From Natrinema hispanicum (lineage in GTDB: Archaea; Halobacteriota; Halobacteria; Halobacteriales; Natrialbaceae), in assembly GCF_900111485.1 (NCBI RefSeq), contig NZ_FOIC01000007.1, positions 62,001-126,000 of the forward strand: a stretch of DNA of 64,000 nt, written 5' to 3'. Shown piece after piece: positions 1-64,000 of the stretch. The notes beneath the pieces were generated by a model that made no database searches, was not told where the DNA came from, and was given only the letters and a program-made list of their open reading frames with translations. A program made the translations under genes and the position numbers. Within the stretch, counting starts at the first letter, position 1; every line of letters starts with the position of its first letter.

Positions 1-510
1 TGGGACCTGATGAACGCCGTCGCTGAAGGGATGTCTCGGAGCGAGTTCGAGCGCGAACTGTTCGGCCAGTGTGCCCAGCAGTTTGCCTGGGCGCGCGAGA
101 TGCTCCGCCATCCCGTCTCGATCGCTGGCGTCCACGTCCACGCCCTCGACGCTGCCGGCCACGCCTACGCCGACGACGAGGACGCGCTCCGACACGCCTA
201 CGCCCGCGTCGGCGAGTTCGTCGAGGAGATGGTCGACGCACTCGAGGACGGCGACGACCTGCTGCTCCTTAGCGACCACGGCATGCGCACTGCATTCTAC
301 CCGCCTGATGCTGGCAAGAATCCCGCGACGCACTCTTGGCGGGCGTACGCGAGTGCAACGACCGACACCCGTCCCGAATCAGTGTTCGACGTCAGAGACT
401 GGGTCGACACACACGTCAGCGACACGCGTGTCGAACGTGAGAACGACGAGGGCGGAGAGACCATCGACGTCCCCGAAGATCATCTGCGCGAACTCGGTTA
501 CCTCGATTGA
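1..510 (+). CDS. Alkaline-phosphatase-superfamily hydrolase, C-terminal part (cut by window edge)
   Basis: The frame is open to the first base of the window, so the gene starts upstream and only about the last 169 residues are visible. They contain VHVHALDAAGH and LSDHGM, the Asp/His metal-ligand motifs of the alkaline phosphatase/sulfatase/phosphodiesterase superfamily, then ESVFDVRDWVD and a C-terminal HLRELGYLD. The next gene, which faces it, has the same motifs in the same order (HALDAAGH, LSDHGM, SVFDVRDWVD, LRDLGYLE), so the two are paralogues in convergent orientation. Substrate cannot be read from the sequence; in haloarchaea such proteins often lie near surface-glycan genes, and a flippase gene follows here. 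Confidence 0.75.
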   Translation, partial: WDLMNAVAEGMSRSEFERELFGQCAQQFAWAREMLRHPVSIAGVHVHALDAAGHAYADDEDALRHAYARVGEFVEEMVDALEDGDDLLLLSDHGMRTAFYPPDAGKNPATHSWRAYASATTDTRPESVFDVRDWVDTHVSDTRVERENDEGGETIDVPEDHLRELGYLD

Positions 511-536
511 AAGGCGATGGGACAGGTACCGATCGG

Positions 537-1487
537 TTACTCGAGGTAGCCCAGATCCCGAAGCTGTTCTTCCGTCGTGTCCATCACTGCCGGCTGTCGC
601 TCGGCTCGCCTGTCGTCGCTGTCGGCAGCGTGTTCGTCGACCCAGTCGCGAACGTCGAACACGCTTTCTGGCAGATCAGCGGCGAGCGTTGTCGATGCGA
701 GCGCCCGCCAGCTGTGAAAGCCGGGTTTGGAATCGCCGTCGATCCACTCAACTTGCATGCCGTGATCCGACAGCACCAGCAGTTCGTCGACGTGCTCGCG
801 GACGGACCCGAGCAGGCGATCGACCCGTTCGTACACCTCCCGCAGGCGGTCCGGGTGTGTCGCGAAGGCGTGGCCGGCGGCATCGAGGGCGTGCATGTGG
901 ACCCCGGCAACGGCCACGTCCGTCTGTCCCATCCCCTGCAACCAGCCGGCCTCGAGGCCGGCATTCCCGTACAGCCGCCGCCAGAGTTCGTCGTCAGAGA
1001 TGTCATCGCGCGAGGCGAGGTTGAGCCAGTGCCAGGTTTCGCTCAAGTGTTTTCCAGGGGTGACGCCGGGCCACCAGCGGACGACGCGATTGTCAGGCTC
1101 AAAGAGGTGCGAGTGGTCGGTCTGTCGGAGCGTCATCCCGACGCCGTCGGTTCCGCTGCCGTCTTCGGCCGCACCGCCGTCTCCGCGCAGCCACGTGCCG
1201 ATCTTAACACGCGCGTCCTTTGGCAAGAGATAGGGAGCCACCGCACTCGCGTACTCGAGGACCGGATTGCGCCACTGCTGTTGCTCGCCGGTCGAGGCGA
1301 GGCCGTGGCTCGGCGGCTCGACGCCCGTCGCAACCGATGTCCAGACCTCGAGCGTATTCGGGTTCTCGCCGGAATGGGCGAACGTCTCGAGTTTCCCGTG
1401 GGTCTCGAGCAACATGTTCTCACACCCCCACTCGCGGGCGAGGTCGTAGTCGGCGGCGTCAAGGGCGATAATCCCCAGCATCGTCAT
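537..1487 (-). CDS. Alkaline-phosphatase-superfamily hydrolase (sulfatase/phosphodiesterase type)
   Basis: A predicted metal-dependent phosphatase, sulfatase or phosphodiesterase. The chosen start gives MTMLGIIALDAADYDLA, which places the first metal-ligand Asp near residue 10 as usual in this family. The frame stays open upstream to 1640, but the extra ~51 residues look non-homologous; 1520 is another possible start. Later motifs are TSVATGV, the likely nucleophile Ser/Thr region, then HMHALDAAGH and LSDHGM. It ends LRDLGYLE like the convergent paralogue to its left. There is no signal peptide or membrane segment, so it is probably cytoplasmic. The substrate is unknown; neighbouring polysaccharide-export genes make a glycan-linked role possible. 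Confidence 0.7.
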   Translation of the reverse strand: MTMLGIIALDAADYDLAREWGCENMLLETHGKLETFAHSGENPNTLEVWTSVATGVEPPSHGLASTGEQQQWRNPVLEYASAVAPYLLPKDARVKIGTWLRGDGGAAEDGSGTDGVGMTLRQTDHSHLFEPDNRVVRWWPGVTPGKHLSETWHWLNLASRDDISDDELWRRLYGNAGLEAGWLQGMGQTDVAVAGVHMHALDAAGHAFATHPDRLREVYERVDRLLGSVREHVDELLVLSDHGMQVEWIDGDSKPGFHSWRALASTTLAADLPESVFDVRDWVDEHAADSDDRRAERQPAVMDTTEEQLRDLGYLE

Positions 1488-1794
1488 GCAGAGACACACC
1501 ACGACTGGCCTCTTCAACATCCGGGCAGCGTCTCTCTTGGTGTCGCTGACGGGGGTGGCCGAAGATTGAACCCTTGCTATCGATTCGACGATCGGAGCAG
1601 GCGGTACACTGATACGCCCGGATAATGAGTGTGACCGCACGCAACTACGCTGGTGCTAGCCTAATGCTGCGTCCCCTCCCGTGTCGTTTCCGTCGATCGA
1701 ACGTGATCGCTCGAGCGGTGGCTGGCGTGGTCAGCTCCATATACCACGGGAATCGAGCTAGAATCGCCGCTCTGTCGCCGTTGGCTCGAAACGA

Positions 1795-3246
1795 ATGACG
1801 GACGCGACGTCGGTCAGCCTCGGCGGCGAGACAGTGAAGGCGACGGCCGCGAAGTTCACGATGGCTGCGATCGGCTTCGCTGGCACCATCGTCTTCGCGC
1901 GGGTGCTCGGGCCGGCCGGGTTCGGCGGGTTCTATCTGCTCTTCTCGCTGGTCAAACTCGGCGATCGCGCGGTCAACGGCTGGGGAACGGCGATCATGAA
2001 GCGATTCTCGGAGGCCGGTGCCCCCGAACGTGAGCTGATCGGCGGCCAACTAGTGTTTACGCTTGGCTGGCTGGGGCTTATGGGCGTGGTCAGCCTCCTC
2101 GCGTCGCAGTGGCTCGTGTCCTATACGGGACTCGCTGCGGCACCGGTGTTGTTCGTCGTCCTGATGAGTGCTGTCACGCTCTACGAGCCGACCGACCGCG
2201 TCGTCCAGGCGCGGGGCCTCGTCGGTGCCTCGATGTGGATCGATACCTTCCGGTCGCTGTTGACGTTCCCGCTCCAGCTTGCACTCGTCCTCCTCGGACT
2301 TGGTGCCGCCGGCATGGCCTACGGGCTGGCTGCGGCGACGTTCCTCTCATTGCCCGTTCTCTGGTACTTTGTGCGGACGAAACCGACGATTCCCTCCCGT
2401 GATACCATCACGAGCCTCTGGTCGTACGCGAAATACAGCATTCCGAACTCGTTTCTGGGACAGACCTACGACCGGTTCGACATTCTCCTCCTCGGCTATC
2501 TCCTCGCGCCGGCAGCGGCCGGCCAGTACGAAGTCGCGCTGAAGCTCACCGTCCCGGCAACGTTCGTGATGATGGCCGCCCAGAGTGTGCTGATGGCCCG
2601 TGTCAGTCGACTCCACAGTCAGGGCGAAGACGTCAGCGACGACGTCTCGAACACGCTCGCGTTCGCGAGTATCGTCGCGATTCCGATGTTTTTCGGCGCT
2701 GTCGCGATGCCCGAACTGCTCGTGGTGACCGCGTTCGGGTCCGAGTACGCCGACGCCGCCGCGCTGCTGGTTGGGCTCGCGCTGTTCCAGATCGTGAGCA
2801 CACAAAGCGGCCCACTCACGAGTGCGATCGGCGGGATCGACCGGCCGGACGTGAACACGTGGATTTCGTCGACGACGCTTGCGCTGAACATCGTCCTTGG
2901 CGTCGCACTGACACTTGCATACGGGGCGATCGGGGTCGTGATCGCGACAGTCGTCGCCGAGACGCTGCGGTATCTCCTCTCCGCATACGTCGTCAGCCGG
3001 GAACTGCCGGCTGTCGAATTAGTCCCCCGGACGCTGCTCGAGCAGGTCGCCGCCGCGGTGTTGATGTTCGTGCTGGTCCGACCGCTCATCGACATCGTCG
3101 CCGTCGACCGGTGGTATCACCTGCTCGCCGTCGTCGCGTTCGGCGCGGCGGTGTACTCGGTGGCACTGTTCGCCATCAGTCGTAAACTCCGTGTGACGAT
3201 CGAGGGCGTCGTTCGAGAGTCGCGACTCGAGATATCGAGTAACTGA
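1795..3246 (+). CDS. Wzx/MATE-type polysaccharide flippase
   Basis: A 483-residue integral membrane protein with about 12-14 hydrophobic segments, typical of the oligosaccharide flippase (Wzx/RfbX, MVF) superfamily. The N-terminal region shows ARVLGPAGFGGFYLLFSLVKL, the usual motif around the first two helices, and LVxxxALFQIVST-type helices follow. Predicted role: moving lipid-linked oligosaccharides across the membrane for surface glycan or protein N-glycosylation, as proposed for AglR-like proteins. Its length is normal for the family. It stands alone on the plus strand between two minus-strand genes, so no biosynthetic operon partner is visible here. The donor lipid and glycan cannot be inferred. 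Confidence 0.85.
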   Translation: MTDATSVSLGGETVKATAAKFTMAAIGFAGTIVFARVLGPAGFGGFYLLFSLVKLGDRAVNGWGTAIMKRFSEAGAPERELIGGQLVFTLGWLGLMGVVSLLASQWLVSYTGLAAAPVLFVVLMSAVTLYEPTDRVVQARGLVGASMWIDTFRSLLTFPLQLALVLLGLGAAGMAYGLAAATFLSLPVLWYFVRTKPTIPSRDTITSLWSYAKYSIPNSFLGQTYDRFDILLLGYLLAPAAAGQYEVALKLTVPATFVMMAAQSVLMARVSRLHSQGEDVSDDVSNTLAFASIVAIPMFFGAVAMPELLVVTAFGSEYADAAALLVGLALFQIVSTQSGPLTSAIGGIDRPDVNTWISSTTLALNIVLGVALTLAYGAIGVVIATVVAETLRYLLSAYVVSRELPAVELVPRTLLEQVAAAVLMFVLVRPLIDIVAVDRWYHLLAVVAFGAAVYSVALFAISRKLRVTIEGVVRESRLEISSN

Positions 3247-3291
3247 TCTGCGTTGGCTCGCGTTTCGCCGCGGGTCCGGGACGCTGGTGGG

Positions 3292-4299
3292 TTAGTCGCC
3301 GGTCACGGGGTCCCGATTCCAGAACTCGCTTCCCTTCTTCAGTTTTGGCACCCACGTATCGCTCGTCTTCGAGAGCAACGCGACGCGGGAGGCCGGGACG
3401 CCCATGACCTCGTCAAACTCGGGCATGTGGTCGGCCACCGATTCCGCGAAGTCCATGACCGCCTCGTGGTCAGGCATCGACGAGCGGTCGAGTCGACCGC
3501 GCGAGTGACCGATGTGCATGTAGGCTTTCAGCTCGATGAAATCGGGGTCGGCCTGCTGGTAGAAGCCAGCATACCAGTCGGGATGATGCATGTTCTCGCC
3601 GTCGACCAGCGTCGTCCGGAGGACGGTGCGGGTCTCGTCTTTGTCGGCGAGGACGGCCATCGTCTCGAGCAGCTTTGCCCAGGCGTCGTCCTCCATCGCG
3701 CCGACGACCTGATCGAAGGTGTGACGCTCGGGGGCGTCGACGCTGACGTACAGCTGGGTGGGATCGCATTCACGGAGCACCTCGGGACGGGTGCCATTGG
3801 AAACGAGGAACGTGGTGATGTCCCGGTCGTGGAAGGCCTCGATGAGTTCTGGCAGGTAGGGATAGAGCGTCGGCTCGCCGTCGAGACTGATGGCAACGTG
3901 GCGCGGTTCCATCGCCTGGTCGAAGACCTCGCGAGGGACCTCTTCGTTGCCGCCAAAGCCCGAGAGCAGTTTCTTCTGGAGTTTGATCGAGGCGTCGACG
4001 ACCGCCTCGGGGTCGTCCCACTCGACGTCATCGAGTTCGTATGCGTGGCCGTTGTGATCGCGCCAGCAGAAGACACAGCGCTCGTTACATCGGACGACCG
4101 GCGTCATCTGGATGCAGCGGTGGGATTCGATCCCATAGAAGATGTTCTTGTAACACTTCCCCTCGCCGCGGAGGGCGTTTGCCGTCCAGCCGCAGGTCTG
4201 AGCAGCCGTGTGGTTCTCGCTGTGGTAGTCCGGACTCGAGACCTGTGCCGGCCCGCCATCCTCGTCGGCGTCGGCCCCGGAAGGTGCGGAATCGCTCAT
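3292..4299 (-). CDS. taw1: tRNA 4-demethylwyosine synthase (radical SAM, Taw1/TYW1)
   Basis: Converts N1-methylguanosine-37 of tRNA-Phe to 4-demethylwyosine using pyruvate and S-adenosylmethionine. The radical-SAM Cx3Cx2C motif is C71-NER-C75-VF-C78. Three further cysteines, C36, C49 and C62, are spaced 13 residues apart and match the second [4Fe-4S] cluster known in archaeal TYW1 proteins. ISLDGEPTLYPYL and VSNGTRPEVL are the family's SAM- and substrate-pocket motifs. At 335 residues it is a typical archaeal enzyme without the flavodoxin domain of the eukaryotic form. It is convergent with the flippase gene and has no operon partner apart from a possible small membrane protein upstream. Confidence 0.93.
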   Translation of the reverse strand: MSDSAPSGADADEDGGPAQVSSPDYHSENHTAAQTCGWTANALRGEGKCYKNIFYGIESHRCIQMTPVVRCNERCVFCWRDHNGHAYELDDVEWDDPEAVVDASIKLQKKLLSGFGGNEEVPREVFDQAMEPRHVAISLDGEPTLYPYLPELIEAFHDRDITTFLVSNGTRPEVLRECDPTQLYVSVDAPERHTFDQVVGAMEDDAWAKLLETMAVLADKDETRTVLRTTLVDGENMHHPDWYAGFYQQADPDFIELKAYMHIGHSRGRLDRSSMPDHEAVMDFAESVADHMPEFDEVMGVPASRVALLSKTSDTWVPKLKKGSEFWNRDPVTGD

Positions 4300-4368
4300 G
4301 TTAGCGGCCGTTGGACCGGGGTGGGCAAAAGGCGTGTGGTGTGTACGGCGACTCGAGCCGGCAGCCGG

Positions 4369-4701
4369 TCACTCGTCGCGGTTCCCGTCGCTCGAGGAGT
4401 CGCCAGGGCCGTCAGGCAACGAGAACGGATCAGCGGAGTCGTCGTTGTGTGTCACGTCGTCGCGTTCGAACAGGTACAGCGCCGGTCCCCCGACGACCAT
4501 CACGAGCAGGCCAGGAATCGGCACGGCAAGCGGTGCGAGATAGAGCCCAAGCGCACTCCCCCAGGCGATGGCCACGATTCCTGCCCAGACCGTTGGTCTC
4601 GAGACACCGACTCGAGTTGCGTCCCGATAGACGACAGCGGCAGCGCCGAGCACGACCGCGATCCCAAAGAGTGCGACTGCGCCCACCTGCAGGAAACTCA
4701 T
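4369..4701 (-). CDS. Small hypothetical membrane protein
   Basis: A 110-residue protein with three hydrophobic stretches (about residues 5-25, 38-55 and 58-78) and a hydrophilic Asp/Ser-rich C-terminal tail (DDSADPFSLPDGPGDSSS). Its codon usage and acidic tail fit a haloarchaeal gene. I do not recognise a domain. It lies about 70 bp upstream of the Taw1 gene on the same strand, so co-transcription is possible, but nothing links the functions. The alternative frame on the plus strand over this region is longer but has no recognisable features and runs antisense through Taw1. Confidence 0.6.
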   Translation of the reverse strand: MSFLQVGAVALFGIAVVLGAAAVVYRDATRVGVSRPTVWAGIVAIAWGSALGLYLAPLAVPIPGLLVMVVGGPALYLFERDDVTHNDDSADPFSLPDGPGDSSSDGNRDE

Positions 4702-4877
4702 ACGCCGAGTTATACTGCTAGCTGTAAGTCAGTGTCGCGATTCGTCGATCCGACCCGGGCACGTGTAGCGATACCGTCACGCGGAGCCGAGCGCTTCGTG
4801 GTCGCCACCCGTCGCGTCGGTTGCCGCCGGCGTAGAGCTATATAGAGCTATGTCGCCACTGATCGGTATATATGGTT

Positions 4878-4898
4878 CATAGCATCGTATTTTTATAG
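4878..4898 (+). promoter_or_regulatory. Shared pst promoter element, copy 1 (pstS1)
   Basis: Reads CATAGCATCGTATTT followed by a TATA-like TTATAG. The same 15-base core occurs before pstS2 and pstS3. The AT-rich box is centred about 26 bp before the pstS1 ATG, so the transcript should be leaderless or nearly so. Just upstream (about 4831-4853) are two copies of AGAGCTAT. Phosphate control is inferred from the genes it precedes. Confidence 0.8.
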
Positions 4899-4918
4899 CC
4901 CATCGGATTTCTCAGGTG

Positions 4919-6016
4919 ATGGCAGACAACCAGTTCGAGCGCTCTGTGGATTCGGTATCGCGGCGGAAGTTCATCGCAGCGACCGGCGCACTCGGAACGA
5001 TGGCAGCCGCCGGCTGTCTGGGCAATGCAAGCAGCGACGGGAGCACCGGCCCACTGACGGCCGACGGTTCCTCCACCGTGTACCCAATCACGTCCGACGC
5101 GGCGTCCTACTGGAACTCCAACCACCCCGCCGATGACGGCGAATACTGGGGATCCAACTCCGAAGGCACAGCGCCCGGCTATGACCAGATCGACAACTCC
5201 GACAACAAGAACCTCGCCGACTACTGGGCAGGCCTCTACGGCTTCGAGCCAAAGGACGGCGCTGCGCCGCCGTTCTCGGTCAACGTCGGTCTCAGCCACT
5301 CCGGGACCGGCATCGAGAAGGTCGCCAACGGGCAGGTCGACATCGGTGACGCCAGCTCGAGCGTCGCTGACGAGCTCCCCGACGCCAGCCAGGAAGAACT
5401 CGACAAGTACACCGACCACGTCGTCGCACGCGACGGCCAGCCTGTCGTCGTGAGCAGGGAAGTCTGGGACGCTGGCGTCGAGAAGCTGACCGGCGAGCAG
5501 GTTCGTGGGATCTACACCGGCGAGATCACGAACTGGTCCGAGATCCCCAGCTACAGCGGGCCGGACAAAGAGATTCAAGCTGTCGGCCGCGCAGTCGGCT
5601 CTGGTACCGACACGGCCTTCCGCGCCAACATGCTCGGCGACCCCGAGGCCGAGATGAACGTCGACGTCCGCAAGGGCCAGAACCAGCAGGTTCAGACGAC
5701 GGTTGCCGACTCCGACAACGCCATCGCGTACATGGCGCTTGCGTTCGTCGACATGGACCGCGTCCCTGCGATCTCGCTCGAACTCGACGGGACGACCTAC
5801 ACGCTCGGCGAGAACCTCGGCTCGAAGGACTACCCGCTCTCCCGTGAGCTCCACTGCTACACCTACGAGGGCACCAGCGAGAAGGAAGCGGCGTTCATCA
5901 ACATGCTGCTGAGCGAGTTCGGCCAGCAGCACTTCGTCAAGCCGAACAATTACTTCATGCTCCCTCCCGAGGAGCGCGACGAGCAGCGCTCGAAGCTGCC
6001 TGAGCAGTCGAACTAA
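4919..6016 (+). CDS. pstS: Phosphate-binding lipoprotein PstS (first of three)
   Basis: The extracellular phosphate-binding component of the first Pst ABC importer. The N-terminus has a twin-arginine signal with lipobox: SRRKFIAATGALG, then AAAGCLG. PstS motifs are ADGSSTVYPI, SHSGTGIEKV, VDIGDASSSV and AVGSGTDTAF, the loops that hold phosphate. Length 365 residues is normal. I chose the ATG at 4919; a GTG lies just before it, but the ATG fits the promoter spacing seen in the other copies. It heads pstS-pstC-pstA-pstB-phoU with a 30-bp gap to pstC. It differs clearly from the other two PstS proteins, which share VTVTVDSTGSGGGF-type motifs that this one lacks. Confidence 0.93.
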   Translation: MADNQFERSVDSVSRRKFIAATGALGTMAAAGCLGNASSDGSTGPLTADGSSTVYPITSDAASYWNSNHPADDGEYWGSNSEGTAPGYDQIDNSDNKNLADYWAGLYGFEPKDGAAPPFSVNVGLSHSGTGIEKVANGQVDIGDASSSVADELPDASQEELDKYTDHVVARDGQPVVVSREVWDAGVEKLTGEQVRGIYTGEITNWSEIPSYSGPDKEIQAVGRAVGSGTDTAFRANMLGDPEAEMNVDVRKGQNQQVQTTVADSDNAIAYMALAFVDMDRVPAISLELDGTTYTLGENLGSKDYPLSRELHCYTYEGTSEKEAAFINMLLSEFGQQHFVKPNNYFMLPPEERDEQRSKLPEQSN

Positions 6017-6046
6017 CGCGCGTCGCCGTTCAACCACCGTTATTCT

Positions 6047-7123
6047 ATGTCAACGACAGAATTACACCAACAAGTACGAGAGCGGTTCGGGGTCGAGACG
6101 ATCGACGACCGCGTCGTGGCGCTGGGAGCAGCGGGAGCGCTGTGTCTCCTCGTGTCGGCGATCACGTTCCTGATCGGATCGCCGTTTACAGCGCTGCCCT
6201 TCGCGGGCTTCCTGTTCACGGTCGCGTACGGGCTCTACGAGTACCAGGCGGCCACGGCCAAGGCGCTGAGCTTTCTGGCGACGATCGGGACCGGGACGAT
6301 CCTCGCGCTGATCACCTTCTACCTGCTCGTCGAGGCGCTGCCTGCGATTCGACTCATGGGCGCAGAGATGTTCACGTCCACTTCCGAGCCGATGTGGCGC
6401 ACGCGCGGTGAGGAAATGTACTCGCTCGTGCCGATGATGTGGGGCACACTCGTGACGACGGTTCTGGCGATGCTGATCGCCGGCCCGCTCGGCGTCGCGG
6501 GCGCACTGTTCATCAGTGAGATCGCGCCCGACGCGGTCCGCGAGGTCGTCAAACCCGCCGTCGAGACGCTCGCGGGCATCCCTTCGATCGTCTACGGCTT
6601 CATCGGCTTCACCATCCTGAACGACTACATGATGGAGAGTCTAGAACTGCCGACGTCTGGCAGCCTCGTGATCGTGGGGCTGGTCGTCGGGCTGATGTCG
6701 CTGCCGACGGTCGTCTCCGTCGCCGAGGACGCCATCGCGAGCGTTCCCGAATCGATGAAAAGCGGCTCCCTCGCGCTTGGAACGACCGACTGGCAGACGA
6801 TCAAAAGCATCACCATCCCCGCCTCGTTCTCGGGAGTGTCGGCTGCCGTGCTACTCGGCGTCGGACGCGCCATCGGCGAGACGATGGCGGCGACGGTGAT
6901 TCTGGGCCACGCCCAGCGGCTGCCCGATCCGCTATACGACGTCTTCGGTAACACGGAGACGCTGACCAGCCTCATCGCGAGCCAGTACGGTGTCGCCAGT
7001 GGAACGCACATGAGCGCGCTGTTCGCCGCGGGCGTCGTGCTGTTCGTCAGTGTCACCGTGCTGTCGATCGGCTCGCAGTATATTGAACGACGAATGAAAC
7101 ATCAGCTACAGGGTGAATCATGA
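6047..7123 (+). CDS. pstC: Phosphate ABC transporter permease PstC (system 1)
   Basis: A membrane permease pairing with PstA to form the phosphate channel. The 358-residue protein has about eight hydrophobic segments. The C-terminal two thirds carries PstC signatures: SLVPMMWGTLVTTVLA, ETLAGIPSIVYGF and the ABC-interaction loop PESMKSGSLALGTTDWQTI, followed by GVGRAIGETMAA. Three extra N-terminal hydrophobic segments (about residues 25-100) precede the core. Its stop codon overlaps the pstA start in ATGA, implying translational coupling. It belongs to the phosphate-responsive operon begun by pstS1. Confidence 0.93.
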   Translation: MSTTELHQQVRERFGVETIDDRVVALGAAGALCLLVSAITFLIGSPFTALPFAGFLFTVAYGLYEYQAATAKALSFLATIGTGTILALITFYLLVEALPAIRLMGAEMFTSTSEPMWRTRGEEMYSLVPMMWGTLVTTVLAMLIAGPLGVAGALFISEIAPDAVREVVKPAVETLAGIPSIVYGFIGFTILNDYMMESLELPTSGSLVIVGLVVGLMSLPTVVSVAEDAIASVPESMKSGSLALGTTDWQTIKSITIPASFSGVSAAVLLGVGRAIGETMAATVILGHAQRLPDPLYDVFGNTETLTSLIASQYGVASGTHMSALFAAGVVLFVSVTVLSIGSQYIERRMKHQLQGES

Positions 7124-8673
7124 GTGGAGAGACTTCTTCCCGGACGGCCGCGCCGGGAGTCGACATGTTCGACCGCGTCGCGCTGGGTATCGTCGGGACC
7201 GCTATCGTCACGTTCCTGCTCGGCTGGACGACGCTGTTCGATCGCACGAGCCCAGACACCGCAGTCGCGGGCCTCTCCCTGTTCGCGCTGTTCGGCGTCG
7301 CGTTCCTGCTCGCGGGTGCCGGTCTGATCGCCGCCGGGATCGCGTCGAACGTCGGCCTCTTCAAAACGACCGCCGATCAGTACACCGGACTCGGAACCGG
7401 CGTCGCGTTCGGCGTCGTTGGCTTCGCGACCGGCGGCCTCGTGACGACGATCCTATTCGGCGTCGGCGCGACCGGCAGCGCCCTCGCGGGGCTGGTCGTC
7501 GCGCTCATCGTGACGCTGGGCATCGCAGTACTCCCGGAAGACATCGGAACGACGCTCCCGGTCGGCCTCCTCGCGCTGGTCTGGGGCGTCTTGCTCGCCG
7601 CCGGATTCGTCGATGTCGGCTGGGTCTGGGATCCGCCGTCGCTGGCAGCCACGTTCCACGCGCCGATCGTCGTGCCGCTTGTGACGATCGCACTCAGCCT
7701 ACTGGTCGCCTGGAGCGGTGCGATCGTCGCCGAGGGCTTTGGCAGTCAGGGCCGCCAGAACGGCGCGTACCTGATGATCGGACTGAACGCCTTCGGCATG
7801 ATCGCCGTGCTCCTGTTGCTGATCCTCTTTGTCGTCCGCAAGGGGCTGCCGACGCTCCTTGAGGGCGCACAGTTCGGTCCAGGGCTGAGCATCTCCGTTC
7901 CCTTCCTCACGAAGGGCGTCATGCTCGGCCAACAGTACAACGGCATCTTCCCGGCCATCGTCGGCACGGTCTGGCTCGTGGTCGGCGCGGTGGTGCTTGC
8001 GATCCCGATGGGGATCGGTGCTGCCGTCTTCCTCACCGAGTACGCCGAACAGGGCCGGTTTACCGCGGTCATCGAGACCGCGACCAACGCGCTGTGGAGT
8101 ACACCCAGTATCGTCTACGGCCTGTTCGGCTACGCGTTCCTCGTGCCGCGGTTTGGCAACAGGAACTCGCTGCTGGCAGGGATGATGGTTCTGGGCTTCA
8201 TGCTGCTGCCCCTGGTCGTCATCACCAGTCGGGAGGCGATCAAGAGCGTCCCCGACGAGTACCGTGACGCCAGTGCCGCGCTTGGCGTCAACCAGTGGCA
8301 GACGATTCGAAGCGTTGTGCTGCCGGCCGCGATGCCAGGCGTCGTGACGGGCGTGATCCTCGGCGTCGGCCGGATCGCAGGCGAGACGGCACCGATCCTG
8401 CTGGTCACCAGCGGGGCACCGTTCCCGGCGCGCGCGCCGAGTATTCTCGGCTCGTTCCGGTTCACTGCGACGCCGCCGTTCGTCCAGAACGAGGCGCTGC
8501 TACAGGCCTCGAGTGCGCTTCCCTACCAGCTGTACGCCGTCATCACCGCCGGTGTCGGCCAGGAGGAGGCGTTCGGATGGGGGACCGCTCTCGTACTGCT
8601 GCTGGTGGTGCTTGGCTTCTACGCCATCGGCATCGCCTCGCGGATCTACTTCAGGAGGAAGCTACACCAATGA
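7120..8673 (+). CDS. pstA: Phosphate ABC transporter permease PstA (system 1), extended N-terminus
   Basis: The second permease subunit of Pst system 1. At 517 residues it is far longer than typical bacterial PstA (about 280-300). The conserved permease core lies in the C-terminal ~270 residues: [29 protein letters not shown], and the EAA loop [19 protein letters not shown] followed by [14 protein letters not shown]. The first ~240 residues are an added region of six or seven hydrophobic helices of unknown role. The paralogue in system 2 has the same extension, so it is not an artefact. It is translationally coupled to both pstC (ATGA) and pstB (ATGA). Confidence 0.92.
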
Positions 8674-9602
8674 GCGACCAAACAGTAACACGAACGAACG
8701 ACGAACAGCAATCGAACAGCCTCACGGACCAGCAACCCACTAGCCACACGGTCGACGCCGAGACCGACGAGCAACTCGTCGACTCGTGGACCGATTATGA
8801 GTTCGAGGGCGAGGCCGCGATCACGGTCGAGGACCTCGACGTCTACTACGGGGACGACCACGCCATCGACAGCATCTCGATGGAGATCCCCGAACAGAGC
8901 GTGACGGCCCTGATCGGGCCGTCGGGCTGTGGGAAGTCGACGTACCTCCGGTGTCTCAACCGGATGAACGACCGTATCGACAGCGCCCGGGTCGATGGGA
9001 CCGTCGAGATCGACGGCGAGAACATCTACGAAGGCGACACCGACCTGGTGGAACTCCGGAAGAAGGTCGGGATGGTGTTCCAGAGCCCGAACCCGTTCCC
9101 GAAGTCGATCCGCGAGAACGTCTCCTACGGACCGCGCAAGCACGGCGACGTGAACGTCGGCCTGCTGGGTAAGCTCCTCGGCGGTGACGACAGTGAAGCC
9201 GAACGGCGGCTCGTCGAGCGTTCGCTCAAGCAAGCCGCGCTGTGGGACGAAGTATCCGATCGCCTTGAGGACAACGCGCTCGGCCTCTCGGGCGGCCAGC
9301 AACAGCGGCTGTGCATCGCGCGCTGTCTCGCCGTCGACCCCGACGTGATCCTGATGGACGAGCCCGCGAGCGCGCTCGACCCCGTCGCGACCGCCAAGAT
9401 CGAGGACCTCATTGAACAACTCGCCGAGGAGTACACCGTCGTCGTCGTCACGCACAATATGCAGCAGGCTGCGCGGATCAGCGACCAGACCGCCGTCTTC
9501 CTCACGGGCGGCCAGCTCGTCGAGTACGACGACACTGACAAGATCTTCGAGAACCCCGAAAGCGACCGGGTCGAGGACTACGTCACCGGCAAGTTCGGGT
9601 GA
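8670..9602 (+). CDS. pstB: Phosphate ABC transporter ATPase PstB (system 1)
   Basis: The ATPase that powers phosphate import. Walker A is GPSGCGKST, the Q-loop [10 protein letters not shown], the ABC signature [13 protein letters not shown] and Walker [14 protein letters not shown]. The ~50-residue acidic N-terminal extension is typical of haloarchaeal versions. The frame stays open far upstream inside pstA, but the ATG at 8670 overlaps the pstA stop as ATGA, has an AGGAGG 11 bp before it, and aligns with paralogue PstB2, so I chose it. 310 residues. The next gene, phoU, starts on the last base of its stop codon. Confidence 0.95.
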
Positions 9603-10321
9603 TGACGCGCGAGGACTATCAGGACCGCCTCGAGCGCCTTCGCGAGACGGTCATCGCGCTGGGCGATCTCGTCCGCGAACAGCTCGCAGATGGATTCAGC
9701 GCGCTGTTCACCGGCGATCGTGCGCTCGCGCGCGAAGTAATCGCGGGCGATCAGACCGTCAATCGCCGCTCGCTCGAGATCGAGGGCGAATGTCTCGACC
9801 TGCTGGCGCTGTACCAGCCGGTTGCCAGTGACCTCCGGAGCGTCATCGCGACGTTCAAGATCGTCACCGATCTCGAGCGGGTCGGCGATCTCGCGACCAA
9901 CGTAGCGGAGTATACGCTGGCGTCGACCAGGTCCGCACCGACGCTTCCCGACGTCGATTTCGAGCGGATCGCCGCGCTCGCACTCGAGTTAGTCGAGGAC
10001 GCGATCGAGGCGTTCGTCACGGACGACGTCGACGCCTGTTTTGCGGTCGCCGACCGTGACGACGAACTCGACGCCCGCTGTGGGGCCGTGACAGAGCGCA
10101 TCGTCCGGACGCTCATTGATCTCCGCGCCGACGGTGATGCAGTCACCAGTGCGCAAGCGTTTCCGAACGAATCGGACGAGTGGCCGCTCGAAAACGTCCT
10201 TTCGGACGTCTCTCGGACGCTCGTGATCGTCCGCGACGTAGAGCGGATCGGCGACCATGCAGTAAACGTGGCCGCACGGACGCTTTATGCACTCGAGAAC
10301 AGCGAGGAGCTGCTCGCCTAA
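9602..10321 (+). CDS. phoU: Phosphate uptake regulator PhoU (copy 1)
   Basis: A cytoplasmic PhoU of about 239 residues made of two three-helix PhoU repeats. Metal-site motifs are visible in DLERVGDLATNVAEY (first repeat) and DVERIGDHAVNVAART (second repeat), the E/DxxxD pattern that binds metal clusters in this family. PhoU links Pst transporter state to repression of phosphate-starvation genes and prevents excess uptake. A GTG lies three bases before the chosen ATG; either start would overlap the pstB stop. It ends the first pst operon. The paralogue at 17.1 kb is shorter. Confidence 0.92.
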   Translation: MTREDYQDRLERLRETVIALGDLVREQLADGFSALFTGDRALAREVIAGDQTVNRRSLEIEGECLDLLALYQPVASDLRSVIATFKIVTDLERVGDLATNVAEYTLASTRSAPTLPDVDFERIAALALELVEDAIEAFVTDDVDACFAVADRDDELDARCGAVTERIVRTLIDLRADGDAVTSAQAFPNESDEWPLENVLSDVSRTLVIVRDVERIGDHAVNVAARTLYALENSEELLA

Positions 10322-10384
10322 GCGATCGGAGCCGACGACGCGGCGAACGGATCTATTGGATACTATTGATTGATATACAGCCCT

Positions 10385-10405
10385 CATAGCATCGTATTTT
10401 TGTAG
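10385..10405 (+). promoter_or_regulatory. Shared pst promoter element, copy 2 (pstS2)
   Basis: Identical 15-base core CATAGCATCGTATTT, then TTGTAG as the TATA-like part. It lies 21 bp before the second of two adjacent ATG codons of pstS2, the same spacing as copy 1. This argues that pstS2 has its own phosphate-controlled transcript and is not just the tail of operon 1. Confidence 0.78.
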
Positions 10406-10425
10406 TCTTCGGCGTCGTTCACATG

Positions 10426-11451
10426 ATGAGACGCGACCAGTTCGGACGGTCTTTCGAGGGGGTGTCGCGGCGGAACTTCTTAACAGCGATCAGCGGGGCA
10501 ACGGCGGCTGCGTTCGCCGGCTGTCTCGGGAGCGAGACCAGCAGTGACGACGAACCCGCTGGCAATGGCCAGGACACAACCGAGAACAGCGACGGTCTCT
10601 CGGGTACCGTCACGGTCACTGGCTCGAGTACGGTGTATCCGATTTCCGAGGAGATGAAAGCCCGATTCATGGAGAAACATCCGGATGTCACCGTCACGGT
10701 CGATTCAACCGGCAGCGGCGGCGGGTTCGAGAACCATTTCTGTCCCGGTGATTCGGATATCAACGCAGCGTCGCGCCCGATCAAAGATGGGGAGAAAACC
10801 CACTGTGGAGAAAACGACGTGACGCCGGCTGAGATGCAGATCGCGGGCGACGCGCTCACGATGGCCGTCAGTACCGAGAACACGTGGGCCGAGTGTCTCT
10901 CCTTTGACCAGCTCGCCCAGATCTGGAGCGAGGACGGCGCGGAAACGTGGGCTGACCTGAACGCCGACTGGCCCGACGAACCGTTCGAACGCTACGGCCC
11001 CGATACGACATCGGGGACCTACGACTGGTTCTCCCAAAACGTCGTCAGTCGCGTCGGTTCCCACCGATCCGACTACGTCAGCACCGAGGACGACGAGACC
11101 ATCGTGCAGGGGCTCGAGAGTAGTCCGTACGCGATCGGCTACTTCGGATATTCCTACTACGCACAGAACAAAGACCGTATCACGGCGCTCGCGATCAAAA
11201 CAAACGAGGGCGACGCGTGTGGCGACCCAAGCCTGCAGGCAGCCAAAACGGGCAGCTATCCGATGGCACGGCCGCTATTTATCTATCCGTCCAAGGAGGC
11301 ACTCCAGCGCGAGGAAGTCGCCGCGTTCGTGCGCTTTTACCTCGAGAACTCGACGGCCGACTGGGTCGCAGAGGAGGTCAAGTACGTTCCCTCGAGCGAC
11401 GAGCAGGCCGAGACGAACCTGCAGGCGCTCGCGGAAATCGTCGGGGAGTAA
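10426..11451 (+). CDS. pstS: Phosphate-binding lipoprotein PstS (second)
   Basis: A phosphate-binding lipoprotein with a Tat/lipobox N-terminus (SRRNFLTAISGATAAAFAGCLG). Binding-loop motifs are VTGSSTVYPISEE, DSTGSGGGFENHF and SDINAASRPIK, with DTTSGTYDWF further on. 341 residues. It is a close relative of the third PstS (shared TVDSTGSGGGF-type loop, FCPGDSDIN, LAQIWSE, QAAKTGSYPMARPL) and much less like the first. Two ATG codons are adjacent (10423 and 10426); the second matches the promoter spacing of pstS1. It lies between the two pst transporter operons and has its own promoter, so it could serve either transporter. Confidence 0.92.
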   Translation: MRRDQFGRSFEGVSRRNFLTAISGATAAAFAGCLGSETSSDDEPAGNGQDTTENSDGLSGTVTVTGSSTVYPISEEMKARFMEKHPDVTVTVDSTGSGGGFENHFCPGDSDINAASRPIKDGEKTHCGENDVTPAEMQIAGDALTMAVSTENTWAECLSFDQLAQIWSEDGAETWADLNADWPDEPFERYGPDTTSGTYDWFSQNVVSRVGSHRSDYVSTEDDETIVQGLESSPYAIGYFGYSYYAQNKDRITALAIKTNEGDACGDPSLQAAKTGSYPMARPLFIYPSKEALQREEVAAFVRFYLENSTADWVAEEVKYVPSSDEQAETNLQALAEIVGE

Positions 11452-11770
11452 CGGGACTGCGGTCAGCTTCGACCGAACAGGGACGAGCTGAATCGAGCGG
11501 CGTCTTTGCTGTGGGTTTCGAAGCGATGGTGTCGCCATATCGGAACGGTTTTTGAGAGTGGAACTGACAGCTCGTCTGGCAGGTTGCCCACTATAGTTTT
11601 GCGAAATCTATAGTCTCACCTATCTATAGTCGGCTATGTAATATGTGGTGAACGTGCACATACTACCTAGCGCCCTCAGTTGCGTGTTAAACCGTCCAGT
11701 GTCGCGGAATTGGTCTTCGATGAGTGAGTTGTTCGGAGCTATGGCGATCTATATAGCAATACATAGCTAA
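11452..11770 (+). promoter_or_regulatory. Upstream region of pstS3 with repeated CTATAGT sites
   Basis: No gene is supported here. The region is AT-rich compared with its surroundings. It contains three copies of CTATAGT starting at 11591, 11608 and 11624 (16-17 bp apart), and further ATAGC/GCTAT half-sites at about 11739-11768, directly before the shared promoter element. The regular spacing suggests operator sites for a regulator, presumably of phosphate starvation, but this is inference from position. Confidence 0.5.
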
Positions 11771-11791
11771 CATAGCATCGTATTTCTATAT
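11771..11791 (+). promoter_or_regulatory. Shared pst promoter element, copy 3 (pstS3 operon)
   Basis: The same core CATAGCATCGTATTT followed by CTATAT, ending 20 bp before the pstS3 ATG. The half-sites ATAGCTAACATAGC run into it from the left. It presumably drives pstS3-pstC2-pstA2-pstB2. Confidence 0.78.
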
Positions 11792-11810
11792 ACAGTCGAA
11801 CGTTCACCTG

Positions 11811-12776
11811 ATGACCGATACCCAGATGGATCGTTCGGGTCGCTCGTTTTCTCGACGAAAGTTCCTGGCCGCGACGGGCGCAGTGGGTGCCGCCGCGATC
11901 GCTGGCTGTACCGAAAACACGGGTAATGGTGGGAACGAGCGTGTCGTCGTCACGGGAAGTAGTACGGTGTTCCCGGTCTCCGACAGGCTCGCTGAAGAGT
12001 TCATGGAGCAAAATGACGGTATAAGCGTCACCACCGACTCGACTGGAACCGGTGGCGGCTTCAACAACAATTTCTGTCCAGGCGACTCCGATATCAACGG
12101 TGCTTCGCGACCGATCAAGGATGCTGAGGTCCAAGACTGCAGCGACAGCGGCGTCGATCCCATCGAGTTCCAGGTTGGGAAAGACGCGGTCACGATGGCC
12201 GTCCACAACGATTCGCCGATCGACTGTGTGACCTACGACGAACTTGCTCAGATCTGGAGCGAGGGCGGCGCAGAAACGTGGTCCGACGTCAACTCCGACT
12301 GGCCCGATGAGGAGATCGTACGTTTCGGCCCGCCATCCACGTCTGGAACCTTCGACTGGTTCAATACCAACGTCATCGGCGACGCCGGGAGCCACGTCAC
12401 GCAGTACGAGAAGACCGAAAACGACAACGAGCTCGTGCAGGGCATCTCGTCGACTCAAAACGCGATCGGCTACTTCGGCTACGCGTACTATCGGGAAAAT
12501 CAGGACGCACTCAAAGCACTCGAGATCCGCGAGACCGAGGACGACGAGTGTACCGCACCGAGCATCGACGCGGCCCAGTCAGGCGCGTATCCGATGGCGC
12601 GACCGCTGTACATCTACGTTAACAAGGAAGCGCTCCAGCAGGATGCGGTCTACGACTTCGTCGAGTTCTACATCAACCAGTCTTCGACCGACGTCATCTC
12701 CGATGTCGGCTACGTCCCCGTAAGCGAAGAGCAGGCTCAGTCGAACCTCGACAAACTCGAGAGCGAAGCGAACTGA
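11811..12776 (+). CDS. pstS: Phosphate-binding lipoprotein PstS (third)
   Basis: Substrate-binding lipoprotein that heads the second Pst operon. The signal is FSRRKFLAATGAVGAAAIAGC, a Tat motif with lipobox. Phosphate loops are VTGSSTVFPVSD, DSTGTGGGFNNNF and SDINGASRPIK. 321 residues, slightly shorter than the second PstS, from which it differs mainly in the low-complexity linker after the lipid-anchored Cys. It is followed after 48 bp by pstC2. Phosphate control is inferred from the shared promoter element. Confidence 0.93.
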   Translation: MTDTQMDRSGRSFSRRKFLAATGAVGAAAIAGCTENTGNGGNERVVVTGSSTVFPVSDRLAEEFMEQNDGISVTTDSTGTGGGFNNNFCPGDSDINGASRPIKDAEVQDCSDSGVDPIEFQVGKDAVTMAVHNDSPIDCVTYDELAQIWSEGGAETWSDVNSDWPDEEIVRFGPPSTSGTFDWFNTNVIGDAGSHVTQYEKTENDNELVQGISSTQNAIGYFGYAYYRENQDALKALEIRETEDDECTAPSIDAAQSGAYPMARPLYIYVNKEALQQDAVYDFVEFYINQSSTDVISDVGYVPVSEEQAQSNLDKLESEAN

Positions 12777-12824
12777 CGCCGCGAATCGAACGATTCACCA
12801 TGGTAAGTCAATTACGCCCCACAA

Positions 12825-13772
12825 ATGAGTGAACGATCGATAGATGTCGACTTGACACGCTCATCGTCAGGTCGAGTCGTCAAAGAGCGCATCTACAAGT
12901 GGCTGCTGTTCGCTTGTGCCGCGCTGACCGTGTTCGTTACAGCGGCGATCATCTACACGCTGGCTACCGACGCGATTGCGTTCTTCATGACAGAAGACGC
13001 CAGTGTCACTGGGTTCTTTACCGGAACGGAGTGGATTGCCCGCTCCGACGGCGGGACCTTCGGCGTCTGGCCGCTTGTGACTGCGACGCTGACTATCACC
13101 TTCGTCTCGGCGCTCGTCGCGGTGCCAACCGGCGTCGCAGCCGCCGTCTACCTCAGTGAGTACGCCAGCGACCGGATGCGATCGATCCTGAAACCGTCGC
13201 TCGAGATTCTCGCCGGGATTCCGACGGTCGTCTACGGCTATCTGGCGCTCGTCTACCTGACGCCTGCGCTCCAGTGGATCGGCATCCCCGTCAGCACGTT
13301 CAATCTGCTGTCCGCGTCGGTCATGGTCGGGATCATGATCATCCCGATGGTCTCGTCGCTGTCGGAAGACGCGATGAGCTCTGTGCCAGACTCGCTCCGG
13401 CAGGCGGGCTACGGGATGGGGGCGACGAAATACGAAGTGTCGACCGGGGTCGTGATTCCAGCAGCTATTTCCGGAATCTTCTCGTCGTTTATCCTCGCAC
13501 TCTCGCGGGCGATCGGTGAGACGATGATCGTCGTCATGGCCGCCGGCTTGCGACCGCGAATGTTCAACTTCACGAATCCACTTGACAACCTGCTCAGTTC
13601 GGGACAGCCGATGACCGCGGGTATGGTTAGCGCCGTCACCAGTGACGCGACCGGCGGCTCGGCAACGTATTTGAGTATGTTCGCACTCGGACTGACGCTG
13701 TTCGTCATCACGTTCGTGATGAACCTCGCAAGCGATTACGTCGCATCACGCTATCAGGAGGAGTACCAATGA
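12825..13772 (+). CDS. pstC: Phosphate ABC transporter permease PstC (system 2)
   Basis: Permease of the second Pst system, 315 residues with six main hydrophobic segments. Signatures are PLVTATLTITFVSAL, SLEILAGIPTVVYGYLAL and the EAA loop PDSLRQAGYGMGATKYEVSTGVV, then LSRAIGETMIVVMAAG. Unlike PstC1 it lacks the extra N-terminal helices, so it is closer to the bacterial length. Its stop codon overlaps, as ATGA, the start of a 12-codon reading frame that in turn overlaps pstA2. Confidence 0.93.
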   Translation: MSERSIDVDLTRSSSGRVVKERIYKWLLFACAALTVFVTAAIIYTLATDAIAFFMTEDASVTGFFTGTEWIARSDGGTFGVWPLVTATLTITFVSALVAVPTGVAAAVYLSEYASDRMRSILKPSLEILAGIPTVVYGYLALVYLTPALQWIGIPVSTFNLLSASVMVGIMIIPMVSSLSEDAMSSVPDSLRQAGYGMGATKYEVSTGVVIPAAISGIFSSFILALSRAIGETMIVVMAAGLRPRMFNFTNPLDNLLSSGQPMTAGMVSAVTSDATGGSATYLSMFALGLTLFVITFVMNLASDYVASRYQEEYQ

Positions 13773-13807
13773 GTGACACCGACGAAACGATGGAGGTGGA
13801 TAGATAA
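13769..13807 (+). CDS. 12-codon ORF coupling pstC2 and pstA2
   Basis: A tiny reading frame (MSDTDETMEVDR) whose ATG overlaps the pstC2 stop (ATGA) and whose TAA overlaps the pstA2 ATG (TAATG). Its codons for Met-Glu-Val contain GGAGGTG, a strong Shine-Dalgarno sequence 8 bp before pstA2. It may act only to carry terminating ribosomes from pstC2 to pstA2. Another reading is that it is the former N-terminus of PstA2 cut off by a frameshift. A stable peptide product is not claimed. Confidence 0.5.
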   Translation: MSDTDETMEVDR

Positions 13808-15420
13808 TGGCGACCGACCAGCAGACCGGAACATGGTACGGAACGGGCGAGGCAGTCAGCCGCGTCCGTGGCCAGGCGTTCAAGACGCTCTGTCTCAGTG
13901 CGACCCTTCTGGCCCTCCTGTCCGTGTTCGTGCTCCTCCTGTACGTCGCGAACGACGCTTTCCAGCCCCTTTCGGCGGACACGGGGTGGCTCCTCGTAAC
14001 CATTGGAACGGTCGTTGTCCCCTCCCTTGCGGCGGTCGGCTACTACTATACGCGCGATACGAGAGCGGGCGAGACGGCAACCATCGCGCTTGGCTTGCCG
14101 ATCGTCTCGCTGCTGCTCACTGGCGGGGTGTTCATCACGTTCGAACACGTCGTCAGCGTCTATCAGTGGCTCTCGATCCTCGTCTCGCTTGCCGTCGCCG
14201 GCGGGATCGTGTACGCCCATAGCCGCGTTCGGACGGAGGCCGACCTCGAGCGACTCGTTGTCGTCGTGGCTGTGCCAGCGCTCGCACTCTGGTTCATTCC
14301 GAAGCTCATCCTCTCGCTGCCGATGTTGCCGACACAGTCGATTGCGCTGCTGGGATCGTTCGTCGTGCCAGTCGCAGTCGTCGTCGGCCTGTTCGTCCGC
14401 AGACAGCGCGAAAACGACCGTGACGGTGTGATCGCTGCGGTACTGACACTCGTCGGGGCGGCAGCAGGATTCGGCGTTGCACCCGTCGTCGGCATCACCC
14501 CGTTCGTCTGGATGCTGCTGGTTACGGTCACTGCCGTCCCTGTCAGTCTCTACGTCGAGAGCGTCATCCGCCGTGGGGCCGGCGTGTCCGGGCTTGCGTT
14601 CCCGCTGATCGTTGTCGGAGGGATCGTCGCCAGCGCCGTCCTCACGGACACGCTCGGATTCGCCGGCCCGACGCCGTGGCTCGACTGGGGCTTCCTAACA
14701 AACGTCCCCTCGCGGACGCCCGAAGACGCTGGCTTCTATCCGCCGCTGGTCGGCTCGGTGATGATGTTACTCATCATCATCATCTCCGCGTTCCCGGTCG
14801 GCGTCGGAGCTGCACTCTATCTCGAGGAGTACGCCCCGCAACGAGGTCGCTGGGGCCGTCTTGTCGACCTGATCGAAGTCAACATCGGGAACCTTGCTGG
14901 TGTCCCGTCGGTCGTCTACGGGGTTCTCGGGCTCGCACTGTTCATCCGAGCGGGCGGGCTCGGTTCAGGAACTGCCCTCGTCGGCGGCTTCACCGTCGGA
15001 CTGCTGATTCTCCCGATCGTCATTATCTCCTCACAAGAGGCGATCAGTGCCGTCCCTGACTCGATGCGCCAGGCATCATACGGTATGGGAGCGACCAAGT
15101 GGCAGACGACTCGCAACGTCGTCCTTCCAGAGGCACTGCCAGGGATCATGACCGGCAACATCCTCGCGATGGGACGGGCAATCGGTGAGACGGCACCGCT
15201 GCTCATCATTGGTGCACCAGCGGTCGTCCGAATCGCACCGAACTCGTTTACGAACAAGTTCAGCGCGATGCCACGCCAGATCTATACCTGGTCGGGCGAG
15301 ATCGATGCCGCGTTCCGACACGGTGTGCTGGCAGCTGGCGTTGTCACGCTACTGGTCGTTCTCCTGCTCATGAACGGCGCTGCAATCCTGATTCGTAACA
15401 AGTATCAACGGCGAGAGTAA
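13807..15420 (+). CDS. pstA: Phosphate ABC transporter permease PstA (system 2), extended N-terminus
   Basis: Second permease of Pst system 2, 537 residues. The permease core is C-terminal: YPPLVGSVMMLLIIII, NIGNLAGVPSVVYGVLGL and PDSMRQASYGMGATKWQTTRNVV, then MGRAIGETAPLLIIGAP. As in PstA1, a ~250-residue N-terminal block of about seven hydrophobic segments comes first, so the extension is a shared feature of both systems. The start follows GGAGGTG at 8 bp and overlaps the stop of the preceding 12-codon frame. Four bases separate it from pstB2. Confidence 0.92.
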   Translation: MATDQQTGTWYGTGEAVSRVRGQAFKTLCLSATLLALLSVFVLLLYVANDAFQPLSADTGWLLVTIGTVVVPSLAAVGYYYTRDTRAGETATIALGLPIVSLLLTGGVFITFEHVVSVYQWLSILVSLAVAGGIVYAHSRVRTEADLERLVVVVAVPALALWFIPKLILSLPMLPTQSIALLGSFVVPVAVVVGLFVRRQRENDRDGVIAAVLTLVGAAAGFGVAPVVGITPFVWMLLVTVTAVPVSLYVESVIRRGAGVSGLAFPLIVVGGIVASAVLTDTLGFAGPTPWLDWGFLTNVPSRTPEDAGFYPPLVGSVMMLLIIIISAFPVGVGAALYLEEYAPQRGRWGRLVDLIEVNIGNLAGVPSVVYGVLGLALFIRAGGLGSGTALVGGFTVGLLILPIVIISSQEAISAVPDSMRQASYGMGATKWQTTRNVVLPEALPGIMTGNILAMGRAIGETAPLLIIGAPAVVRIAPNSFTNKFSAMPRQIYTWSGEIDAAFRHGVLAAGVVTLLVVLLLMNGAAILIRNKYQRRE

Positions 15421-15423
15421 CCT

Positions 15424-16314
15424 ATGACACAAGATTCAATGACTAACCCGGACAGCCGTACTGATAGCCAATCGACCGATCTCGAGAGATCGAATCAAAC
15501 GAGCGATCCGCTCGTCGATTCGTCGATCGACACCGGCCAGTCGGGCGGCTCCGGGGGAGAAACGCGGACAGTAATCGAATCCCGGGACCTCGACGTGTTC
15601 TACGACGAGACGCAGGCGCTCCAGAGCGTCGACATCGAGATTCCGGCCGAGAAGGTCACGGCGATCATCGGTCCGTCCGGGTGTGGCAAATCGACGTTCC
15701 TCCGGTGTATCAACCGGATGAACGACCTCGTCGACGCTGCACGAATCGAGGGCGCGTTGAACTTCGAAGGGAAAAACGTCTACGACGACGACGTCGATCC
15801 AGTCGTCCTTCGACGCAAGATCGGGATGGTCTTCCAGTCGCCAAACCCCTTCCCCAAGAGCATCTACGACAACGTCGCCTACGGCCTGAACGTCCAGGGA
15901 ATCGAGGGCGATTACGATGCGATTGTCGAGAAGGCGCTCCGCCGCGCTGCGCTCTGGGACGAGGTCAAAGACCAACTCGACTCGAGCGGCCTGGACCTCT
16001 CCGGTGGGCAACAACAGCGCCTCTGTATCGCGCGTGCGATCGCACCCGATCCGGACGTGCTCCTGATGGACGAGCCGGCGTCGGCGCTGGACCCGGTCGC
16101 AACCTCGAAGATCGAAGATCTGATCGAAGAGCTGTCCGAGGAGTACACCGTCGTTATCGTTACGCACAACATGCAACAGGCCGCCCGGATCTCGGATAAG
16201 ACGGCAGTCTTCCTGACCGGGGGCGAACTCGCCGAGTTCGACAATACCGACAAGATCTTCGAGAACCCCGAGAGCCAACGCGTCGAGGACTACATCACCG
16301 GTAAGTTCGGATAG
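15424..16314 (+). CDS. pstB: Phosphate ABC transporter ATPase PstB (system 2)
   Basis: ATPase of the second Pst importer, 296 residues. Walker [11 protein letters not shown]-loop QSPNPFPKS, signature [14 protein letters not shown], Walker [13 protein letters not shown] and H-loop [12 protein letters not shown] are all intact. It closely resembles PstB1 throughout the ATPase core ([35 protein letters not shown]), with a differing Ser/Asp-rich N-terminal extension of about 45 residues. It closes the second operon; no phoU follows directly, but one occurs 800 bp downstream. Confidence 0.95.
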
Positions 16315-16479
16315 GCACTCCCTCTCGCTGTTCGGCTCGCAGTTTCGTTCGACCCGTCGCGTGCAATTGCATGTGTGTTTTCACCCCGACCGTTGTCGTG
16401 TAAAGACAGTTACGACACGTGTTGTATGTGGATTGCTAACTATGCTGTTTATTGTCCGGTCTCACATGAATCGGACACG

Positions 16480-16971
16480 ATGGTCGCCACTGGGGTTCAC
16501 ATCCTGGTCGGGCTGGCACTGGTCATGCTGATGGGGCGGTCCAGACGGCCCGAGCCGTACCTCATTGCCGCGCTCGCTGCGACCGTTCCCGACAGCGATA
16601 CGTTCGTCTTTCAGCCACTGATCGAACTCGGATACGTCGCCGGTGCCCTCTGGAGTCATCGGGGGCTCACCCACTCGCTTCTCGGCGGCATTATCGTAAT
16701 CGCTCTCCTCTCGTATTTCGGCCCCCGGTGGGCTGCTGCGATGGGGTTTGGCTCGCATCTCGTTCTCGATGCCTTCTCCGGCGGCATTCAACTGTTCGCA
16801 CCCGTCGACCAGACGCTGTATGGTCTGTCGGTCGGTTGGTTGCTGCTGAACTCGCTCACATCAGCCGTTGCGGTTCCCATGATTCTCGGCGGGTTGCTCG
16901 CACTGAAACACGATGTCAAGTATCGGCTGCCCCAAGCACCATCGAAACCGGTTCGCGAGTGGTTCCGGTAG
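16480..16971 (+). CDS. YdjM-like membrane-bound metal-dependent hydrolase (DUF457 family)
   Basis: A 163-residue membrane protein with about four hydrophobic segments. Family motifs are an N-terminal His in TGVHILVGLAL, a DSDTF segment, the conserved SHRGLTHSLLG and FGSHLVLDAFSGG, matching the predicted metal site of the LexA-regulated YdjM/DUF457 group. The start was chosen at the ATG at 16480: a TTTATT box centred 30 bp upstream suggests a leaderless message, and upstream codons look non-coding. It lies between pstB2 and phoU2, but nothing in it suggests a role in phosphate metabolism. Confidence 0.75.
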   Translation: MVATGVHILVGLALVMLMGRSRRPEPYLIAALAATVPDSDTFVFQPLIELGYVAGALWSHRGLTHSLLGGIIVIALLSYFGPRWAAAMGFGSHLVLDAFSGGIQLFAPVDQTLYGLSVGWLLLNSLTSAVAVPMILGGLLALKHDVKYRLPQAPSKPVREWFR

Positions 16972-17126
16972 TCGGTCACCCGCAATCGATCGCAGGCTCG
17001 CTCGAGTATGCACCGAGAATGGACGATCGAGCCGGGTGTCGTGACGGCGTGTCTCACGCCGCCGTCGTTGTCGACAAAATTGGGACTGCACATAGCCTTT
17101 ATCAGGAACGGACACCGTGAAACGGT

Positions 17127-17798
17127 ATGGCCAGACAATCGTATCAGGACAAGCTCACGGAACTCCGTGAGGACGTGCTCTACATGAGCGAGGTCGTCAT
17201 GGAACGGCTTCGCATGGGCCTGGATGCCTTAGAACAGAAAGACGAAGATCTCGCCCGCGAAGTGATCGAAGGCGACGGCGAGATCAACCGCATGTACCTC
17301 GATCTCGAGCAGGACTGTATCGACCTGCTCGCGCTTCAGCAGCCGGTGGCGAGCGATCTGCGGTTTATTGCCGCCTCGTTCAAGATCATTACCGACTTAG
17401 AACGGATTGGCGATCTCGCGACCAACCTCGGCGAGTACACGCTCGATGCCGAGCGCGATCTGTTCCCCGATGTCGACGTCCAGGAGATGGGCGAACTGAC
17501 CCTCGACATGCTCGAGGACGCGATGCTCGCCTACGACGACGAGAACACCGACGCCTGTCGCGAACTGGCAGCCCGCGACGACGAACTCGACCACTTCGCC
17601 GAACGAGCCAGCGAGATCGTCGTCCGCGACCTCATCGAGCGCGAACTCGAGTCGCCCGACGAGGTCGAACAGCTCCTCCAGGACGTGTCACGGCTTCTCT
17701 TGACGATTCGTGACCTCGAGCGCGTCGGCGATCACACGGTCAATATCGCCGCACGGACGCTGTATATGGTCGAAAACGACGACGAACTTATCTACTGA
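17127..17798 (+). CDS. phoU: Phosphate uptake regulator PhoU (copy 2)
   Basis: A 223-residue two-repeat PhoU. Metal-site motifs are DLERIGDLATNLGEY and DLERVGDHTVNIAART. It aligns along its length with PhoU1 (SYQDKLTELRE versus DYQDRLERLRE at the N-terminus; same LLALxQPVASDLR segment). It presumably serves Pst system 2, though an unrelated membrane gene separates them. A CTTTATC box about 26 bp upstream of the ATG, preceded by CATAGC, indicates a leaderless message with its own promoter; the CATAGC recalls the pstS elements but the match is partial. Confidence 0.92.
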   Translation: MARQSYQDKLTELREDVLYMSEVVMERLRMGLDALEQKDEDLAREVIEGDGEINRMYLDLEQDCIDLLALQQPVASDLRFIAASFKIITDLERIGDLATNLGEYTLDAERDLFPDVDVQEMGELTLDMLEDAMLAYDDENTDACRELAARDDELDHFAERASEIVVRDLIERELESPDEVEQLLQDVSRLLLTIRDLERVGDHTVNIAARTLYMVENDDELIY

Positions 17799-17883
17799 TC
17801 TACCGATCGCGTTTCGCGTGCGATCGGGCGTTCACGGACTGTTGGTGAGCAGTTCGAAACAGGTGCTCGGCGCAGTTCAAGCG

Positions 17884-18441
17884 CTAGCTGCTTTCGTTGC
17901 CGGTTTCGTTTCCAGTTTCGTTACCGGTTTCGTTACCGCCACCACCACCGCCGCCACCGCCGCCACCACCGCCACCCATCTGAATTTCACCCTCCATCTG
18001 CGGGTGCGGTTGGCAGTTGTACGTCGCCATATCGCTGCTTGCCGTGAAGTCGATATACTGGCCTTCGCCAGGATCTGAGACGGGATCTCCAGTAGTCAGA
18101 TCGTCGATCACTTCGCCGTCGGCATTGCGGACCTCCATGTTGTGGTTGGCACCATCACCTTCCGACCAGCCGATGGTGTAGTCTTCGCCTTCCTGCAGCA
18201 TGAGTGCCGGATTCTGTTCGCCCTCGATCGCGGACGGTGCGAGACCCTCCCAGTGGGTCGTCTGGCCGCTGAAGTCGATCGTCGTCCCGGGTTCGATTTC
18301 GACGCCACCGCCACCATCACCGTTTCCGTTCCCATTCCCGTTGCCACCATCGCCGCCACAGCCTGCGACAAACGCTGTCGACGCAGCAACACCTGTCAAC
18401 TGAAGCATTCGTCGTCGGGATAACCGATCGTCTCGTGCCAT
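17884..18441 (-). CDS. Halocyanin-type blue copper lipoprotein with Gly/Asn-Glu-Thr tail
   Basis: An exported electron carrier of the plastocyanin/halocyanin fold. The N-terminus has SRRRMLQLTG and AFVAGC (Cys28), a Tat lipoprotein signal, then a GN/GD-rich linker. Copper ligands are His100 (GANHNMEV) and Cys143, His146 and Met149 (NCQPHPQM). The C-terminal ~30 residues are unusual: an uninterrupted Gly run followed by three NETG units and NESS, which gives four potential N-glycosylation sequons in a row. A GTG directly precedes the chosen ATG. Likely partners are membrane respiratory complexes; none is adjacent. Confidence 0.88.
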   Translation of the reverse strand: MARDDRLSRRRMLQLTGVAASTAFVAGCGGDGGNGNGNGNGDGGGGVEIEPGTTIDFSGQTTHWEGLAPSAIEGEQNPALMLQEGEDYTIGWSEGDGANHNMEVRNADGEVIDDLTTGDPVSDPGEGQYIDFTASSDMATYNCQPHPQMEGEIQMGGGGGGGGGGGGGGNETGNETGNETGNESS

Positions 18442-18561
18442 CACGCTGACTTTGCGCTCAACGGGAATAGCCGAATACCCGTCTCCTGCGTGGAAGTCAA
18501 ATACGGGCGGGTGTATGACAGTTTTGTATCATACTTTCACAACCTGGGTTCCTGCCCCGCG

Positions 18562-18978
18562 TCACTGCGTCGGTTGCTGGCGGGCACGGCGAGCCGGAAC
18601 GCAGGTCAACAACTGTGCCGTATCGACGATGTTTCGCGTTTCGAGCAACAGCTCTGCCGCCTCACGAACGGAAAATTCGGCCTCGAGGGCGACGCCGTGA
18701 CAGCGCGTGTAACACTCGAGCCAGCGGTTCATCGCGGTCTCGAGGGCGTCGAATTCGGCGTCCGAGAACGGAACGAGCCGGCCGCCGGTCCGGGCCTCGA
18801 TGTAGAGCCAGATGGCCTGCCCCGCACCCGCCCGGAGGTAGCCGACGGCATCGTCAGGACTCGTCGGACGAGCCGGACTCGGATCGCCATCCGACCCAGT
18901 CTCGGCTGCGTCGAACGCCGCTCGCTCGCGTTCGGCGCGGCGTGCAAGCGCTGCGATCCGCGGCCCATACCGGCTCAT
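18562..18978 (-). CDS. Conserved hypothetical protein at the end of the fix operon
   Basis: A 138-residue soluble protein of unknown function. It starts MSRYGPRIAALARRAERER with a predicted N-terminal helix; later segments include AVGYLRAGAGQAIWLYIEAR and DALETAMNRWLECYTRCHG. The frame extends upstream, but this ATG lies one base past the stop of fixC, which argues for it. It contains two Cys (CYTRC) and one more near the C-terminus. Its position as the last gene of fixA-fixB-fixC suggests a role with the electron-transfer flavoprotein complex, but that rests on context alone. Confidence 0.65.
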   Translation of the reverse strand: MSRYGPRIAALARRAERERAAFDAAETGSDGDPSPARPTSPDDAVGYLRAGAGQAIWLYIEARTGGRLVPFSDAEFDALETAMNRWLECYTRCHGVALEAEFSVREAAELLLETRNIVDTAQLLTCVPARRARQQPTQ

Positions 18979-18979
18979 A

Positions 18980-20662
18980 CTATCCCTCGCGGAACTCGAT
19001 GCCCTTGCCGCCGCGGGGGTGTTCCCACTCGGTGTCGGCGACGATCGCACAGGTCCCACACTCGACGCAGGGTTGGGTGTCGAGGCTCACCAGCGTCTCG
19101 GCGGTGCCGTTGGTCTTGACCGTTTCCGACCGGTAACAGCCGCCGCCGAAGTCCTCGGCGCTGACCGGGCAGGCAGTGACAGCCGCGCCGCTTTCCTCGT
19201 AGGACTCCTCGAGCAGTTCGATGTGCGGATTGCCGACGTCGGTGTCGTACGTGAGATCGCCGATACGCTCCTCTAAGCTCGGCGGCTCGACGTCGCTGTC
19301 CCAGTAGATCGTCTTCCCGTGTTCCTCGGCGATCAGTGTCGGCAGGGTGACGTAGCCGGTCTTCGTATCGGGCAGCATCGACACCAGAAACGGCGAGTTG
19401 TACGCCCGCTCGAGGAGTCGATCGGCGATTGGATTGCCGACCGCCAGCGAGCCGATCGGCGAGTCCAGTACCCGCTCGACGGCGTTCGTCACAGCGTCGT
19501 GTTCGCTGACGCTTCGGCTGAGTTCGTACCGCTGGGGCCGGAGCTTATCCATCGTCCCGGAGTCATTGAGCAGTTTCGTGTAGCGCCGGCCAGCGGCTTC
19601 CGGATCGCGGTTGCCCCGGGTGACGGCGAAGGCGTCGGCCGCGAGCGCGCCTGCGCTGACGGCGTGGTTCATCCCTTTGATGATCGGCCCCTGGGCCTGC
19701 ATCTGGCCGGCGGCGTCACCGACGAGGACGAGCCGGTCGCGGTAGGGACGGCGGTGGGCGACCTTCTTCGAGTCGGGAACGAGTTTCGCCGCGTACTCGC
19801 GCTCGTGGTACTCGTTTTGGAACCAGCCGGCCAGCACCGGATGGGTCAGCAGGGCATCGAGTAGCTCGTGGGGTTCGGCCTCCTGCTCGACGAGACTATC
19901 GAGGTGGAAGACGGTCCCGATCGACAGCGAGTCCTCGTTCGTATAGAGGAAGCCACCGCCGCGAACGTCACTGAAGAGGTCACCCGAGAACAGGTGAGCA
20001 GCCCCTTCGTCGGGCGCGATGTCGAACCGGTCGTCGATCGCATCGGGATCCATGTCGACGACGGCCTTGACGCCCTGAAACCACTCGTCGGGCTCTTCCC
20101 AGTCCATCAGCCCCGCCTCGCGAGCGAGTTCGGAGTTGACACCGTCGGCCGCAACGATCAGGTCTGCCTTGATCGGATCGAGTTCGTCGCAGGTGACACC
20201 GACGATCTCGCCGTTCTCTCGAAGGAGGCCGTCGACGTGCACGTTTGTCAGAACGCCCCCGCCGGTCTCGCTGGTCTTCTCGTGGACTCGCTGCTCAAGC
20301 CACGAGTCCATCTCCCGACGCAGGACGGCGTCACACCAGTCGGTGTCGTGTTCGTGAAGATCGGTCAGGTCGTAGGTCTTGACCGCGTTGCCGGCGATGT
20401 TGTGGATGTAGTAGTCCGTGACCGGCCGCTCGGACGCGCGCTCGCGGAAGCCGTCGAAGAGGTCGTCGATCTTGTAGGGAGCCGACTCCTCGGCGTAGAT
20501 CAGCCCACCGGAGACGTTCTTCGCACCCGCCTCCGTGCCGCGTTCGAGGACGAGCGTCTCGATGCCGTGATCTGCCAGCCGCGAAGCCGCCGCAGCGCCG
20601 CCGGGACCACAGCCCACGACGACGGCCTCGTAGTGTTCGTAGACGTCCGTTTCGGTCGTCAT
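18980..20662 (-). CDS. fixC: FixC-FixX fusion: flavoprotein quinone oxidoreductase with C-terminal ferredoxin domain
   Basis: The FAD-containing FixC subunit of the electron-bifurcating FixABCX complex, which oxidises NADH and sends electrons to quinone and ferredoxin. The N-terminal FAD-binding motif is VVGCGPGGAAAASRLADHG, then FAD motifs around VLVGDAAGQMQAQGPIIKGM. The last ~80 residues are a FixX-like ferredoxin part: CPVSAEDFGGGCY and QPCVECGTCAIV, with cysteines suited to an iron-sulfur cluster. FixX is thus fused to FixC and no separate fixX gene is needed. The ATG shares one base with the fixB stop. 560 residues. Confidence 0.9.
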   Translation of the reverse strand: MTTETDVYEHYEAVVVGCGPGGAAAASRLADHGIETLVLERGTEAGAKNVSGGLIYAEESAPYKIDDLFDGFRERASERPVTDYYIHNIAGNAVKTYDLTDLHEHDTDWCDAVLRREMDSWLEQRVHEKTSETGGGVLTNVHVDGLLRENGEIVGVTCDELDPIKADLIVAADGVNSELAREAGLMDWEEPDEWFQGVKAVVDMDPDAIDDRFDIAPDEGAAHLFSGDLFSDVRGGGFLYTNEDSLSIGTVFHLDSLVEQEAEPHELLDALLTHPVLAGWFQNEYHEREYAAKLVPDSKKVAHRRPYRDRLVLVGDAAGQMQAQGPIIKGMNHAVSAGALAADAFAVTRGNRDPEAAGRRYTKLLNDSGTMDKLRPQRYELSRSVSEHDAVTNAVERVLDSPIGSLAVGNPIADRLLERAYNSPFLVSMLPDTKTGYVTLPTLIAEEHGKTIYWDSDVEPPSLEERIGDLTYDTDVGNPHIELLEESYEESGAAVTACPVSAEDFGGGCYRSETVKTNGTAETLVSLDTQPCVECGTCAIVADTEWEHPRGGKGIEFREG

Positions 20663-22176
20663 CACTCGTCACCTCCATCGGCGACGGCCTCGGGCTCGAG
20701 CCCCAGTCCATCCGATTCGACGGCCTCCGTAAGCCGCGGCAGGACCTCGAAGAGGTCGCCCTCGATGAAGTAATCGCTGAAGTCTCGAATCCGGGCATCG
20801 GGGTCGGTGTTGATCGCGACGATCGTGTCGGATTCGTCCATGCCGACCTTGTGCTGGACCGCTCCCGAGACGCCCGCGGCGATGTAGACGTCTGGTGCGA
20901 CGACCTGGCCGGTTTCGCCGATCTGGCGCTCCTCGTTCGAGTATGACTCGACGTGACCCTCGAACTGGTAGGAAGACGTAACGATCCCCCGCGTAATCCC
21001 GAGTGCGGCGTCGTCGAAGGCATCGACCAACTCGAGGCCCAGTTCCATCCCCTCGGTCGGATCGTCGGCGATCCCGCGCCCGAGACAGACGATCACGTCG
21101 TGGCCGGTGAGATCGATCCCGGCCTCGAGACGGTCGTGGTCGGTGATTTCGACGCGGAACCAGTCGTCGTCTAAGTTCATATCGTGTTCGACAACCAGTC
21201 CCTCGCGGTCGGGGTCGCGTTCCATCGGTTCGAAACTGCCCGGAATGACCGAACAGCCCTGCGGATGGAACTCTCGGCCAGGGTTGTCCAGACAGAGAAT
21301 CGTCGAGTACTCGAAGCCCGAGAAGTCCGGGCGTTTCATATGCAGGACCTTCTCGAAGGTCTTCTTGACGCCGGGCTCGCCGGTCTTGACCGGGTTCGAC
21401 ACCTCTTCGGCCTCGATGAACAGATCGGAACAGTCCGATGCCAGCCCGGAGTCGAGTTCGGCCTGGACCTTCGCAGAGAGGTCCCGCCCGTTGTTCGTCG
21501 CGGGGAACAGGATATACCGTGGCTCGTCGTAGTCGCGCCAGTCGGTGCTCTCGACGGTCCCCTTCCCGCGGGCCATGTGGGCCGCGATCTCGGTGTAGGG
21601 TTTGTGCAAGAATCGCTCGAGGCGCTCGTCGTCGTGATAGACCGCGACATCTGCCCCGTAGGCGATACACTCCTCGGCCAGCCCCTCACAGTCGTCGCCC
21701 ATCAGGAAAGCAACGACGTCTTCGTCGTCGCCGTAGTCCTCCTCGAAGCCGTCCATGAGCTCGCGGGCCTTGCCGAGCATCTCCGTCGAGACGTCGAGCA
21801 ACTCGCCGCCCTGAGTCTCACAGAAGACCCACATATCCGCGTATTCGCCGTCTTCGAGCGCCCGGACGTGTTTCTTGTCCCGAGTGGGACGTGAGAGGTC
21901 ATCGTCTTCTTCGGCGTCCTCGCCCTCCGGCTCCGACTCGTCATCCGCATCGCCTCCGTCCGTAGCCGCCGCTTCACCTGCTTCGGTATCGCCGTGTTCG
22001 CCGTCGGCGGCACCGATCTCCTCGAGCCGGTCTTGGATCGCCTCGCGGGCCGTCGTCCGATCCTGGCCGGCTTGCTCGGCCTCGAAGATCGCCTGAAGGT
22101 CGTCAGCGTCGTCGATCGTCTCGAGTTCGTCGGTCAGTTCCTCGACGGTGTAGTCGTCCGGATCGATGGCTGGCAT
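20662..22176 (-). CDS. fixB: Electron transfer flavoprotein alpha subunit FixB, with acidic N-terminal extension
   Basis: The ETF-alpha subunit of FixABCX. The C-terminal FAD domain is clear: GRGIADDPTEGMEL, SRGIVTSSYQFEG-type loop, QIGETGQVVAPDVYIAAGVSGAVQHKVGM and INTDPDARIRDFSDYF, all ETF-alpha signatures. The first ~110 residues are an added region: a helical TVEELTDELETIDDADDL segment, then a strongly acidic linker. The ETF domain begins about DKKHVRALEDGEYADMWVFCE. I chose the ATG at 22176; a GTG at 22185 would overlap fixA. 504 residues. Confidence 0.9.
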   Translation of the reverse strand: MPAIDPDDYTVEELTDELETIDDADDLQAIFEAEQAGQDRTTAREAIQDRLEEIGAADGEHGDTEAGEAAATDGGDADDESEPEGEDAEEDDDLSRPTRDKKHVRALEDGEYADMWVFCETQGGELLDVSTEMLGKARELMDGFEEDYGDDEDVVAFLMGDDCEGLAEECIAYGADVAVYHDDERLERFLHKPYTEIAAHMARGKGTVESTDWRDYDEPRYILFPATNNGRDLSAKVQAELDSGLASDCSDLFIEAEEVSNPVKTGEPGVKKTFEKVLHMKRPDFSGFEYSTILCLDNPGREFHPQGCSVIPGSFEPMERDPDREGLVVEHDMNLDDDWFRVEITDHDRLEAGIDLTGHDVIVCLGRGIADDPTEGMELGLELVDAFDDAALGITRGIVTSSYQFEGHVESYSNEERQIGETGQVVAPDVYIAAGVSGAVQHKVGMDESDTIVAINTDPDARIRDFSDYFIEGDLFEVLPRLTEAVESDGLGLEPEAVADGGDE

Positions 22177-22177
22177 A

Positions 22178-23044
22178 TCAGTCACCTGCCTCCGCGGCGT
22201 GGGGCTGCAGTTCCTCGAGAACCGGTGCTATCTCGTCTTCGGCGGGGTCGATCATCGTCGCCTCTCGCTCGGAGGGCGCTTTGGGGATCGGATCGACCGA
22301 CGAGACGATCGTCGGCGACCCATCGAGCCCGATGTAGTCGGGATCGAGATTTAGGTCGGTGTGATCCCACATCGTCAGGTAGTCGTCGTGGTTCGCGGCT
22401 CGCTGTTGGGTTTCGGCTCGCAATTCCTTGTGTGTTAGTCGATGCGAGGCCTTCCGGTATGTCGGCTCGAACTCGGGATCGGTGACGACGAAACAGGGCA
22501 ACGGCGCTTCCACGGTTTCGACCTCGTCGATATCGCCCTCGACGAGCCGTTTCGCACGCAACATCCGCTCGTCGGGATCGATGTCGAGTGCGATGACGTG
22601 AGTGACAATCGGCCAGTCCATCGCCCAGCAGGTCTGCGGGCCGGTCTGGCCGGTCTCTCCATCTGCCGTCTTGAATCCAGCAAAGACCAGATCGACGTCC
22701 GCAATTTCCTCCTGATACTTCTCGAGGCCGGCGCTCAGCGTGATCGCCGTCGCCCAGGTATCGGAGGCGGCCAGTTCCCGATCCGAGAGCAAATAGGTAT
22801 CGTCGGCGTAAACCGTCTCCATCGCCCCCTGCAAGACCTCGGCGTACCCGGGCGGCCCCATGCTCATTCCGGTGACGTGGCCGCCGTGGCGGACTTTCGT
22901 CTGTAGTGCGGCCTGCAGCGCGAACTCGTCGTTGGGGTTCATAACGGTCGGCGTCTTCCCCCGTTCTAGGTGGCCGTCTTCGTCGAACGAGACGGCCCCT
23001 TCCGAGAAGTCCGGGACGCCTTTCGTGAGTACGATCGATCTCAT
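22178..23044 (-). CDS. fixA: Electron transfer flavoprotein beta subunit FixA
   Basis: The ETF-beta subunit that carries the bifurcating FAD with FixB. The protein begins MRSIVLTKGVPDF, and NPNDEFALQAAL is the classic FixA motif. LVFAGFKTADGETGQTGPQ is the nucleotide-binding signature and DWPIVTHV follows. 288 residues, normal for FixA. The frame continues upstream of the chosen ATG, but the upstream part lacks homology. It is the first gene of fixA-fixB-fixC-hypothetical on this strand; gaps are one base or overlaps, so one message is likely. Confidence 0.92.
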   Translation of the reverse strand: MRSIVLTKGVPDFSEGAVSFDEDGHLERGKTPTVMNPNDEFALQAALQTKVRHGGHVTGMSMGPPGYAEVLQGAMETVYADDTYLLSDRELAASDTWATAITLSAGLEKYQEEIADVDLVFAGFKTADGETGQTGPQTCWAMDWPIVTHVIALDIDPDERMLRAKRLVEGDIDEVETVEAPLPCFVVTDPEFEPTYRKASHRLTHKELRAETQQRAANHDDYLTMWDHTDLNLDPDYIGLDGSPTIVSSVDPIPKAPSEREATMIDPAEDEIAPVLEELQPHAAEAGD

Positions 23045-23235
23045 CGTCCCCTCCGCAACTGTGTGGTTACTATTCGCATGTCTGTGGCCCCCTATCATAG
23101 TATCAGTATTAAGAATAGGGGAGGTAATCGCTGGCAGGAAATGGCCACGAAGCGGGTTTCTCTCGAGCGATATCAGGAAAATAGCGTCGACAGGGGCAGC
23201 TATAACCTGCGTGCGATCGGGATGACCGATCAGTC

Positions 23236-24099
23236 TTATTCCTGTTCGCGTTCGGTCGTCCCCATCGTGATCTCACCGGCAGCGCGAATCGTGCCGTCGA
23301 CCTCGGCGTCAGGGCCGAGCTCGAGATCGCCACAGGAGACGTCACCGAGGATGCGCGCATCGGCACCGATCTCGACATCGCCGTTACGAGTGGTGACGTC
23401 GCCGTGAATTCGCGTGCCGTCACCGACGAAGATATCACCGCGTGCCCGGAGACTCCCGAAGATATTGCAGGACGTTCCGACGTCGATCGTCTCCGCGCGG
23501 ACGTTTCCGTGAAGGCGACAGTCGTCGCCGATCGTTGCGGGCGTCGAGACGCGCCAAGCGTCGTCACCGACGGTCGCGTTCTGTGGGATCACCAGCGGTT
23601 CGGCGTCGGCGTCGTCCGCATCGTCCTCGAGGAGTTCGGAGACGAGTTGCTGGGCAGTGTCGTCCTCGCCGATCAACAGGAGGTGTTTGAGATAGACGAA
23701 CAGGAAAACGATCGTCGGCATCGGGTTGCGGATGACGATCCAGCCGTTTGCCTCGAATCCCTCCTCGATTTCGACGTCGTCACCGATGTCGAGATCGCCC
23801 GCGACTTTCAGCCTGCCGCCAACGTGGACGCGTTCGCCGATGTAAGCGTCCTGCCCGACGAGGACGTTTTCGGCGACGTCACACCACATGTCAAGCCGAC
23901 AGTCACCGTCGGCCTCGATCGCGCCGCCGAACTCGGCCCCTTCGCCGGCCAAGACGTTTCGGCCGCGGACCCCGAACTCGACGGTCGAGCGGCCACCGAC
24001 GAGGACGTCCCCGTCGGTAACGACGTCGCGCTCTTGCGTTTCCGTTCCATCGGGAACGATGAGTTCGTCGAGCGGATCCCTGCTGAAGGCCACATTCAC
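23236..24099 (-). CDS. Bactofilin-like polymer-forming beta-helix protein
   Basis: A protein built of short repeated strands that should fold as a beta-helix, as in bactofilins and related polymer-forming cytoskeletal proteins. The repeats are visible as VLVGGRSTVEFGVRGRNVLAG, AYIGERVHVGGRLKVAGDL and IFVGDGTRIHGDVTTRNGDVEIGADARI. A hydrophobic stretch (PTIVFLFVYLKHLLLIG, near residue 130) and an acidic segment interrupt two helix blocks, so it may be membrane-associated. The start is uncertain: a TTTATTA box at about 24121-24127 would place a leaderless start at the GTG near 24099; the frame continues to 24117. Confidence 0.72.
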   Translation of the reverse strand: MNVAFSRDPLDELIVPDGTETQERDVVTDGDVLVGGRSTVEFGVRGRNVLAGEGAEFGGAIEADGDCRLDMWCDVAENVLVGQDAYIGERVHVGGRLKVAGDLDIGDDVEIEEGFEANGWIVIRNPMPTIVFLFVYLKHLLLIGEDDTAQQLVSELLEDDADDADAEPLVIPQNATVGDDAWRVSTPATIGDDCRLHGNVRAETIDVGTSCNIFGSLRARGDIFVGDGTRIHGDVTTRNGDVEIGADARILGDVSCGDLELGPDAEVDGTIRAAGEITMGTTEREQE

Positions 24100-24231
24100 G
24101 TCACAAGGACATATCACCTAATAAATGTCGCGCGTCGTCGGCCGTTCGTCTGACGTGTGTCTGCCGGATGAGAGCAGTGGCGGCCGCAGACAGTCGCCCC
24201 GTTTTTACACTCCCGTTGCGTACGGCCAGTC

Positions 24232-24429
24232 ATGACTACACTCGCGTTCGACGACGACGGTGTCGATGTCGTCTACGAAGGGACCGAGTTCCGCCTCGAG
24301 CGGGACTTAGTCGAGGAAGCCACCGAGAAGTCCTACTATGACGTGACTGACCACGAAGTTCTGAAAATCGTCGCCGAACAGCCGAACCTGCAGGGCGAGC
24401 CGCGCCGCATCGGCGATATTTTGGACTGA
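24232..24429 (+). CDS. Small conserved haloarchaeal protein (DUF5800-like)
   Basis: A 65-residue acidic soluble protein, MTTLAFDDDGVDVVYEGTEF at the start, with YYDVTDHEVLKIV in the middle. I associate it with the DUF5800 family from memory; function unknown. A TTTTTACA box centred 27 bp upstream of the ATG suggests a leaderless transcript and supports the start. It is convergent with the DUF420 gene. Confidence 0.75.
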   Translation: MTTLAFDDDGVDVVYEGTEFRLERDLVEEATEKSYYDVTDHEVLKIVAEQPNLQGEPRRIGDILD

Positions 24430-24457
24430 GACGGATTGCGATCCCGTCTCTGGGTCG

Positions 24458-25021
24458 CTAGTAGACGACGTGGAGGAGCACGAACACCACAATCCCGAGT
24501 GTAAACGAGATTAGCCATAGCGTCGCGGCGATCCGGCCTACGCGGGCGTGGCTCGTCCGCGCGAGTTCTGCAGCCGGCCGGGAGAACGCGAGCATGAGGG
24601 CGTAGTAAACCAACGGAATACAGACGATCGCCAGCAGGATGTGGATCGCCAGCAACGGCAGATAGACGAACTGGTAGACGGTCTCCGGACCAGGGAACGG
24701 CTGTGGGCCGCCAGTCACAGTCAATCGGTACAGATAGAGGACGAGAAAGCCCACGAACAGCCCGAACGACGCCATCATCGCGATCCGGTGGCGGTCGACG
24801 TTCCCGCGACGGATCTCGCGCCACCCCATCGTGATCGTTCCGATCGCGGCCGCGCTGATCACGGCGTTAACGAGCGGAATCGTCTCGATGACCCACTCCG
24901 GAGCTGCGGGGACGCTTGAGGACGGAATCCGGCCGCCCGCAGCCGCGAAGACGACCGCCAGCGATACCACGCTCAACACGCCGGTGAGAAGCCGCACGCG
25001 CTCTCTGGGGACGTATTCCAT
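24458..25021 (-). CDS. DUF420 family membrane protein
   Basis: A 187-residue protein with five hydrophobic segments. Conserved DUF420 features are visible: an arginine-rich loop after helix 2 (GWREIRRGNVDRHRIAMMAS), LLAIHILLAIVCIPLVYYAL with an intramembrane His, and a final HARVGRIAATLWLISFTLGIVVF with a second His. Some DUF420 members are linked to cytochrome oxidase assembly (CtaM-like); that connection is by family only. It is convergent with the small DUF5800-like gene. No respiratory gene is adjacent. Confidence 0.8.
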   Translation of the reverse strand: MEYVPRERVRLLTGVLSVVSLAVVFAAAGGRIPSSSVPAAPEWVIETIPLVNAVISAAAIGTITMGWREIRRGNVDRHRIAMMASFGLFVGFLVLYLYRLTVTGGPQPFPGPETVYQFVYLPLLAIHILLAIVCIPLVYYALMLAFSRPAAELARTSHARVGRIAATLWLISFTLGIVVFVLLHVVY

Positions 25022-25214
25022 GTGTGGTCGTTCGAGCGCAGCGGGAAAGTGGTTACTCTCTGGGGTGGTCCTGCCGCTGCCGCTCGAGTCAGCGCATCAT
25101 CGTGACGATGGCTGTCACTCGTCGGAAGTAGTGTCGGAAAGGATTATGCGTGGGTGATGTCCACGAAGGGAGATCACCTGCATCGATTGTGGTGGATGTG
25201 TTCCACCGATGCGA

Positions 25215-25299
<85 letters not shown>

Positions 25300-25532
25300 T
25301 CGCTGTCTTTGTCTGCACTCAATCGTATCCAGTGTGATTATAAAAGCCCTTTCCTTTGCGTCCGCGACTGCGGTCGAATCACACACTCCTAGTTATACCT
25401 GAATGATGAGTTTCCGGTCGATTCGCCTCGTTGCTGGTCGATCGGTTCCTGGTAGTCGCGATACTTGCCGCTATCTTCACGACGAGCAGGACAGTCACAA
25501 AGGTTTCAACGCTCGAGCGATAGGTTCGACCG

Positions 25533-26252
25533 ATGGCTGTACCGTCGAGTCGGTCGCGCGCGCTCGCCGGGGCGCTCGTCGCCGTCGGGATGATCGCCGC
25601 CGGCATCCTCGTCTCGCCGACGACAGTGCTCGAAACCGTCGACGCGATGGCCGCGGATCCGGTCTTGTTTGGGGTCGCCGTCGCGGGACTCTATCTCGTG
25701 CGACCAGCACTGGCCTGGCCAACCACGCCGCTGGCGGCCGTCGTCGGCTACGGCTTCGGCGTCGCGGCCGGCGTTCCCATCGCGCTCGCTGGCGTCGTCA
25801 CGACGGTCCTCCCGACGTTCGTCGCGGTCCGGTGGCTTACCGGCGACGACACAGCTCTCGCGGCTGACAACGACGGCGGGCTGCTCGAGCGAGCCGGCGA
25901 AACCGTCGCGCGCTATTACGACACTGCGGGGCCGCTACGGGGCGTCACCGCCTCGCGGCTGGCACCGATCCCCTCTGACGTCGCGACGTGTGCGGCCGCC
26001 GTCAGCGATGTCGACCTCCGGCATCTGATCGTCGGAACGGCGTTCGGTGAATTGCCGTGGACGATCGCTGCAGTCGTCGTCGGTGCCTCCGCGGCGACAG
26101 TTTCGACGAACGGGCTCGGTGATCTCGGGCTCGCGCTCTCGCTTGGCTGTGCGCTCGCTGCGACCCTCTTGCTCGCCGGTCCGCTCTATCGTGCGCTGCG
26201 CGCGCGGACCCAGCGGCGAGCCGACGGCTCGAGGCGATCGACGGACGGCTAA
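25533..26252 (+). CDS. VTT/DedA-type membrane protein (TVP38-like)
   Basis: A 239-residue protein with about five hydrophobic segments. The VTT (SNARE-associated/DedA) core is suggested by VVGYGFGVAAGVPIALAGVV, a GxxxG-type re-entrant helix, and by the conserved RLAPIPSDVATCAAAVSDV, which corresponds to the family's Arg/Pro-containing loop. Members are thought to act as lipid scramblases or in membrane homeostasis. The Arg-rich C-terminal tail (RALRARTQRRADGSRR) should be cytoplasmic. It has no operon partners; it lies just after the tRNA-Leu gene on the other strand. Confidence 0.72.
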   Translation: MAVPSSRSRALAGALVAVGMIAAGILVSPTTVLETVDAMAADPVLFGVAVAGLYLVRPALAWPTTPLAAVVGYGFGVAAGVPIALAGVVTTVLPTFVAVRWLTGDDTALAADNDGGLLERAGETVARYYDTAGPLRGVTASRLAPIPSDVATCAAAVSDVDLRHLIVGTAFGELPWTIAAVVVGASAATVSTNGLGDLGLALSLGCALAATLLLAGPLYRALRARTQRRADGSRRSTDG

Positions 26253-26276
26253 CGAAGTTCTGCGCTCGAAAACCAC

Positions 26277-26453
26277 TCACCGGAAGGGGTCGCTGCAATC
26301 GATAATGACGCCGTGGTGTGGACAGACGTACTTGCAGTGGCGTTTGTACATCGGTTCCTCACAGTGTGGACAGCGCGGACCACCGGCCCCGCGGTCACTT
26401 GTGTCGTCCATCTCTGCACCACCGGCAGTACGTTCCCCACCGTTGCCAGTCAT
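26277..26453 (-). CDS. Small zinc-ribbon protein
   Basis: A 58-residue protein with a zinc-binding array CPHCEEPMYKRHCKYVCPHHG followed by IDCSDPFR. The Cys/His spacing suggests one zinc ribbon. The N-terminal ~28 residues are Gly/Asp-rich and probably unstructured. Small haloarchaeal zinc-finger proteins of this kind are widespread (I recall an HVO_2523-type family name, unsure) and mostly uncharacterised. The frame extends upstream, but the extension lacks haloarchaeal composition, so the ATG before TGNGGERT was chosen. Confidence 0.7.
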   Translation of the reverse strand: MTGNGGERTAGGAEMDDTSDRGAGGPRCPHCEEPMYKRHCKYVCPHHGVIIDCSDPFR

Positions 26454-26557
26454 GGCACCGTGTTCTCGCCGGCAAGTGCTAAGTGTGGTGTTCTGCTGGG
26501 TACACGACGAAAAGCGAGAGCAAAACGAGACAGAGATATAGACGTCGAAGCGCCTAG

Positions 26558-29500
26558 TCAGCACTCGCTCCAGCCACAGGACTCGCAGGTCTTGCAGCCT
26601 TCGGAGAAGTATAGCGACATCGACCCACAGTCGGGACACTCCGGCGACTCGCCGGCATCGATGAGATCTTGAGTCGCATCGTCGTCGGCAGCCGCCGCGC
26701 CGCCCTGTGCGGCGGCCGCACCGCCGTCGGTTTCATGACCGGCGGGTTCGACGCGATCCGCGTCAGCCGACTCCTCGAGCGTCTGTTGTTTCGGATACGG
26801 CTTGTCGATCTCGCCCTCGAGATAGCGACGCATCGCGGTACCGATCGCATCGGGGATCGACTGGATCTGCTCGCCCTTGTCCCAGGCGACCTTGGGACTG
26901 CGGGTCCCACAGAGCTCGTCGACGATCTCGTCTGGATCGACGCCCGAGCGCAGCGAGGTCGAGATTACCTTCGCCAGCGCCTCGGTAAAGGAGTTGGTGA
27001 AACCACCAGAGTGGCCGATGTTGGCGAACAGCTCGAACGGCTGGCCGGTCTCGGGATCTTCGTTGATCGTGACGTAGATCTTCCCGTAGCCGGTGTCGAT
27101 GCGCTGGCTGACGCCCTGAAGGGCGTCGGGCCGTTCGCGCTTCTCGGTAAAGTCGACCTGCATCGGCTCGGCGTCGCCCAGCAGCGAGTCGACGTCGTCC
27201 TCGAGGACGTCCTGAACCTCCTCGCTCTCGAGGAACTGCTCTAAGCCGCCGAAGATCTCGTCGATCTGCTCGACCAGCGTCTCGGCTGCTTCGGTCTCGT
27301 CAGCGAAGTCGGCGTTGTCCGCCCGCGTCGTCAGGACCTGTTTGCTGCGGGTGCCGTCACGGTAGTAGGTGACGCCTTTCCCGCCGTGATCGTAAATGTA
27401 CTCGAACACGTCCTTGGCGTCTTCGAGCGTGGAGTCGTTGGGCGCGTTGACGGTCTTCGAAATCGCGGAGTCGACGCCCTCCTGACAGGCGACCTGCACG
27501 CCGGCGTGCTCTTTTGCCGAGAGATCACCGGTCGTGACGAACAGTTCGCCAATGGCGTCGGGCACCGTCGAGAGTCCCTCGACGCCGTTGAACTGGTTGG
27601 TCGCCATCTGCTCTTTGGCCTCTTCCTTGACCGCTTCGACGTCGATGTCGTTGTCCTCTAGGACGCGGAGGAAGTAGTCGTCGAACTCGACGAGCATCTC
27701 GTCGCCTTGAACGTCGTCGGAGACGTTCTTGTAGTAGGCAACGTTGTAAATGGGTTCACAGCCGCCGGTGGTGTTGCCGACCATGCTCGTGGTGCCTGTG
27801 GGGGCGATGGTCGTCGTGTTGTGGTTCCGGACTGGGAACCCGTCTTCCCACTCGTCGGCGTCGAGGCCGGTCTGCTTCTCGAACCACTCGCGGTACTCGG
27901 TCGGGTTCGCGTACTTGGACTTGTCCCACTCGTCGAAGCTCCCGCGCTCCTCGGCGAGTTCGTGGGATGTCCACTTCGAGGTGTGGTCGATGTGGGTCAT
28001 CAGCTGGCGCGCGACCTCGTTGGAGGCTTCGCTGCCGTACTCCATGCCAAGTTGGATGTACAGCTGCGCCAGACCCATGATGCCCAGGCCGATCTTGCGC
28101 ATCTCCCGGACCTTCTGTTCGATCTTCTCGACTGGGAAGTCCGACATCGTGACGACGTTCTCGAGGAATCGGGTACCCATCTCGATGCGGCGGTCGAGGT
28201 CCTCGAAGTCGACGGCGTCGTCGAGGAAAGCGTCTACGGCGTCCGCGAGCGTGTCGTACTCATCGCCGTGCTCGTCGTACCAGACGCGCCAGTCAGGGGC
28301 CTCGAGGTCCGCAAGCGTCGAGAGGTTGATGTGGCCGAGGTTACAGGCCTCGTACTCCTCGAGGGGCTGCTCGCCGCAGGGGTTCGTCGCAAGGATGCGG
28401 TGGTCGGGGTGTTTCTCGACGTCGAAGGAGTGTTGCTTGTTCACCCGCTCGAGGTAGATAATGCCGGGTTCGCCGTTCTCGTGAGCGCCCTCGACGATGT
28501 CGTCCCAGAGTTCTTCGGCGGGGATCGACAGCTCCTCGCCGACCTCGACGTATTCGCCGAGGCCGAATATGTCGTAGAGCTCTTTCGTCTCTTCCGTTGC
28601 GATGTGTGCCTCGCCCGTTCGGGGGTTGGTGAACGTAAACTCCTCGCCGTTCTGGACGGCCTCCATGAAGTCGTCGGTGATGCCGACGGAGATGTTGAAG
28701 TTCGAGAGGTGGCCCTCGACGGCGTTCCGGAGATGCTTGGGGACCCGCCCCTCGTCGTCGATGAGTTCGCGGGCTTCGTCCAAGGCGTCCTGGAAGGAGG
28801 TGTGGGTGTAGTCGTCGGGGTCGTTCAGGCGCAGCGTCTCGGCCAGCGAGACGTCCTTGTTCTTGGCGTGGATGAACTGGATGACGTCGGGGTGGGAGAC
28901 GCGCATGACGCCCATCTGCGCGCCGCGGCGAGCGCCGCCCTGGGCGATCGTCTCGCACATCTGGTCGTACGTGCGCATGAACGTGATCGGTCCCGACGCG
29001 ATGCCGCCGGTCGAGCCAACCGCGTCGCCGTAGGGACGGAGCCGCCAGAAGGCATAGCCCATGCCGCCGCCGCTCTGGAAGACCTGCGCGGCCTCCTTGG
29101 CGGTCTGATGGATATCGTCGATGTCGTCGTCGGGAGAGTCGACGAAACACGCCGAGAGCTGTTGGAGTTCGTCGCCCGCGTTCATCAGGGTCGGCGAGTT
29201 CGGCATGAAGTCGAGGTTCGCCATCATCTCTTGGAACTCGTCGGCGACGTCCTCGACGTGCTCGCGGATCTCGTCGGGGAGCTCGGGGACGACGGTGTCG
29301 TAGGCGAACTTGTTGACGTTGTAGATAGAAAGCGTCGTTTCAGTATCGTCGTCCGCGGTGGTACCGGCACCGAAGACCTCCTCGGCGAGTTCGTCTCGCC
29401 GCGGGTGGTCGGGCTTGAGTTGGTCGGGCGTGACCGTAATCTCGAGGTCCTGCTTTTCGGCCTCGTAGACGGCTTCTGCGAGCGCGATGTTCTTTCCGAC

Positions 29501-29677
29501 GCGCTCGAAGAGATCCTCCTGTTCTTCGATGAGGTCGCCGTCGGCGTTCTTGCGCAGATAGCGCGCTGGCAGAATGTTGTGGTAGGCGTTGTCGGTCAGT
29601 CGCTCCTCGAGGGTGTCGCCCTCGGTGCGCTTGATCGGGAGGGTCAACTCCGCCGCAGAGAGGTCGGTGTTGCTCAT
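26558..29677 (-). CDS. nrdJ: Adenosylcobalamin-dependent (class II) ribonucleotide reductase
   Basis: Reduces ribonucleotides to deoxyribonucleotides using a B12-derived thiyl radical. 1039 residues. Motifs in order: NSPTLMNAGDELQQLSACFV (first active-site Cys), GGAIASGP-like substrate loop at STGGIASGPITFMRTYDQM, NPCGEQPLEEYEACNLGHINLS (radical and acceptor residues), and PTGTTSMVGNTTGGCEPIYN. A zinc-ribbon tail CPDCGSMSLYF ... CKTCESCGWSEC ends the protein, holding the cysteines that re-reduce the active site. No intein is visible. No thioredoxin or B12 genes are adjacent. Confidence 0.93.
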   Translation of the reverse strand: MSNTDLSAAELTLPIKRTEGDTLEERLTDNAYHNILPARYLRKNADGDLIEEQEDLFERVGKNIALAEAVYEAEKQDLEITVTPDQLKPDHPRRDELAEEVFGAGTTADDDTETTLSIYNVNKFAYDTVVPELPDEIREHVEDVADEFQEMMANLDFMPNSPTLMNAGDELQQLSACFVDSPDDDIDDIHQTAKEAAQVFQSGGGMGYAFWRLRPYGDAVGSTGGIASGPITFMRTYDQMCETIAQGGARRGAQMGVMRVSHPDVIQFIHAKNKDVSLAETLRLNDPDDYTHTSFQDALDEARELIDDEGRVPKHLRNAVEGHLSNFNISVGITDDFMEAVQNGEEFTFTNPRTGEAHIATEETKELYDIFGLGEYVEVGEELSIPAEELWDDIVEGAHENGEPGIIYLERVNKQHSFDVEKHPDHRILATNPCGEQPLEEYEACNLGHINLSTLADLEAPDWRVWYDEHGDEYDTLADAVDAFLDDAVDFEDLDRRIEMGTRFLENVVTMSDFPVEKIEQKVREMRKIGLGIMGLAQLYIQLGMEYGSEASNEVARQLMTHIDHTSKWTSHELAEERGSFDEWDKSKYANPTEYREWFEKQTGLDADEWEDGFPVRNHNTTTIAPTGTTSMVGNTTGGCEPIYNVAYYKNVSDDVQGDEMLVEFDDYFLRVLEDNDIDVEAVKEEAKEQMATNQFNGVEGLSTVPDAIGELFVTTGDLSAKEHAGVQVACQEGVDSAISKTVNAPNDSTLEDAKDVFEYIYDHGGKGVTYYRDGTRSKQVLTTRADNADFADETEAAETLVEQIDEIFGGLEQFLESEEVQDVLEDDVDSLLGDAEPMQVDFTEKRERPDALQGVSQRIDTGYGKIYVTINEDPETGQPFELFANIGHSGGFTNSFTEALAKVISTSLRSGVDPDEIVDELCGTRSPKVAWDKGEQIQSIPDAIGTAMRRYLEGEIDKPYPKQQTLEESADADRVEPAGHETDGGAAAAQGGAAAADDDATQDLIDAGESPECPDCGSMSLYFSEGCKTCESCGWSEC

Positions 29678-30115
29678 TCGCGAGCCACCTCGTCGCTACA
29701 CCGCTGCAACGCGTCGATTCTGGCGTGGGTCCGGGTCCTGACTCTAATCATTCGTGACGAAGGTTCAGTATTCACGTATTCATCTTAAGCGTGGTGTTTT
29801 CTCCTACTCTTCTTGTAGTAGTACAAATCTAGTTGTATAGATGTCTCTGTAGCCTATCGTGTCTAGGTCTCCCGCGGCCGTCGAAACGGCCGCCTGTGCG
29901 GTCACTCACTTCTACGTGGCCGACCGTCTTAACGATTTTCAGACCGAACTGAAAGTGATTGTAAGCGACGATATCCCGTCGCTTTCGTGAGATTTTCTCT
30001 TTCACAAAGCAGCGACCGGGTGGTTCGAGTCGCCGACTCCCGACTGATCACTCACTGGCGCTGATTAGTTACGATATCCAGAAAGATTACGTCGCTGTAG
30101 TGTGGTAAATCACAT
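29678..30115. other. Intergenic region with two strong hairpins
   Basis: No gene is supported. Two inverted repeats stand out: GCGGCCGT-cgaa-ACGGCCGC at 29874-29893 (8-bp perfect stem) and AGCGACG-atatcc-CGTCGCT at 29964-29983 (7-bp stem), the second followed by T-rich sequence. TATA-like sequence (TAGTTGTATAG) lies at about 29830. Together these could mark a small RNA on the plus strand, or a leader of nrdJ on the minus strand. Neither is proven. Confidence 0.4.
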
Positions 30116-30307
30116 ATGCTCGACGCACTCACGTCGGTACCACCGATCCTGCTGGTGCTGACTGCGCTTGCCGCCTTCGCCGTTGTCGTCGTCGCGGTCA
30201 AGATCGCGATCAAACTCGCCGTTAGAATCGGGATCGTCGCCGCCGTCGTCCTCGCGGGGCTCTACGCTGCTGGCATCACTGATCTCTCGTTTCTCCCCTT
30301 TTTCTGA
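30116..30307 (+). CDS. Small two-helix membrane protein
   Basis: A 63-residue very hydrophobic protein with two membrane segments (about residues 9-28 and 33-53) separated by a short basic KIAIKLAVR segment. It ends LSFLPFF. Such short membrane proteins are common in haloarchaea next to tRNA or metabolic genes; function unknown. Composition and the absence of competing frames support it as a gene. No clear operon partner. Confidence 0.6.
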   Translation: MLDALTSVPPILLVLTALAAFAVVVVAVKIAIKLAVRIGIVAAVVLAGLYAAGITDLSFLPFF

Positions 30308-30434
30308 GCGCTACCGTCCCGTTTCGCTGCCACGAAACCGCAGGCTTGTCGGACTCATACGGTCTGCTGTAACTGTGTACCGGTGGAACCGCGACCGTCC
30401 TGAGTTGCACCGGACTGATTTACCGGAGTCCGTA

Positions 30435-31082
30435 TCAGACCTGCGCGAGGAAATTCTCAATCACGTCGTGGCCGGCCGCCGTGAGCACGCTTTCGGGATG
30501 GAACTGCACGCACTCGAGGGGATACTCGCGGTGGCGCACGCCCATGACGAGCGTCTCCTCGCCGTGGTCTGCGGTCGCCGACACCTCGAAACAGTCGGGA
30601 ACCTCGGTCGCGACCAGGGAGTGGTACCGGCCCGCGCGAAAGCCCTGCTCTAAGCCGGCGAAGACGCCCTCGCCGTCGTGGTCGACTGCTGAGGCCTTGC
30701 CGTGGATCGGTTCGGGAGCCCGACCGACAGTCCCACCGTATTCGTAGACGGCGGCCTCGAGGCCTAGACAGACCCCCAGCGTCGGCACTTCGGGGGAGAG
30801 GTCACGGAGCACGGCCATCGAGACACCGACGTCGCGGTCGTGTTTCGGGTGGCCGGGGCCGGGGCTGATGACGATCGCATCAGGGTCGACGGCGCGCACG
30901 TCCGCAAGCGAGGCCGTGTTCTTCAGCACCTCGGTTTCAGTGTTGGATAGCTGGCTGACGTACTCGACGAGATTGTACGTAAAGGAGTCGTAGTTGTCGA
31001 TGAACAGGACCGTGATCGACTCCGCTGTCACGCCGTCGTGCTCGTCTTCGATCGCGTCTACTTCATCTGTCGTCGTGTTCAT
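30435..31082 (-). CDS. trpG: Anthranilate synthase component II (glutamine amidotransferase)
   Basis: Supplies ammonia from glutamine to TrpE for anthranilate synthesis. Class I amidotransferase motifs: VLFIDNYDSFTYNLVEY at the N-terminus, VISPGPGHP, the nucleophile region VPTLGVCLGLEA, and the His-Glu pair in VQFHPESV. The residue pair after the GVCLG turn is LE here rather than the more usual HQ. 215 residues including a ~22-residue acidic N-terminal extension. Its ATG overlaps the trpE stop (ATGA). It is the last gene of trpD-trpF-trpE-trpG. Confidence 0.93.
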   Translation of the reverse strand: MNTTTDEVDAIEDEHDGVTAESITVLFIDNYDSFTYNLVEYVSQLSNTETEVLKNTASLADVRAVDPDAIVISPGPGHPKHDRDVGVSMAVLRDLSPEVPTLGVCLGLEAAVYEYGGTVGRAPEPIHGKASAVDHDGEGVFAGLEQGFRAGRYHSLVATEVPDCFEVSATADHGEETLVMGVRHREYPLECVQFHPESVLTAAGHDVIENFLAQV

Positions 31083-32797
31083 CGACTCACCTCCGGCGTT
31101 GCTTCCGCGTCACCGATGTTCGACTCCGCAGCCGGGCGTTCAATCTCCTCGAGCGCCGCTAAAACGCCACCCATCTTCTTTTCTGTCTCCTCGTACTCGG
31201 CGGTCGGGTCGCTGTCGGCGACCAGTCCTGCACCGGCCTGTACCGTAACGCGGTCCTGATCACCCTCGTTTTCGACAGTTGCAGTCCGGATCACGATCGC
31301 AAAGTCTGCATCACCGGTCCACGAGTAGTAGCCGACGCCGCCGCCGTAGAGGCCGCGTGGCTCAGTCTCGAGGTCGTCGATAATCTCCATCGCGCGGATC
31401 TTCGGCGCGCCCGAAAGCGTCCCGGCAGGGAACGACGCTCGGGTTGCGTCGAACGCGTCGGGAGACTCCGTCTCCCGGGCTGCCGAACGTGTTTCGGCAA
31501 CATCCGAATCGTCGGCCAGCCGGCCGGTCACTGTCGACTCGATGTGCTGGACGTGGCTGTACTTGAGGACGTTCATGAACTCGTCGACGCGAACGGACCC
31601 TGGCTCCGAGACGCGGCGCACGTCGTTGCGCGCCAGATCGACCAGCATCGTGTGTTCGGCTCGCTCCTTGCCGTCGGCGAGCATCTCGCCCGCGAGTCGG
31701 CGATCCTCGACGGGACTCGAGCCTCGGTCGCAGGTCCCCGCGATCGGATTGGACATGACCTCGCGGCCGCGCACCGAGATGAGCGTCTCGGGGCTGGCCC
31801 CGACAACGGTCAGGTCGTCGTGGTCGAGCAGATACATATACGGCGACGGGTTCACCTCGCGCATCGCCTCGTAGAAACCGAGGGGATCGATGTCGCCGTA
31901 CAGCTCTCGCGTCCGGGAGATCACGCCCTGATAGATGTCGCCGTCGAGGACGTGCTCTTTGGCCTGCCGAACGCTTTCCTCGTATTCGTCTTTCGGCCCC
32001 GCGACCTCGTCCTCGCGGACGAACCCGCCAGTCTCGGGCTGGTCGGCTTCGCGCAGCGTTGCGGCGACGGCGGCCGCCTCGTCGACGAGCGCGTCGTACA
32101 CCGCATCGGGATCGTCGTCGGCCTCGAGGACGGGCGTAAAGACCAGCGAGACCGTCCCGTCGCGTTCGTCGAACGCCAGCGTCTTCGTCGTCAGGAGGAA
32201 CTGCGCGTCGGGGAATCGCGAGTCGGGCCGCTCGAGTCCGACCTCCTCAAGCCAGAGGTCGTAGACGGCGTCGTAGGCCAGAAAGCCGACCAGCCCGCCC
32301 TCGAGATGCTGCCGATCGTGGTCGGGGACGTTCTCGAGGCGTACGTCCGGCATCGCCGCCCGGAGCGCGTCGACGGTGTCGCCGTCGGCGTCCGTCTCGA
32401 TCGCTGCAAGCGGCGCGTCGTCGGACAGCGCTTCGACTGTTGCGTCGCCGGATTCGACCGTCACGACGGCGTCGGGATCGTAGCCCACGTAGGAGTAGCG
32501 CGCGTGGCGTGCGGCACCCGTGGTACTCGGCCGGAAGGCACCATCGGGGTCGCTCGAGGCGGTCTTTTCGGCACTCTCGAGGAGGAACGCGTACGGCGTG
32601 CGGTCGCGGTCGGTCGCCCCAGAACGACCGGTGAGTGCGGCATAGGCTGCAAGCGGGGTTGTATCGACCTCGAGGGTCGCGACGGTGCGGACGACGACCG
32701 GCTGGTCTGCTCGGTCCGCGCTCGCATCCGCGTAGGAACGAAACGTTTCGCGGTCGATGTCGAACGTCGACGGCTCAGTAGTATCGGACTCGGTCAT
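31079..32797 (-). CDS. trpE: Anthranilate synthase component I
   Basis: Converts chorismate to anthranilate with TrpG. The chorismate-binding domain is in the second half: KEHVLDGDIYQGVISR, NPSPYMYLLDHDDLTVVGASPE, PIAGTCDRGSS, LVDLARNDVRRV and the final SFPAGTLSGAPKIRAMEII. The N-terminal region carries the expected tryptophan-feedback domain (LLESAEK-like segment FLLESAEKTAS near residue 55). The ATG at 32797 follows the trpF stop by five bases; a GTG at 32806 would overlap it. 572 residues. Confidence 0.93.
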   Translation of the reverse strand: MTESDTTEPSTFDIDRETFRSYADASADRADQPVVVRTVATLEVDTTPLAAYAALTGRSGATDRDRTPYAFLLESAEKTASSDPDGAFRPSTTGAARHARYSYVGYDPDAVVTVESGDATVEALSDDAPLAAIETDADGDTVDALRAAMPDVRLENVPDHDRQHLEGGLVGFLAYDAVYDLWLEEVGLERPDSRFPDAQFLLTTKTLAFDERDGTVSLVFTPVLEADDDPDAVYDALVDEAAAVAATLREADQPETGGFVREDEVAGPKDEYEESVRQAKEHVLDGDIYQGVISRTRELYGDIDPLGFYEAMREVNPSPYMYLLDHDDLTVVGASPETLISVRGREVMSNPIAGTCDRGSSPVEDRRLAGEMLADGKERAEHTMLVDLARNDVRRVSEPGSVRVDEFMNVLKYSHVQHIESTVTGRLADDSDVAETRSAARETESPDAFDATRASFPAGTLSGAPKIRAMEIIDDLETEPRGLYGGGVGYYSWTGDADFAIVIRTATVENEGDQDRVTVQAGAGLVADSDPTAEYEETEKKMGGVLAALEEIERPAAESNIGDAEATPEVSR

Positions 32798-32802
32798 GGT
32801 GA

Positions 32803-33459
32803 TCACGGCTCCGGCTCCGCCGGGCGGGCGGCGGTCTTCGCTCGGCTGACGAACGATTGGACGGCATCAACGTCTTTGACGCCGCCGCGTTTCTCCACGC
32901 CGCTTGCGACGTCGACGGCGAACGGCTCGACGGTCCTGACTGCATCGGTGACGTTTGCGGGCGTGAGCCCGCCCGCGAGGATCACCGGTGACTCGAGGTC
33001 GGCCGCGGCCGTACGGGTTCGATCCCAGTCGTGGGTCCGGCCGGTCCCGCCACCGCCGTCCTCGCCCGCGGTGTCGACGATGAGTCCGTCGACGACGCCG
33101 TCGTAGGCCTCAGCGCTCGTCACGTCATCGGCGTCGATCGCGAGCAGGAGATCGGTGTCGACTGCCGACTGCAGGGCGTCGAGGTCATCGGGATGGCCAC
33201 CGCCGTGGAGCTGGAGCGCGTCGGGCTCGACTGCCTCGACTAACTCGACTGCGTCGGCGGGATCGTCGACCATCGTCACGAGCACGCTCGTCACGAACGG
33301 CGGCGTGGCGGCTGCCAGCTCCGTCGCTCGTTCGACAGACACCTCACGCGGCGTGTCGACCGGTACGTCACAGATGATGCCGACCGCGTCCGCACCCGCG
33401 TCGACCGCCGCCGCGAGATCGGAGTCGCTGGTGAGTCCACAGACCTTGACTCGCGTCAT
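32803..33459 (-). CDS. trpF: Phosphoribosylanthranilate isomerase
   Basis: Catalyses the third committed step of tryptophan synthesis, the Amadori rearrangement of phosphoribosylanthranilate. The TIM-barrel enzyme starts VKVCGLTSDSDLAAAVDAGADAVG, containing the catalytic Cys in KVCGL. Later motifs are DALQLHGGGHPDD, VDTAGEDGGGGTGRTHDW (general-acid Asp region) and LAGGLTPANV with VASGVEKRGGVKD, the phosphate-binding loops. 218 residues, normal. It overlaps trpD by four bases (ATGA). Confidence 0.94.
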   Translation of the reverse strand: MTRVKVCGLTSDSDLAAAVDAGADAVGIICDVPVDTPREVSVERATELAAATPPFVTSVLVTMVDDPADAVELVEAVEPDALQLHGGGHPDDLDALQSAVDTDLLLAIDADDVTSAEAYDGVVDGLIVDTAGEDGGGGTGRTHDWDRTRTAAADLESPVILAGGLTPANVTDAVRTVEPFAVDVASGVEKRGGVKDVDAVQSFVSRAKTAARPAEPEP

Positions 33460-34472
33460 CGTCCCTCTGGCTGTGGCGTCACGCTACAAAGCTGCTCGAG
33501 TTTCCGGGCCGCCGCGCCGGATTCGATCGCCTCGTGGGCGGCATCGGCACCGGCCTCGAGCGAGGTGGCCTCGCCCGCGACGTAGATTGCCGCGCCCGCG
33601 TTCGCGAGTATAACGTCGCGTTTGGCACCGGTCACGTCGCCTTCGACGATGCCACGCATATCCGCGGCGTTCTCCTCGGGAGCGCCGCCGGCGATGTCGT
33701 CGATAGCGTGTTCGTCGAGGCCCAGATCAGCAGGCTCGAGTGTGTATTCCTCAACGGAGCGGCCGTCGACTTCGGCGGCGACGGTCTCGCCGTGGATAGC
33801 GATTTCGTCGGTGCCCGCACCGTGGACAACCAGTGCGCGCTCGATATCCATCCGCGAGAGGGCGTCCGCGAGCGTCGAGACGAGATCGGCGTCGTAGACG
33901 CCGACGACCTGTGCGTCCGCACCGGCGGGGTTGGTCAGCGGCCCGAGCACGTTGAAGATCGTCCGCATACCCAGCTCCTTGCGCGGGCCGATGACGGCCT
34001 TCATCGCCGGGTGGAACACCGGTGCGAGCATAAAGCCGATGCCGTCGTCTTCGATGGCTTCCTCGACCGCCGGCGGTTCGGCCTCGACGTTGACGCCGAC
34101 TTCCTCCAAGACGTCCGCGCTGCCCGACGACGATGAAACCGAGTAGTTGCCGTGCTTGGCGATCGGAACGCCAGCACCCGCAGCGACGATCGCGCTCGTC
34201 GTCGAGACGTTGATTGTATTGTAGTCATCGCCACCGGTGCCACAGGTGTCGACCAGCGGCTCGCGGTCCGGCGAGATCGTGCGGGCTGCCTCGCGCATCC
34301 CTTCGGCGAAGCCCGCAATCTCGGCTTCCGTCTCTCCTTTCGCGCGCAACGCCGTCAGGAGTGCGCCGATCTGTGCCTCCGTTGCACCCTCGAAAACGGC
34401 CGCTGAAGCCGCTCGAGCCTCGTTCTGTGTCAGATCCTGTCCCTCGGTCACTCGTTCGACGTACTCCTGCAT
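33456..34472 (-). CDS. trpD: Anthranilate phosphoribosyltransferase
   Basis: Transfers phosphoribose from PRPP to anthranilate. Motifs: VDTCGTGGDDYNTINVST, the PRPP-binding loop; KHGNYSVSSSSGSADVLEEVGV; HPAMKAVIGPRKELGMRTIFNVLGPLTNPA. 338 residues. The ATG before QEYVERVTEGQDL was chosen because it begins the conserved N-terminal helix, and a CTTAAG box lies about 55 bp upstream. It is the first gene of a compact trpDFEG operon, the usual haloarchaeal arrangement in which trpCBA lies elsewhere. Confidence 0.94.
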   Translation of the reverse strand: MQEYVERVTEGQDLTQNEARAASAAVFEGATEAQIGALLTALRAKGETEAEIAGFAEGMREAARTISPDREPLVDTCGTGGDDYNTINVSTTSAIVAAGAGVPIAKHGNYSVSSSSGSADVLEEVGVNVEAEPPAVEEAIEDDGIGFMLAPVFHPAMKAVIGPRKELGMRTIFNVLGPLTNPAGADAQVVGVYDADLVSTLADALSRMDIERALVVHGAGTDEIAIHGETVAAEVDGRSVEEYTLEPADLGLDEHAIDDIAGGAPEENAADMRGIVEGDVTGAKRDVILANAGAAIYVAGEATSLEAGADAAHEAIESGAAARKLEQLCSVTPQPEGR

Positions 34473-34483
34473 AGTGAACACCA

Positions 34484-34530
34484 ATGTACGTTGTTGTCTT
34501 GTAATGCCCAAATTCGTACATCAACTTAAG
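34484..34530 (-). promoter_or_regulatory. trpD promoter with TGTACG/CGTACA inverted sites
   Basis: Read on the minus strand, CTTAAG (34525-34530) would be the TATA-like box. It is followed by GATGTACG and, 24 bp later, CGTACATT, so ATGTACG at 34484-34490 and CGTACAT at 34515-34521 form an inverted pair around the expected transcription start. TGTACA-type sites are bound by TrpY in some archaea; a similar operator role here is inference. Confidence 0.45.
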
Positions 34531-34659
34531 CGTGTCGACCGGATGCGTGAGGGCGACTCCCGTACGGCCTTCGATTCGAAACCTTCAATTACGGTGGCGA
34601 GCAACGATTGAATGCAGTCAGGAAGCGTGGCAGTGAGGTCACGCAAACCGAAACCAGGC

Positions 34660-34734
34660 GGGTTGGTGGTCTAGTCTGGTTATGACACCTCCTTGACATG
34701 GAGGAGGCCGGCAGTTCAAATCTGCCCCAACCCA
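34660..34734 (+). tRNA. tRNA-Val (anticodon GAC)
   Basis: A 75-nt tRNA: acceptor GGGUUGG/CCAACCC with discriminator A, D arm in UGGUCUAGUCUGGUUAUGA, anticodon arm CCUCC-UUGACAU-GGAGG with anticodon GAC, and T arm GGCAG-UUCAAAU-CUGCC. It reads GUC/GUU valine codons. No encoded CCA, no intron. Confidence 0.95.
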
Positions 34735-35007
34735 CTAATTTTCCTGCGAACAAGTCCCTAAGTGGTGTATTCTTCCCACTCGAGAGTGATCAGGACGAAC
34801 TAGACACGGTGGGATCGACGAGCGAGCGTGGCGCTGACACTCCTGTGGACAAGCCGATCGTCTGAACCATCCCGAATCCGCTACAGACGTCTCGAGTCGA
34901 CTGTGCCTTTCCCCAGCAGAAGACCGGTCCGCCGAAACACCTGACCGAAAAATTGTCACTGTTTTCCACGATATTCGTTTATGCTACTACTCGATGCAAT
35001 ATAAGAC

Positions 35008-36396
35008 ATGAGTTCGCACTCAAAACACGGCAGTGAAAGTCGCGTCCACGAACACCACCCTGGGGCGGTGGGCTACGAGACACCACAGGCCGCTATCGAG
35101 GAGGCGACTCGAGAGTCGATCGCCTACGTGCCGGCGCTCTACGTCGGGACGGGAATCGACGCGCCCGACATGCTGACGGTCGTCGATGTCGACCCCGACT
35201 CGTCGACCTATTGTGACGTCATCGATCGGATCGAAATGCCGACCGTCGGTGACGAGCTACACCACTTTGGCTGGAACGCCTGCTCGTCGTCCTGCCACGT
35301 CGAGGATGCAGAGCGACGATACCTTGTCGTTCCCGGCAACCGCTCGTCACGCATTCATATCATCGACACCAAAGACCGAAAGAACCCCGAACTCGTCAAC
35401 GTGATCGAACCCGAGGAGGTCTTCGAGTACGATCTCTCGGCCCCGCATACGGTCCACTGCATCCCGGATGGGGAGATCATGATCAGCATGCTCGGCAACG
35501 CCGACGGTGAGCTCCCGGGCGGCTTTCTCCTCCTGAACGACGACTTCGAGATCGAAGGGCGCTGGGACACGCCGGGCGACATCGAGATGAACTACGATTA
35601 CTGGTACCAACCACGCCGGAACGTGATGGTCTCGAGCGAGTGGGCTGCGCCGAAAAACTACTATCCGGGGTTCGACCTCGAGGATGTCGAAGCCGGGAAA
35701 TACGGCCAGAAGCTGCACTTCTGGAACTGGGAGGACCGAACGGTCGAGCAGACGATCGACCTCGGCGAAGAAGGGCTGATCCCGCTCGAGGTGCGCTTCC
35801 TGCACACCCCCGAGTCGGACCACGCCTACGTCGGGGCTGCGCTCTCCTCGAACATGTTCCACCTGTACCGCGAGGACGGCGAGTGGCACGCGGACAACGT
35901 CATCGACGTGGAGGCGCGCGAACACGAGGACTGGGACATGCCCGTCCCCGGCCTCATCACGGACCTCCTGGTCTCGATGGACGACCGCTACCTGTTCTTC
36001 GCGAACTGGCTCCACGGCGAGGTCCGCATGTACGACATCTCCGATCCGTCGACCCCGAGACTGGCCGATACGTTCTCCGTGGGCGGGCTCTTCGGTGACC
36101 GCCAGGAGGTGCAGGGCCGGCCGATCAACGCCGGCCCGCAGATGCTCCAGCTCTCGCTTGACGGCGAGCGTCTGTACTTTACGACATCGCTGTACTCGAC
36201 GTGGGACGACCAGTTCTTCCCCGAGGAAGGCAAGCAGGGCTCGGTGATGCTGAAAGCCGATGTCGACCCCCGCAGGGGGACGATGACCCTCGACGAGGAC
36301 TTCCTCGTCGACTTCGGGACGCTACCGGAAGGACCAGCTCGCGCCCACGAGATCCGCTGGCCCGACGGCGACTGCACGAGCGACGTCTGGCTGTAG
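35008..36396 (+). CDS. SBP56-family protein (selenium-binding / methanethiol oxidase type)
   Basis: A 462-residue beta-propeller protein of the SBP56 family, whose characterised members oxidise methanethiol in a copper-dependent way. The family motif LHHFGWNACSSSCH is present, together with several HxH-type sites: SAPHTVHCIPDGEIM, FLHTPESDHAY and ANWLHGEVRMYDIS. The N-terminal ~30 residues are hydrophilic with no signal, so it is probably cytoplasmic. A CGTTTATG box about 27 bp upstream of the ATG suggests a leaderless transcript. Its substrate in haloarchaea is not known to me. The next plus-strand gene encodes a ZIP-like transporter. Confidence 0.87.
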   Translation: MSSHSKHGSESRVHEHHPGAVGYETPQAAIEEATRESIAYVPALYVGTGIDAPDMLTVVDVDPDSSTYCDVIDRIEMPTVGDELHHFGWNACSSSCHVEDAERRYLVVPGNRSSRIHIIDTKDRKNPELVNVIEPEEVFEYDLSAPHTVHCIPDGEIMISMLGNADGELPGGFLLLNDDFEIEGRWDTPGDIEMNYDYWYQPRRNVMVSSEWAAPKNYYPGFDLEDVEAGKYGQKLHFWNWEDRTVEQTIDLGEEGLIPLEVRFLHTPESDHAYVGAALSSNMFHLYREDGEWHADNVIDVEAREHEDWDMPVPGLITDLLVSMDDRYLFFANWLHGEVRMYDISDPSTPRLADTFSVGGLFGDRQEVQGRPINAGPQMLQLSLDGERLYFTTSLYSTWDDQFFPEEGKQGSVMLKADVDPRRGTMTLDEDFLVDFGTLPEGPARAHEIRWPDGDCTSDVWL

Positions 36397-36531
36397 GTGC
36401 ACCGAGCGAAGACACCCCCTCGAGCCGCCGATCGCTCGCGGGGGTGGGCGGCGGCTCGTCGACGGACTGCGGGCTGATCGAAACGGTGACAATACGATGA
36501 TGATCTACTCAACGAAAACGGGTGGGCGACG

Positions 36532-37296
36532 ATGCGGGTGAGCCGAGCGACCGCGAGCGCGCTCGTCGCGCTCGCAATCTGGCCTGCAGTCGTCAGCGCC
36601 CACGGGACTGGCTCGGAGACAGCAGCGGCCGGTGCCCACGAGCCGGCGATTCCGTTCGTCGTCGCGATCGGGTTCTCAGCGCTGCTTGGCGTCGCAGTTG
36701 GACTCGGTACCGTCTCACACTACCGATCCAAATCTGCCTCTGCCGTTGCGAACATCCACGGCACAACGACGCGACGCGAGGTGACGGTACTGGTGATCGT
36801 GCTGGGACTCGCAGCGTTGGTATCGGGTCTCACACAGCAGTGGCTGCTGGCGATCGGCGGTGGACTGCTCGGCGGGGCGGTCGCCTGGGTCGGACGCGAA
36901 CACGGCGTGTCACCGCACGCCGGCTGTGCGGACGCGGCACTCGGCGCGGTGCTGACCCATCGTGTCGTCGAAGGGATCCTCGTCGCGGGCATCTACGCGA
37001 CGAGTGCTTCGTTCGGACTCGTCGCACTGACCGTCCTGACGGTCCACGCACTCGCCGAGACGGTTGCCGTCGGTGGGCTATACGCGCCAGTCAGCCGCAG
37101 CTGGGGCATCGCGAGCGTCCTCGCGGTCCAATTAGGCTTCCTCGCTGGTGCCGTCGGCGGAACCATCCTCGTCGCCACCATCACGCCGCCGGTCACCAGC
37201 CTCCTCCTCGCTGGTGTCGGAGGTGCCCTCCTCGTCACGGGCACGACCGAGTTCCGCGTGGCGGCGATGGCACGACAGCATCGTCTCGAGGCGTGA
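36532..37296 (+). CDS. ZIP-like metal transporter (divergent)
   Basis: A 254-residue protein with an N-terminal hydrophobic segment ending AVVSAHGTGSE and about seven further membrane helices. THRVVEGILVAG and VHALAETVAVGGLYAP resemble the HxxxEG and HxxxE metal-site helices IV and V of ZIP transporters. Helix order fits ZIP, but the sequence is divergent, and the metal cannot be predicted. The ATG at 36532 precedes a signal-like helix. It follows the SBP56 gene by 135 bp in the same direction, so a shared metal connection (copper for SBP56) is possible but speculative. Confidence 0.6.
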   Translation: MRVSRATASALVALAIWPAVVSAHGTGSETAAAGAHEPAIPFVVAIGFSALLGVAVGLGTVSHYRSKSASAVANIHGTTTRREVTVLVIVLGLAALVSGLTQQWLLAIGGGLLGGAVAWVGREHGVSPHAGCADAALGAVLTHRVVEGILVAGIYATSASFGLVALTVLTVHALAETVAVGGLYAPVSRSWGIASVLAVQLGFLAGAVGGTILVATITPPVTSLLLAGVGGALLVTGTTEFRVAAMARQHRLEA

Positions 37297-37316
37297 CGTC
37301 GAACACGGCGCGAGCG

Positions 37317-38402
37317 TCAGTTGATCGATTCCCACGTCGCGGTGGCGGTCACGCGACCGTCCTCAACCGTGACCGAACTCTCGGAAGCCGACGACCCAAG
37401 CGAGTCCTCGAGCGCGCTCGCCTCCCCGTCGCCGAGGATCGCCGCGAACTCGCCGGTCGCCTGCGACCCGGTGTCGTCGAACGTGAGTGAACTGACGCCG
37501 CTGTCGACGGTCTCGAGTTCGGTATACTCCATGTTGAATTCGTCCTGGGTTCCGCTTCCGAGATCGGAGACGTTGTCACCGCTCTCGCCGTCGTCGCTTT
37601 CAGCGGCGGGCTCGAACGACTCGCCGTAGCCGCCAACCACGAGGTGACCATGGCCTGCAGTCGAGACGAGCCACTCGAGGTCGTCGTTCGCCTCGGTCGC
37701 CCGCTCCGTCTCGCCCGCAGCGGCTTCGATCGGGGTCCGAATCGCGTCGACCGGCTCCGTAACGCCGTCACCACTCGTAAAGACGAGCGCGCCATCGCTG
37801 ACGGCGATCGCCTTGCTGCCCTCCCCGTCGACCGGCGTGTAGACGCCGTAGTCGCCGATTTCGTCGGTCTGCTCGTACTGTTTGGAAAGCGTGAATCCCT
37901 CCGGTTCGGCTGTCAGAATCCCATCGACCTCCGCAGTGTCGATGTCTCCAGTCAGGACGATGGCCTCGTTCGTCGAGAGCATCGCATCGCTTTTCGAGTT
38001 CATGCCCCCGGTTTCGTCAGTCTCAGTTCCTGACTGACTGTACTGGCCGTAGTTGATCATCCCCGAGAGCCCGTACGCACTGAGGCCGAAACCGACGACG
38101 AAGGCCGCTGCCACCATACCGGTCAACGGAAGTCCAAGCATCGGGTCCGACTGTGATCCGGTGGTTGAGTTGCTGGTACTTTGATTTCCGTACTCGAGGG
38201 TCGAAAGGTGGTTCCAATCGATGTAGACGTAACTGAGCGAGCCGTTGCTGTCGGTCGTGAGCCAGCGGTGATACTCGGGCAAGTCGACGCCATTGCCATT
38301 GCCGTTTCCGTTCCCCGCTTCATTCGATCCAAGACAGCCGGCGACACCAGTCGCCATCGACGCGCCTGCAACGCCGAGTACGTTTCGACGGGTGAGATTC
38401 AT
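37317..38402 (-). CDS. Hypothetical secreted lipoprotein
   Basis: A 361-residue protein beginning MNLTRRNVLGVAGASMATGVAGC, a Tat signal with lipobox, followed by a Gly-Asn repeat linker. A further hydrophobic stretch (LPLTGMVAAAFVVGFGLSAYG, about residues 90-110) could be a membrane helix. The rest is acidic beta-rich sequence with no family I recognise, containing repeated acidic Gly/Ser tracts such as SDDGESGDNVSDLGSG. Upstream codons are open to 38426, but the ATG chosen is the one that begins the signal. It is convergent with the ZIP-like gene. Confidence 0.65.
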   Translation of the reverse strand: MNLTRRNVLGVAGASMATGVAGCLGSNEAGNGNGNGNGVDLPEYHRWLTTDSNGSLSYVYIDWNHLSTLEYGNQSTSNSTTGSQSDPMLGLPLTGMVAAAFVVGFGLSAYGLSGMINYGQYSQSGTETDETGGMNSKSDAMLSTNEAIVLTGDIDTAEVDGILTAEPEGFTLSKQYEQTDEIGDYGVYTPVDGEGSKAIAVSDGALVFTSGDGVTEPVDAIRTPIEAAAGETERATEANDDLEWLVSTAGHGHLVVGGYGESFEPAAESDDGESGDNVSDLGSGTQDEFNMEYTELETVDSGVSSLTFDDTGSQATGEFAAILGDGEASALEDSLGSSASESSVTVEDGRVTATATWESIN

Positions 38403-38641
38403 GATAGTGTGCAATATGTATATCACATCATGAACGTTTCTGAATCGACGCCGTGTTGCAGGGTAGCTATCAGGATCCTGCCGATCGATTGAATGGAGCT
38501 GTCACGGTCGATATTGATCAGCACGCTGGCTGAACTCGCCCGGCAAAGAGCTGACTCAGACGAAACTGAGGGGTGTGAAAGCTCGACACATAGCCGTAGA
38601 CGACCGAACGGTACAAACCCCCGAATCAACTGAACCCTGAC

Positions 38642-39550
38642 ATGGAAGTCGTCGGACGGCTGCTGGCGCTGCTCGCGGTGTTGCTGTTCGGTGCCGGATT
38701 GCGGACGACTGGCATTCTCGATCGCCGTCGGACCGAACTGCTGAACGCCTTCGCGTACTACGTCGCGCTGCCGGCGCTGATCTTCGTCTCTACCTACGAC
38801 AGAGCTATTGGTGACCTTCTCTCGCCGGCACTGGTCGGTGGCCTTCTTTTGGTGCTGTTTACGACCGTGGGCCTCGCCGCGCTCGTCCACCGCAACCGTG
38901 ACTCGAGCGCGCGTCGCAGCGTCGCCATCGTCCAGTCGTATCACTCGAATCTGGGCTATCTCGGCTTGCCGCTGGTCGCAGCGACGTTCGATGCGTCGGT
39001 GACGGCGATCGCAAGCGTCGTGTTGGGTGTTGTGACGCTGACGCAGATGCCGCTGACGATTCTCGTCTTGTCGACGCTGAACGGAGCCGACGTGTCGCTC
39101 GCAAAGGAACTCCGCGGGCTCGCGACCAATCCAGTCCTTGCAACGCTGGTCGGCGGACTCGCCGTCGGCTCGCTCGGACTCTCGATTCCGTCGGCCGCCG
39201 CAACCGGGCTCGACGCCGTCGGCTCGCTGGCGTTGCCGATCGCGTTGCTCTGTGTGGGCGCGTCCCTACAGGTCGATCCCGCCGCCGTCGATCTCGAGGC
39301 GACTGCCACCGTCGTCGCGCTCAAAATCGGGTTGATGCCAGTGCTCGCGTGGGCCGTCTTCTCGACGCTCGCCGTCGATTCGGCGACGTTCACCGCTAGC
39401 GTGGTGATGTTCGGGACGCCAACGGCCGTCTCGACGTTCGTCTTCGCGAACGAACTCGGCGGCGACCGGGAGTTCGCATCGCTGAACGTCTTTGTCACGA
39501 CGTTGCTCTCGATCGCGACGCTGTTCGTGCTCATCACACTGGTCGGCTAA
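38642..39550 (+). CDS. AEC-family (auxin efflux carrier-like) transporter
   Basis: A 302-residue integral membrane protein with ten hydrophobic segments in two inverted halves. Characteristic features are LLNAFAYYVALPALIFVSTY in the first half, an SYHSNLGYLGLPLV segment (the family's N-x-G-x-x-G/P loop), and MFGTPTAVSTFVFANELGGD in the second half. Family members export or import small organic acids or auxin-like compounds; the substrate is unknown. It is divergent from the lipoprotein gene, with a 239-bp gap. Confidence 0.82.
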   Translation: MEVVGRLLALLAVLLFGAGLRTTGILDRRRTELLNAFAYYVALPALIFVSTYDRAIGDLLSPALVGGLLLVLFTTVGLAALVHRNRDSSARRSVAIVQSYHSNLGYLGLPLVAATFDASVTAIASVVLGVVTLTQMPLTILVLSTLNGADVSLAKELRGLATNPVLATLVGGLAVGSLGLSIPSAAATGLDAVGSLALPIALLCVGASLQVDPAAVDLEATATVVALKIGLMPVLAWAVFSTLAVDSATFTASVVMFGTPTAVSTFVFANELGGDREFASLNVFVTTLLSIATLFVLITLVG

Positions 39551-39598
39551 GCGAACAGGCAGCCTCGAGCGGGATCGCCGTGAACGACGAACAGCGCG

Positions 39599-40366
39599 TT
39601 ATGGCGAGAAGAAGTTCTTGATTCGTCCGAGCAGTCCGGGGGCGTCGTCTTCGTCGCTGTCGCCGTCGTCGCTCGCATCGGCCACACCATCGCGGTCGAC
39701 CGAGCCGGCCAACGGGCCAGCATCGTCGGGTACATCGGGATCGCTCCCCGTGTCACCGACACCAGACGTCTCGAGGTCAGCAAGCGAGAGGTCGACCTCG
39801 TCGATCTCGGGAGTCGACTCGCGGCCATCGCCGGCCTCGGCCGCTCGAACGTCCGCGCCCGTGACGGTCCCGTCCTCGACGCGGGCGGCCAGTTCCTCGA
39901 TCGAGGCGTCGTCGGGCAGGCTCGAGGCGGCGGCATCGACTGTCGCCGCGTCGTCTGCGGTCGCGTCCGCGTCCGGCTCGGACGGTGCGTCGGTGCTGTC
40001 GGTGTCATCGGTATCGGCAGTGTCGTCGACTGCGTCTGCGCCCGGCTCGCTGTCAGCAGCTGTGTGGTCGGCTGGCGCAGTCTCGGTGGCCGGTCCTGTG
40101 TCTGGCTGACTCGCGTCGTCAGTCGTCTCGCCGGTTGCCGGAACGTCGTCCTCGTCGAACGTGGTCGTCACGGCATCAGACTCGTCCGCCGTGGCGGTCG
40201 TGTCGCTCGCGTCCACTGACTCGGATTTCGTCTCATCGAGCGACGCGAGAATGTCGTCGACGCTCTCCTCGGAGACAACACGCTGTGGGCCACCACCTGG
40301 CTCGAGGCTGTCGCCCGACTCGGCATTGTCGGCACCGTCCGAATCGGCTGCATGCTCGTCGCTCAT
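39599..40366 (-). CDS. Acidic, mostly disordered protein with C-terminal amphipathic motif
   Basis: A 255-residue protein dominated by Asp, Glu, Thr, Ser and Ala, with no hydrophobic core; most of it should be disordered. Two short regions look ordered: RVVSEESVDDILASLDETK near residue 30 and SIEELAARVEDGTVTGADVRAAE near residue 155. The end is GLLGRIKNFFSP, a conserved-looking basic amphipathic segment that could bind membrane or a partner. I do not recognise a family. It lies next to a YihY gene on the same strand, 87 bp downstream of its stop. Confidence 0.65.
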   Translation of the reverse strand: MSDEHAADSDGADNAESGDSLEPGGGPQRVVSEESVDDILASLDETKSESVDASDTTATADESDAVTTTFDEDDVPATGETTDDASQPDTGPATETAPADHTAADSEPGADAVDDTADTDDTDSTDAPSEPDADATADDAATVDAAASSLPDDASIEELAARVEDGTVTGADVRAAEAGDGRESTPEIDEVDLSLADLETSGVGDTGSDPDVPDDAGPLAGSVDRDGVADASDDGDSDEDDAPGLLGRIKNFFSP

Positions 40367-40453
40367 GATGGCAGTCTGGCGCTGCCGAAGACATAACTGT
40401 TCCCCTGTTCCGACAGTCCGGAATTCGAGACGGACCGCGCCTCGAGCGAGGTC

Positions 40454-41236
40454 CTACGCCGCGATCGAGGGGTGTGACTGGACGACGTTGAAGACGGCAC
40501 CGACGAGGATGATGATGCCGGCGAAGTAGAGCCAGGTGACAAACAGGATGACCACGCCGACAGCGCCATAGGCCTCGTACTGGGCGGCGTTTGCCGCATA
40601 AATCTGGAAGCCAAACTGCAGAATCGTCCAGCCGACGGCGGCGAAGACCGCACCGGGAAGGATCTCGCGCAGGGTAACCGGAATCGGCGGCAAGACGTAG
40701 TAGATCGGCAGGAAGACGAAGATCAGTCCGACCAGCAACGAGAGCCAGCCAAGGGCGCTGACAAACGGGATGGTATCGGCAACGATCGCAAGCAGTGTCC
40801 CGATCCCGATCATTAGCACGAGCGCGCCCGCGCCGGCGACGATGACGGTGAGTCCGTCTTTGATCTGGTCGGCCATCGAGTCCTCGGCAACCTCGTCGTA
40901 GACCTTGTCGAACGCCAGACCCAGCCCGCGGAAGACTTTGAGTGCACCCCACGCGGCGACGACGAGCGCGATGACGGTCGCTTCAGCGCGCCCGGCTTCG
41001 GTCGTCAGTGCATCGGTCACGAGTTGTTCGCCTGCTGCCGGGAGAAAGTCGCCGGCGGCAGTGATCAACTGCTCGGCCGCCTGCTCACCACCGATCAGCG
41101 AGCCAACGACGAGCGCGAGCAAGACCAGCGGAATAAGCGAGACGAACGCGTAATACGCGAAGCCGGCAGCGAGGAAGGTCAGATCGCGGTCGCTCGCCGT
41201 CCGGTAGATCGCGGTAAGCGTCTCGGGAACCTCCAT
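40454..41236 (-). CDS. YihY/UPF0761-family membrane protein
   Basis: A 260-residue protein with six hydrophobic segments, of the YihY/BrkB (formerly annotated RNase BN) family. Diagnostic stretches are DLTFLAAGFAYYAFVSLIPLVLLAL near the N-terminus, AWGALKVFRGLGLAFDKVY, and AYGAVGVVILFVTWLYFAGIIILVGA near the C-terminus. Ribonuclease activity is no longer accepted for the family; function unknown. It precedes the acidic protein gene on the same strand. Confidence 0.87.
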   Translation of the reverse strand: MEVPETLTAIYRTASDRDLTFLAAGFAYYAFVSLIPLVLLALVVGSLIGGEQAAEQLITAAGDFLPAAGEQLVTDALTTEAGRAEATVIALVVAAWGALKVFRGLGLAFDKVYDEVAEDSMADQIKDGLTVIVAGAGALVLMIGIGTLLAIVADTIPFVSALGWLSLLVGLIFVFLPIYYVLPPIPVTLREILPGAVFAAVGWTILQFGFQIYAANAAQYEAYGAVGVVILFVTWLYFAGIIILVGAVFNVVQSHPSIAA

Positions 41237-41383
41237 AGGGAACGTACGACGGTGGTACCCAAGAACCTGTAAGTCGTTCGCACTCTCTGTGCCTCGGTCA
41301 GTGCCGGTTTTTTCGCCGCGACTGTCAGAAATCGTGAAACTCAGTCCTGAGTCCCGCTCGAGACGGGGACACCCACCGACCGC

Positions 41384-42127
41384 TCACCACTCCTGGCAGA
41401 AGTTCTGCCCCGCGTAAACCGCCCCGTCATCAGCGATGTAAACGCCGACGCCGGCCCGATCCCAGCGAGGTGTTCTGCCTTCCTCGAGGATCGCCCGCCG
41501 GTGTGGCGTAGAGTTCATCCACTGGTTGACCAGTCCGGTCGCGAGACCTTCCGCGGTTCGGTGGCGAACGATACCGTCGTCGTCGGCTTGGCTGACGCGT
41601 CGGCCGAGCCACGTTTTGGCGATGTTCTCACCGTATCCCTGACAGTAGTTGGCGACATCCTGAAATCGGTCGGCAGGTGCTTCGCCGTCCGGATTCCGGT
41701 GGGCGAAGTAGTCACGTCGGGCCATATCGGCGCTGTGTGCGCGTGCGACGGACGCGACTGTCCCGTCCCACTCGAGCGGCGGGAGGTCGTGGGCGGCCCG
41801 TCGGTCGTTGATTTTGGCGTGGACGAAGTCCTCGACGGTCGCAGAGCGAACCATCTCGACGTCGGTCTCGTAACTCGAGGCCCCCGGATTACCGGAGTCG
41901 GCCACTGCAGGGTTTCGCTCGCCGGCCGGCGGCGGCTCGGGGCTGGGAGATGGCTGCTCGCCGATGTCGATGCCGTCGATAAACTGCGGTGCAAACAGGG
42001 CGGTTCCGAGCGCGAGCGAACAGACGAGGAGGATGGCGACGAGGAGATTCACCAGTCCCCGCACGAGTGCACGGTCGGTGCTCCCGTCGGCGTTCGTGTC
42101 TCCCGTCGCGGGCCGCCGCCGATCCAT
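41384..42127 (-). CDS. Membrane-anchored CAP/SCP-domain protein
   Basis: A 247-residue protein with one N-terminal membrane helix (LVNLLVAILLVCSLALGTALF) and an extracellular Pro/Ser-rich linker followed by a CAP (SCP-like) domain. CAP motifs: HAKINDRRAAHDLPPLEWDG, ARAHSADMARRDYFAHRNPDGEAP, YGENIAKTW, and VNQWMNSTPHRRAILEEG. It ends VYAGQNFCQEW. The second CAP protein 4 kb downstream shares this C-terminal end (VYATQNFC). CAP proteins are exported in haloarchaea with unknown function. Confidence 0.85.
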   Translation of the reverse strand: MDRRRPATGDTNADGSTDRALVRGLVNLLVAILLVCSLALGTALFAPQFIDGIDIGEQPSPSPEPPPAGERNPAVADSGNPGASSYETDVEMVRSATVEDFVHAKINDRRAAHDLPPLEWDGTVASVARAHSADMARRDYFAHRNPDGEAPADRFQDVANYCQGYGENIAKTWLGRRVSQADDDGIVRHRTAEGLATGLVNQWMNSTPHRRAILEEGRTPRWDRAGVGVYIADDGAVYAGQNFCQEW

Positions 42128-42288
42128 CGATTCGACAGTTGGCCCGTGGCTACAAGAGAACCGCGACCGCTCACAGCGGCTGAGACATCCGCCGCGTTTG
42201 ATACAACGGTCGTCCGCTCACTCGAGTGCGCAGTTTCGAGGGATATACCAGATGAAGCTTTAGGCTGAGACTGCAATCGTCGATATCG

Positions 42289-43008
42289 ATGCGCAAACGG
42301 ACACTGCTTGCGTCAGTTGGCTCCGGTGTCGCACTGAGCCTGAGCGGCTGTATGGGCATGTTGGGCAGCGGTAGTGACGGCGGGTCGAATACGTATCTCG
42401 ACGCGAAAGAGTGGGAGGGCGTCGATGATCCGTCCAATCTCCCGTTCCCGACCCATGGCCAGGCGCTCCCGTCGGCGACCCTGCCGGCACCGCTGCGAGA
42501 CGACACCGAGGTCTCGATCCCCGATGATTTCGAGACGGATCTGCTGGTGACGTTCATCTACACGAACTGCATGACGATGTGTCCCCGTCTGACCGCTCTC
42601 ATGGCGCAGACGCAGGACTACGCACGCGAGGAAGGATACAGTGATCAAGTGTCGTTCGTCGAGACGTCGTTCGATCCCGCCAGAGACGACGCCGACGCCT
42701 TCCGAGAGTGGGCCGACAAACACCGGGTCGAGATGGACGACGGGAACTGGTACTTCCTGCGGCCACAGAGCAAGGAGCGTGCGAAAGAGGTCGTCCAGGA
42801 GAACTACGGCATTCATTTCACCAAAACGGAACCGGAGAACATGGATGCCTATATGTTCTCACACGCGGGTGTGATCCTCCTTGTGAACCAGGACGGATAC
42901 GTCGAACGCGCGTACAAGCTTCAGGCCCAACGGAACCCCGACTCGCCGCGCGTGTCCAGACAACAAATCACTGACGATCTGGCGACGCTGCGCGAACGGG
43001 AAGGCTGA
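42289..43008 (+). CDS. SCO1/SenC-family copper chaperone lipoprotein
   Basis: A thioredoxin-fold protein that inserts copper into cytochrome oxidase. The signal ends SLSGC (Cys21), a lipobox. The copper-binding pair is Cys94 and Cys98 in YTNCMTMCPR, with the third ligand His192 in FSHAGVILLV. FDPARDDADAFREWADKH is the typical segment between them. 239 residues. It is followed by a convergent single-domain lycopene-cyclase gene. No oxidase subunit gene is in the window, so the target oxidase must be encoded elsewhere. Confidence 0.88.
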   Translation: MRKRTLLASVGSGVALSLSGCMGMLGSGSDGGSNTYLDAKEWEGVDDPSNLPFPTHGQALPSATLPAPLRDDTEVSIPDDFETDLLVTFIYTNCMTMCPRLTALMAQTQDYAREEGYSDQVSFVETSFDPARDDADAFREWADKHRVEMDDGNWYFLRPQSKERAKEVVQENYGIHFTKTEPENMDAYMFSHAGVILLVNQDGYVERAYKLQAQRNPDSPRVSRQQITDDLATLREREG

Positions 43009-43057
43009 TCGGCTCATCCGACAGCCCACGTCCGCATCGTCGACGAGCGACACACGC

Positions 43058-43378
43058 TTAGGCGGAGCTGCTGGACTCTGTCCCGTCACCAAAGATCGTC
43101 TCGTGAATCCCGACGACGAGTCCGGGGACGACCGCCATGAACAGGTGTTCTTCGAGTGGAATGCCAGCGACGTCGATGCCGGTCCGAAGTTTGATGTCGA
43201 AGACGCCGACAGCGAGCGTGTATCGGTCCCAGACGTAAGCGATTGGATACAGCGCAAGGATCGTGACCGCTGCCTTTCGGAGCGCGTTCGCACGACGTAA
43301 CAGGAGGGCGGCGACGGTTCCCCACACGAGTTCGGTGACGAGGTAGGTGTAGCGGCCGAAGACGCTGATGTCGAGCAT
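43058..43378 (-). CDS. Single-repeat lycopene cyclase domain protein
   Basis: A 106-residue membrane protein with three hydrophobic segments. It matches one copy of the lycopene cyclase domain found in tandem in CrtY-type (heterodimeric or fused) cyclases: FGRYTYLVTELVWG, YPIAYVWDRYTLAVGVF and the conserved PLEEHLFMAVVPGLV. Typical haloarchaeal lycopene cyclases contain two such repeats (about 240 residues). The ATG at 43378 was chosen over an upstream TTG. It may act as a half of a heterodimer or have another isoprenoid-linked role; no other carotenoid gene is in the window. Confidence 0.7.
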   Translation of the reverse strand: MLDISVFGRYTYLVTELVWGTVAALLLRRANALRKAAVTILALYPIAYVWDRYTLAVGVFDIKLRTGIDVAGIPLEEHLFMAVVPGLVVGIHETIFGDGTESSSSA

Positions 43379-43482
43379 CGGCTGCAATTCAACGGCAGCT
43401 ATAAAAACCCCTGGGCTGGAGCCACCCGGCCAAAACGGGCAGTATCTTAAATACGTGGGGGACAGTATCTCATGAGAGAAGG

Positions 43483-44640
43483 ATGAATATCGCTGATATC
43501 GCCACCACGGAGTTTATCGAAGTCGACGCTGGCACGCGCATGGGGAAAGTCCGTTCGCAGTTCGAGAACGACAACCCCAAGGGAATTATCGTTACCAACG
43601 ACGGGGAATACGAGGGCGTCATCAGCGAGCGGGAGGTCCTCCAGTCCCACGTCGAGGACGACGCGAAAGTATCCGCACTCACCAAACCCAGCCGAAGCAC
43701 GCCGTCACCCAAGGTCGACCGCCAAGAGGACGTCCGCGAGACCGCACGCGTCCTCGTCGAAAGCAACGCGAAAGTCGCGCCAGTCTTCGAACACGGCGAC
43801 CTCTGGGGCGTCATCAGCAACGATGACATCCTCGAGGCGGTCCTGGACAACCTCGATGCCCTCACTGTCGAGGACATCTACACCGACGACCCAGTTACGC
43901 TCCGTGAGGACGACGGGATCGGCAAGGCGATCAACCTGCTCCGCGAGCACGGCATCTCGCGGCTGCCGATTCTCAACGAGAACGGCTACCTCTCGGGCGT
44001 CGTGACGACCCACGACATTGCCGATTTTGTCATCCGCAAAAGCGACACGACGACAACCGGCGACCGGGTCGGCGACAGCCAGCGGATGCTCGACGTCCCC
44101 GTCTACGACATCATGAACAGCCCCGTCCAGACGACGACGCTCGAGGCGACCGCCAAGGAGGCCGCCGAAGCGATGCTCGAGGACGATTACGCGGGCCTGA
44201 TGGTCACGCCGGCGGACGACGACCGCGTCGTCATCGGCATCATCACCAAGACGGACATCCTGCGCGCGCTGACGTTCACCGAAGAAGAGCACATGGACGT
44301 CCAGATCACCAACATCTCGATGCTCGACACCATCACTCGAGAGTCGATCGTCGAGAGCATCGAGGAGGTCTCGGACAAATACGCTGACATGCAGGTGATG
44401 CATGCCCACGTCCGCTTCCACGAACACAACGAGAAGCTCCGTGGCACCCCGCTCGTGCAGTGTCAGATCCGCCTGCGCACCAACAAAGGGCAAGTCGCCG
44501 GCACCGGCGAAGGCTACGGCGCTGAAAACTCCTTCCGGGTCGCACTGGACAAACTCGAGCGCAACGTCTTAGAACTCAAAGGCGTCACCAGCGACGAGGA
44601 GTACCGCGGCCAGCTCTTGCGGAAGCTCAACGAGATCTAG
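43483..44640 (+). CDS. Four-CBS-domain protein with C-terminal HPF/S30AE-like domain
   Basis: Four CBS motifs are arranged as two Bateman pairs: residues ~1-60 (IVTNDGEYEGVISEREVL), ~70-125 (DLWGVISNDDILE), ~130-190 (GISRLPILNENGYLSGVVTTHDI) and ~205-270 (AGLMVTPADDDRVVIGIITKTDIL). These usually bind adenine nucleotides. The last ~90 residues (MHAHVRFHEHNEKLRGTPLV, then AENSFRVALDKLERNVLELK) resemble the fold pattern of HPF/RaiA-type ribosome hibernation proteins. The protein could sense energy state and act on ribosomes; this is inference. A CTTAAATAC box lies about 33 bp upstream. Confidence 0.78.
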   Translation: MNIADIATTEFIEVDAGTRMGKVRSQFENDNPKGIIVTNDGEYEGVISEREVLQSHVEDDAKVSALTKPSRSTPSPKVDRQEDVRETARVLVESNAKVAPVFEHGDLWGVISNDDILEAVLDNLDALTVEDIYTDDPVTLREDDGIGKAINLLREHGISRLPILNENGYLSGVVTTHDIADFVIRKSDTTTTGDRVGDSQRMLDVPVYDIMNSPVQTTTLEATAKEAAEAMLEDDYAGLMVTPADDDRVVIGIITKTDILRALTFTEEEHMDVQITNISMLDTITRESIVESIEEVSDKYADMQVMHAHVRFHEHNEKLRGTPLVQCQIRLRTNKGQVAGTGEGYGAENSFRVALDKLERNVLELKGVTSDEEYRGQLLRKLNEI

Positions 44641-44755
44641 GCTGCTCGCGCTCGGACGAAACCGATCAGCGTTTTTATGATATTTGGTGGCGGAACGAGA
44701 GCGGATTCGACGGGTTCACCGCACCGCTGTGAGCAAGCAATTTCGAGTCTGCTTC

Positions 44756-45487
44756 TCAGGGGCGGCCCATCTCGTCGGCTCCCTCGAGCCCGGTTGCCGT
44801 AATCCGGAACTGAACCGATTCCCCGGCGGGTTTCGAGCGGTGTTTTTCGAGCGTTGCGCGCCGATTGCCGCCACGGAAGCGCTCGAGGCGGACGACGGCC
44901 CCGGTCCAGTGTTCCAAGGTATTGCCGCCCAGTCCCCGGGTGCGATCCGAGTCCGGATCGGAAAAGACCTGATTCGTCAGGACGACTGCGAGATCGTGTT
45001 TCCGCGCCAGCGAGAGCAGGTGGGTCACCTGTCGGGTGACATTTCGCAATGCCTCGCCATCGTCGCCGTCGCCGGTTCGCTCGAGTCGGTAGAAGCCAGT
45101 CGCGCTGTCTAACACGATCAGGTCGGCGCGCTCAGCGAACTCCTCGGCGTCGCGGACGGCTTCGGCTTGCTCCTCGAAGTCCAGTACGTCCTCGATGACG
45201 ATCCGTGAGGCGACCGCTTCGAGAGCGTCGTCAGCGCCGTTTCGAGCCGGGCCGTCATCGACAGTCGCCTCGAGCAACTGCTGGAAGCGGTCGACGGAGA
45301 TGCCTTCGGTGTCGATGTAGACGACGGTGCCATCGTCGACGGCCGTTTCGACAGCCGCCGACAGCGCGAGATTCGTCTTCCCGGCGGCCGGTGGCCCGTA
45401 CAACTGCGTGACAGTCCCGCGTTCGAAGCCACCACCGAGCAACTCGTCAACCGGATCACAGCCGGTCGAAATCGCCTCGTCGGTCAC
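44756..45487 (-). CDS. radB: DNA repair and recombination protein RadB
   Basis: The archaeal RadA paralogue, a recombination mediator of about 243 residues containing only the RecA-like core. Walker A is GPPAAGKTN and Walker B is in DLIVLDSATGFYRLE. LLGGGFERGTVTQLYG at the N-terminus and LTNQVFSDPDSDRTRGLGGNTLEHW are typical of RadB. It lacks the N-terminal HhH domain of RadA, as expected. It sits alone on the minus strand between the CBS protein and a secreted CAP protein. Confidence 0.9.
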   Translation of the reverse strand: MTDEAISTGCDPVDELLGGGFERGTVTQLYGPPAAGKTNLALSAAVETAVDDGTVVYIDTEGISVDRFQQLLEATVDDGPARNGADDALEAVASRIVIEDVLDFEEQAEAVRDAEEFAERADLIVLDSATGFYRLERTGDGDDGEALRNVTRQVTHLLSLARKHDLAVVLTNQVFSDPDSDRTRGLGGNTLEHWTGAVVRLERFRGGNRRATLEKHRSKPAGESVQFRITATGLEGADEMGRP

Positions 45488-45670
45488 GGGCCGAGTTGGC
45501 TGGCTGTGAGGAAAAAGGCCCCGGAACAGGCCGACGGTCGGCGTCGGCTGTTGCGTGTGCTCAGCATTCGGGAGACTGCGACTGCGCTCGAGTATCGGCC
45601 TGCGAACCGATCGCAGGCTGGTCGCAACGACGAGATATGCGTCAAAAATGCTGCGGCGTGTGTACGGCAG

Positions 45671-46891
45671 TTAGCAGAAGTTCTGCGTCGCGTACACTTT
45701 GCCGTCGTCGGTCATGTAGATGCCAATGCCTTCGTTCTCCCACTGCGATGCGAGAATGTTCTCTCTGTGGCCCGGCGAGTTCATCCACTGGGTGACGATC
45801 GCGTTCGCGAGTTCGGTTTCGGTGGTGTACGTGTCGGTACCGCCGTCGGTCCGAACGGCCGTGTCGTACCACGTCTGTGCGATGTTCTCGCCACCGGTGT
45901 AGTACGTGTTGCCGCTGCCGTCGACACGACACGTGTATCCCGCGTCGGAGTAGCGGTCGGCGAAGGTGTCTCCGTCAGGGCTCGTGTGGGAGAAGTAGTC
46001 CCGCTCGGCCATGTCACGGCTGTGCTCTCGTGCGATATCACGGAGTTCCGTATCGAACGCCAGTTCGTTCAGGCCACGCGCGGTTCGTTCGTCGTTGACG
46101 GCCTCGTGGATCCCACGCTCGACGGCGGCGCGATCGAAGCCGTCAGTCTCCTCGTCAGCCGAGGAGTCGGTCTGGTCGCCGTCTTGGCTATCCGTCGTGG
46201 TGTCAGTGTCCGTTTCTTCGTCAGTCGAGGAGTCAGTCTGGTCGCCGTCTTGGCCGTCGGTTGTGGTGTCAGTTTCTTCGTCAGTCGAAGAGTCAGTCTG
46301 GTCGCCGTCTTGGCTATCCGTCGTGGTGTCAGTGTCCGTTTCTTCGTCAGTCGAGGAGTCAGTCGTGTCGTCGGTCGACTCTTCGTCCGTCTCGTCAGCA
46401 TCGGAGTTGGAGTCAGTGTCTGCCGAGTCGTCGGTTTCGTCGGTCTCGGTCTCGTCACTGTCGGACGAATCGTCGGTCGTGTCACTCGGCTCCTCGGTCT
46501 TGTCGGTTTCGTCGGTCTCGGTCTCGTCAGTATCGTCGTCCGAGTCGGGAGCATCCGGTCCCGTTTCCGACGGCTCATCGCTATCGACAGCACTCGAGTC
46601 GTGGTCAATACAGTCGGCGAGGTTGTCTGGTACTGTGTATCCGTACGTGGTGAAAATACTGGCTAAGCGTGTTTCAAGCGGGGAACAGGAGTTGGCCTGT
46701 TCCTGCTGGAATTGCGAAGTTACTGTCTCGCTGTTCGTTGTCGTGGCATGGTTCGTGTTCGTAACGACGTTGTCAGTCGTGGCAGTCGCCGTGGCGGCTG
46801 GCGCAGCCGCTGCAACGCCAGGCCCGACCATACTCACCATGAGAACCGCAACCATCGTGAGGGATATCCCTAGTCTCGATATTCGACTCAT
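45671..46891 (-). CDS. Secreted CAP/SCP-domain protein with acidic repeat stalk
   Basis: A 406-residue exported protein. The N-terminal hydrophobic signal is ISLTMVAVLMVSMVGPGVAAAA. A globular region with two cysteines (NSCSPLETRLASIFTTYGY ... LADCIDHD) follows. Then about 150 residues are an acidic Asp/Thr/Ser/Glu stalk containing nearly identical 20-22-residue units. The CAP domain is C-terminal: IHEAVNDERTARGLNELAF, AREHSRDMAERDYFSHTSPDG, YTGGENIAQTWYD, TQWMNSPGHRENIL, ending VYATQNFC. It shares its C-terminus with the CAP protein at 41.4 kb. The long stalk suggests projection beyond the S-layer. Confidence 0.85.
   Translation of the reverse strand: MSRISRLGISLTMVAVLMVSMVGPGVAAAAPAATATATTDNVVTNTNHATTTNSETVTSQFQQEQANSCSPLETRLASIFTTYGYTVPDNLADCIDHDSSAVDSDEPSETGPDAPDSDDDTDETETDETDKTEEPSDTTDDSSDSDETETDETDDSADTDSNSDADETDEESTDDTTDSSTDEETDTDTTTDSQDGDQTDSSTDEETDTTTDGQDGDQTDSSTDEETDTDTTTDSQDGDQTDSSADEETDGFDRAAVERGIHEAVNDERTARGLNELAFDTELRDIAREHSRDMAERDYFSHTSPDGDTFADRYSDAGYTCRVDGSGNTYYTGGENIAQTWYDTAVRTDGGTDTYTTETELANAIVTQWMNSPGHRENILASQWENEGIGIYMTDDGKVYATQNFC
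46146..46360 (-). repeat. Coding tandem repeat in the CAP-protein stalk
   Basis: Three and a partial fourth unit of 66, 60 and 66 bp encode near-identical peptides of the type TDSSTDEETD followed by TTTDSQDGDQ. The middle unit lacks two codons. The near-identity at DNA level points to recent slippage or unequal recombination; the length may vary between strains. Confidence 0.8.
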
Positions 46892-47082
46892 CAACACGTA
46901 TATACAGAAAATCATCGACCATGAACTGTCACCTGTATCCGTTCAGTCTTTATCTATGAACTCAAAGTTCGGTATACAACGACCGCTACTGCGGTCTCTT
47001 CCGGTTTCGAACGGCGATAGTCAACGAGTGGAGTGGTGCTCCATGCCATCCTCGAGGTCGGTGATATGAATTTGAGCGCATA
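46892..47082. other. Intergenic region before the CAP gene
   Basis: No gene is supported. It contains one small perfect hairpin, GACCGC-tact-GCGGTC at 46981-46996, and AT-rich sequence with TATA-like stretches near the CAP gene start (for example ACGTATATACAG). The next feature is the IS200/IS605 relic. Confidence 0.4.
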
Positions 47083-47445
47083 CCTCCGTCTTCAGGCGGA
47101 GGTCAAGCGGTAGGCTCAGCATGCTATTCGCAATCGGTGGTCAGGCCGGATTTCCACCATAACCATTTTCATGTGGTTCACAGTAGCATGGAGTGCTACG
47201 AATACCGTGAGATGCCGACCCCGAACCACAAGGGGAAGCGGATCAGCGGTGGTTCGCACGGCGATGACATGGTATTCGATGGGGCCTGTTTGACCGGGCC
47301 ACAGCCCTATACAGGGGAGGAAACGAGAGTTCCTCCGGTATGCTGCCGGTTCCCCTTGAGTGCGGGTTGGAACCTTGAACGCCACACTCGGCGGAAATCC
47401 GATGGTCGGATTCCACGCCCTGAAGGGCGTGGAGGAGGTCAATTC
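47083..47445 (+). mobile_element. Relic of an IS200/IS605 (IS1341-type) element: end hairpins without TnpB
   Basis: Two terminal-type hairpins bound the segment: CCTCCGTC-ttca-GGCGGAGG at 47083-47102, followed by TCAAGC, and CCACGCCC-tgaa-GGGCGTGG at 47413-47432, followed by AGGAGGTCAA. The second has the same design as the hairpin at 63037-63056, including AGGAGGTCA after the stem. Such hairpins mark the right end of haloarchaeal TnpB-type elements, where the overlapping guide RNA (omega RNA/reRNA) is made. No transposase or TnpB coding sequence remains between them; the plus-strand frame of 108 codons here lacks any such motif. Confidence 0.55.
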
Positions 47446-47524
47446 GTAGTGAGATTCCGTTGACGCTGTAGGCAGGACGCGTCATCCGTGTACGTTTATT
47501 CATCGTGGGACCGAACGTCACAGT

Positions 47525-48292
47525 GTGATCGTCGTCGCCACGTCAGATTTCGAAGTGTACCACGGCGTCGTCACCGAGCTCCGCGAGCGCGGGACGACGT
47601 TCACGACCGTCGAGCCCGACGAGGAACTCCCAGAGCACACCGATGTCGTCGTCACCGGACCCGATCATGCCGACGACTTCGGTGCTATCCCGACGATCGT
47701 CGCCGATCCGGACGCGCCCCGGCGTGCGGTCGATCAGGCGCTGGCCGCAGTTCGTGGCGACGGCGGCCGGACGATCATCGGCGTCGATCCAGGACGCAAC
47801 CCTGGTATCGCCGTCCTCACCGGCGAAACGGTCGTTGCGGCGTTTCAGGTTCCGCTCGGCGACGCCGTTGACCAGATTCGCCGCGAGGCCGACGAAGCAC
47901 CATCTCCGATCGTCCGCATCGGCAACGGCTCCCGTCTCGAGAGCGCGAAACTAGTCAACGAACTCGACACCGTTCGGGTCGAACTCGTCGACGAGACGGG
48001 GACGACGCCCTATCTGGGAACGGGCGCGCGAGGCATGGGTGACGTCCTCGCGGCCGTCAATATCGCACGCCGCGAGGGGGAGGTCATCGACGCGCGCGAT
48101 ATCGAGCCGACGGACGGCGAGTTACAGATGATAAAAGACCGCTCGCGCGAGCAAAGCGAGGAAAACCGGGCGATCGACGAACTGCTGGCCCGGCGGGTCG
48201 CCGCCGGCGAGTTGACGATCGACGAAGCGCTCGCGGAGCACCGCGACGATTCGGATCGTACGTCGTCGGACACCAATGACGTGAAAGAGTGA
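47525..48292 (+). CDS. Conserved hypothetical protein with RNase H-fold (RuvC/YqgF-like) motif
   Basis: A 255-residue acidic protein. The N-terminal ~80 residues (VVATSDFEVYHGVVTELRERG, TDVVVTGPDHADDFG) look like a small Rossmann-like domain. Then IIGVDPGRNPGIAVLTGETVV closely resembles the first strand and catalytic Asp of RuvC/YqgF-type RNase H-fold proteins. A later segment, GMGDVLAAVNIARREGEVI, could supply the final acidic residue. The last ~70 residues are helical and charged. The start is a GTG at 47525. Nuclease activity is only inferred. It has no operon partner. Confidence 0.65.
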   Translation: MIVVATSDFEVYHGVVTELRERGTTFTTVEPDEELPEHTDVVVTGPDHADDFGAIPTIVADPDAPRRAVDQALAAVRGDGGRTIIGVDPGRNPGIAVLTGETVVAAFQVPLGDAVDQIRREADEAPSPIVRIGNGSRLESAKLVNELDTVRVELVDETGTTPYLGTGARGMGDVLAAVNIARREGEVIDARDIEPTDGELQMIKDRSREQSEENRAIDELLARRVAAGELTIDEALAEHRDDSDRTSSDTNDVKE

Positions 48293-48329
48293 GCGACGAG
48301 CGTTCGAGCACTCGACTCAGTGATGATGG

Positions 48330-50177
48330 TTAGTTTTCTTCGCGTGCCGCGAGCAGGCCAGCAGCGAGCAACGCGACAAGGGCGACGGCGACGCCGAACC
48401 CAGGGATCGAATCATCCGTCTCGTCGGACGGAGCTGCGCGTGGCTCATCCGAGGACACGTCGTCGGCCGTCTCATCACCAGCGTCAGTGTCGGGCCGCGT
48501 TGTCTCGTCGTCAGTCACGGTGTCGTTCATCTCGTGACCAGTCGGATCGGACTTCTTGGCTGCTTTCTTCTTGGTCGATCCGGTGGCGGGATCGCTTTCG
48601 GACCCGTTTTCGGCAGTTTCACTGCCGGTCCCGTCGCCGCGCTCTGTAGTGTCACCACTCGTATCGACGGTCGCCTCAACGTCAGCGAAGCGTACGTTTC
48701 TGTTCCGCTGAATCGTTATCTGCGATGCGTTCGCACTCGCGTTGCGTTCGGCGACGGCGACCGCGGCCTGTTGTCGGTTCCTGTTTTCTTGGGTGACGAA
48801 CTGGATCTGTTCAAACTGGGCACTCGAGGACTGTTCGTCGACGGTCTGCTGGTCGTTCTCGCCGTTCTCGCCGTCGTGTCCGATCGTGATCGGTGCCGTT
48901 CCGCGAATGGCGTCCCCGCCGATCGTGAGCGTCGTTTCGTTGCTAATCACGGTTCCGGCGTTGGCGGTAACGTTTTCATAGATGGACGCTGCAGTCGCCA
49001 CACCGATCTGCTCGTTGTAATTGCGCTGTTCGGCCAGTTGGATCGCGGTTGCATTGCTGCCATCGAGCGCAACCGCGACTGCTGCACTCTGTAAGTTGAT
49101 GTTTACCTGTTCTGTATGTTGGTACTGCGTCATGCTGACGTCGGCTGTCTTGTCACCGTTGGTCGCCTCACCACCCGTCGTCAGCACGCTACTGTTGGCT
49201 TCGTCCGCCGTAGCGACGTTCATCCCTGCCATCGACTCGAGGTGGGAGAGCGTTTCGACGGACGCGTACTGTTCGTTGAGATTCGTTTGATCGGTGATCT
49301 GGACGGCCGTCGCAACGGAGTTGCTGCCGACCGCAATCGCGACTGCCATCCCCTGTTGGTTCTGGTTGATCTGTGAGAGGGTCTGTGACTGATCGATGCT
49401 TGCCTGTGCAGATTGCTCGGCAGCGCCAGCAGTAGTGCCAGTCTCGCGGAGGGTCGTCGATCCTTGCTGTCGATTCTTGTTGGTTTGTGTAGAGCGTTGA
49501 TATGCCAGTGCAGTGCTCTCGTTCTCAGCGAGCGCGATAGCGATGCTCTGGTCGTTGAAATTGACCTGGCTGACGTTTTGCTGTTGGGTGGTCGATGTCT
49601 CAGTCGCCAGTCCGCTGTCCCGACCACTGCTGTCGGTCTCGTCACGAACGCTCCATCCGTCGAACCCCCGGTCGTCACTGTTACCGAAGACGATGTGTAC
49701 GTCGCCGACGTTCTCGAAGCTGAGGTCCTGAGACGGAGCCACAGTGCTCTCAGCGGTCGCTTCACCGACCTGGCTGTTGGTGTTCTGCTGTGTCTCCTCC
49801 TGAATGGCGGTCGCCTCCCCGCCGCCGATCGCAATAGAGATTGCCCCGCCTTGCTGATTGAAGTTCACCTTCTCGACGTCTTGGTACTGCACGACGTCGG
49901 CGATTTCCTCCCGGCCGGCCTCGACGCTTGGGTCGGTCGAGGTCGCCACCTGGGACTCGAGAAACTCATCAAGCGACCGATTCCCCAAGTCCGCACCGAA
50001 GACGAAGTAGAGTTCGTCGTCGTTCTCGAGTGTCTTTACGGCCTCGGCCGTCGAACTCGGTTCGGCTGACGTCTCGGTTGTCTCTGCGGCAACAGCGGTC
50101 CCGGCTCCAGCTCCGGCCGTCGAGAGGACGACCAGCGCAGCGACGAACAGTGCTGTCGGACTCGAGAGTCTCGTCAT
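48330..50177 (-). CDS. PGF-CTERM surface protein with five Asn/Gln/Ala-rich (curlin-like) repeats
   Basis: A 615-residue exported protein. A signal peptide (FVAALVVLSTAGAGAGTAVAAE) is followed by ENDDELYFVFGADLGN. Five repeats of about 42 residues start near 97, 198, 263, 351 and 456, each following the pattern QxQ-x3-QxNxNxQ-x3-A[IV]A[IV]A ... AxQ-x3-QxNxNxQ. A second VFG motif (VGDVHIVFGNSDDRG, ~157) precedes repeat 2. A Ser/Asp/Glu-rich stalk with KKKAAKK leads to IPGFGVAVALVALLAAGLLAAREEN-type PGF-CTERM, the archaeosortase target. The repeats recall curlin repeats in composition and spacing; homology is not shown. A degraded relative lies at 51.4 kb. Confidence 0.82.
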   Translation of the reverse strand: MTRLSSPTALFVAALVVLSTAGAGAGTAVAAETTETSAEPSSTAEAVKTLENDDELYFVFGADLGNRSLDEFLESQVATSTDPSVEAGREEIADVVQYQDVEKVNFNQQGGAISIAIGGGEATAIQEETQQNTNSQVGEATAESTVAPSQDLSFENVGDVHIVFGNSDDRGFDGWSVRDETDSSGRDSGLATETSTTQQQNVSQVNFNDQSIAIALAENESTALAYQRSTQTNKNRQQGSTTLRETGTTAGAAEQSAQASIDQSQTLSQINQNQQGMAVAIAVGSNSVATAVQITDQTNLNEQYASVETLSHLESMAGMNVATADEANSSVLTTGGEATNGDKTADVSMTQYQHTEQVNINLQSAAVAVALDGSNATAIQLAEQRNYNEQIGVATAASIYENVTANAGTVISNETTLTIGGDAIRGTAPITIGHDGENGENDQQTVDEQSSSAQFEQIQFVTQENRNRQQAAVAVAERNASANASQITIQRNRNVRFADVEATVDTSGDTTERGDGTGSETAENGSESDPATGSTKKKAAKKSDPTGHEMNDTVTDDETTRPDTDAGDETADDVSSDEPRAAPSDETDDSIPGFGVAVALVALLAAGLLAAREEN

Positions 50178-50805
50178 AAGCTCTTGTTGTCCTGTCCAGA
50201 CACCTGTGCTGAGAGTCTGTTCGTATTGACTGTCATCGGTATAAACTGCTAACAGCCGGACACAGTCTTTGTTATCTAGCAGTTATAAGAACGCAGCAGC
50301 CAACTACCAGCGGGACAAGAGTTTCACTGAATAAAACACACAAAGTCATCAAACAGCGTTCGGAGAAATGGCTGACTAGATCCCTGAAACCACAAGACAC
50401 GGGTGAGACAGAACAAGCGGAAGCGGGTGCCGATCACCACACTGTATACATCAATAACATTTCATATTGTGCATATTCATTATAAAGATGTGAATCGAAA
50501 ATAACGGATTGATTTGATCGTGAAAGCTGACTATCTTTCGGAGTTACGTCTCTGTATTTATTTGCTGATGATTTGATATCGAACTCGTACAGAGGATAGT
50601 CAGAGATGCAAGAATGCTGTTTTCTGGGCCTTAGATTGGCCAACTCGCCGTTTTAGGCGAAACTGTTCCTGGGGTTCATATTCATCTCCAAGGTGATTCT
50701 CACCTGGGCAACGTGCCATAGCGGTGAACAATCGAGTCCACTGATGAGGGGTTGGCGACGAGTCGAGTCAGATGATCCGACACGTATGCCCGACACGCAA
50801 AAACT
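50178..50805. promoter_or_regulatory. Divergent regulatory region between the repeat surface protein and the first small secreted protein
   Basis: No gene is supported. On the minus side a TCTTATAA box (about 50283-50290) could serve the surface gene. On the plus side two blocks are conserved with the region before the second small secreted gene: GGGGTTCATATTCATCTCC at 50671-50689 and GGGCAACGTGC[CT]ATAGCGG at 50706-50724. They lie about 82-135 bp before the ATG. The stretch 50440-50600 is very AT-rich. Confidence 0.6.
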
Positions 50806-51255
50806 ATGAAACGCGCACTCACGCTCGCACTGACGGTAGCATTGATCGGCAGCCTCACGTTCATGGGGTTCGCTGGAACAGCGGCCGCAGGCAACTTCCA
50901 GAACGACGCTGGTGTCGATACTGACAATAGCGTCGACCAAGATACGGATGCGGCGACTGATCAGGCCCAAGACACTGATCAGTCGTCCGAGCAAGACGGC
51001 GAGAACGAACAGGACCAGGAGGCTGAACAGGAGAACGAGCTTGACCAGGGTGACAACATCGCACTGTCTGGCGGCGGTGATGCGTATGCATTCAACAATG
51101 CTGACCAGACGAACAAGCTCTATCAGAAACAGAAGGCCAAGAACGACCAGTACAACACCCCAGACTCTAAGCAGAAGCAGAAAGGGAAGACTGGTGCAGG
51201 TAGCATCGCTGTCCCGATCACCAACCTGACCGACTTCGTCAACGCCGCGCTGTAA
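50806..51255 (+). CDS. Small secreted Asp/Gln/Asn-rich protein A, Lys-rich C-terminal half
   Basis: A 149-residue exported protein. The signal peptide is RALTLALTVALIGSLTFMG followed by TAAAG. The mature part begins with NFQNDAGVDTDNSVDQDT, continues as an acidic Gln-rich tract (TDQAQDTDQSSEQD), then DQGDNIALSGGGDAYAFN. Its last third is basic, KLYQKQKAKNDQY and SKQKQKGKTG, which is rare for a haloarchaeal exported protein. It ends SIAVPITNLTDFVNAAL. The paralogue 1385 bp downstream aligns without gaps but has Asp where this has Lys. No lipobox or membrane anchor. Function unknown; context suggests partnership with the divergent repeat surface protein. Confidence 0.82.
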   Translation: MKRALTLALTVALIGSLTFMGFAGTAAAGNFQNDAGVDTDNSVDQDTDAATDQAQDTDQSSEQDGENEQDQEAEQENELDQGDNIALSGGGDAYAFNNADQTNKLYQKQKAKNDQYNTPDSKQKQKGKTGAGSIAVPITNLTDFVNAAL

Positions 51256-51291
51256 CGCTGCGGTAAAACCATATCCGATTTTCGTTCCGCG

Positions 51292-51297
51292 TTTTTT
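51292..51297 (+). terminator. Oligo-T terminator after secreted protein A
   Basis: A GTTTTTT run about 36 bp after the stop codon, matching the archaeal U-rich termination signal. The corresponding site after the paralogue is at 52678-52684 in an aligned context. Confidence 0.55.
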
Positions 51298-51374
51298 CTG
51301 CACCTGTTCTTGAATTCAGAGCTGAGTCTCTCACGAGAACAGCTACTCACACTGACACACATCAAGCAGCTGAT

Positions 51375-51496
51375 TGGTGTGCCAGTGGCAAAGATAACCC
51401 AGAGATCGTCGCCGTTCTCGAGGTTGTGCTGTTTCATCCGTGATATTCGGTTCGGCTAGCGACCCAGCAACCTCTGCAGCAACAGCGATTCCGACT
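51375..51496 (-). pseudogene. Frameshifted N-terminal remnant of a second repeat surface protein
   Basis: Minus-strand translation gives VGIAVAAEVAGSLAEPNITDE in one frame and, after a frameshift, NLENGDDLWVIFATG in another. These match, in order, GTAVAAETTETSAEPSSTAE and TLENDDELYFVFGAD near the N-terminus of the surface protein at 48.3-50.2 kb. Its distance to the following plus-strand gene (about 610 bp from the expected start) equals that of the intact pair (629 bp). The signal peptide, the repeats and the C-terminus are lost or unrecognisable. This is the decayed partner in duplicated copy B. Confidence 0.6.
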
Positions 51497-51499
51497 CTG

Positions 51500-52190
51500 C
51501 TTTGGCGATAGACCGGATTGCTGTCTCGAGTTTCCGTCCACCCTAGCACGGTCGCAAGGTTTTGTCATTGAATCGATATTCTGATAATATGTAGTATTAT
51601 AGTGATTTTAGACTACTAATTCGAGTGCTTGCATTTACTATAATATGTTGAAAAAGACCATATGTCGCTAACATTGCGGGAGATACTGTATTATCGAGAA
51701 ACGCACTACTGAGAGAAGAATTGCAACCAGGCGTCGAACCATATTACGGGGAAACATTCGGCTGTACGATTGAAACTGCAAGACACGGACAGAATGAAAC
51801 AACTGTAAATAAGCACCGATCAGTCTATCGTATCCATTAGTGTCTCTTCAGATTTGCAGTATTCGGTGCTCGATTGTCCAGCAGAAATGAGTTAGAATTT
51901 TCATCTATTAGGACGGACTTTGTTCTGAACGTGTGTAAAAATATTCGTTTTTGTATTTATAGATGCTGAATCCAAGTAGACGATATTCAGAGATCCGAGA
52001 AAATCGTTTTGATGCCTTTTAATGGACTAATTCGGCGTTTTAGTCGAAACCGTTCCCGGGGTTCATATTCATCTCCGCGGTGGCTACCAGTTGGGCAACG
52101 TGCTATAGCGGAGCGAGATTGGTAGCGGCGAGAAGAGACTAGTGACGGGTCGAATCTGATTGACACGTGCGCCCGTACACGGCTATAACT
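51500..52190. promoter_or_regulatory. Upstream region of secreted protein B with conserved blocks
   Basis: No further gene is supported. The conserved blocks seen before protein A recur: GGGGTTCATATTCATCTCC at 52058-52076 (identical) and GGGCAACGTGCTATAGCGG at 52093-52111 (one change). They lie 80-133 bp before the ATG. The section 51560-51980 is unusually AT-rich for this genome and carries only the degenerate duplication. Confidence 0.6.
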
Positions 52191-52640
52191 ATGAAACGCG
52201 CACTCACACTCGCACTGACGGTAGCAGTGATCGGCGGCCTCACATTCGTGGGGGTCGCTGGAACAGCGGCCGCAGGCGACTTCCAGAACAACGCTGGCGT
52301 CGATACCGACGCTAGCGTCGACCAAGATACGGAGGCGACGACTGACCAGAACCAAGACATCGATCAGTCGAACGACCAAGACGCCGAGAACAACCAAGAC
52401 CAAGAGGCTGAGCAGTCGAACGAGGCTGACCAGGGTGACAACATCGCACTGTCTGGCGACGGTAACGCGGATGCATCCAACGACGCCGACCAGGATAACG
52501 ACCTCGACCAGGATCAAGACGCCACGAACAATCAGAACAACCAGCCAGATGCTGACCAGGATCAGGATGCTGATACTGATGCCAACAGTGTCGCCGTCCC
52601 AATCGTCAATCTAGAGGACTTCGTCAACGCTGCACTGTAA
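52191..52640 (+). CDS. Small secreted Asp/Gln/Asn-rich protein B
   Basis: A 149-residue exported protein, gap-free paralogue of protein A. The signal is RALTLALTVAVIGGLTFVG with TAAAG. The mature chain is dominated by Asp, Gln and Asn: VDQDTEATTDQNQDIDQSND, then NNQDQEAEQSNEADQGDNIALSG and DNDLDQDQDATNNQNNQ. The C-terminus SVAVPIVNLEDFVNAAL is conserved with A. There are no cysteines and no hydrophobic core, so it is likely extended or polymer-forming rather than globular. The frame begins earlier, but the ATG at 52191 corresponds to that of protein A. The Gln/Asp tract is very similar to the stalk of the PGF-CTERM protein that follows. Confidence 0.82.
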   Translation: MKRALTLALTVAVIGGLTFVGVAGTAAAGDFQNNAGVDTDASVDQDTEATTDQNQDIDQSNDQDAENNQDQEAEQSNEADQGDNIALSGDGNADASNDADQDNDLDQDQDATNNQNNQPDADQDQDADTDANSVAVPIVNLEDFVNAAL

Positions 52641-52677
52641 CACCGCGGTAAAATCCATCTCCGGTTTTCGGTCCACG

Positions 52678-52684
52678 TTTTTTT
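52678..52684 (+). terminator. Oligo-T terminator after secreted protein B
   Basis: A seven-T run 37 bp after the stop codon in a context aligned with the site after protein A (CGGTAAAA ... CCG then CGTTTTTT). Confidence 0.55.
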
Positions 52685-52877
52685 ATCGCAGTTGATCCCG
52701 GGCCCAAAACCAAGCGGATCACGGGAACCGTTATCGATGCCGAGGAATAGCAACGCGATCTCCTTTAGCGGTGCCTCAGCTGCTGTCGTTCAGTAAGTAC
52801 CAGACCGGCCACTGAAAAATAGCAGTGCCGGGAAAATGAAACCGGAGTGGCCGAAGTGATTCGGTAGTTACTGCAGT

Positions 52878-53933
52878 TTAGTTCTGCTGACGGAATGCCA
52901 GCATGGCTGCTCCGAGGAGCGCAACCAGGGCGACGCCGACGCCGAACCCGGGCATACTGTCACCGCTGTTCGACTGCGACGCGTCCTCATCCTGATCGTT
53001 GTTGGCGTCTTGGTCGTTCGACTGATCGACGTTTTGGTCCTGATTAGTTTCCGCAGACGTATCCTGGTCGGTGCTCGCGTCGTTCGAGACTCCCGAGTCG
53101 GTGCTGTCATGGCCGTTGGTGCTGTCGCCGCCAGCAGACTTGTCCTTCTCACCTTTCTCGGTGTAGTCGTTGTCACCTTTCTTCTTGTCGTGCTTGGTGT
53201 CGTCTCCCTTCTCGTCGTGTTTGTTCTTCATGTCGGGGTCCACGGTGGCCGAGTCGGACACGGGGACGAAGTTTCCGGCGTCTTCATCGTAGGCCTGGAG
53301 CGGTTCATCGTCGACGAAGATCGTCGCCGTGACCTCGGTCTGTGCTGTGATCTTCGACGTGTCGATCGTGATATCTTCGTTCGTCCCGGTTAGCTCGGTT
53401 GCACGACCGAGCTCGTTGCCGTCCGCATCAGTCAGGACGACGTCGAACTCGGTGTCATTATCGTCGCCATCCAGCAGGCTCGCTGTGTCGACAGTGACCT
53501 GCTCGAGCGTGCCCTTCGCGGATTTCTGATCGGACAGCTCGATGGTGGCGTCGTAGATCATCGCGTCATCGTCGTCTATTTCGTCGCCGCCCTCTTCGGA
53601 GTAGAGCGTCGCAGTGTACTCTCCCGGTCCGTCAGGGGTCGCGAAGATAGCAGCATCCGTGGCATTCACAGGAATTACTGTTTTATCCACGACCTCTCCG
53701 GACTCGTCTGTGACCTCGAGGTACTGTCCTTTCTGGGCGTAGATGGGCCCAACGACCATGGTGTCCGAGTCGTTATAGACACCGATGGCCTGATCGTTGA
53801 ACGTGACACTGTCTTCGGTTGCTGCCGCTGCCCCGCCTGCAAACGCTACGGACATCGCAATCACGGACAGGACCATGAGTCCCGCCAGCATCACTGCGCG
53901 TCCTTTTTCGAGAGTAGTCGGTTTCGTTGTCAT
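52878..53933 (-). CDS. PGF-CTERM surface glycoprotein with Lys-rich and Asp/Gln/Asn-rich stalk
   Basis: A 351-residue surface protein. The signal region LEKGRAVMLAGLMVLSVIAM followed by SVAFAGGAAA is that of haloarchaeal S-layer-type glycoproteins. About 200 residues of beta-rich domain follow (SVTFNDQAIGVYNDSDTMVV; DAAIFATPDGPGEYTATLYS). Then come a Lys-rich block (KNKHDEKGDDTKHDKKKGD) and an Asp/Gln/Asn block (DQDTSAETNQDQNVDQSNDQ) that closely resembles secreted protein B. The end, SMPGFGVGVALVALLGAAML, is a PGF-CTERM anchor for archaeosortase A. The gene is convergent with that of protein B. Confidence 0.87.
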   Translation of the reverse strand: MTTKPTTLEKGRAVMLAGLMVLSVIAMSVAFAGGAAAATEDSVTFNDQAIGVYNDSDTMVVGPIYAQKGQYLEVTDESGEVVDKTVIPVNATDAAIFATPDGPGEYTATLYSEEGGDEIDDDDAMIYDATIELSDQKSAKGTLEQVTVDTASLLDGDDNDTEFDVVLTDADGNELGRATELTGTNEDITIDTSKITAQTEVTATIFVDDEPLQAYDEDAGNFVPVSDSATVDPDMKNKHDEKGDDTKHDKKKGDNDYTEKGEKDKSAGGDSTNGHDSTDSGVSNDASTDQDTSAETNQDQNVDQSNDQDANNDQDEDASQSNSGDSMPGFGVGVALVALLGAAMLAFRQQN

Positions 53934-55347
53934 TTTTGTAGTGGTTTGTTTTCGAGTAGTCAGATGTCGAGTCGACTGTCAGCGTCGTGAGCTCGCGAGT
54001 CCAGCTCTGCCGGAAGCAGTCGCTGGCTCGTGAAGACGGCGGCCGTATCCGTACCTGCCCTCGCGAACGTCGCGAGGGCAGTACTTTCAGTTCGGTGCAA
54101 CCATCTGATTTCGTGTACCATCTGTTTCACTCACCCTTTCGGGGTGAAACAGCGTATTGGGAGTGGTAACTTTACTATACACAGCAATGAGTTCGGAATA
54201 GATAGGTTACCAAATCGAAGTAACTGCTTAACGTGACTCTCAAATGCAGTTATCTCTCGCCCCATTCTCGGCTTTTGCAAGGAGCAACCCAGGTATCGCG
54301 GCCACATCGACTCGTCGAAACACAGCGTCGCAGGATGAAAGGTGCCAGTCGCGATCGATCTCAACTCCGATAGTCGTGTGTGGTTAGCTACCGTCTCAAC
54401 TCACTGACCGATATGCGAGTGTCTTGAGATTGCACAACACGAGCACGAGCTTCGACACGACGACCTATGTCGTCGTACTTTGCACTCACGTCGGACACTT
54501 GCCTATCGCCATTGTTCGCGACGTGTGCGGTCACATCGTGTGCTCAGCACAGCCTTCCGAACATCCAGGCGGTCTGCACCCCGTTCCTGTTCGAACGGCT
54601 CTCCCTCGAGGAGCGATCGCGGTCACACAGTAGAGAGACCAAGTCCCTTGAGTACAGTTGGATCAGAACCACTGCGCTGAGAGACAGTCTAGTGGAATGT
54701 GCATCAACTCGAGAGTCGAGACGGTGCTGTGCCTCGAGTTGTCCCGTCGAAAGCCACCGACCGTCATGCATCCGGTCTGCTGTCCCGCTGTCCCGGGGCG
54801 ATCGAAGGACGGTCGCGGCCGGCCGGCACTGACTGACAGGCGTCCGTCTCAACCCCAATCACGCGACAGCCCTGCGATTGGTGTCGCCAGCAGTTTGGCT
54901 GTGCTCATAGTGAGACTGACGACTGCTGTCTCACTTGTATCGGTACGCCACGTCACTGCCTGTCCATCGACTCGCTACCAGTTTTGTGAATTATGCTATC
55001 CGTGATATGACTGCTGAAGATACTATGTACCCTATAATTTGGACTTCGATTTATATCAGCCTCCTAACGCTGTCATATGATTTTATATTTTAAATACAGC
55101 AAATAAATACATTCTTTGTTTTAATATCATGTACACCATTACGCAATTTAGATAGTAGCTATCAGTTTGAACGGTGTTCCGCCTTCATGTGGGCCGATAC
55201 GGTCGATTTCGACTGGGTGACGCATCGTGGGAAGGGGCAAGGAGTCACGGGTTGCAAGCGACACGACGATCCGTGACGATCCACGTCCTGATCGGACACT
55301 TGTTCGAGTACGTGTGCGATCACCCAGACAATCAATATCAACACACT
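53934..55347. other. Long non-coding stretch with strong hairpins
   Basis: I see no supported gene in 1.4 kb; open frames here are short, lack domain motifs and have Cys/Arg/Ser-rich translations. Notable are a near-perfect 34-base inverted repeat at 54051-54084 (arms TGCCCTCGCGA and TCGCGAGGGCA with extra GTAC ends) and an imperfect one at 54123-54151 (TGTTTCAC ... GTGAAACA). The section 55000-55150 is very AT-rich. This may be decayed mobile or surface-gene sequence. Confidence 0.5.
54051..54084. repeat. Strong inverted repeat (11-bp perfect arms)
   Basis: GTAC-c-TGCCCTCGCGA-acg-TCGCGAGGGCA-GTAC. The inner 11-bp arms are perfect with a 3-base loop. It lies 120-150 bp upstream of the PGF-CTERM protein start on the opposite strand. 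It could be a transcription terminator, a regulator site or an insertion-element end. Confidence 0.65.
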
Positions 55348-56238
55348 ATGAAACGGACATTCACTGTACTGCTGGCGGTCGCTCTCGTCGGTAGCATGCT
55401 GTTCGCAGGTGTCGCCGGAACGGCGACTGCCGAGGAACACGATAGCGAGGCAGCTGCTATCGACACCATCACGTTTTATAACGACGATGGTGGCGAGCTA
55501 GAGCAGCTCGCACAGGCGACGTGGAACGACGATCACGACGAGTTCACGGTCGAAAAGATGGACGAGAACGACGAGATCTCGCTGAACGTCAAAGACTACA
55601 ACGACGACGGCCCGGTCGAAGTGGAGTGGACCTACGAAGGATACGCCGGCGCTGACGCTCCCGATATCGTCCGCGTCACTGCCGACGGTGAGACGCGTGA
55701 CCACGAGGTCGATACGACCAGATATCCGTTCACCGGCACGGTCGACTCCTACGATATGTCGGCAGACGATAACGACGACAGCAACGGTGACGGTGACACT
55801 GTCGGCGATGATGATGGCGACAGCGCCGATGACGGAACCGAGGAAGCCGACAGCGAGGCGGCCGCTATCGATACGATCACGTTTTACAACGACGATGGCG
55901 GCGAACTCGAGCAGTTAGCGCAGGCAACGTGGACCGGCGACCAGTTCGCGGTCGAAAAGGTAGACAAGAATGACGAGATCTCGCTGAACGTCAAAGACTA
56001 CAACGAGAACGGCCCGGTCGAAGTGGAGTGGACCTACGAAGGATACGCCGGCGCTGACGCCCCCGATACCGTCCGCATCACTGCCGACGGTGAGACGCAT
56101 GACTACGAGGTCGATACGACCAGCTATCCGTTCACCGGCACTGTCTCCTCCGAGGACATCTCTGAGGACAACGGCGACAACAACGACGGTGACGACGACT
56201 TCGATTTCGGAGATCTGATTCCGATCCTCTCTAGCTGA
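55348..56238 (+). CDS. Secreted protein with two nearly identical ~100-residue domains
   Basis: A 296-residue exported protein. Its signal (RTFTVLLAVALVGSMLFAG, then GTATAEE) resembles those of secreted proteins A and B. Two domains, about residues 33-135 and 168-268, are almost identical: each begins DSEAAAIDTITFYNDDGGEL and contains DEISLNVKDYN, GPVEVEWTYEGYAGADAPD and YPFTGTV. A very acidic linker (DDNDDSNGDGDTVGDDDGD) joins them, and an acidic tail ends DLIPILSS. No anchor is visible, so it is probably released or bound non-covalently. The start was set at the ATG before the signal. The domain is not one I recognise. Confidence 0.8.
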   Translation: MKRTFTVLLAVALVGSMLFAGVAGTATAEEHDSEAAAIDTITFYNDDGGELEQLAQATWNDDHDEFTVEKMDENDEISLNVKDYNDDGPVEVEWTYEGYAGADAPDIVRVTADGETRDHEVDTTRYPFTGTVDSYDMSADDNDDSNGDGDTVGDDDGDSADDGTEEADSEAAAIDTITFYNDDGGELEQLAQATWTGDQFAVEKVDKNDEISLNVKDYNENGPVEVEWTYEGYAGADAPDTVRITADGETHDYEVDTTSYPFTGTVSSEDISEDNGDNNDGDDDFDFGDLIPILSS

Positions 56239-56423
56239 GACGATCGATTACGATACTGTCTTTTTATTTGCTGATTGGAACTGGTTGACGGACTGGCATC
56301 GAACGCCGATCGGCCGTCACGTTGTGAAGGGTGTCGTTTTGAGCACGCTCGAGGGCGACAGACAGTGACCTCGCCCTGATCGCGAACACACCTCACCTCG
56401 AGACACGATCGCCGTCGCGACGA

Positions 56424-57821
56424 TCACTCGCCCGTGCGATCGACACTGGCAGCCGCTTCAGCCCGTTTCAACACGGTTCGAATCGGGAGCGTCGTTTCCT
56501 GTGCGACCGCCGCCGCATCGTCGTACTCTGCACTCACGTCGTAGACGTTGCCCTCGGAGTCACTCGCGATTTTCACGGCGACCTCGTATTCGTCGCCATC
56601 GACTTCGAGTGTCACCGCCTCGAATTCCCGGTTGGCGATCCACCGGTGGGTTGCCCCTGCATCACGAATCCCCAGCGTGCCCGTCTCTTCGGCCAGCGCT
56701 CGAGCGACGCGTTTCCGATTGTCGGGCTTACAGATCACTTTCACGAGGTGGCCGGGCCGGGACTTCTTCATCGTCGCAGGCAGTACTGTGACATCGCGCG
56801 CGCCCGCGTCCTCGAGCGTCTCTTGCAGCCCGCCCAGCACTTCGGGCGTCGCGTCGTCGAGGTTGGTCTCGAGGACAGCGATGTCGTCTTCGACTAATTC
56901 ACCCGTGCCGCTGCCATCGCCGACCAGCACCCGAAGCACGTTCGGATGGGGATCGAGATCGTAGCCACCAGCGCCGTAGCCCGACTCCTCGAGCGAGAGC
57001 GTGGGCAGTGTCTCGATACCCTCGGCGATGTGGCCCAGAATCGCCGCCCCGGTGGGCGTGAGCAACTCCGCGTCCACCGGCCCACCGCGAAGTGACCAGT
57101 CGGCCCGCTGGGCGATCTCGACGACCGCTGGCGCGGGGATGGGATACTCGCCGTGGCTCATCGACACGGTTCCATCGCCGGTCGCAAGCGGCGTCGTCAC
57201 GACGCGCTCTGGCTCGAGGTCATGCAGCAGCGCCGCAGCGCCGACCACGTCCGCGATCGCATCGTCGGCTCCGACCTCGTGGAAGTGAATCGACTCGAGG
57301 TCCTCGCCGTGGACGCCAGCTTCAGCCTCACCGAGGAGTTCGAAGATCGCGAGCGCGTCGCGTTCGACCGCCGACTCGAGGTCCATGTCGGCGACGATCT
57401 CGCGGACCTCGAGATAGCTGCGGTGGGGGCCGTGTCCTTCGGCGTGGACGCCGTCGTGATCGTGATCGTGGCTGTGCTCGTGGCCATGGCCGTGACCGTG
57501 GTGTTCATGATGATCGTCGTGCCCGTGGCTGTGATCATGGCCATGGTCATGACTGTGCTCGTGATCGTGACTCGAGTCATCATGCTCATGGTCGTGGTCC
57601 GACTCCTCGTGGTCGTGGCCGTCCGAGTCGTCGTCCGTCAGGAACACGTCGACCGATGTCGCGGCGATGCCGCTTTTGTCGACGGTGTCGATCTTATATT
57701 CGACCTCGAGGGCGTCGGTTACGGGCGCTAAGGCGTCGGGGTCGGCACCGGCATCGAGGAGAGCGGCGAGGATCATATCGCCGCTTGCTCCCATCCGGCC
57801 ATCGAAAGCGAGAACGCGCAT
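56424..57821 (-). CDS. larC: LarC-like nickel-pincer cofactor protein with His-rich insert
   Basis: LarC inserts nickel into the pyridinium-based pincer cofactor of lactate racemase and related enzymes. The N-terminus RVLAFDGRMGASGDMILAAL and later ESIHFHEVGADDAIADVVGAA, LLTPTGAAIL and VLETNLDDATPEVLGGL are LarC motifs. Between residues ~70 and ~130 is a His/Asp-rich insert (HDHEHSHDHGHDHSHGHDDH and similar), likely to store or buffer nickel. The start was chosen at the ATG beginning RVLAFDGR; the upstream frame lacks homology. 465 residues. LarA, LarB and LarE are not in the window. Confidence 0.88.
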   Translation of the reverse strand: MRVLAFDGRMGASGDMILAALLDAGADPDALAPVTDALEVEYKIDTVDKSGIAATSVDVFLTDDDSDGHDHEESDHDHEHDDSSHDHEHSHDHGHDHSHGHDDHHEHHGHGHGHEHSHDHDHDGVHAEGHGPHRSYLEVREIVADMDLESAVERDALAIFELLGEAEAGVHGEDLESIHFHEVGADDAIADVVGAAALLHDLEPERVVTTPLATGDGTVSMSHGEYPIPAPAVVEIAQRADWSLRGGPVDAELLTPTGAAILGHIAEGIETLPTLSLEESGYGAGGYDLDPHPNVLRVLVGDGSGTGELVEDDIAVLETNLDDATPEVLGGLQETLEDAGARDVTVLPATMKKSRPGHLVKVICKPDNRKRVARALAEETGTLGIRDAGATHRWIANREFEAVTLEVDGDEYEVAVKIASDSEGNVYDVSAEYDDAAAVAQETTLPIRTVLKRAEAAASVDRTGE

Positions 57822-58030
57822 GTCTATGACCGGGATGGCAAGCGAGAAAAAGCCATCTCTCCGGCCCTTCGGCACGCTGTCGGTAGGGCCAAAACCCACC
57901 GAGGCCGGTACATCTTTGTAGCATCCCGCCCCAAGTATCTATGGTATAGACTAGCACATAGATGTGGGGTAACACAAAACCTATCCGATCACGTGTCGGA
58001 GATATTGACATCGCCGTCCATCCCTAAACC

Positions 58031-60262
58031 ATGAACGAAGTCCAACTTGAGGTCGCGAAGGCGTACCCGAACGATTCGGGTCGTGGTATCGCCCGACTCG
58101 ACCCGGACACGCTGTTGCATTTGAAGCTCAGTCCGGGCGACATTATCGAAATCGAAGGTGCAGACACCACTGCCGCGAAGGTCTGGCGTGCAGACCGGCA
58201 AGACTGGAACACCGATACCGTCCGTATCGATGGTTTCACCCGCCAGAACGCAGACGTCGGCATCGGCGAGCGCGTGACGATCCGCAAAGCCGAGGCGACG
58301 AAAGCCGACACGCTGACGCTTGCGCCGCCGGAGGAGGCGTCGGTCCAGTTCGGCTCCGACGCCGCCGGCATGGTGAAACGCCAGATCTTGAAGCGGCCGG
58401 TCGTCGGCCGCGACATCGTCCCCGTCATGAGTTCGACGAACCACCCGTTCATGCGCTCACCGGGGCAAGCGATCCCGCTGATCGCCGTCGAAACGGAGCC
58501 CGAGGGTGTCGTCCTCATCACCGAGGACACCGACGTCGAACTCCGCGAGGAGCCGATCTCGGGCTTCGAGAAGACTGGCGGTGGCATCACCTACGAGGAC
58601 ATCGGCGGCCTCCAAAACGAGATCCAGCGGGTTCGGGAGATGGTCGAACTCCCGATGAAGCACCCGCAGATCTTCAAGAAGCTCGGCATCGAGCCGCCAC
58701 AGGGCGTCCTCCTGCATGGCCCGCCGGGCACCGGGAAGACGCTGCTCGCGAAAGCCGTCGCCAACGAGACCTCCGCCAGTTTCTTCTCTATCGCCGGGCC
58801 GGAGATCATCTCGAAGTACTACGGCGAATCCGAACAGCAACTCCGTGAGATCTTCGAAGACGCCACCGAGGAGTCGCCCTCGATTATCTTCATTGACGAA
58901 CTCGACTCGATCGCGCCTAAACGGGAAGACGTCACCGGCGAGGTCGAACGCCGCGTCGTCGCCCAGTTGCTGACGATGATGGACGGCCTCGAGTCACGCG
59001 GGCAGGTCATCGTCATCGCGGCGACCAACCGCGTTGACAGTGTTGACCCCGCACTGCGCCGTCCCGGCCGGTTCGACCGCGAGATCGAGATCGGTGTGCC
59101 CGACGAGACGGGCCGCGAAGAGATCCTCCAGATCCACACCCGCGGGATGCCGCTGTCGGACGACGTCAGCCTCGGCCATCTGGCCGACGAGACCCACGGC
59201 TTCGTCGGGGCCGACATCGAGAGCCTGACCAAGGAAGCAGCGATGAAAGCGCTGCGCCGGTACCTCCCCGAGATCGATCTCGACGAGGAGGACATCCCGC
59301 CGAGTCTCATCGATCGGATGATCGTCAAACGCGAGGACTTCCGCGGCGCGCTCGCGGAGGTCGAACCCTCGGCGATGCGGGAGGTGCTCGTCGAGCTCCC
59401 GAAAGTCACCTGGGACGACGTCGGTGGTCTTTCGGATCCCAAAGAACAGGTCAAAGAGTCCGTCGAGTGGCCGCTCTCGAGTCCCGAACGGTTCGATCGG
59501 CTTGGGATCGACCCGCCGGCCGGCGTCTTGCTCTACGGCCCGCCGGGGACCGGCAAGACGCTGATGGCCAAAGCCGTCGCCAACGAGACCAACGCGAACT
59601 TCATCTCGGTGCGTGGCCCGCAACTGCTCAGCAAGTGGGTCGGCGAATCGGAGAAGGCGATCCGGCAGACCTTCCGCAAGGCGCGGCAGGTCTCGCCGAC
59701 GGTGATCTTCTTCGACGAGCTGGACGCGCTCGCGCCGGGACGAGGCGGCGAGGTCGGCTCGAACGTCTCGGAACGCGTCGTCAACCAGCTGCTGACCGAA
59801 CTCGACGGGTTAGAGGAGATGGGCAACGTCATGGTCATCGGCGCGACCAACCGGCCGGACATGATCGACCCCGCGCTGTTGCGCTCGGGTCGGTTCGACC
59901 GCCTCGTCATGATCGGCGAACCCGATGTCGACGGCCGCGAACGCATCCTCGAGATCCACACCGAGGACACGCCGCTGGCCGCCGACGTCACGCTGCGGGA
60001 GATCGCCGAGATCACCGACGGCTACGTCGGCAGCGACCTCGAGTCGATCGCCCGCGAAGCCGCCATCGAGGCCCTGCGTGAGGACGAGGCGGCCGACATC
60101 GTCGAGATGCGTCACTTCCGGCAGGCCATGGAGAACGTCCGGCCGACGATCACCGACGAGATCCTCGAGTACTACGAGCAGATCGAAGAAGAGTTCCGCG
60201 GCGGCACGGCCGGCGGCCCCGACCCAACTGGTCGTCGCGGCAGCCGGATCGGCTTCCAGTAG
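58031..60262 (+). CDS. cdc48: CDC48/VCP-type AAA ATPase (classical)
   Basis: A 743-residue double-AAA unfoldase. The N-terminal double-psi barrel is [21 protein letters not shown], then the D1 ring: Walker [10 protein letters not shown] near residue 230, Walker [10 protein letters not shown] near 285 and the arginine-finger/second-region [24 protein letters not shown]2 has Walker [10 protein letters not shown] near 503 and [16 protein letters not shown] near 558. The C-terminus is short (RRGSRIGFQ). Archaeal CDC48 unfolds proteins for the proteasome and remodels complexes. It is convergent with the second CDC48-like gene. Confidence 0.95.
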
Positions 60263-60323
60263 CCCCGTTTTTGCAGCTCGTTTTCCGCGTTTCTGCTTCC
60301 GACTGCAGTGACGACGCTCGAGC

Positions 60324-62552
60324 CTACGGTCGCTCGGTCGACGCCAGGGCGTCCTCGAAGTGGTGACGCTCGATTCGAATCTCTGATGCCTTCTCGTTTG
60401 CCGTGTCGGGATCGTACTCGCTTGCCACCTCGCGGATCGCCCGCATCGAGGCATCTCTGACCAGCGCCTCGAGGTCGGCACCGGTGTAGCCGTCGAGCTC
60501 GGTCGCGAGGCCAGCGATGTCGACGTCGTCACCAAGGGGTTTCCCCCGGGTGTGGACCGCGAGGATTTGCTCGCGTGCCTCACGATCTGGTTCGCCGACG
60601 AAGACGTGTGTGTCGAGTCGGCCGGGCCGGAGCAGCGCGGGATCGATCTGGTCTTTGCGATTGGTCGCGGCCAGCACGACGAGGTTGGGGTTTTCGCTCA
60701 TCCCGTCGAGTTCGGTCAACAACTGCGAGACGACGCGTTCAGTGACCTCGTGGCCCTCGCCTCGAGCGGCCGTGATTGCGTCGATCTCGTCGAAGAAGAC
60801 GATCGACGGGGCCGCCTGACGGGCCCGCTCGAACACTTTTCGGATCGCCTTCTCGCTCTCTCCGACGTAGCGGTCGATGATCTCCGGACCGTCGACGCGG
60901 ACGAAGTTGACGTCAGTCTCACCCGCTAACGCGCGCGCAAGCAGCGTCTTCCCCGTGCCGGGCGGCCCGTGCAGCAAGACGCCAGACGGCGGGTCAGTGT
61001 TGGTCTCCTCGAAAAGTCTATCGTAGGTCAGCGGCCACTCGACGGACTCCCGAAGCGTCCCCTTTGCGCCCTCGAGGCCACCGACGTCGGAAAAGTCCGT
61101 CGTCGGCGATTCGGCGACATACTCGCGCATCGCCGAGGGTTCGACGGACGCCAGCGCGGCATCGAAGTGAGTTTTCTGGACTGTCGGGCGCTGATTCCAC
61201 TCGCGGCGCTCGGTATCGTCGGCCGGCCGATCGCGGATGGCTGCCATCGCGGCCTCGCTCGCGACGGCGTCGAGGTCTGCGCCGACAAAGCCGTGCGTCC
61301 GGCGTGCGATCGCGTCGATATCGACGTCGTCGGCGAGTGGCATCCCGCGGGTGTGGACCTCGAGGATTTCCCGGCGACCGGTCTCGTCGGGGACGCCAAT
61401 CCCGATCTCGCGGTCGAAGCGCCCGCCACGCCGGAGCGCGGGATCGATCGCGTCGACGCGGTTGGTCGCACCGATGACGATCACTTCGCCGCGGGCGTCC
61501 AGGCCATCCATCAGTGTCAGCAACTGGCCGACGATCCGGTTTTCGGCGTCGCTGTCGTCGTCGCGCGTACCGGCGATCGAGTCGATTTCGTCGAAAAAGA
61601 TGATCGTCGGCGCGTTCTCGCGTGCCGTCTCGAAGGTTCGGCGGAGCTGTTCTTCCGACTCGCCCTTGTATTTCGACATGATTTCCGGGCCCGAGATCGT
61701 CTCGAAGTGGGCGTCGACCTCGTTGGCCACCGCGCGGGCGATCAGTGTCTTCCCGGTGCCCGGCGGGCCATGCAGGAGGACGCCGGATGGTGGTTCGACG
61801 CCGAGGCGTCTGAACAGTTCGGGCTCCGACAGCGGGAGTTCGATCATCTCGCGAACTAACTCGAGTTCCTCGTCCAAGCCACCGATGTCCTCGTAGGTGA
61901 CGCCGGAACTCGTGGGCGGCTCGTCGGCTCCGGCGTCGGATGTGGCTGCAGTCGCCGTGTCAGTCGAGTCGCTCGAGCGAGGGCCTCGGACGGCGGTTCC
62001 GGCATCTCGTGAGCCAGCGGGTGTCGCGGGGCTCGAATCCGTATCGACGATCCGGACGGTCGTCTCGTTCGTAATCCGCACGTCGCCGTCCGGATCCGTG
62101 TCGGTGACTTTGAACGGCTGCTGGTCGATGCCTTCGATTCGGACCTGTTCGCCGGCGCGGACCGGCCGATTGCGGAGTGTCTCCGCCGCACCGGTTTCGG
62201 CGGCCCGCCGCTGATTCTCGGCGAGTCCCGGCGGCGCGATCACCGTGATACGATCGGCATCGGCAATGGTCGATTTGTCCTTCGCGCGGACGGTCACCGT
62301 GTCGCCGACGTGAACGCCGGCGTTCGCTCTCGTGTCACCGTCGATCTGGACAGCATCGTCCGGGACCGACGGATCTGCGGGCCACATCTTGGCGATCGTC
62401 GTCGACTCGCCGTCGATCACGACGGCGTCGCCGCTCAGGATGCCGAGCTGTCGCCGCACTGATTCGGGAATCCGTGCGACACCCCGGCCCGCGTCCCCCT
62501 TCTCGGCGGCGCGTACCGACAACGTCACGCCGTCTCCCTCCGACGAACTCAT
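60324..62552 (-). CDS. CDC48-like AAA ATPase (second, with variable linker)
   Basis: A 742-residue CDC48 paralogue. The N domain is [20 protein letters not shown] and [16 protein letters not shown]; a Ser/Thr/Asp-rich linker (~190-230) separates it from D1. D1 has [20 protein letters not shown] and [18 protein letters not shown]2 has [17 protein letters not shown] and [20 protein letters not shown]. Both nucleotide sites look intact. The start was set at the ATG before SSSEGDGV. It is more divergent than the classical copy (for example [11 protein letters not shown] and a less conserved N domain), suggesting a separate substrate range. Confidence 0.92.
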
Positions 62553-62639
62553 GTCCGTTCCTTTCGGGCCTGTCACCTTGAGAATTGTCCTCGGGGGGTC
62601 GTGAGACGTCACCGAACACGGGGTTCTCGAGGCCTATCT
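62553..62639. other. Short gap before the IS relic
   Basis: Upstream region of the second CDC48 gene; no clear promoter is visible. The frame of the ATPase remains open here for 20 codons. Confidence 0.3.
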
Positions 62640-62646
62640 TTCTTCA

Positions 62647-63070
62647 AGGAGAGAATCCCGGCGTTTACGCCGTCATCAGAAATCGAAGATTTCTGATTGC
62701 CCGTCAGACGTAGTCTGACGACCGGGCGTGAATCCGACAACGCCTACACAGTCCCCGTTCGGTAGCAATACGGGTATTTAAGTTCAGTCGAGGTGTAGTA
62801 TGACATACACCGAGGCGGCACGTCCGCCCATCTAATCGGACAATATCGGGACTCCGAGACCCAGAACGTTCGAGACACTCATCTCGAACCGCTGTGGTGT
62901 CTCGGTCACCAAGATAACTCCGAGTCCCCGTGCCGGGGATAGGAGTAACGGCGGTGTGGCCCCGCCATCGGCCCGTCATACCGACGAGTCGTAAACCAGC
63001 AAATATCCCAACCCAGCGGTGCGGTGCCGTGGGAAGCCTCGCCGTCTACGGCGAGGAGGAGGTCACTCGG
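62647..63070. mobile_element. Relic of an IS200/IS605 (IS1341-type) element with two end structures
   Basis: The left part holds three successive hairpins: CGGCG-TTTA-CGCCG (62661-62674) after GGAGAGAATCC, ATCAGAAAT-cgaag-ATTTCTGAT (62677-62699) and GTCAGAC-gta-GTCTGAC (62705-62721) inside GCCC/GGGC. The right part ends CCTCGCCG-tcta-CGGCGAGG (63037-63056) followed by AGGAGGTCAC. The last matches, in stem length and the following AGGAGGTCA, the hairpin at 47413. There is no transposase or TnpB left. It may be two ends of opposite-facing elements, or a guide-RNA-like remnant. Confidence 0.55.
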
Positions 63071-63120
63071 TCACTCCAACTGAAAAAACGCCTTTTGTCG
63101 TTCGTCTCTCATGACAGGGC

Positions 63121-63255
63121 ATGGTCGTCCAGACAGAACGCGACGACACGACCTGGTACGAGTGTGAGACCTGTGGCCTTCTCTTCGACGAGCGGTCGGA
63201 CGCAACGGACCACGAACAGATGTGCGACGGGAGCGACCCATCCTACATTCAGTAG
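63121..63255 (+). CDS. Small Cys-rich haloarchaeal protein (DUF7128-like)
   Basis: A 44-residue protein: VVQTERDDTTWYECETCGLL, then FDERSDATDHEQMCDGSDPS, ending YIQ. Two Cys (CETC) plus His and Cys (HEQMC) form a likely zinc finger of the C2HC type. Conserved in haloarchaea; I recall the family as DUF7128. It is shorter than a usual length cutoff but its composition and motif are convincing. It lies after the IS relic and is convergent with the two genes to its right. Confidence 0.75.
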   Translation: MVVQTERDDTTWYECETCGLLFDERSDATDHEQMCDGSDPSYIQ

Positions 63256-63279
63256 GACAAGCGCTAGATCCGAAATCGG

Positions 63280-63525
63280 TTACTCGAGGCGCTCGCGATG
63301 CTCGGCTGCAAGGTCGCGTGCCTGCGCCATCGTGTGGGTTTCCGTCCAGCGGACGCGGTCGCCGTCGTTGTAGGCGAGCGCGGTCTTGAGTTCGTCACGG
63401 AGGACACCGTGATCGACCGCAAGCACCGTTCCCGACCCGTCGCCGAGTTCGTAGATGCCGGGTCGGTCCGGCGCAGCGGCCACCGTCTCGCGTGTGAGGT
63501 CGCGCCAAGGTTTCTGCAGCGGCAT
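63280..63525 (-). CDS. Small haloarchaeal protein (possible GIY-YIG-like fold)
   Basis: An 81-residue protein. RPGIYELGDGSGTVLAVDHGVLRDELKTAL suggests a beta-hairpin and helix like those of GIY-YIG proteins, but the Tyr and Arg catalytic signature is incomplete, so activity is unlikely. Its ATG shares one base with the stop of the upstream gene (TAATG), indicating co-translation. Function unknown. Confidence 0.65.
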   Translation of the reverse strand: MPLQKPWRDLTRETVAAAPDRPGIYELGDGSGTVLAVDHGVLRDELKTALAYNDGDRVRWTETHTMAQARDLAAEHRERLE

Positions 63526-63956
63526 TAGTCGGCACTCTCGACGAGTTCGTAGGCGTGTTCGCTCATCTCGTCCTCGGCGAAGACGAAGACGCGACCGTCG
63601 ACAACCGAGAGGTCGGCGTCGACGCGGATCGAGTAGGCCTCCGTTGCGACGGTTACGCCCGGGAACAGTTCCTCCTCGTCGTTGCGTGCGAGCATCACGC
63701 GGCCGACACCGGTCGACTCAAGGATGTCGTCGTGGGTGTTCCGGTCGTTGACGTAGGTCATGACACCCTCGACGCCGTCGGGATCGGTGACGAGGACGTG
63801 CACTTCCTTGCCCGGCGGGGTCGTCAGTGGACCCTCGACGGGTTCGGGCGGCCCGTGGTAGAACACCTCTCGACCGTCGAGATACTGGACGACGATGCCG
63901 CCGTCGACGAGATCGACGCCGATCGTACTGGGGGCGACGTCGTTGCGCGCGCTCAT
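63525..63956 (-). CDS. Conserved haloarchaeal protein (DUF5796-like)
   Basis: A 143-residue soluble protein, starting SARNDVAPSTIGVDLVDGG, with VVQYLDGREVFYHGPPEPVEG and GRVMLARNDEEELFPGV as further conserved segments. I relate it to DUF5796 from memory; function unknown. The ATG at 63956 was chosen over an upstream in-frame ATG because it begins the conserved core. It is the first gene of a two-gene unit with the small protein downstream. The remaining bases to the window edge show nothing further. Confidence 0.72.
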   Translation of the reverse strand: MSARNDVAPSTIGVDLVDGGIVVQYLDGREVFYHGPPEPVEGPLTTPPGKEVHVLVTDPDGVEGVMTYVNDRNTHDDILESTGVGRVMLARNDEEELFPGVTVATEAYSIRVDADLSVVDGRVFVFAEDEMSEHAYELVESAD

Positions 63957-64000
63957 GACCACACGTTCGATCGGATCCGGCAAAAGGCGTGCGTTCTGGG

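Follow-up and report, generated by a model that had tools for sequence, protein, structure and literature searches.

A tandem duplication at a haloarchaeal surface-protein locus copied a small secreted-protein gene with only the 5' end of its divergent partner

We analysed a 64,000-nucleotide stretch of haloarchaeal DNA (the window, to which all positions refer) in which a gene for a large secreted repeat protein lies divergent to a small secreted-protein gene, followed by a second copy of the small gene and a broken piece of the large one. A single ~1.39-kb tandem duplication, whose left end fell within the large gene, occurred in the ancestor of four species, a history that we regard as close to certain. 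The broken piece is a by-product of that duplication rather than the remains of a whole partner, and the duplication itself is an ordinary tandem event. We infer that the large and small proteins belong together as the two components of a single secreted assembly at the cell surface, and our overall explanation, history and function taken together, is one that we hold with slightly more belief than doubt.

Organization of the locus

The large gene, recognized by its repeats and a TIGR04126 match, occupies 48330..50177 on the minus strand and encodes 615 aa. Across a divergent intergenic region (copy A, 50178..50805) lies the plus-strand gene for the small secreted Q/N/D-rich protein A (smA, 50806..51255; 149 aa), which carries the large protein's repeat in one copy. 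The first-pass annotation had described this divergent pair correctly but set the gap at 629 bp; it measures 628 bp, a length identical in the four species. Next come a frame-broken, minus-strand stub of the large gene comprising codons 1 to ~74 (51355..51545), with no recognizable start codon, the second intergenic region (copy B, 51546..52190), and the plus-strand gene for small secreted protein B (smB, 52191..52640). The smB product is 149 aa long from the ATG at 52191, its reading frame beginning upstream at a GTG at 52167, and is 72% identical to smA.

Intergenic copy B includes an upstream block at ~52030-52190 that is conserved in the four species. Its motif, CGAAAC-GTTCC-GGGG at -145 to -157, was found in these species and in one further genome (G078), with a similar stretch in another (G002), a confinement that led us to reject the block as a family-wide element. 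An Rfam scan of 47.8-54.2 kb found no known RNA, so the conserved block is not explained by one.

The duplicated unit ends inside the large gene

Unit A of the duplication (49956..51349, boundaries +/- 15 bp) covers ~1.39 kb from codon ~74 of the large gene through smA and its terminator, and unit B covers ~1.38 kb (51355..52734). The start of smB lies exactly 1385 bp past that of smA, and the coding sequences, upstream blocks, and terminators form direct repeats at offsets of 1385-1392 bp, all in agreement with the first-pass annotation. Among these are D1 (50797-51096 versus 52182-52481, 87% identical), D2 (50591-50724 versus 51978-52111, 76% identical), and D7 (50048-50107 versus 51438-51497), the last sharing with D14 an offset of 1390-1392. 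BLASTN joined the two copies over 710 bp, terminators included, at 77% identity (E 2e-156).

A frameshifted remnant of the surface gene had also been proposed from the sequence, and its similarity to that gene proved significant: 50009-50107 of the large gene aligns to 51401-51497 with 72% identity over 99 bp (pairwise E 3e-8). The remnant is wider than first described, extending over ~51355-51545. We built a DNA profile from the large gene plus intergenic region of the four species; it matched the smA-smB spacer without interruption from codon ~74 of the large gene up to the small gene, with E values of 2.5e-64 in G016, 8.7e-63 in G024, and 6.3e-58 in the window itself (G000). The relatives aligned over the region were G016, G019, and G024 (Natrinema limicola, N. 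hispanicum, and Haloterrigena sp. H1), all of the same genus; G019 carries a deletion.

Homology to the large gene ends at codon ~74, abutting sequence from downstream of smA, and none of codons 75-615 was seen in copy B. This junction argues that a single tandem duplication broke within the large gene. For the outer junction we turned to G016, the least eroded species, in which 43 bp past the smA terminator match the equivalent stretch past smB with a score unreached in 2000 shuffles. The match stops ~9 bp short of the stub start, an arrangement that a simple tandem duplication predicts. The corresponding match past the terminators in the window is not significant (p 0.14).

The first-pass annotation had read the same features as duplication of the complete pair, with the second large gene later reduced to a 5' remnant. 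A frame-broken large-gene fragment at the right distance and on the right strand is consistent with that history, but in three species the fragment stops at codon ~74, against smA downstream sequence, and no 3' sequence of the large gene lies between smA and the stub. Duplication of the whole pair would also demand two events instead of one, and independent duplications of the small gene elsewhere exclude the large gene. We therefore consider it highly improbable. The single tandem duplication copied the small gene along with its terminator and promoter region, and the left end of the copied unit lay within the divergent large gene; the resulting 74-codon stub was never able to encode the large protein and decayed later. 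Chance capture of a divergent partner's 5' end can thus mimic a decayed gene.

The stub combines homology to the 615-aa gene with the disabling lesions of a pseudogene. Within it, 'GTAVAAETTETSAEPSSTAE' follows one reading frame and 'LENDDELYFVFGA' a different one, so that the frame is broken. One 2-nt deletion is common to the window, G016, and G024, and a 1-nt deletion is present in all four species, indicating that the stub was already defunct when these species diverged. No other part of the unit changes as fast, the stub showing 82-87% identity plus indels versus 94-97% for the intact 5' end.

Duplication of the small gene is recurrent

The stub was found in four species: Natrinema limicola, N. 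hispanicum, Haloterrigena sp. H1, and the window's species. The next closest large proteins (58-61%) belong to Natronorubrum sulfidifaciens and N. thiooxidans, in which a single small gene sits at the same place. Orthologues of smA and of smB group across species, smB being 91% identical to its counterpart in G016 and 82% to that in G024, versus 72% between A and B. The single-copy outgroups and this grouping together place the duplication on the branch leading to the window's clade. The grouping also led us to reject whole-gene conversion between smA and smB. As a separate observation, the 5' parts of the two genes are suspiciously similar, with dS of 0.08-0.17 versus 0.50-0.67 in the 3' part.

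Ten further genomes carry tandem repeats of the small gene, in units of 0.3-1.7 kb that do not contain the 5' end of the large gene. Given that other lineages duplicate the small gene without its neighbor, duplication by itself is no argument for partnership, and the first-pass reasoning from duplication and retention to a shared system does not hold. On sequence comparison, capture of the large-gene 5' end in the window's clade looks accidental.

Estimates of omega indicated purifying selection on the large gene (~0.2) and on smA (0.24-0.57), and weaker selection on smB (0.51-0.66) than on smA. Most species have an intact smB that is under purifying selection; in N. hispanicum the gene is frameshifted, through either mutation or sequencing error. 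The suggestion that smB had been freed from its original partner was not borne out, as the intact large gene is 2 kb away and smB shows no sign of a separate role.

The large and small genes form a conserved pair

Across Natrialbaceae we observed a recurring block consisting of a gene for a 255-aa protein, the large gene, the divergent small gene or genes, larC, and cdc48. larC was identified by TIGR00299 and PF01969, and the cdc48-type ATPases by sequence. Most of the Natrialbaceae that we examined have the large family, as do some members of two further families in the order, and a divergent small gene accompanies 37 of 45 large loci in the named genomes. Across 87 genomes of the family that were at least 90% complete, 68 carried both genes, 5 the large gene only, and 14 neither, with none carrying the small gene alone (Fisher p 2e-12, uncorrected for shared ancestry). 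Frequent occurrence of small genes without the surface gene, which would have spoken against a pairing, was therefore not seen (0 of 68), although the two genes are sometimes unlinked, as in four genomes. In at least two of the large-only genomes, a small-like secreted gene stands at the expected place and was missed by the profile.

A neutral reading would make the locus a hotspot for tandem duplication of signal-peptide genes, with the large gene nearby through incidental synteny. Frequent tandem copies and several further genes with MKR signals in the block fit such a hotspot; the absence of small-only genomes (0 of 68) and the repeat shared by the two proteins do not, and we judge it improbable. 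Collectively, the conserved divergent order, the co-occurrence, and the shared repeat indicate that the large and small proteins very probably make up one system. The first-pass annotation had reached the same view of the two products, which is thus upheld on grounds other than duplication. The pair is conserved in most Natrialbaceae and seems to be undescribed, no description of it having been found in the open-access literature on curli or amyloid in haloarchaea.

A shared Q/N-rich repeat

Both proteins have N-termini of the secretion type, as read from sequence. The large protein consists of a signal peptide, an N-terminal domain, five QxNxNxQ hairpin repeats (residues ~91-145, 190-247, 255-313, 343-400, and 449-505), an acidic linker, and a PGF-CTERM anchor. 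Using hhalign, we matched the small-protein profile to the first of these repeats with a probability of 91% (E 1e-6). After removal of the signal peptides the score was 38, compared to maxima of 14 in 60 column shuffles, 20 in 60 four-block shuffles, and 16 with the reversed profile; Q/N-rich sequence can mislead profile comparisons, shuffle controls notwithstanding. In direct genome searches the small-protein profile also matched large genes in ~20 genomes.

The five segments of the large protein follow the pattern QxQxVxQxNxNxQ..AxAxA-turn-AxAxQxxxQxNxNxQ, whose Q and N positions vary little or not at all across 34 homologues. We counted 318 instances of strict QxNxNxQ in the 34 large proteins, where 1.2 would be expected, and 21 in 38 small proteins, against an expectation of 0.5. 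Both Q/N and A repeat with a lag of 2 and not of 1, the signature of a beta strand that has Q/N along one face, and the smB segment 'DQGDNIALSGDGNADASNDADQDNDLDQ' has a strand-turn-strand layout like that of a large-protein repeat. No NCBIfam or Pfam model covers the large-protein repeats, and neither the large nor the small profile matched any PDB chain, amyloids included. Pfam and NCBIfam matches of the small proteins (staphylococcal Sdr/Clf, lipase, and PARP) were rejected as composition-driven and far below cut-offs.

AlphaFold2 models of low mean pLDDT (48 and 61) show five long-strand pairs for the large protein and a single such pair for the small one; pLDDT is ~70-80 in these regions and low elsewhere. 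In comparisons that share the low confidence of the model, the best Foldseek match was CsgA (8c50) with a non-significant E of 0.32, and VIA-align returned the SufB beta-helix at Z 9.5 and CsgA at Z 7.2 (rmsd 8.6). Foldseek matches of the small model to pore-forming toxins and to phage or flagellar parts were rejected, since they can be put down to a generic long hairpin, itself modeled with low confidence, and none reached E <0.02. A beta-solenoid or a stack of hairpins is a plausible fold for these models.

The same data bear on two other functional readings. The proteins could be disordered or weakly structured, acidic Q/N/D-rich secreted polypeptides that serve at high salt to keep the S-layer hydrated or spaced, their common repeat reflecting descent and not polymerization. 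They are indeed very acidic, of low complexity, and modeled with low confidence, and the small proteins diverge fast in length and C-terminus. The strict alternation of Q/N with small residues points instead to ordered beta structure, as do the invariant Q/N positions in 34 large proteins and the strands predicted in every repeat, and we regard disorder as a doubtful but serious alternative. In the other reading, the large protein would serve as a beta-solenoid adhesin, with soluble small proteins competing with its repeats, capping them, or acting as decoys for them, perhaps after diversification in halocin-like or phage-receptor-like interactions between strains. Repeated expansion of fast-diverging small paralogues at one locus and the beta-helix-like stacking seen by VIA-align would suit such a role, but the block contains no immunity gene, protease, or transporter, its neighbors being larC and cdc48. 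We think this unlikely.

A possible amyloid-like assembly

For a two-part surface assembly, we propose that the small protein would form one beta-hairpin or beta-arch repeat, its alternate residues making up a Q/N face, and that the large protein would be a string of five such repeats, tethered in the window by its predicted PGF-CTERM (archaeosortase) anchor. In the mechanism that we favor, the large protein would present a template or cap at the surface with its repeat edges open to small subunits, and exported small subunits could then stack edge to edge through Q/N ladders into an amyloid-like fiber or matrix, extra small copies tuning subunit dose or type. We put forward amyloid-like stacking, in which the large protein would anchor or nucleate the fiber, as a tentative model with somewhat less than an even chance of being right.

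The closest parallel in design is curli, in that the pair would work like CsgA and CsgB without being a member of that system. Both consist of two secreted proteins with one common short Q/N-rich strand-turn-strand repeat, a short subunit plus a partner, variable copy number of the subunit genes, and a possible stacking of predicted beta strands; as in curli, the two subunits are homologous through the same repeat (hhalign E 1e-6). The haloarchaeal repeat differs, being QxNxNxQ..AxAxA..AxAxQ and not the regular QxGxxN of curli, whose minimal repeat is X6QXGX2NX10 (PMC3521004), a paper that also mentions one archaeal protein with curli-like repeats. The 34 large proteins contain 32 QxGxxN motifs (12 expected), about one apiece, and the 38 small proteins contain 2, which does not amount to a regular repeat. 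The haloarchaeal partner is moreover the larger protein, and the host archaea have a single membrane and no outer membrane. The Pfam curlin model PF07012 matched neither the window proteins nor 34 large homologues, and a genome search placed 0 of 61 genomes over the cut-off, with none at the locus, the control search having exceeded the cut-off in 1 of 14 known genomes. An independently evolved haloarchaeal counterpart of curli, with a multi-repeat protein nucleating or capping single-repeat fibers and subunit genes expanded at a larC/cdc48-linked locus, is conceivable by this analogy, though we doubt it more than we believe it.

Secreted amyloid-like structural proteins are known from other archaea, namely the Methanospirillum hungatei sheath protein SH (PMC10593813) and the Methanosaeta sheath protein cited there. 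These methanogen sheaths are, however, built of a single protein, and we detected no sequence relationship to the haloarchaeal pair. In Haloferax volcanii biofilms, dyes gave evidence for putative amyloid in the matrix (PMC4180959); that study identified no subunit gene and named HVO_1403 only as a potential determinant. Should the pair form fibers, it would give a genetic handle on haloarchaeal matrices, where dyes suggest amyloid and no subunit gene is established, and would represent a further archaeal route to functional amyloid.

The PGF-CTERM anchor and a neighboring surface protein

Substrates of archaeosortase A carry a C-terminal PGF motif, a transmembrane helix, and a basic tail, and two proteins of the window conform: the large protein (TIGR04126 PGF-CTERM, 43.6 bits) and a 351-aa protein (43.4 bits; cutoff 24.5). 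The anchor occurs in 5 of 34 large homologues and is lacking in 29, so the system does not in general include a membrane anchor. By these matches, the predicted anchor is a local feature of the window's large protein.

The 351-aa protein is encoded on the minus strand at 52878..53933, convergent to smB. Its C-terminal Q/D/N stretch resembles small-protein residues 23-80 and is 53% identical to smB over 58 residues, and the inverted repeat I1 relates the region of its gene to the small gene over 140 nt at 73%. Sequence similarity of this kind makes the protein a probable third surface member of the cluster, its small-like stretch having probably arisen by local copying of small-gene DNA. Other genes with MKR signals also lie in the block, among them one for a 297-aa protein at 55345-56238.

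Conservation of the divergent intergenic region

The intergenic region between the divergent large gene, encoding a 615-aa secreted repeat protein, and small A (50178-50805) measures 628 bp, and this exact length is shared by all four species (this genome, Natrinema limicola, N. hispanicum G019 and Haloterrigena sp. H1), among which its identity is 93-99%, except for the small A-proximal part in N. limicola (87%). When comparing this genome with Haloterrigena sp. H1, we observed 97-99% identity in the intergenic region but only 88% in the large gene, a difference that hints at either constraint or a recombination tract. We also noted a block, CGAAAC-GTTCC-GGGGTTCATATT, that precedes the start codons of the small genes by ~145-157 nt (50640-50700 and 52030-52170). 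It is kept in the four species and in genome G078, G002 has a stretch resembling it, and Rfam gave no match to it.

The large gene is located elsewhere in the genome, with the small genes retained, in G027 (L095/L094), G057 (L068), G032 (L070) and G030 (L080), and the small genes of at least G027 and G057 still sit at the larC/cdc48 locus. Small B of the N. hispanicum locus L064 carries one frameshift, from assembly error or mutation.

Neighboring secreted proteins

Residues 23-80 of the small proteins match the Q/D/N stretch of a 351-aa PGF-CTERM protein encoded convergently (52878-53933) at 46-53%, and a 140-nt inverted repeat (52291-52430/52959-53098) is the DNA trace of this match; the stretch resembles a small-gene segment that was transplanted here. 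The 351-aa gene in L064 likewise has a single frameshift, attributable to mutation or assembly error.

A secreted 297-aa protein (55345-56238), with counterparts in N. limicola and Haloterrigena sp. H1, has the MKR-type signal peptide seen in other proteins of this block, and its gene contains an internal tandem duplication (~370 bp, offset 408 bp, 85%). On the far side of the conserved 255-aa gene lies a secreted CAP-domain (YkwD-like) protein (45671-46915) with a long linker of Asp/Thr/Ser repeats.
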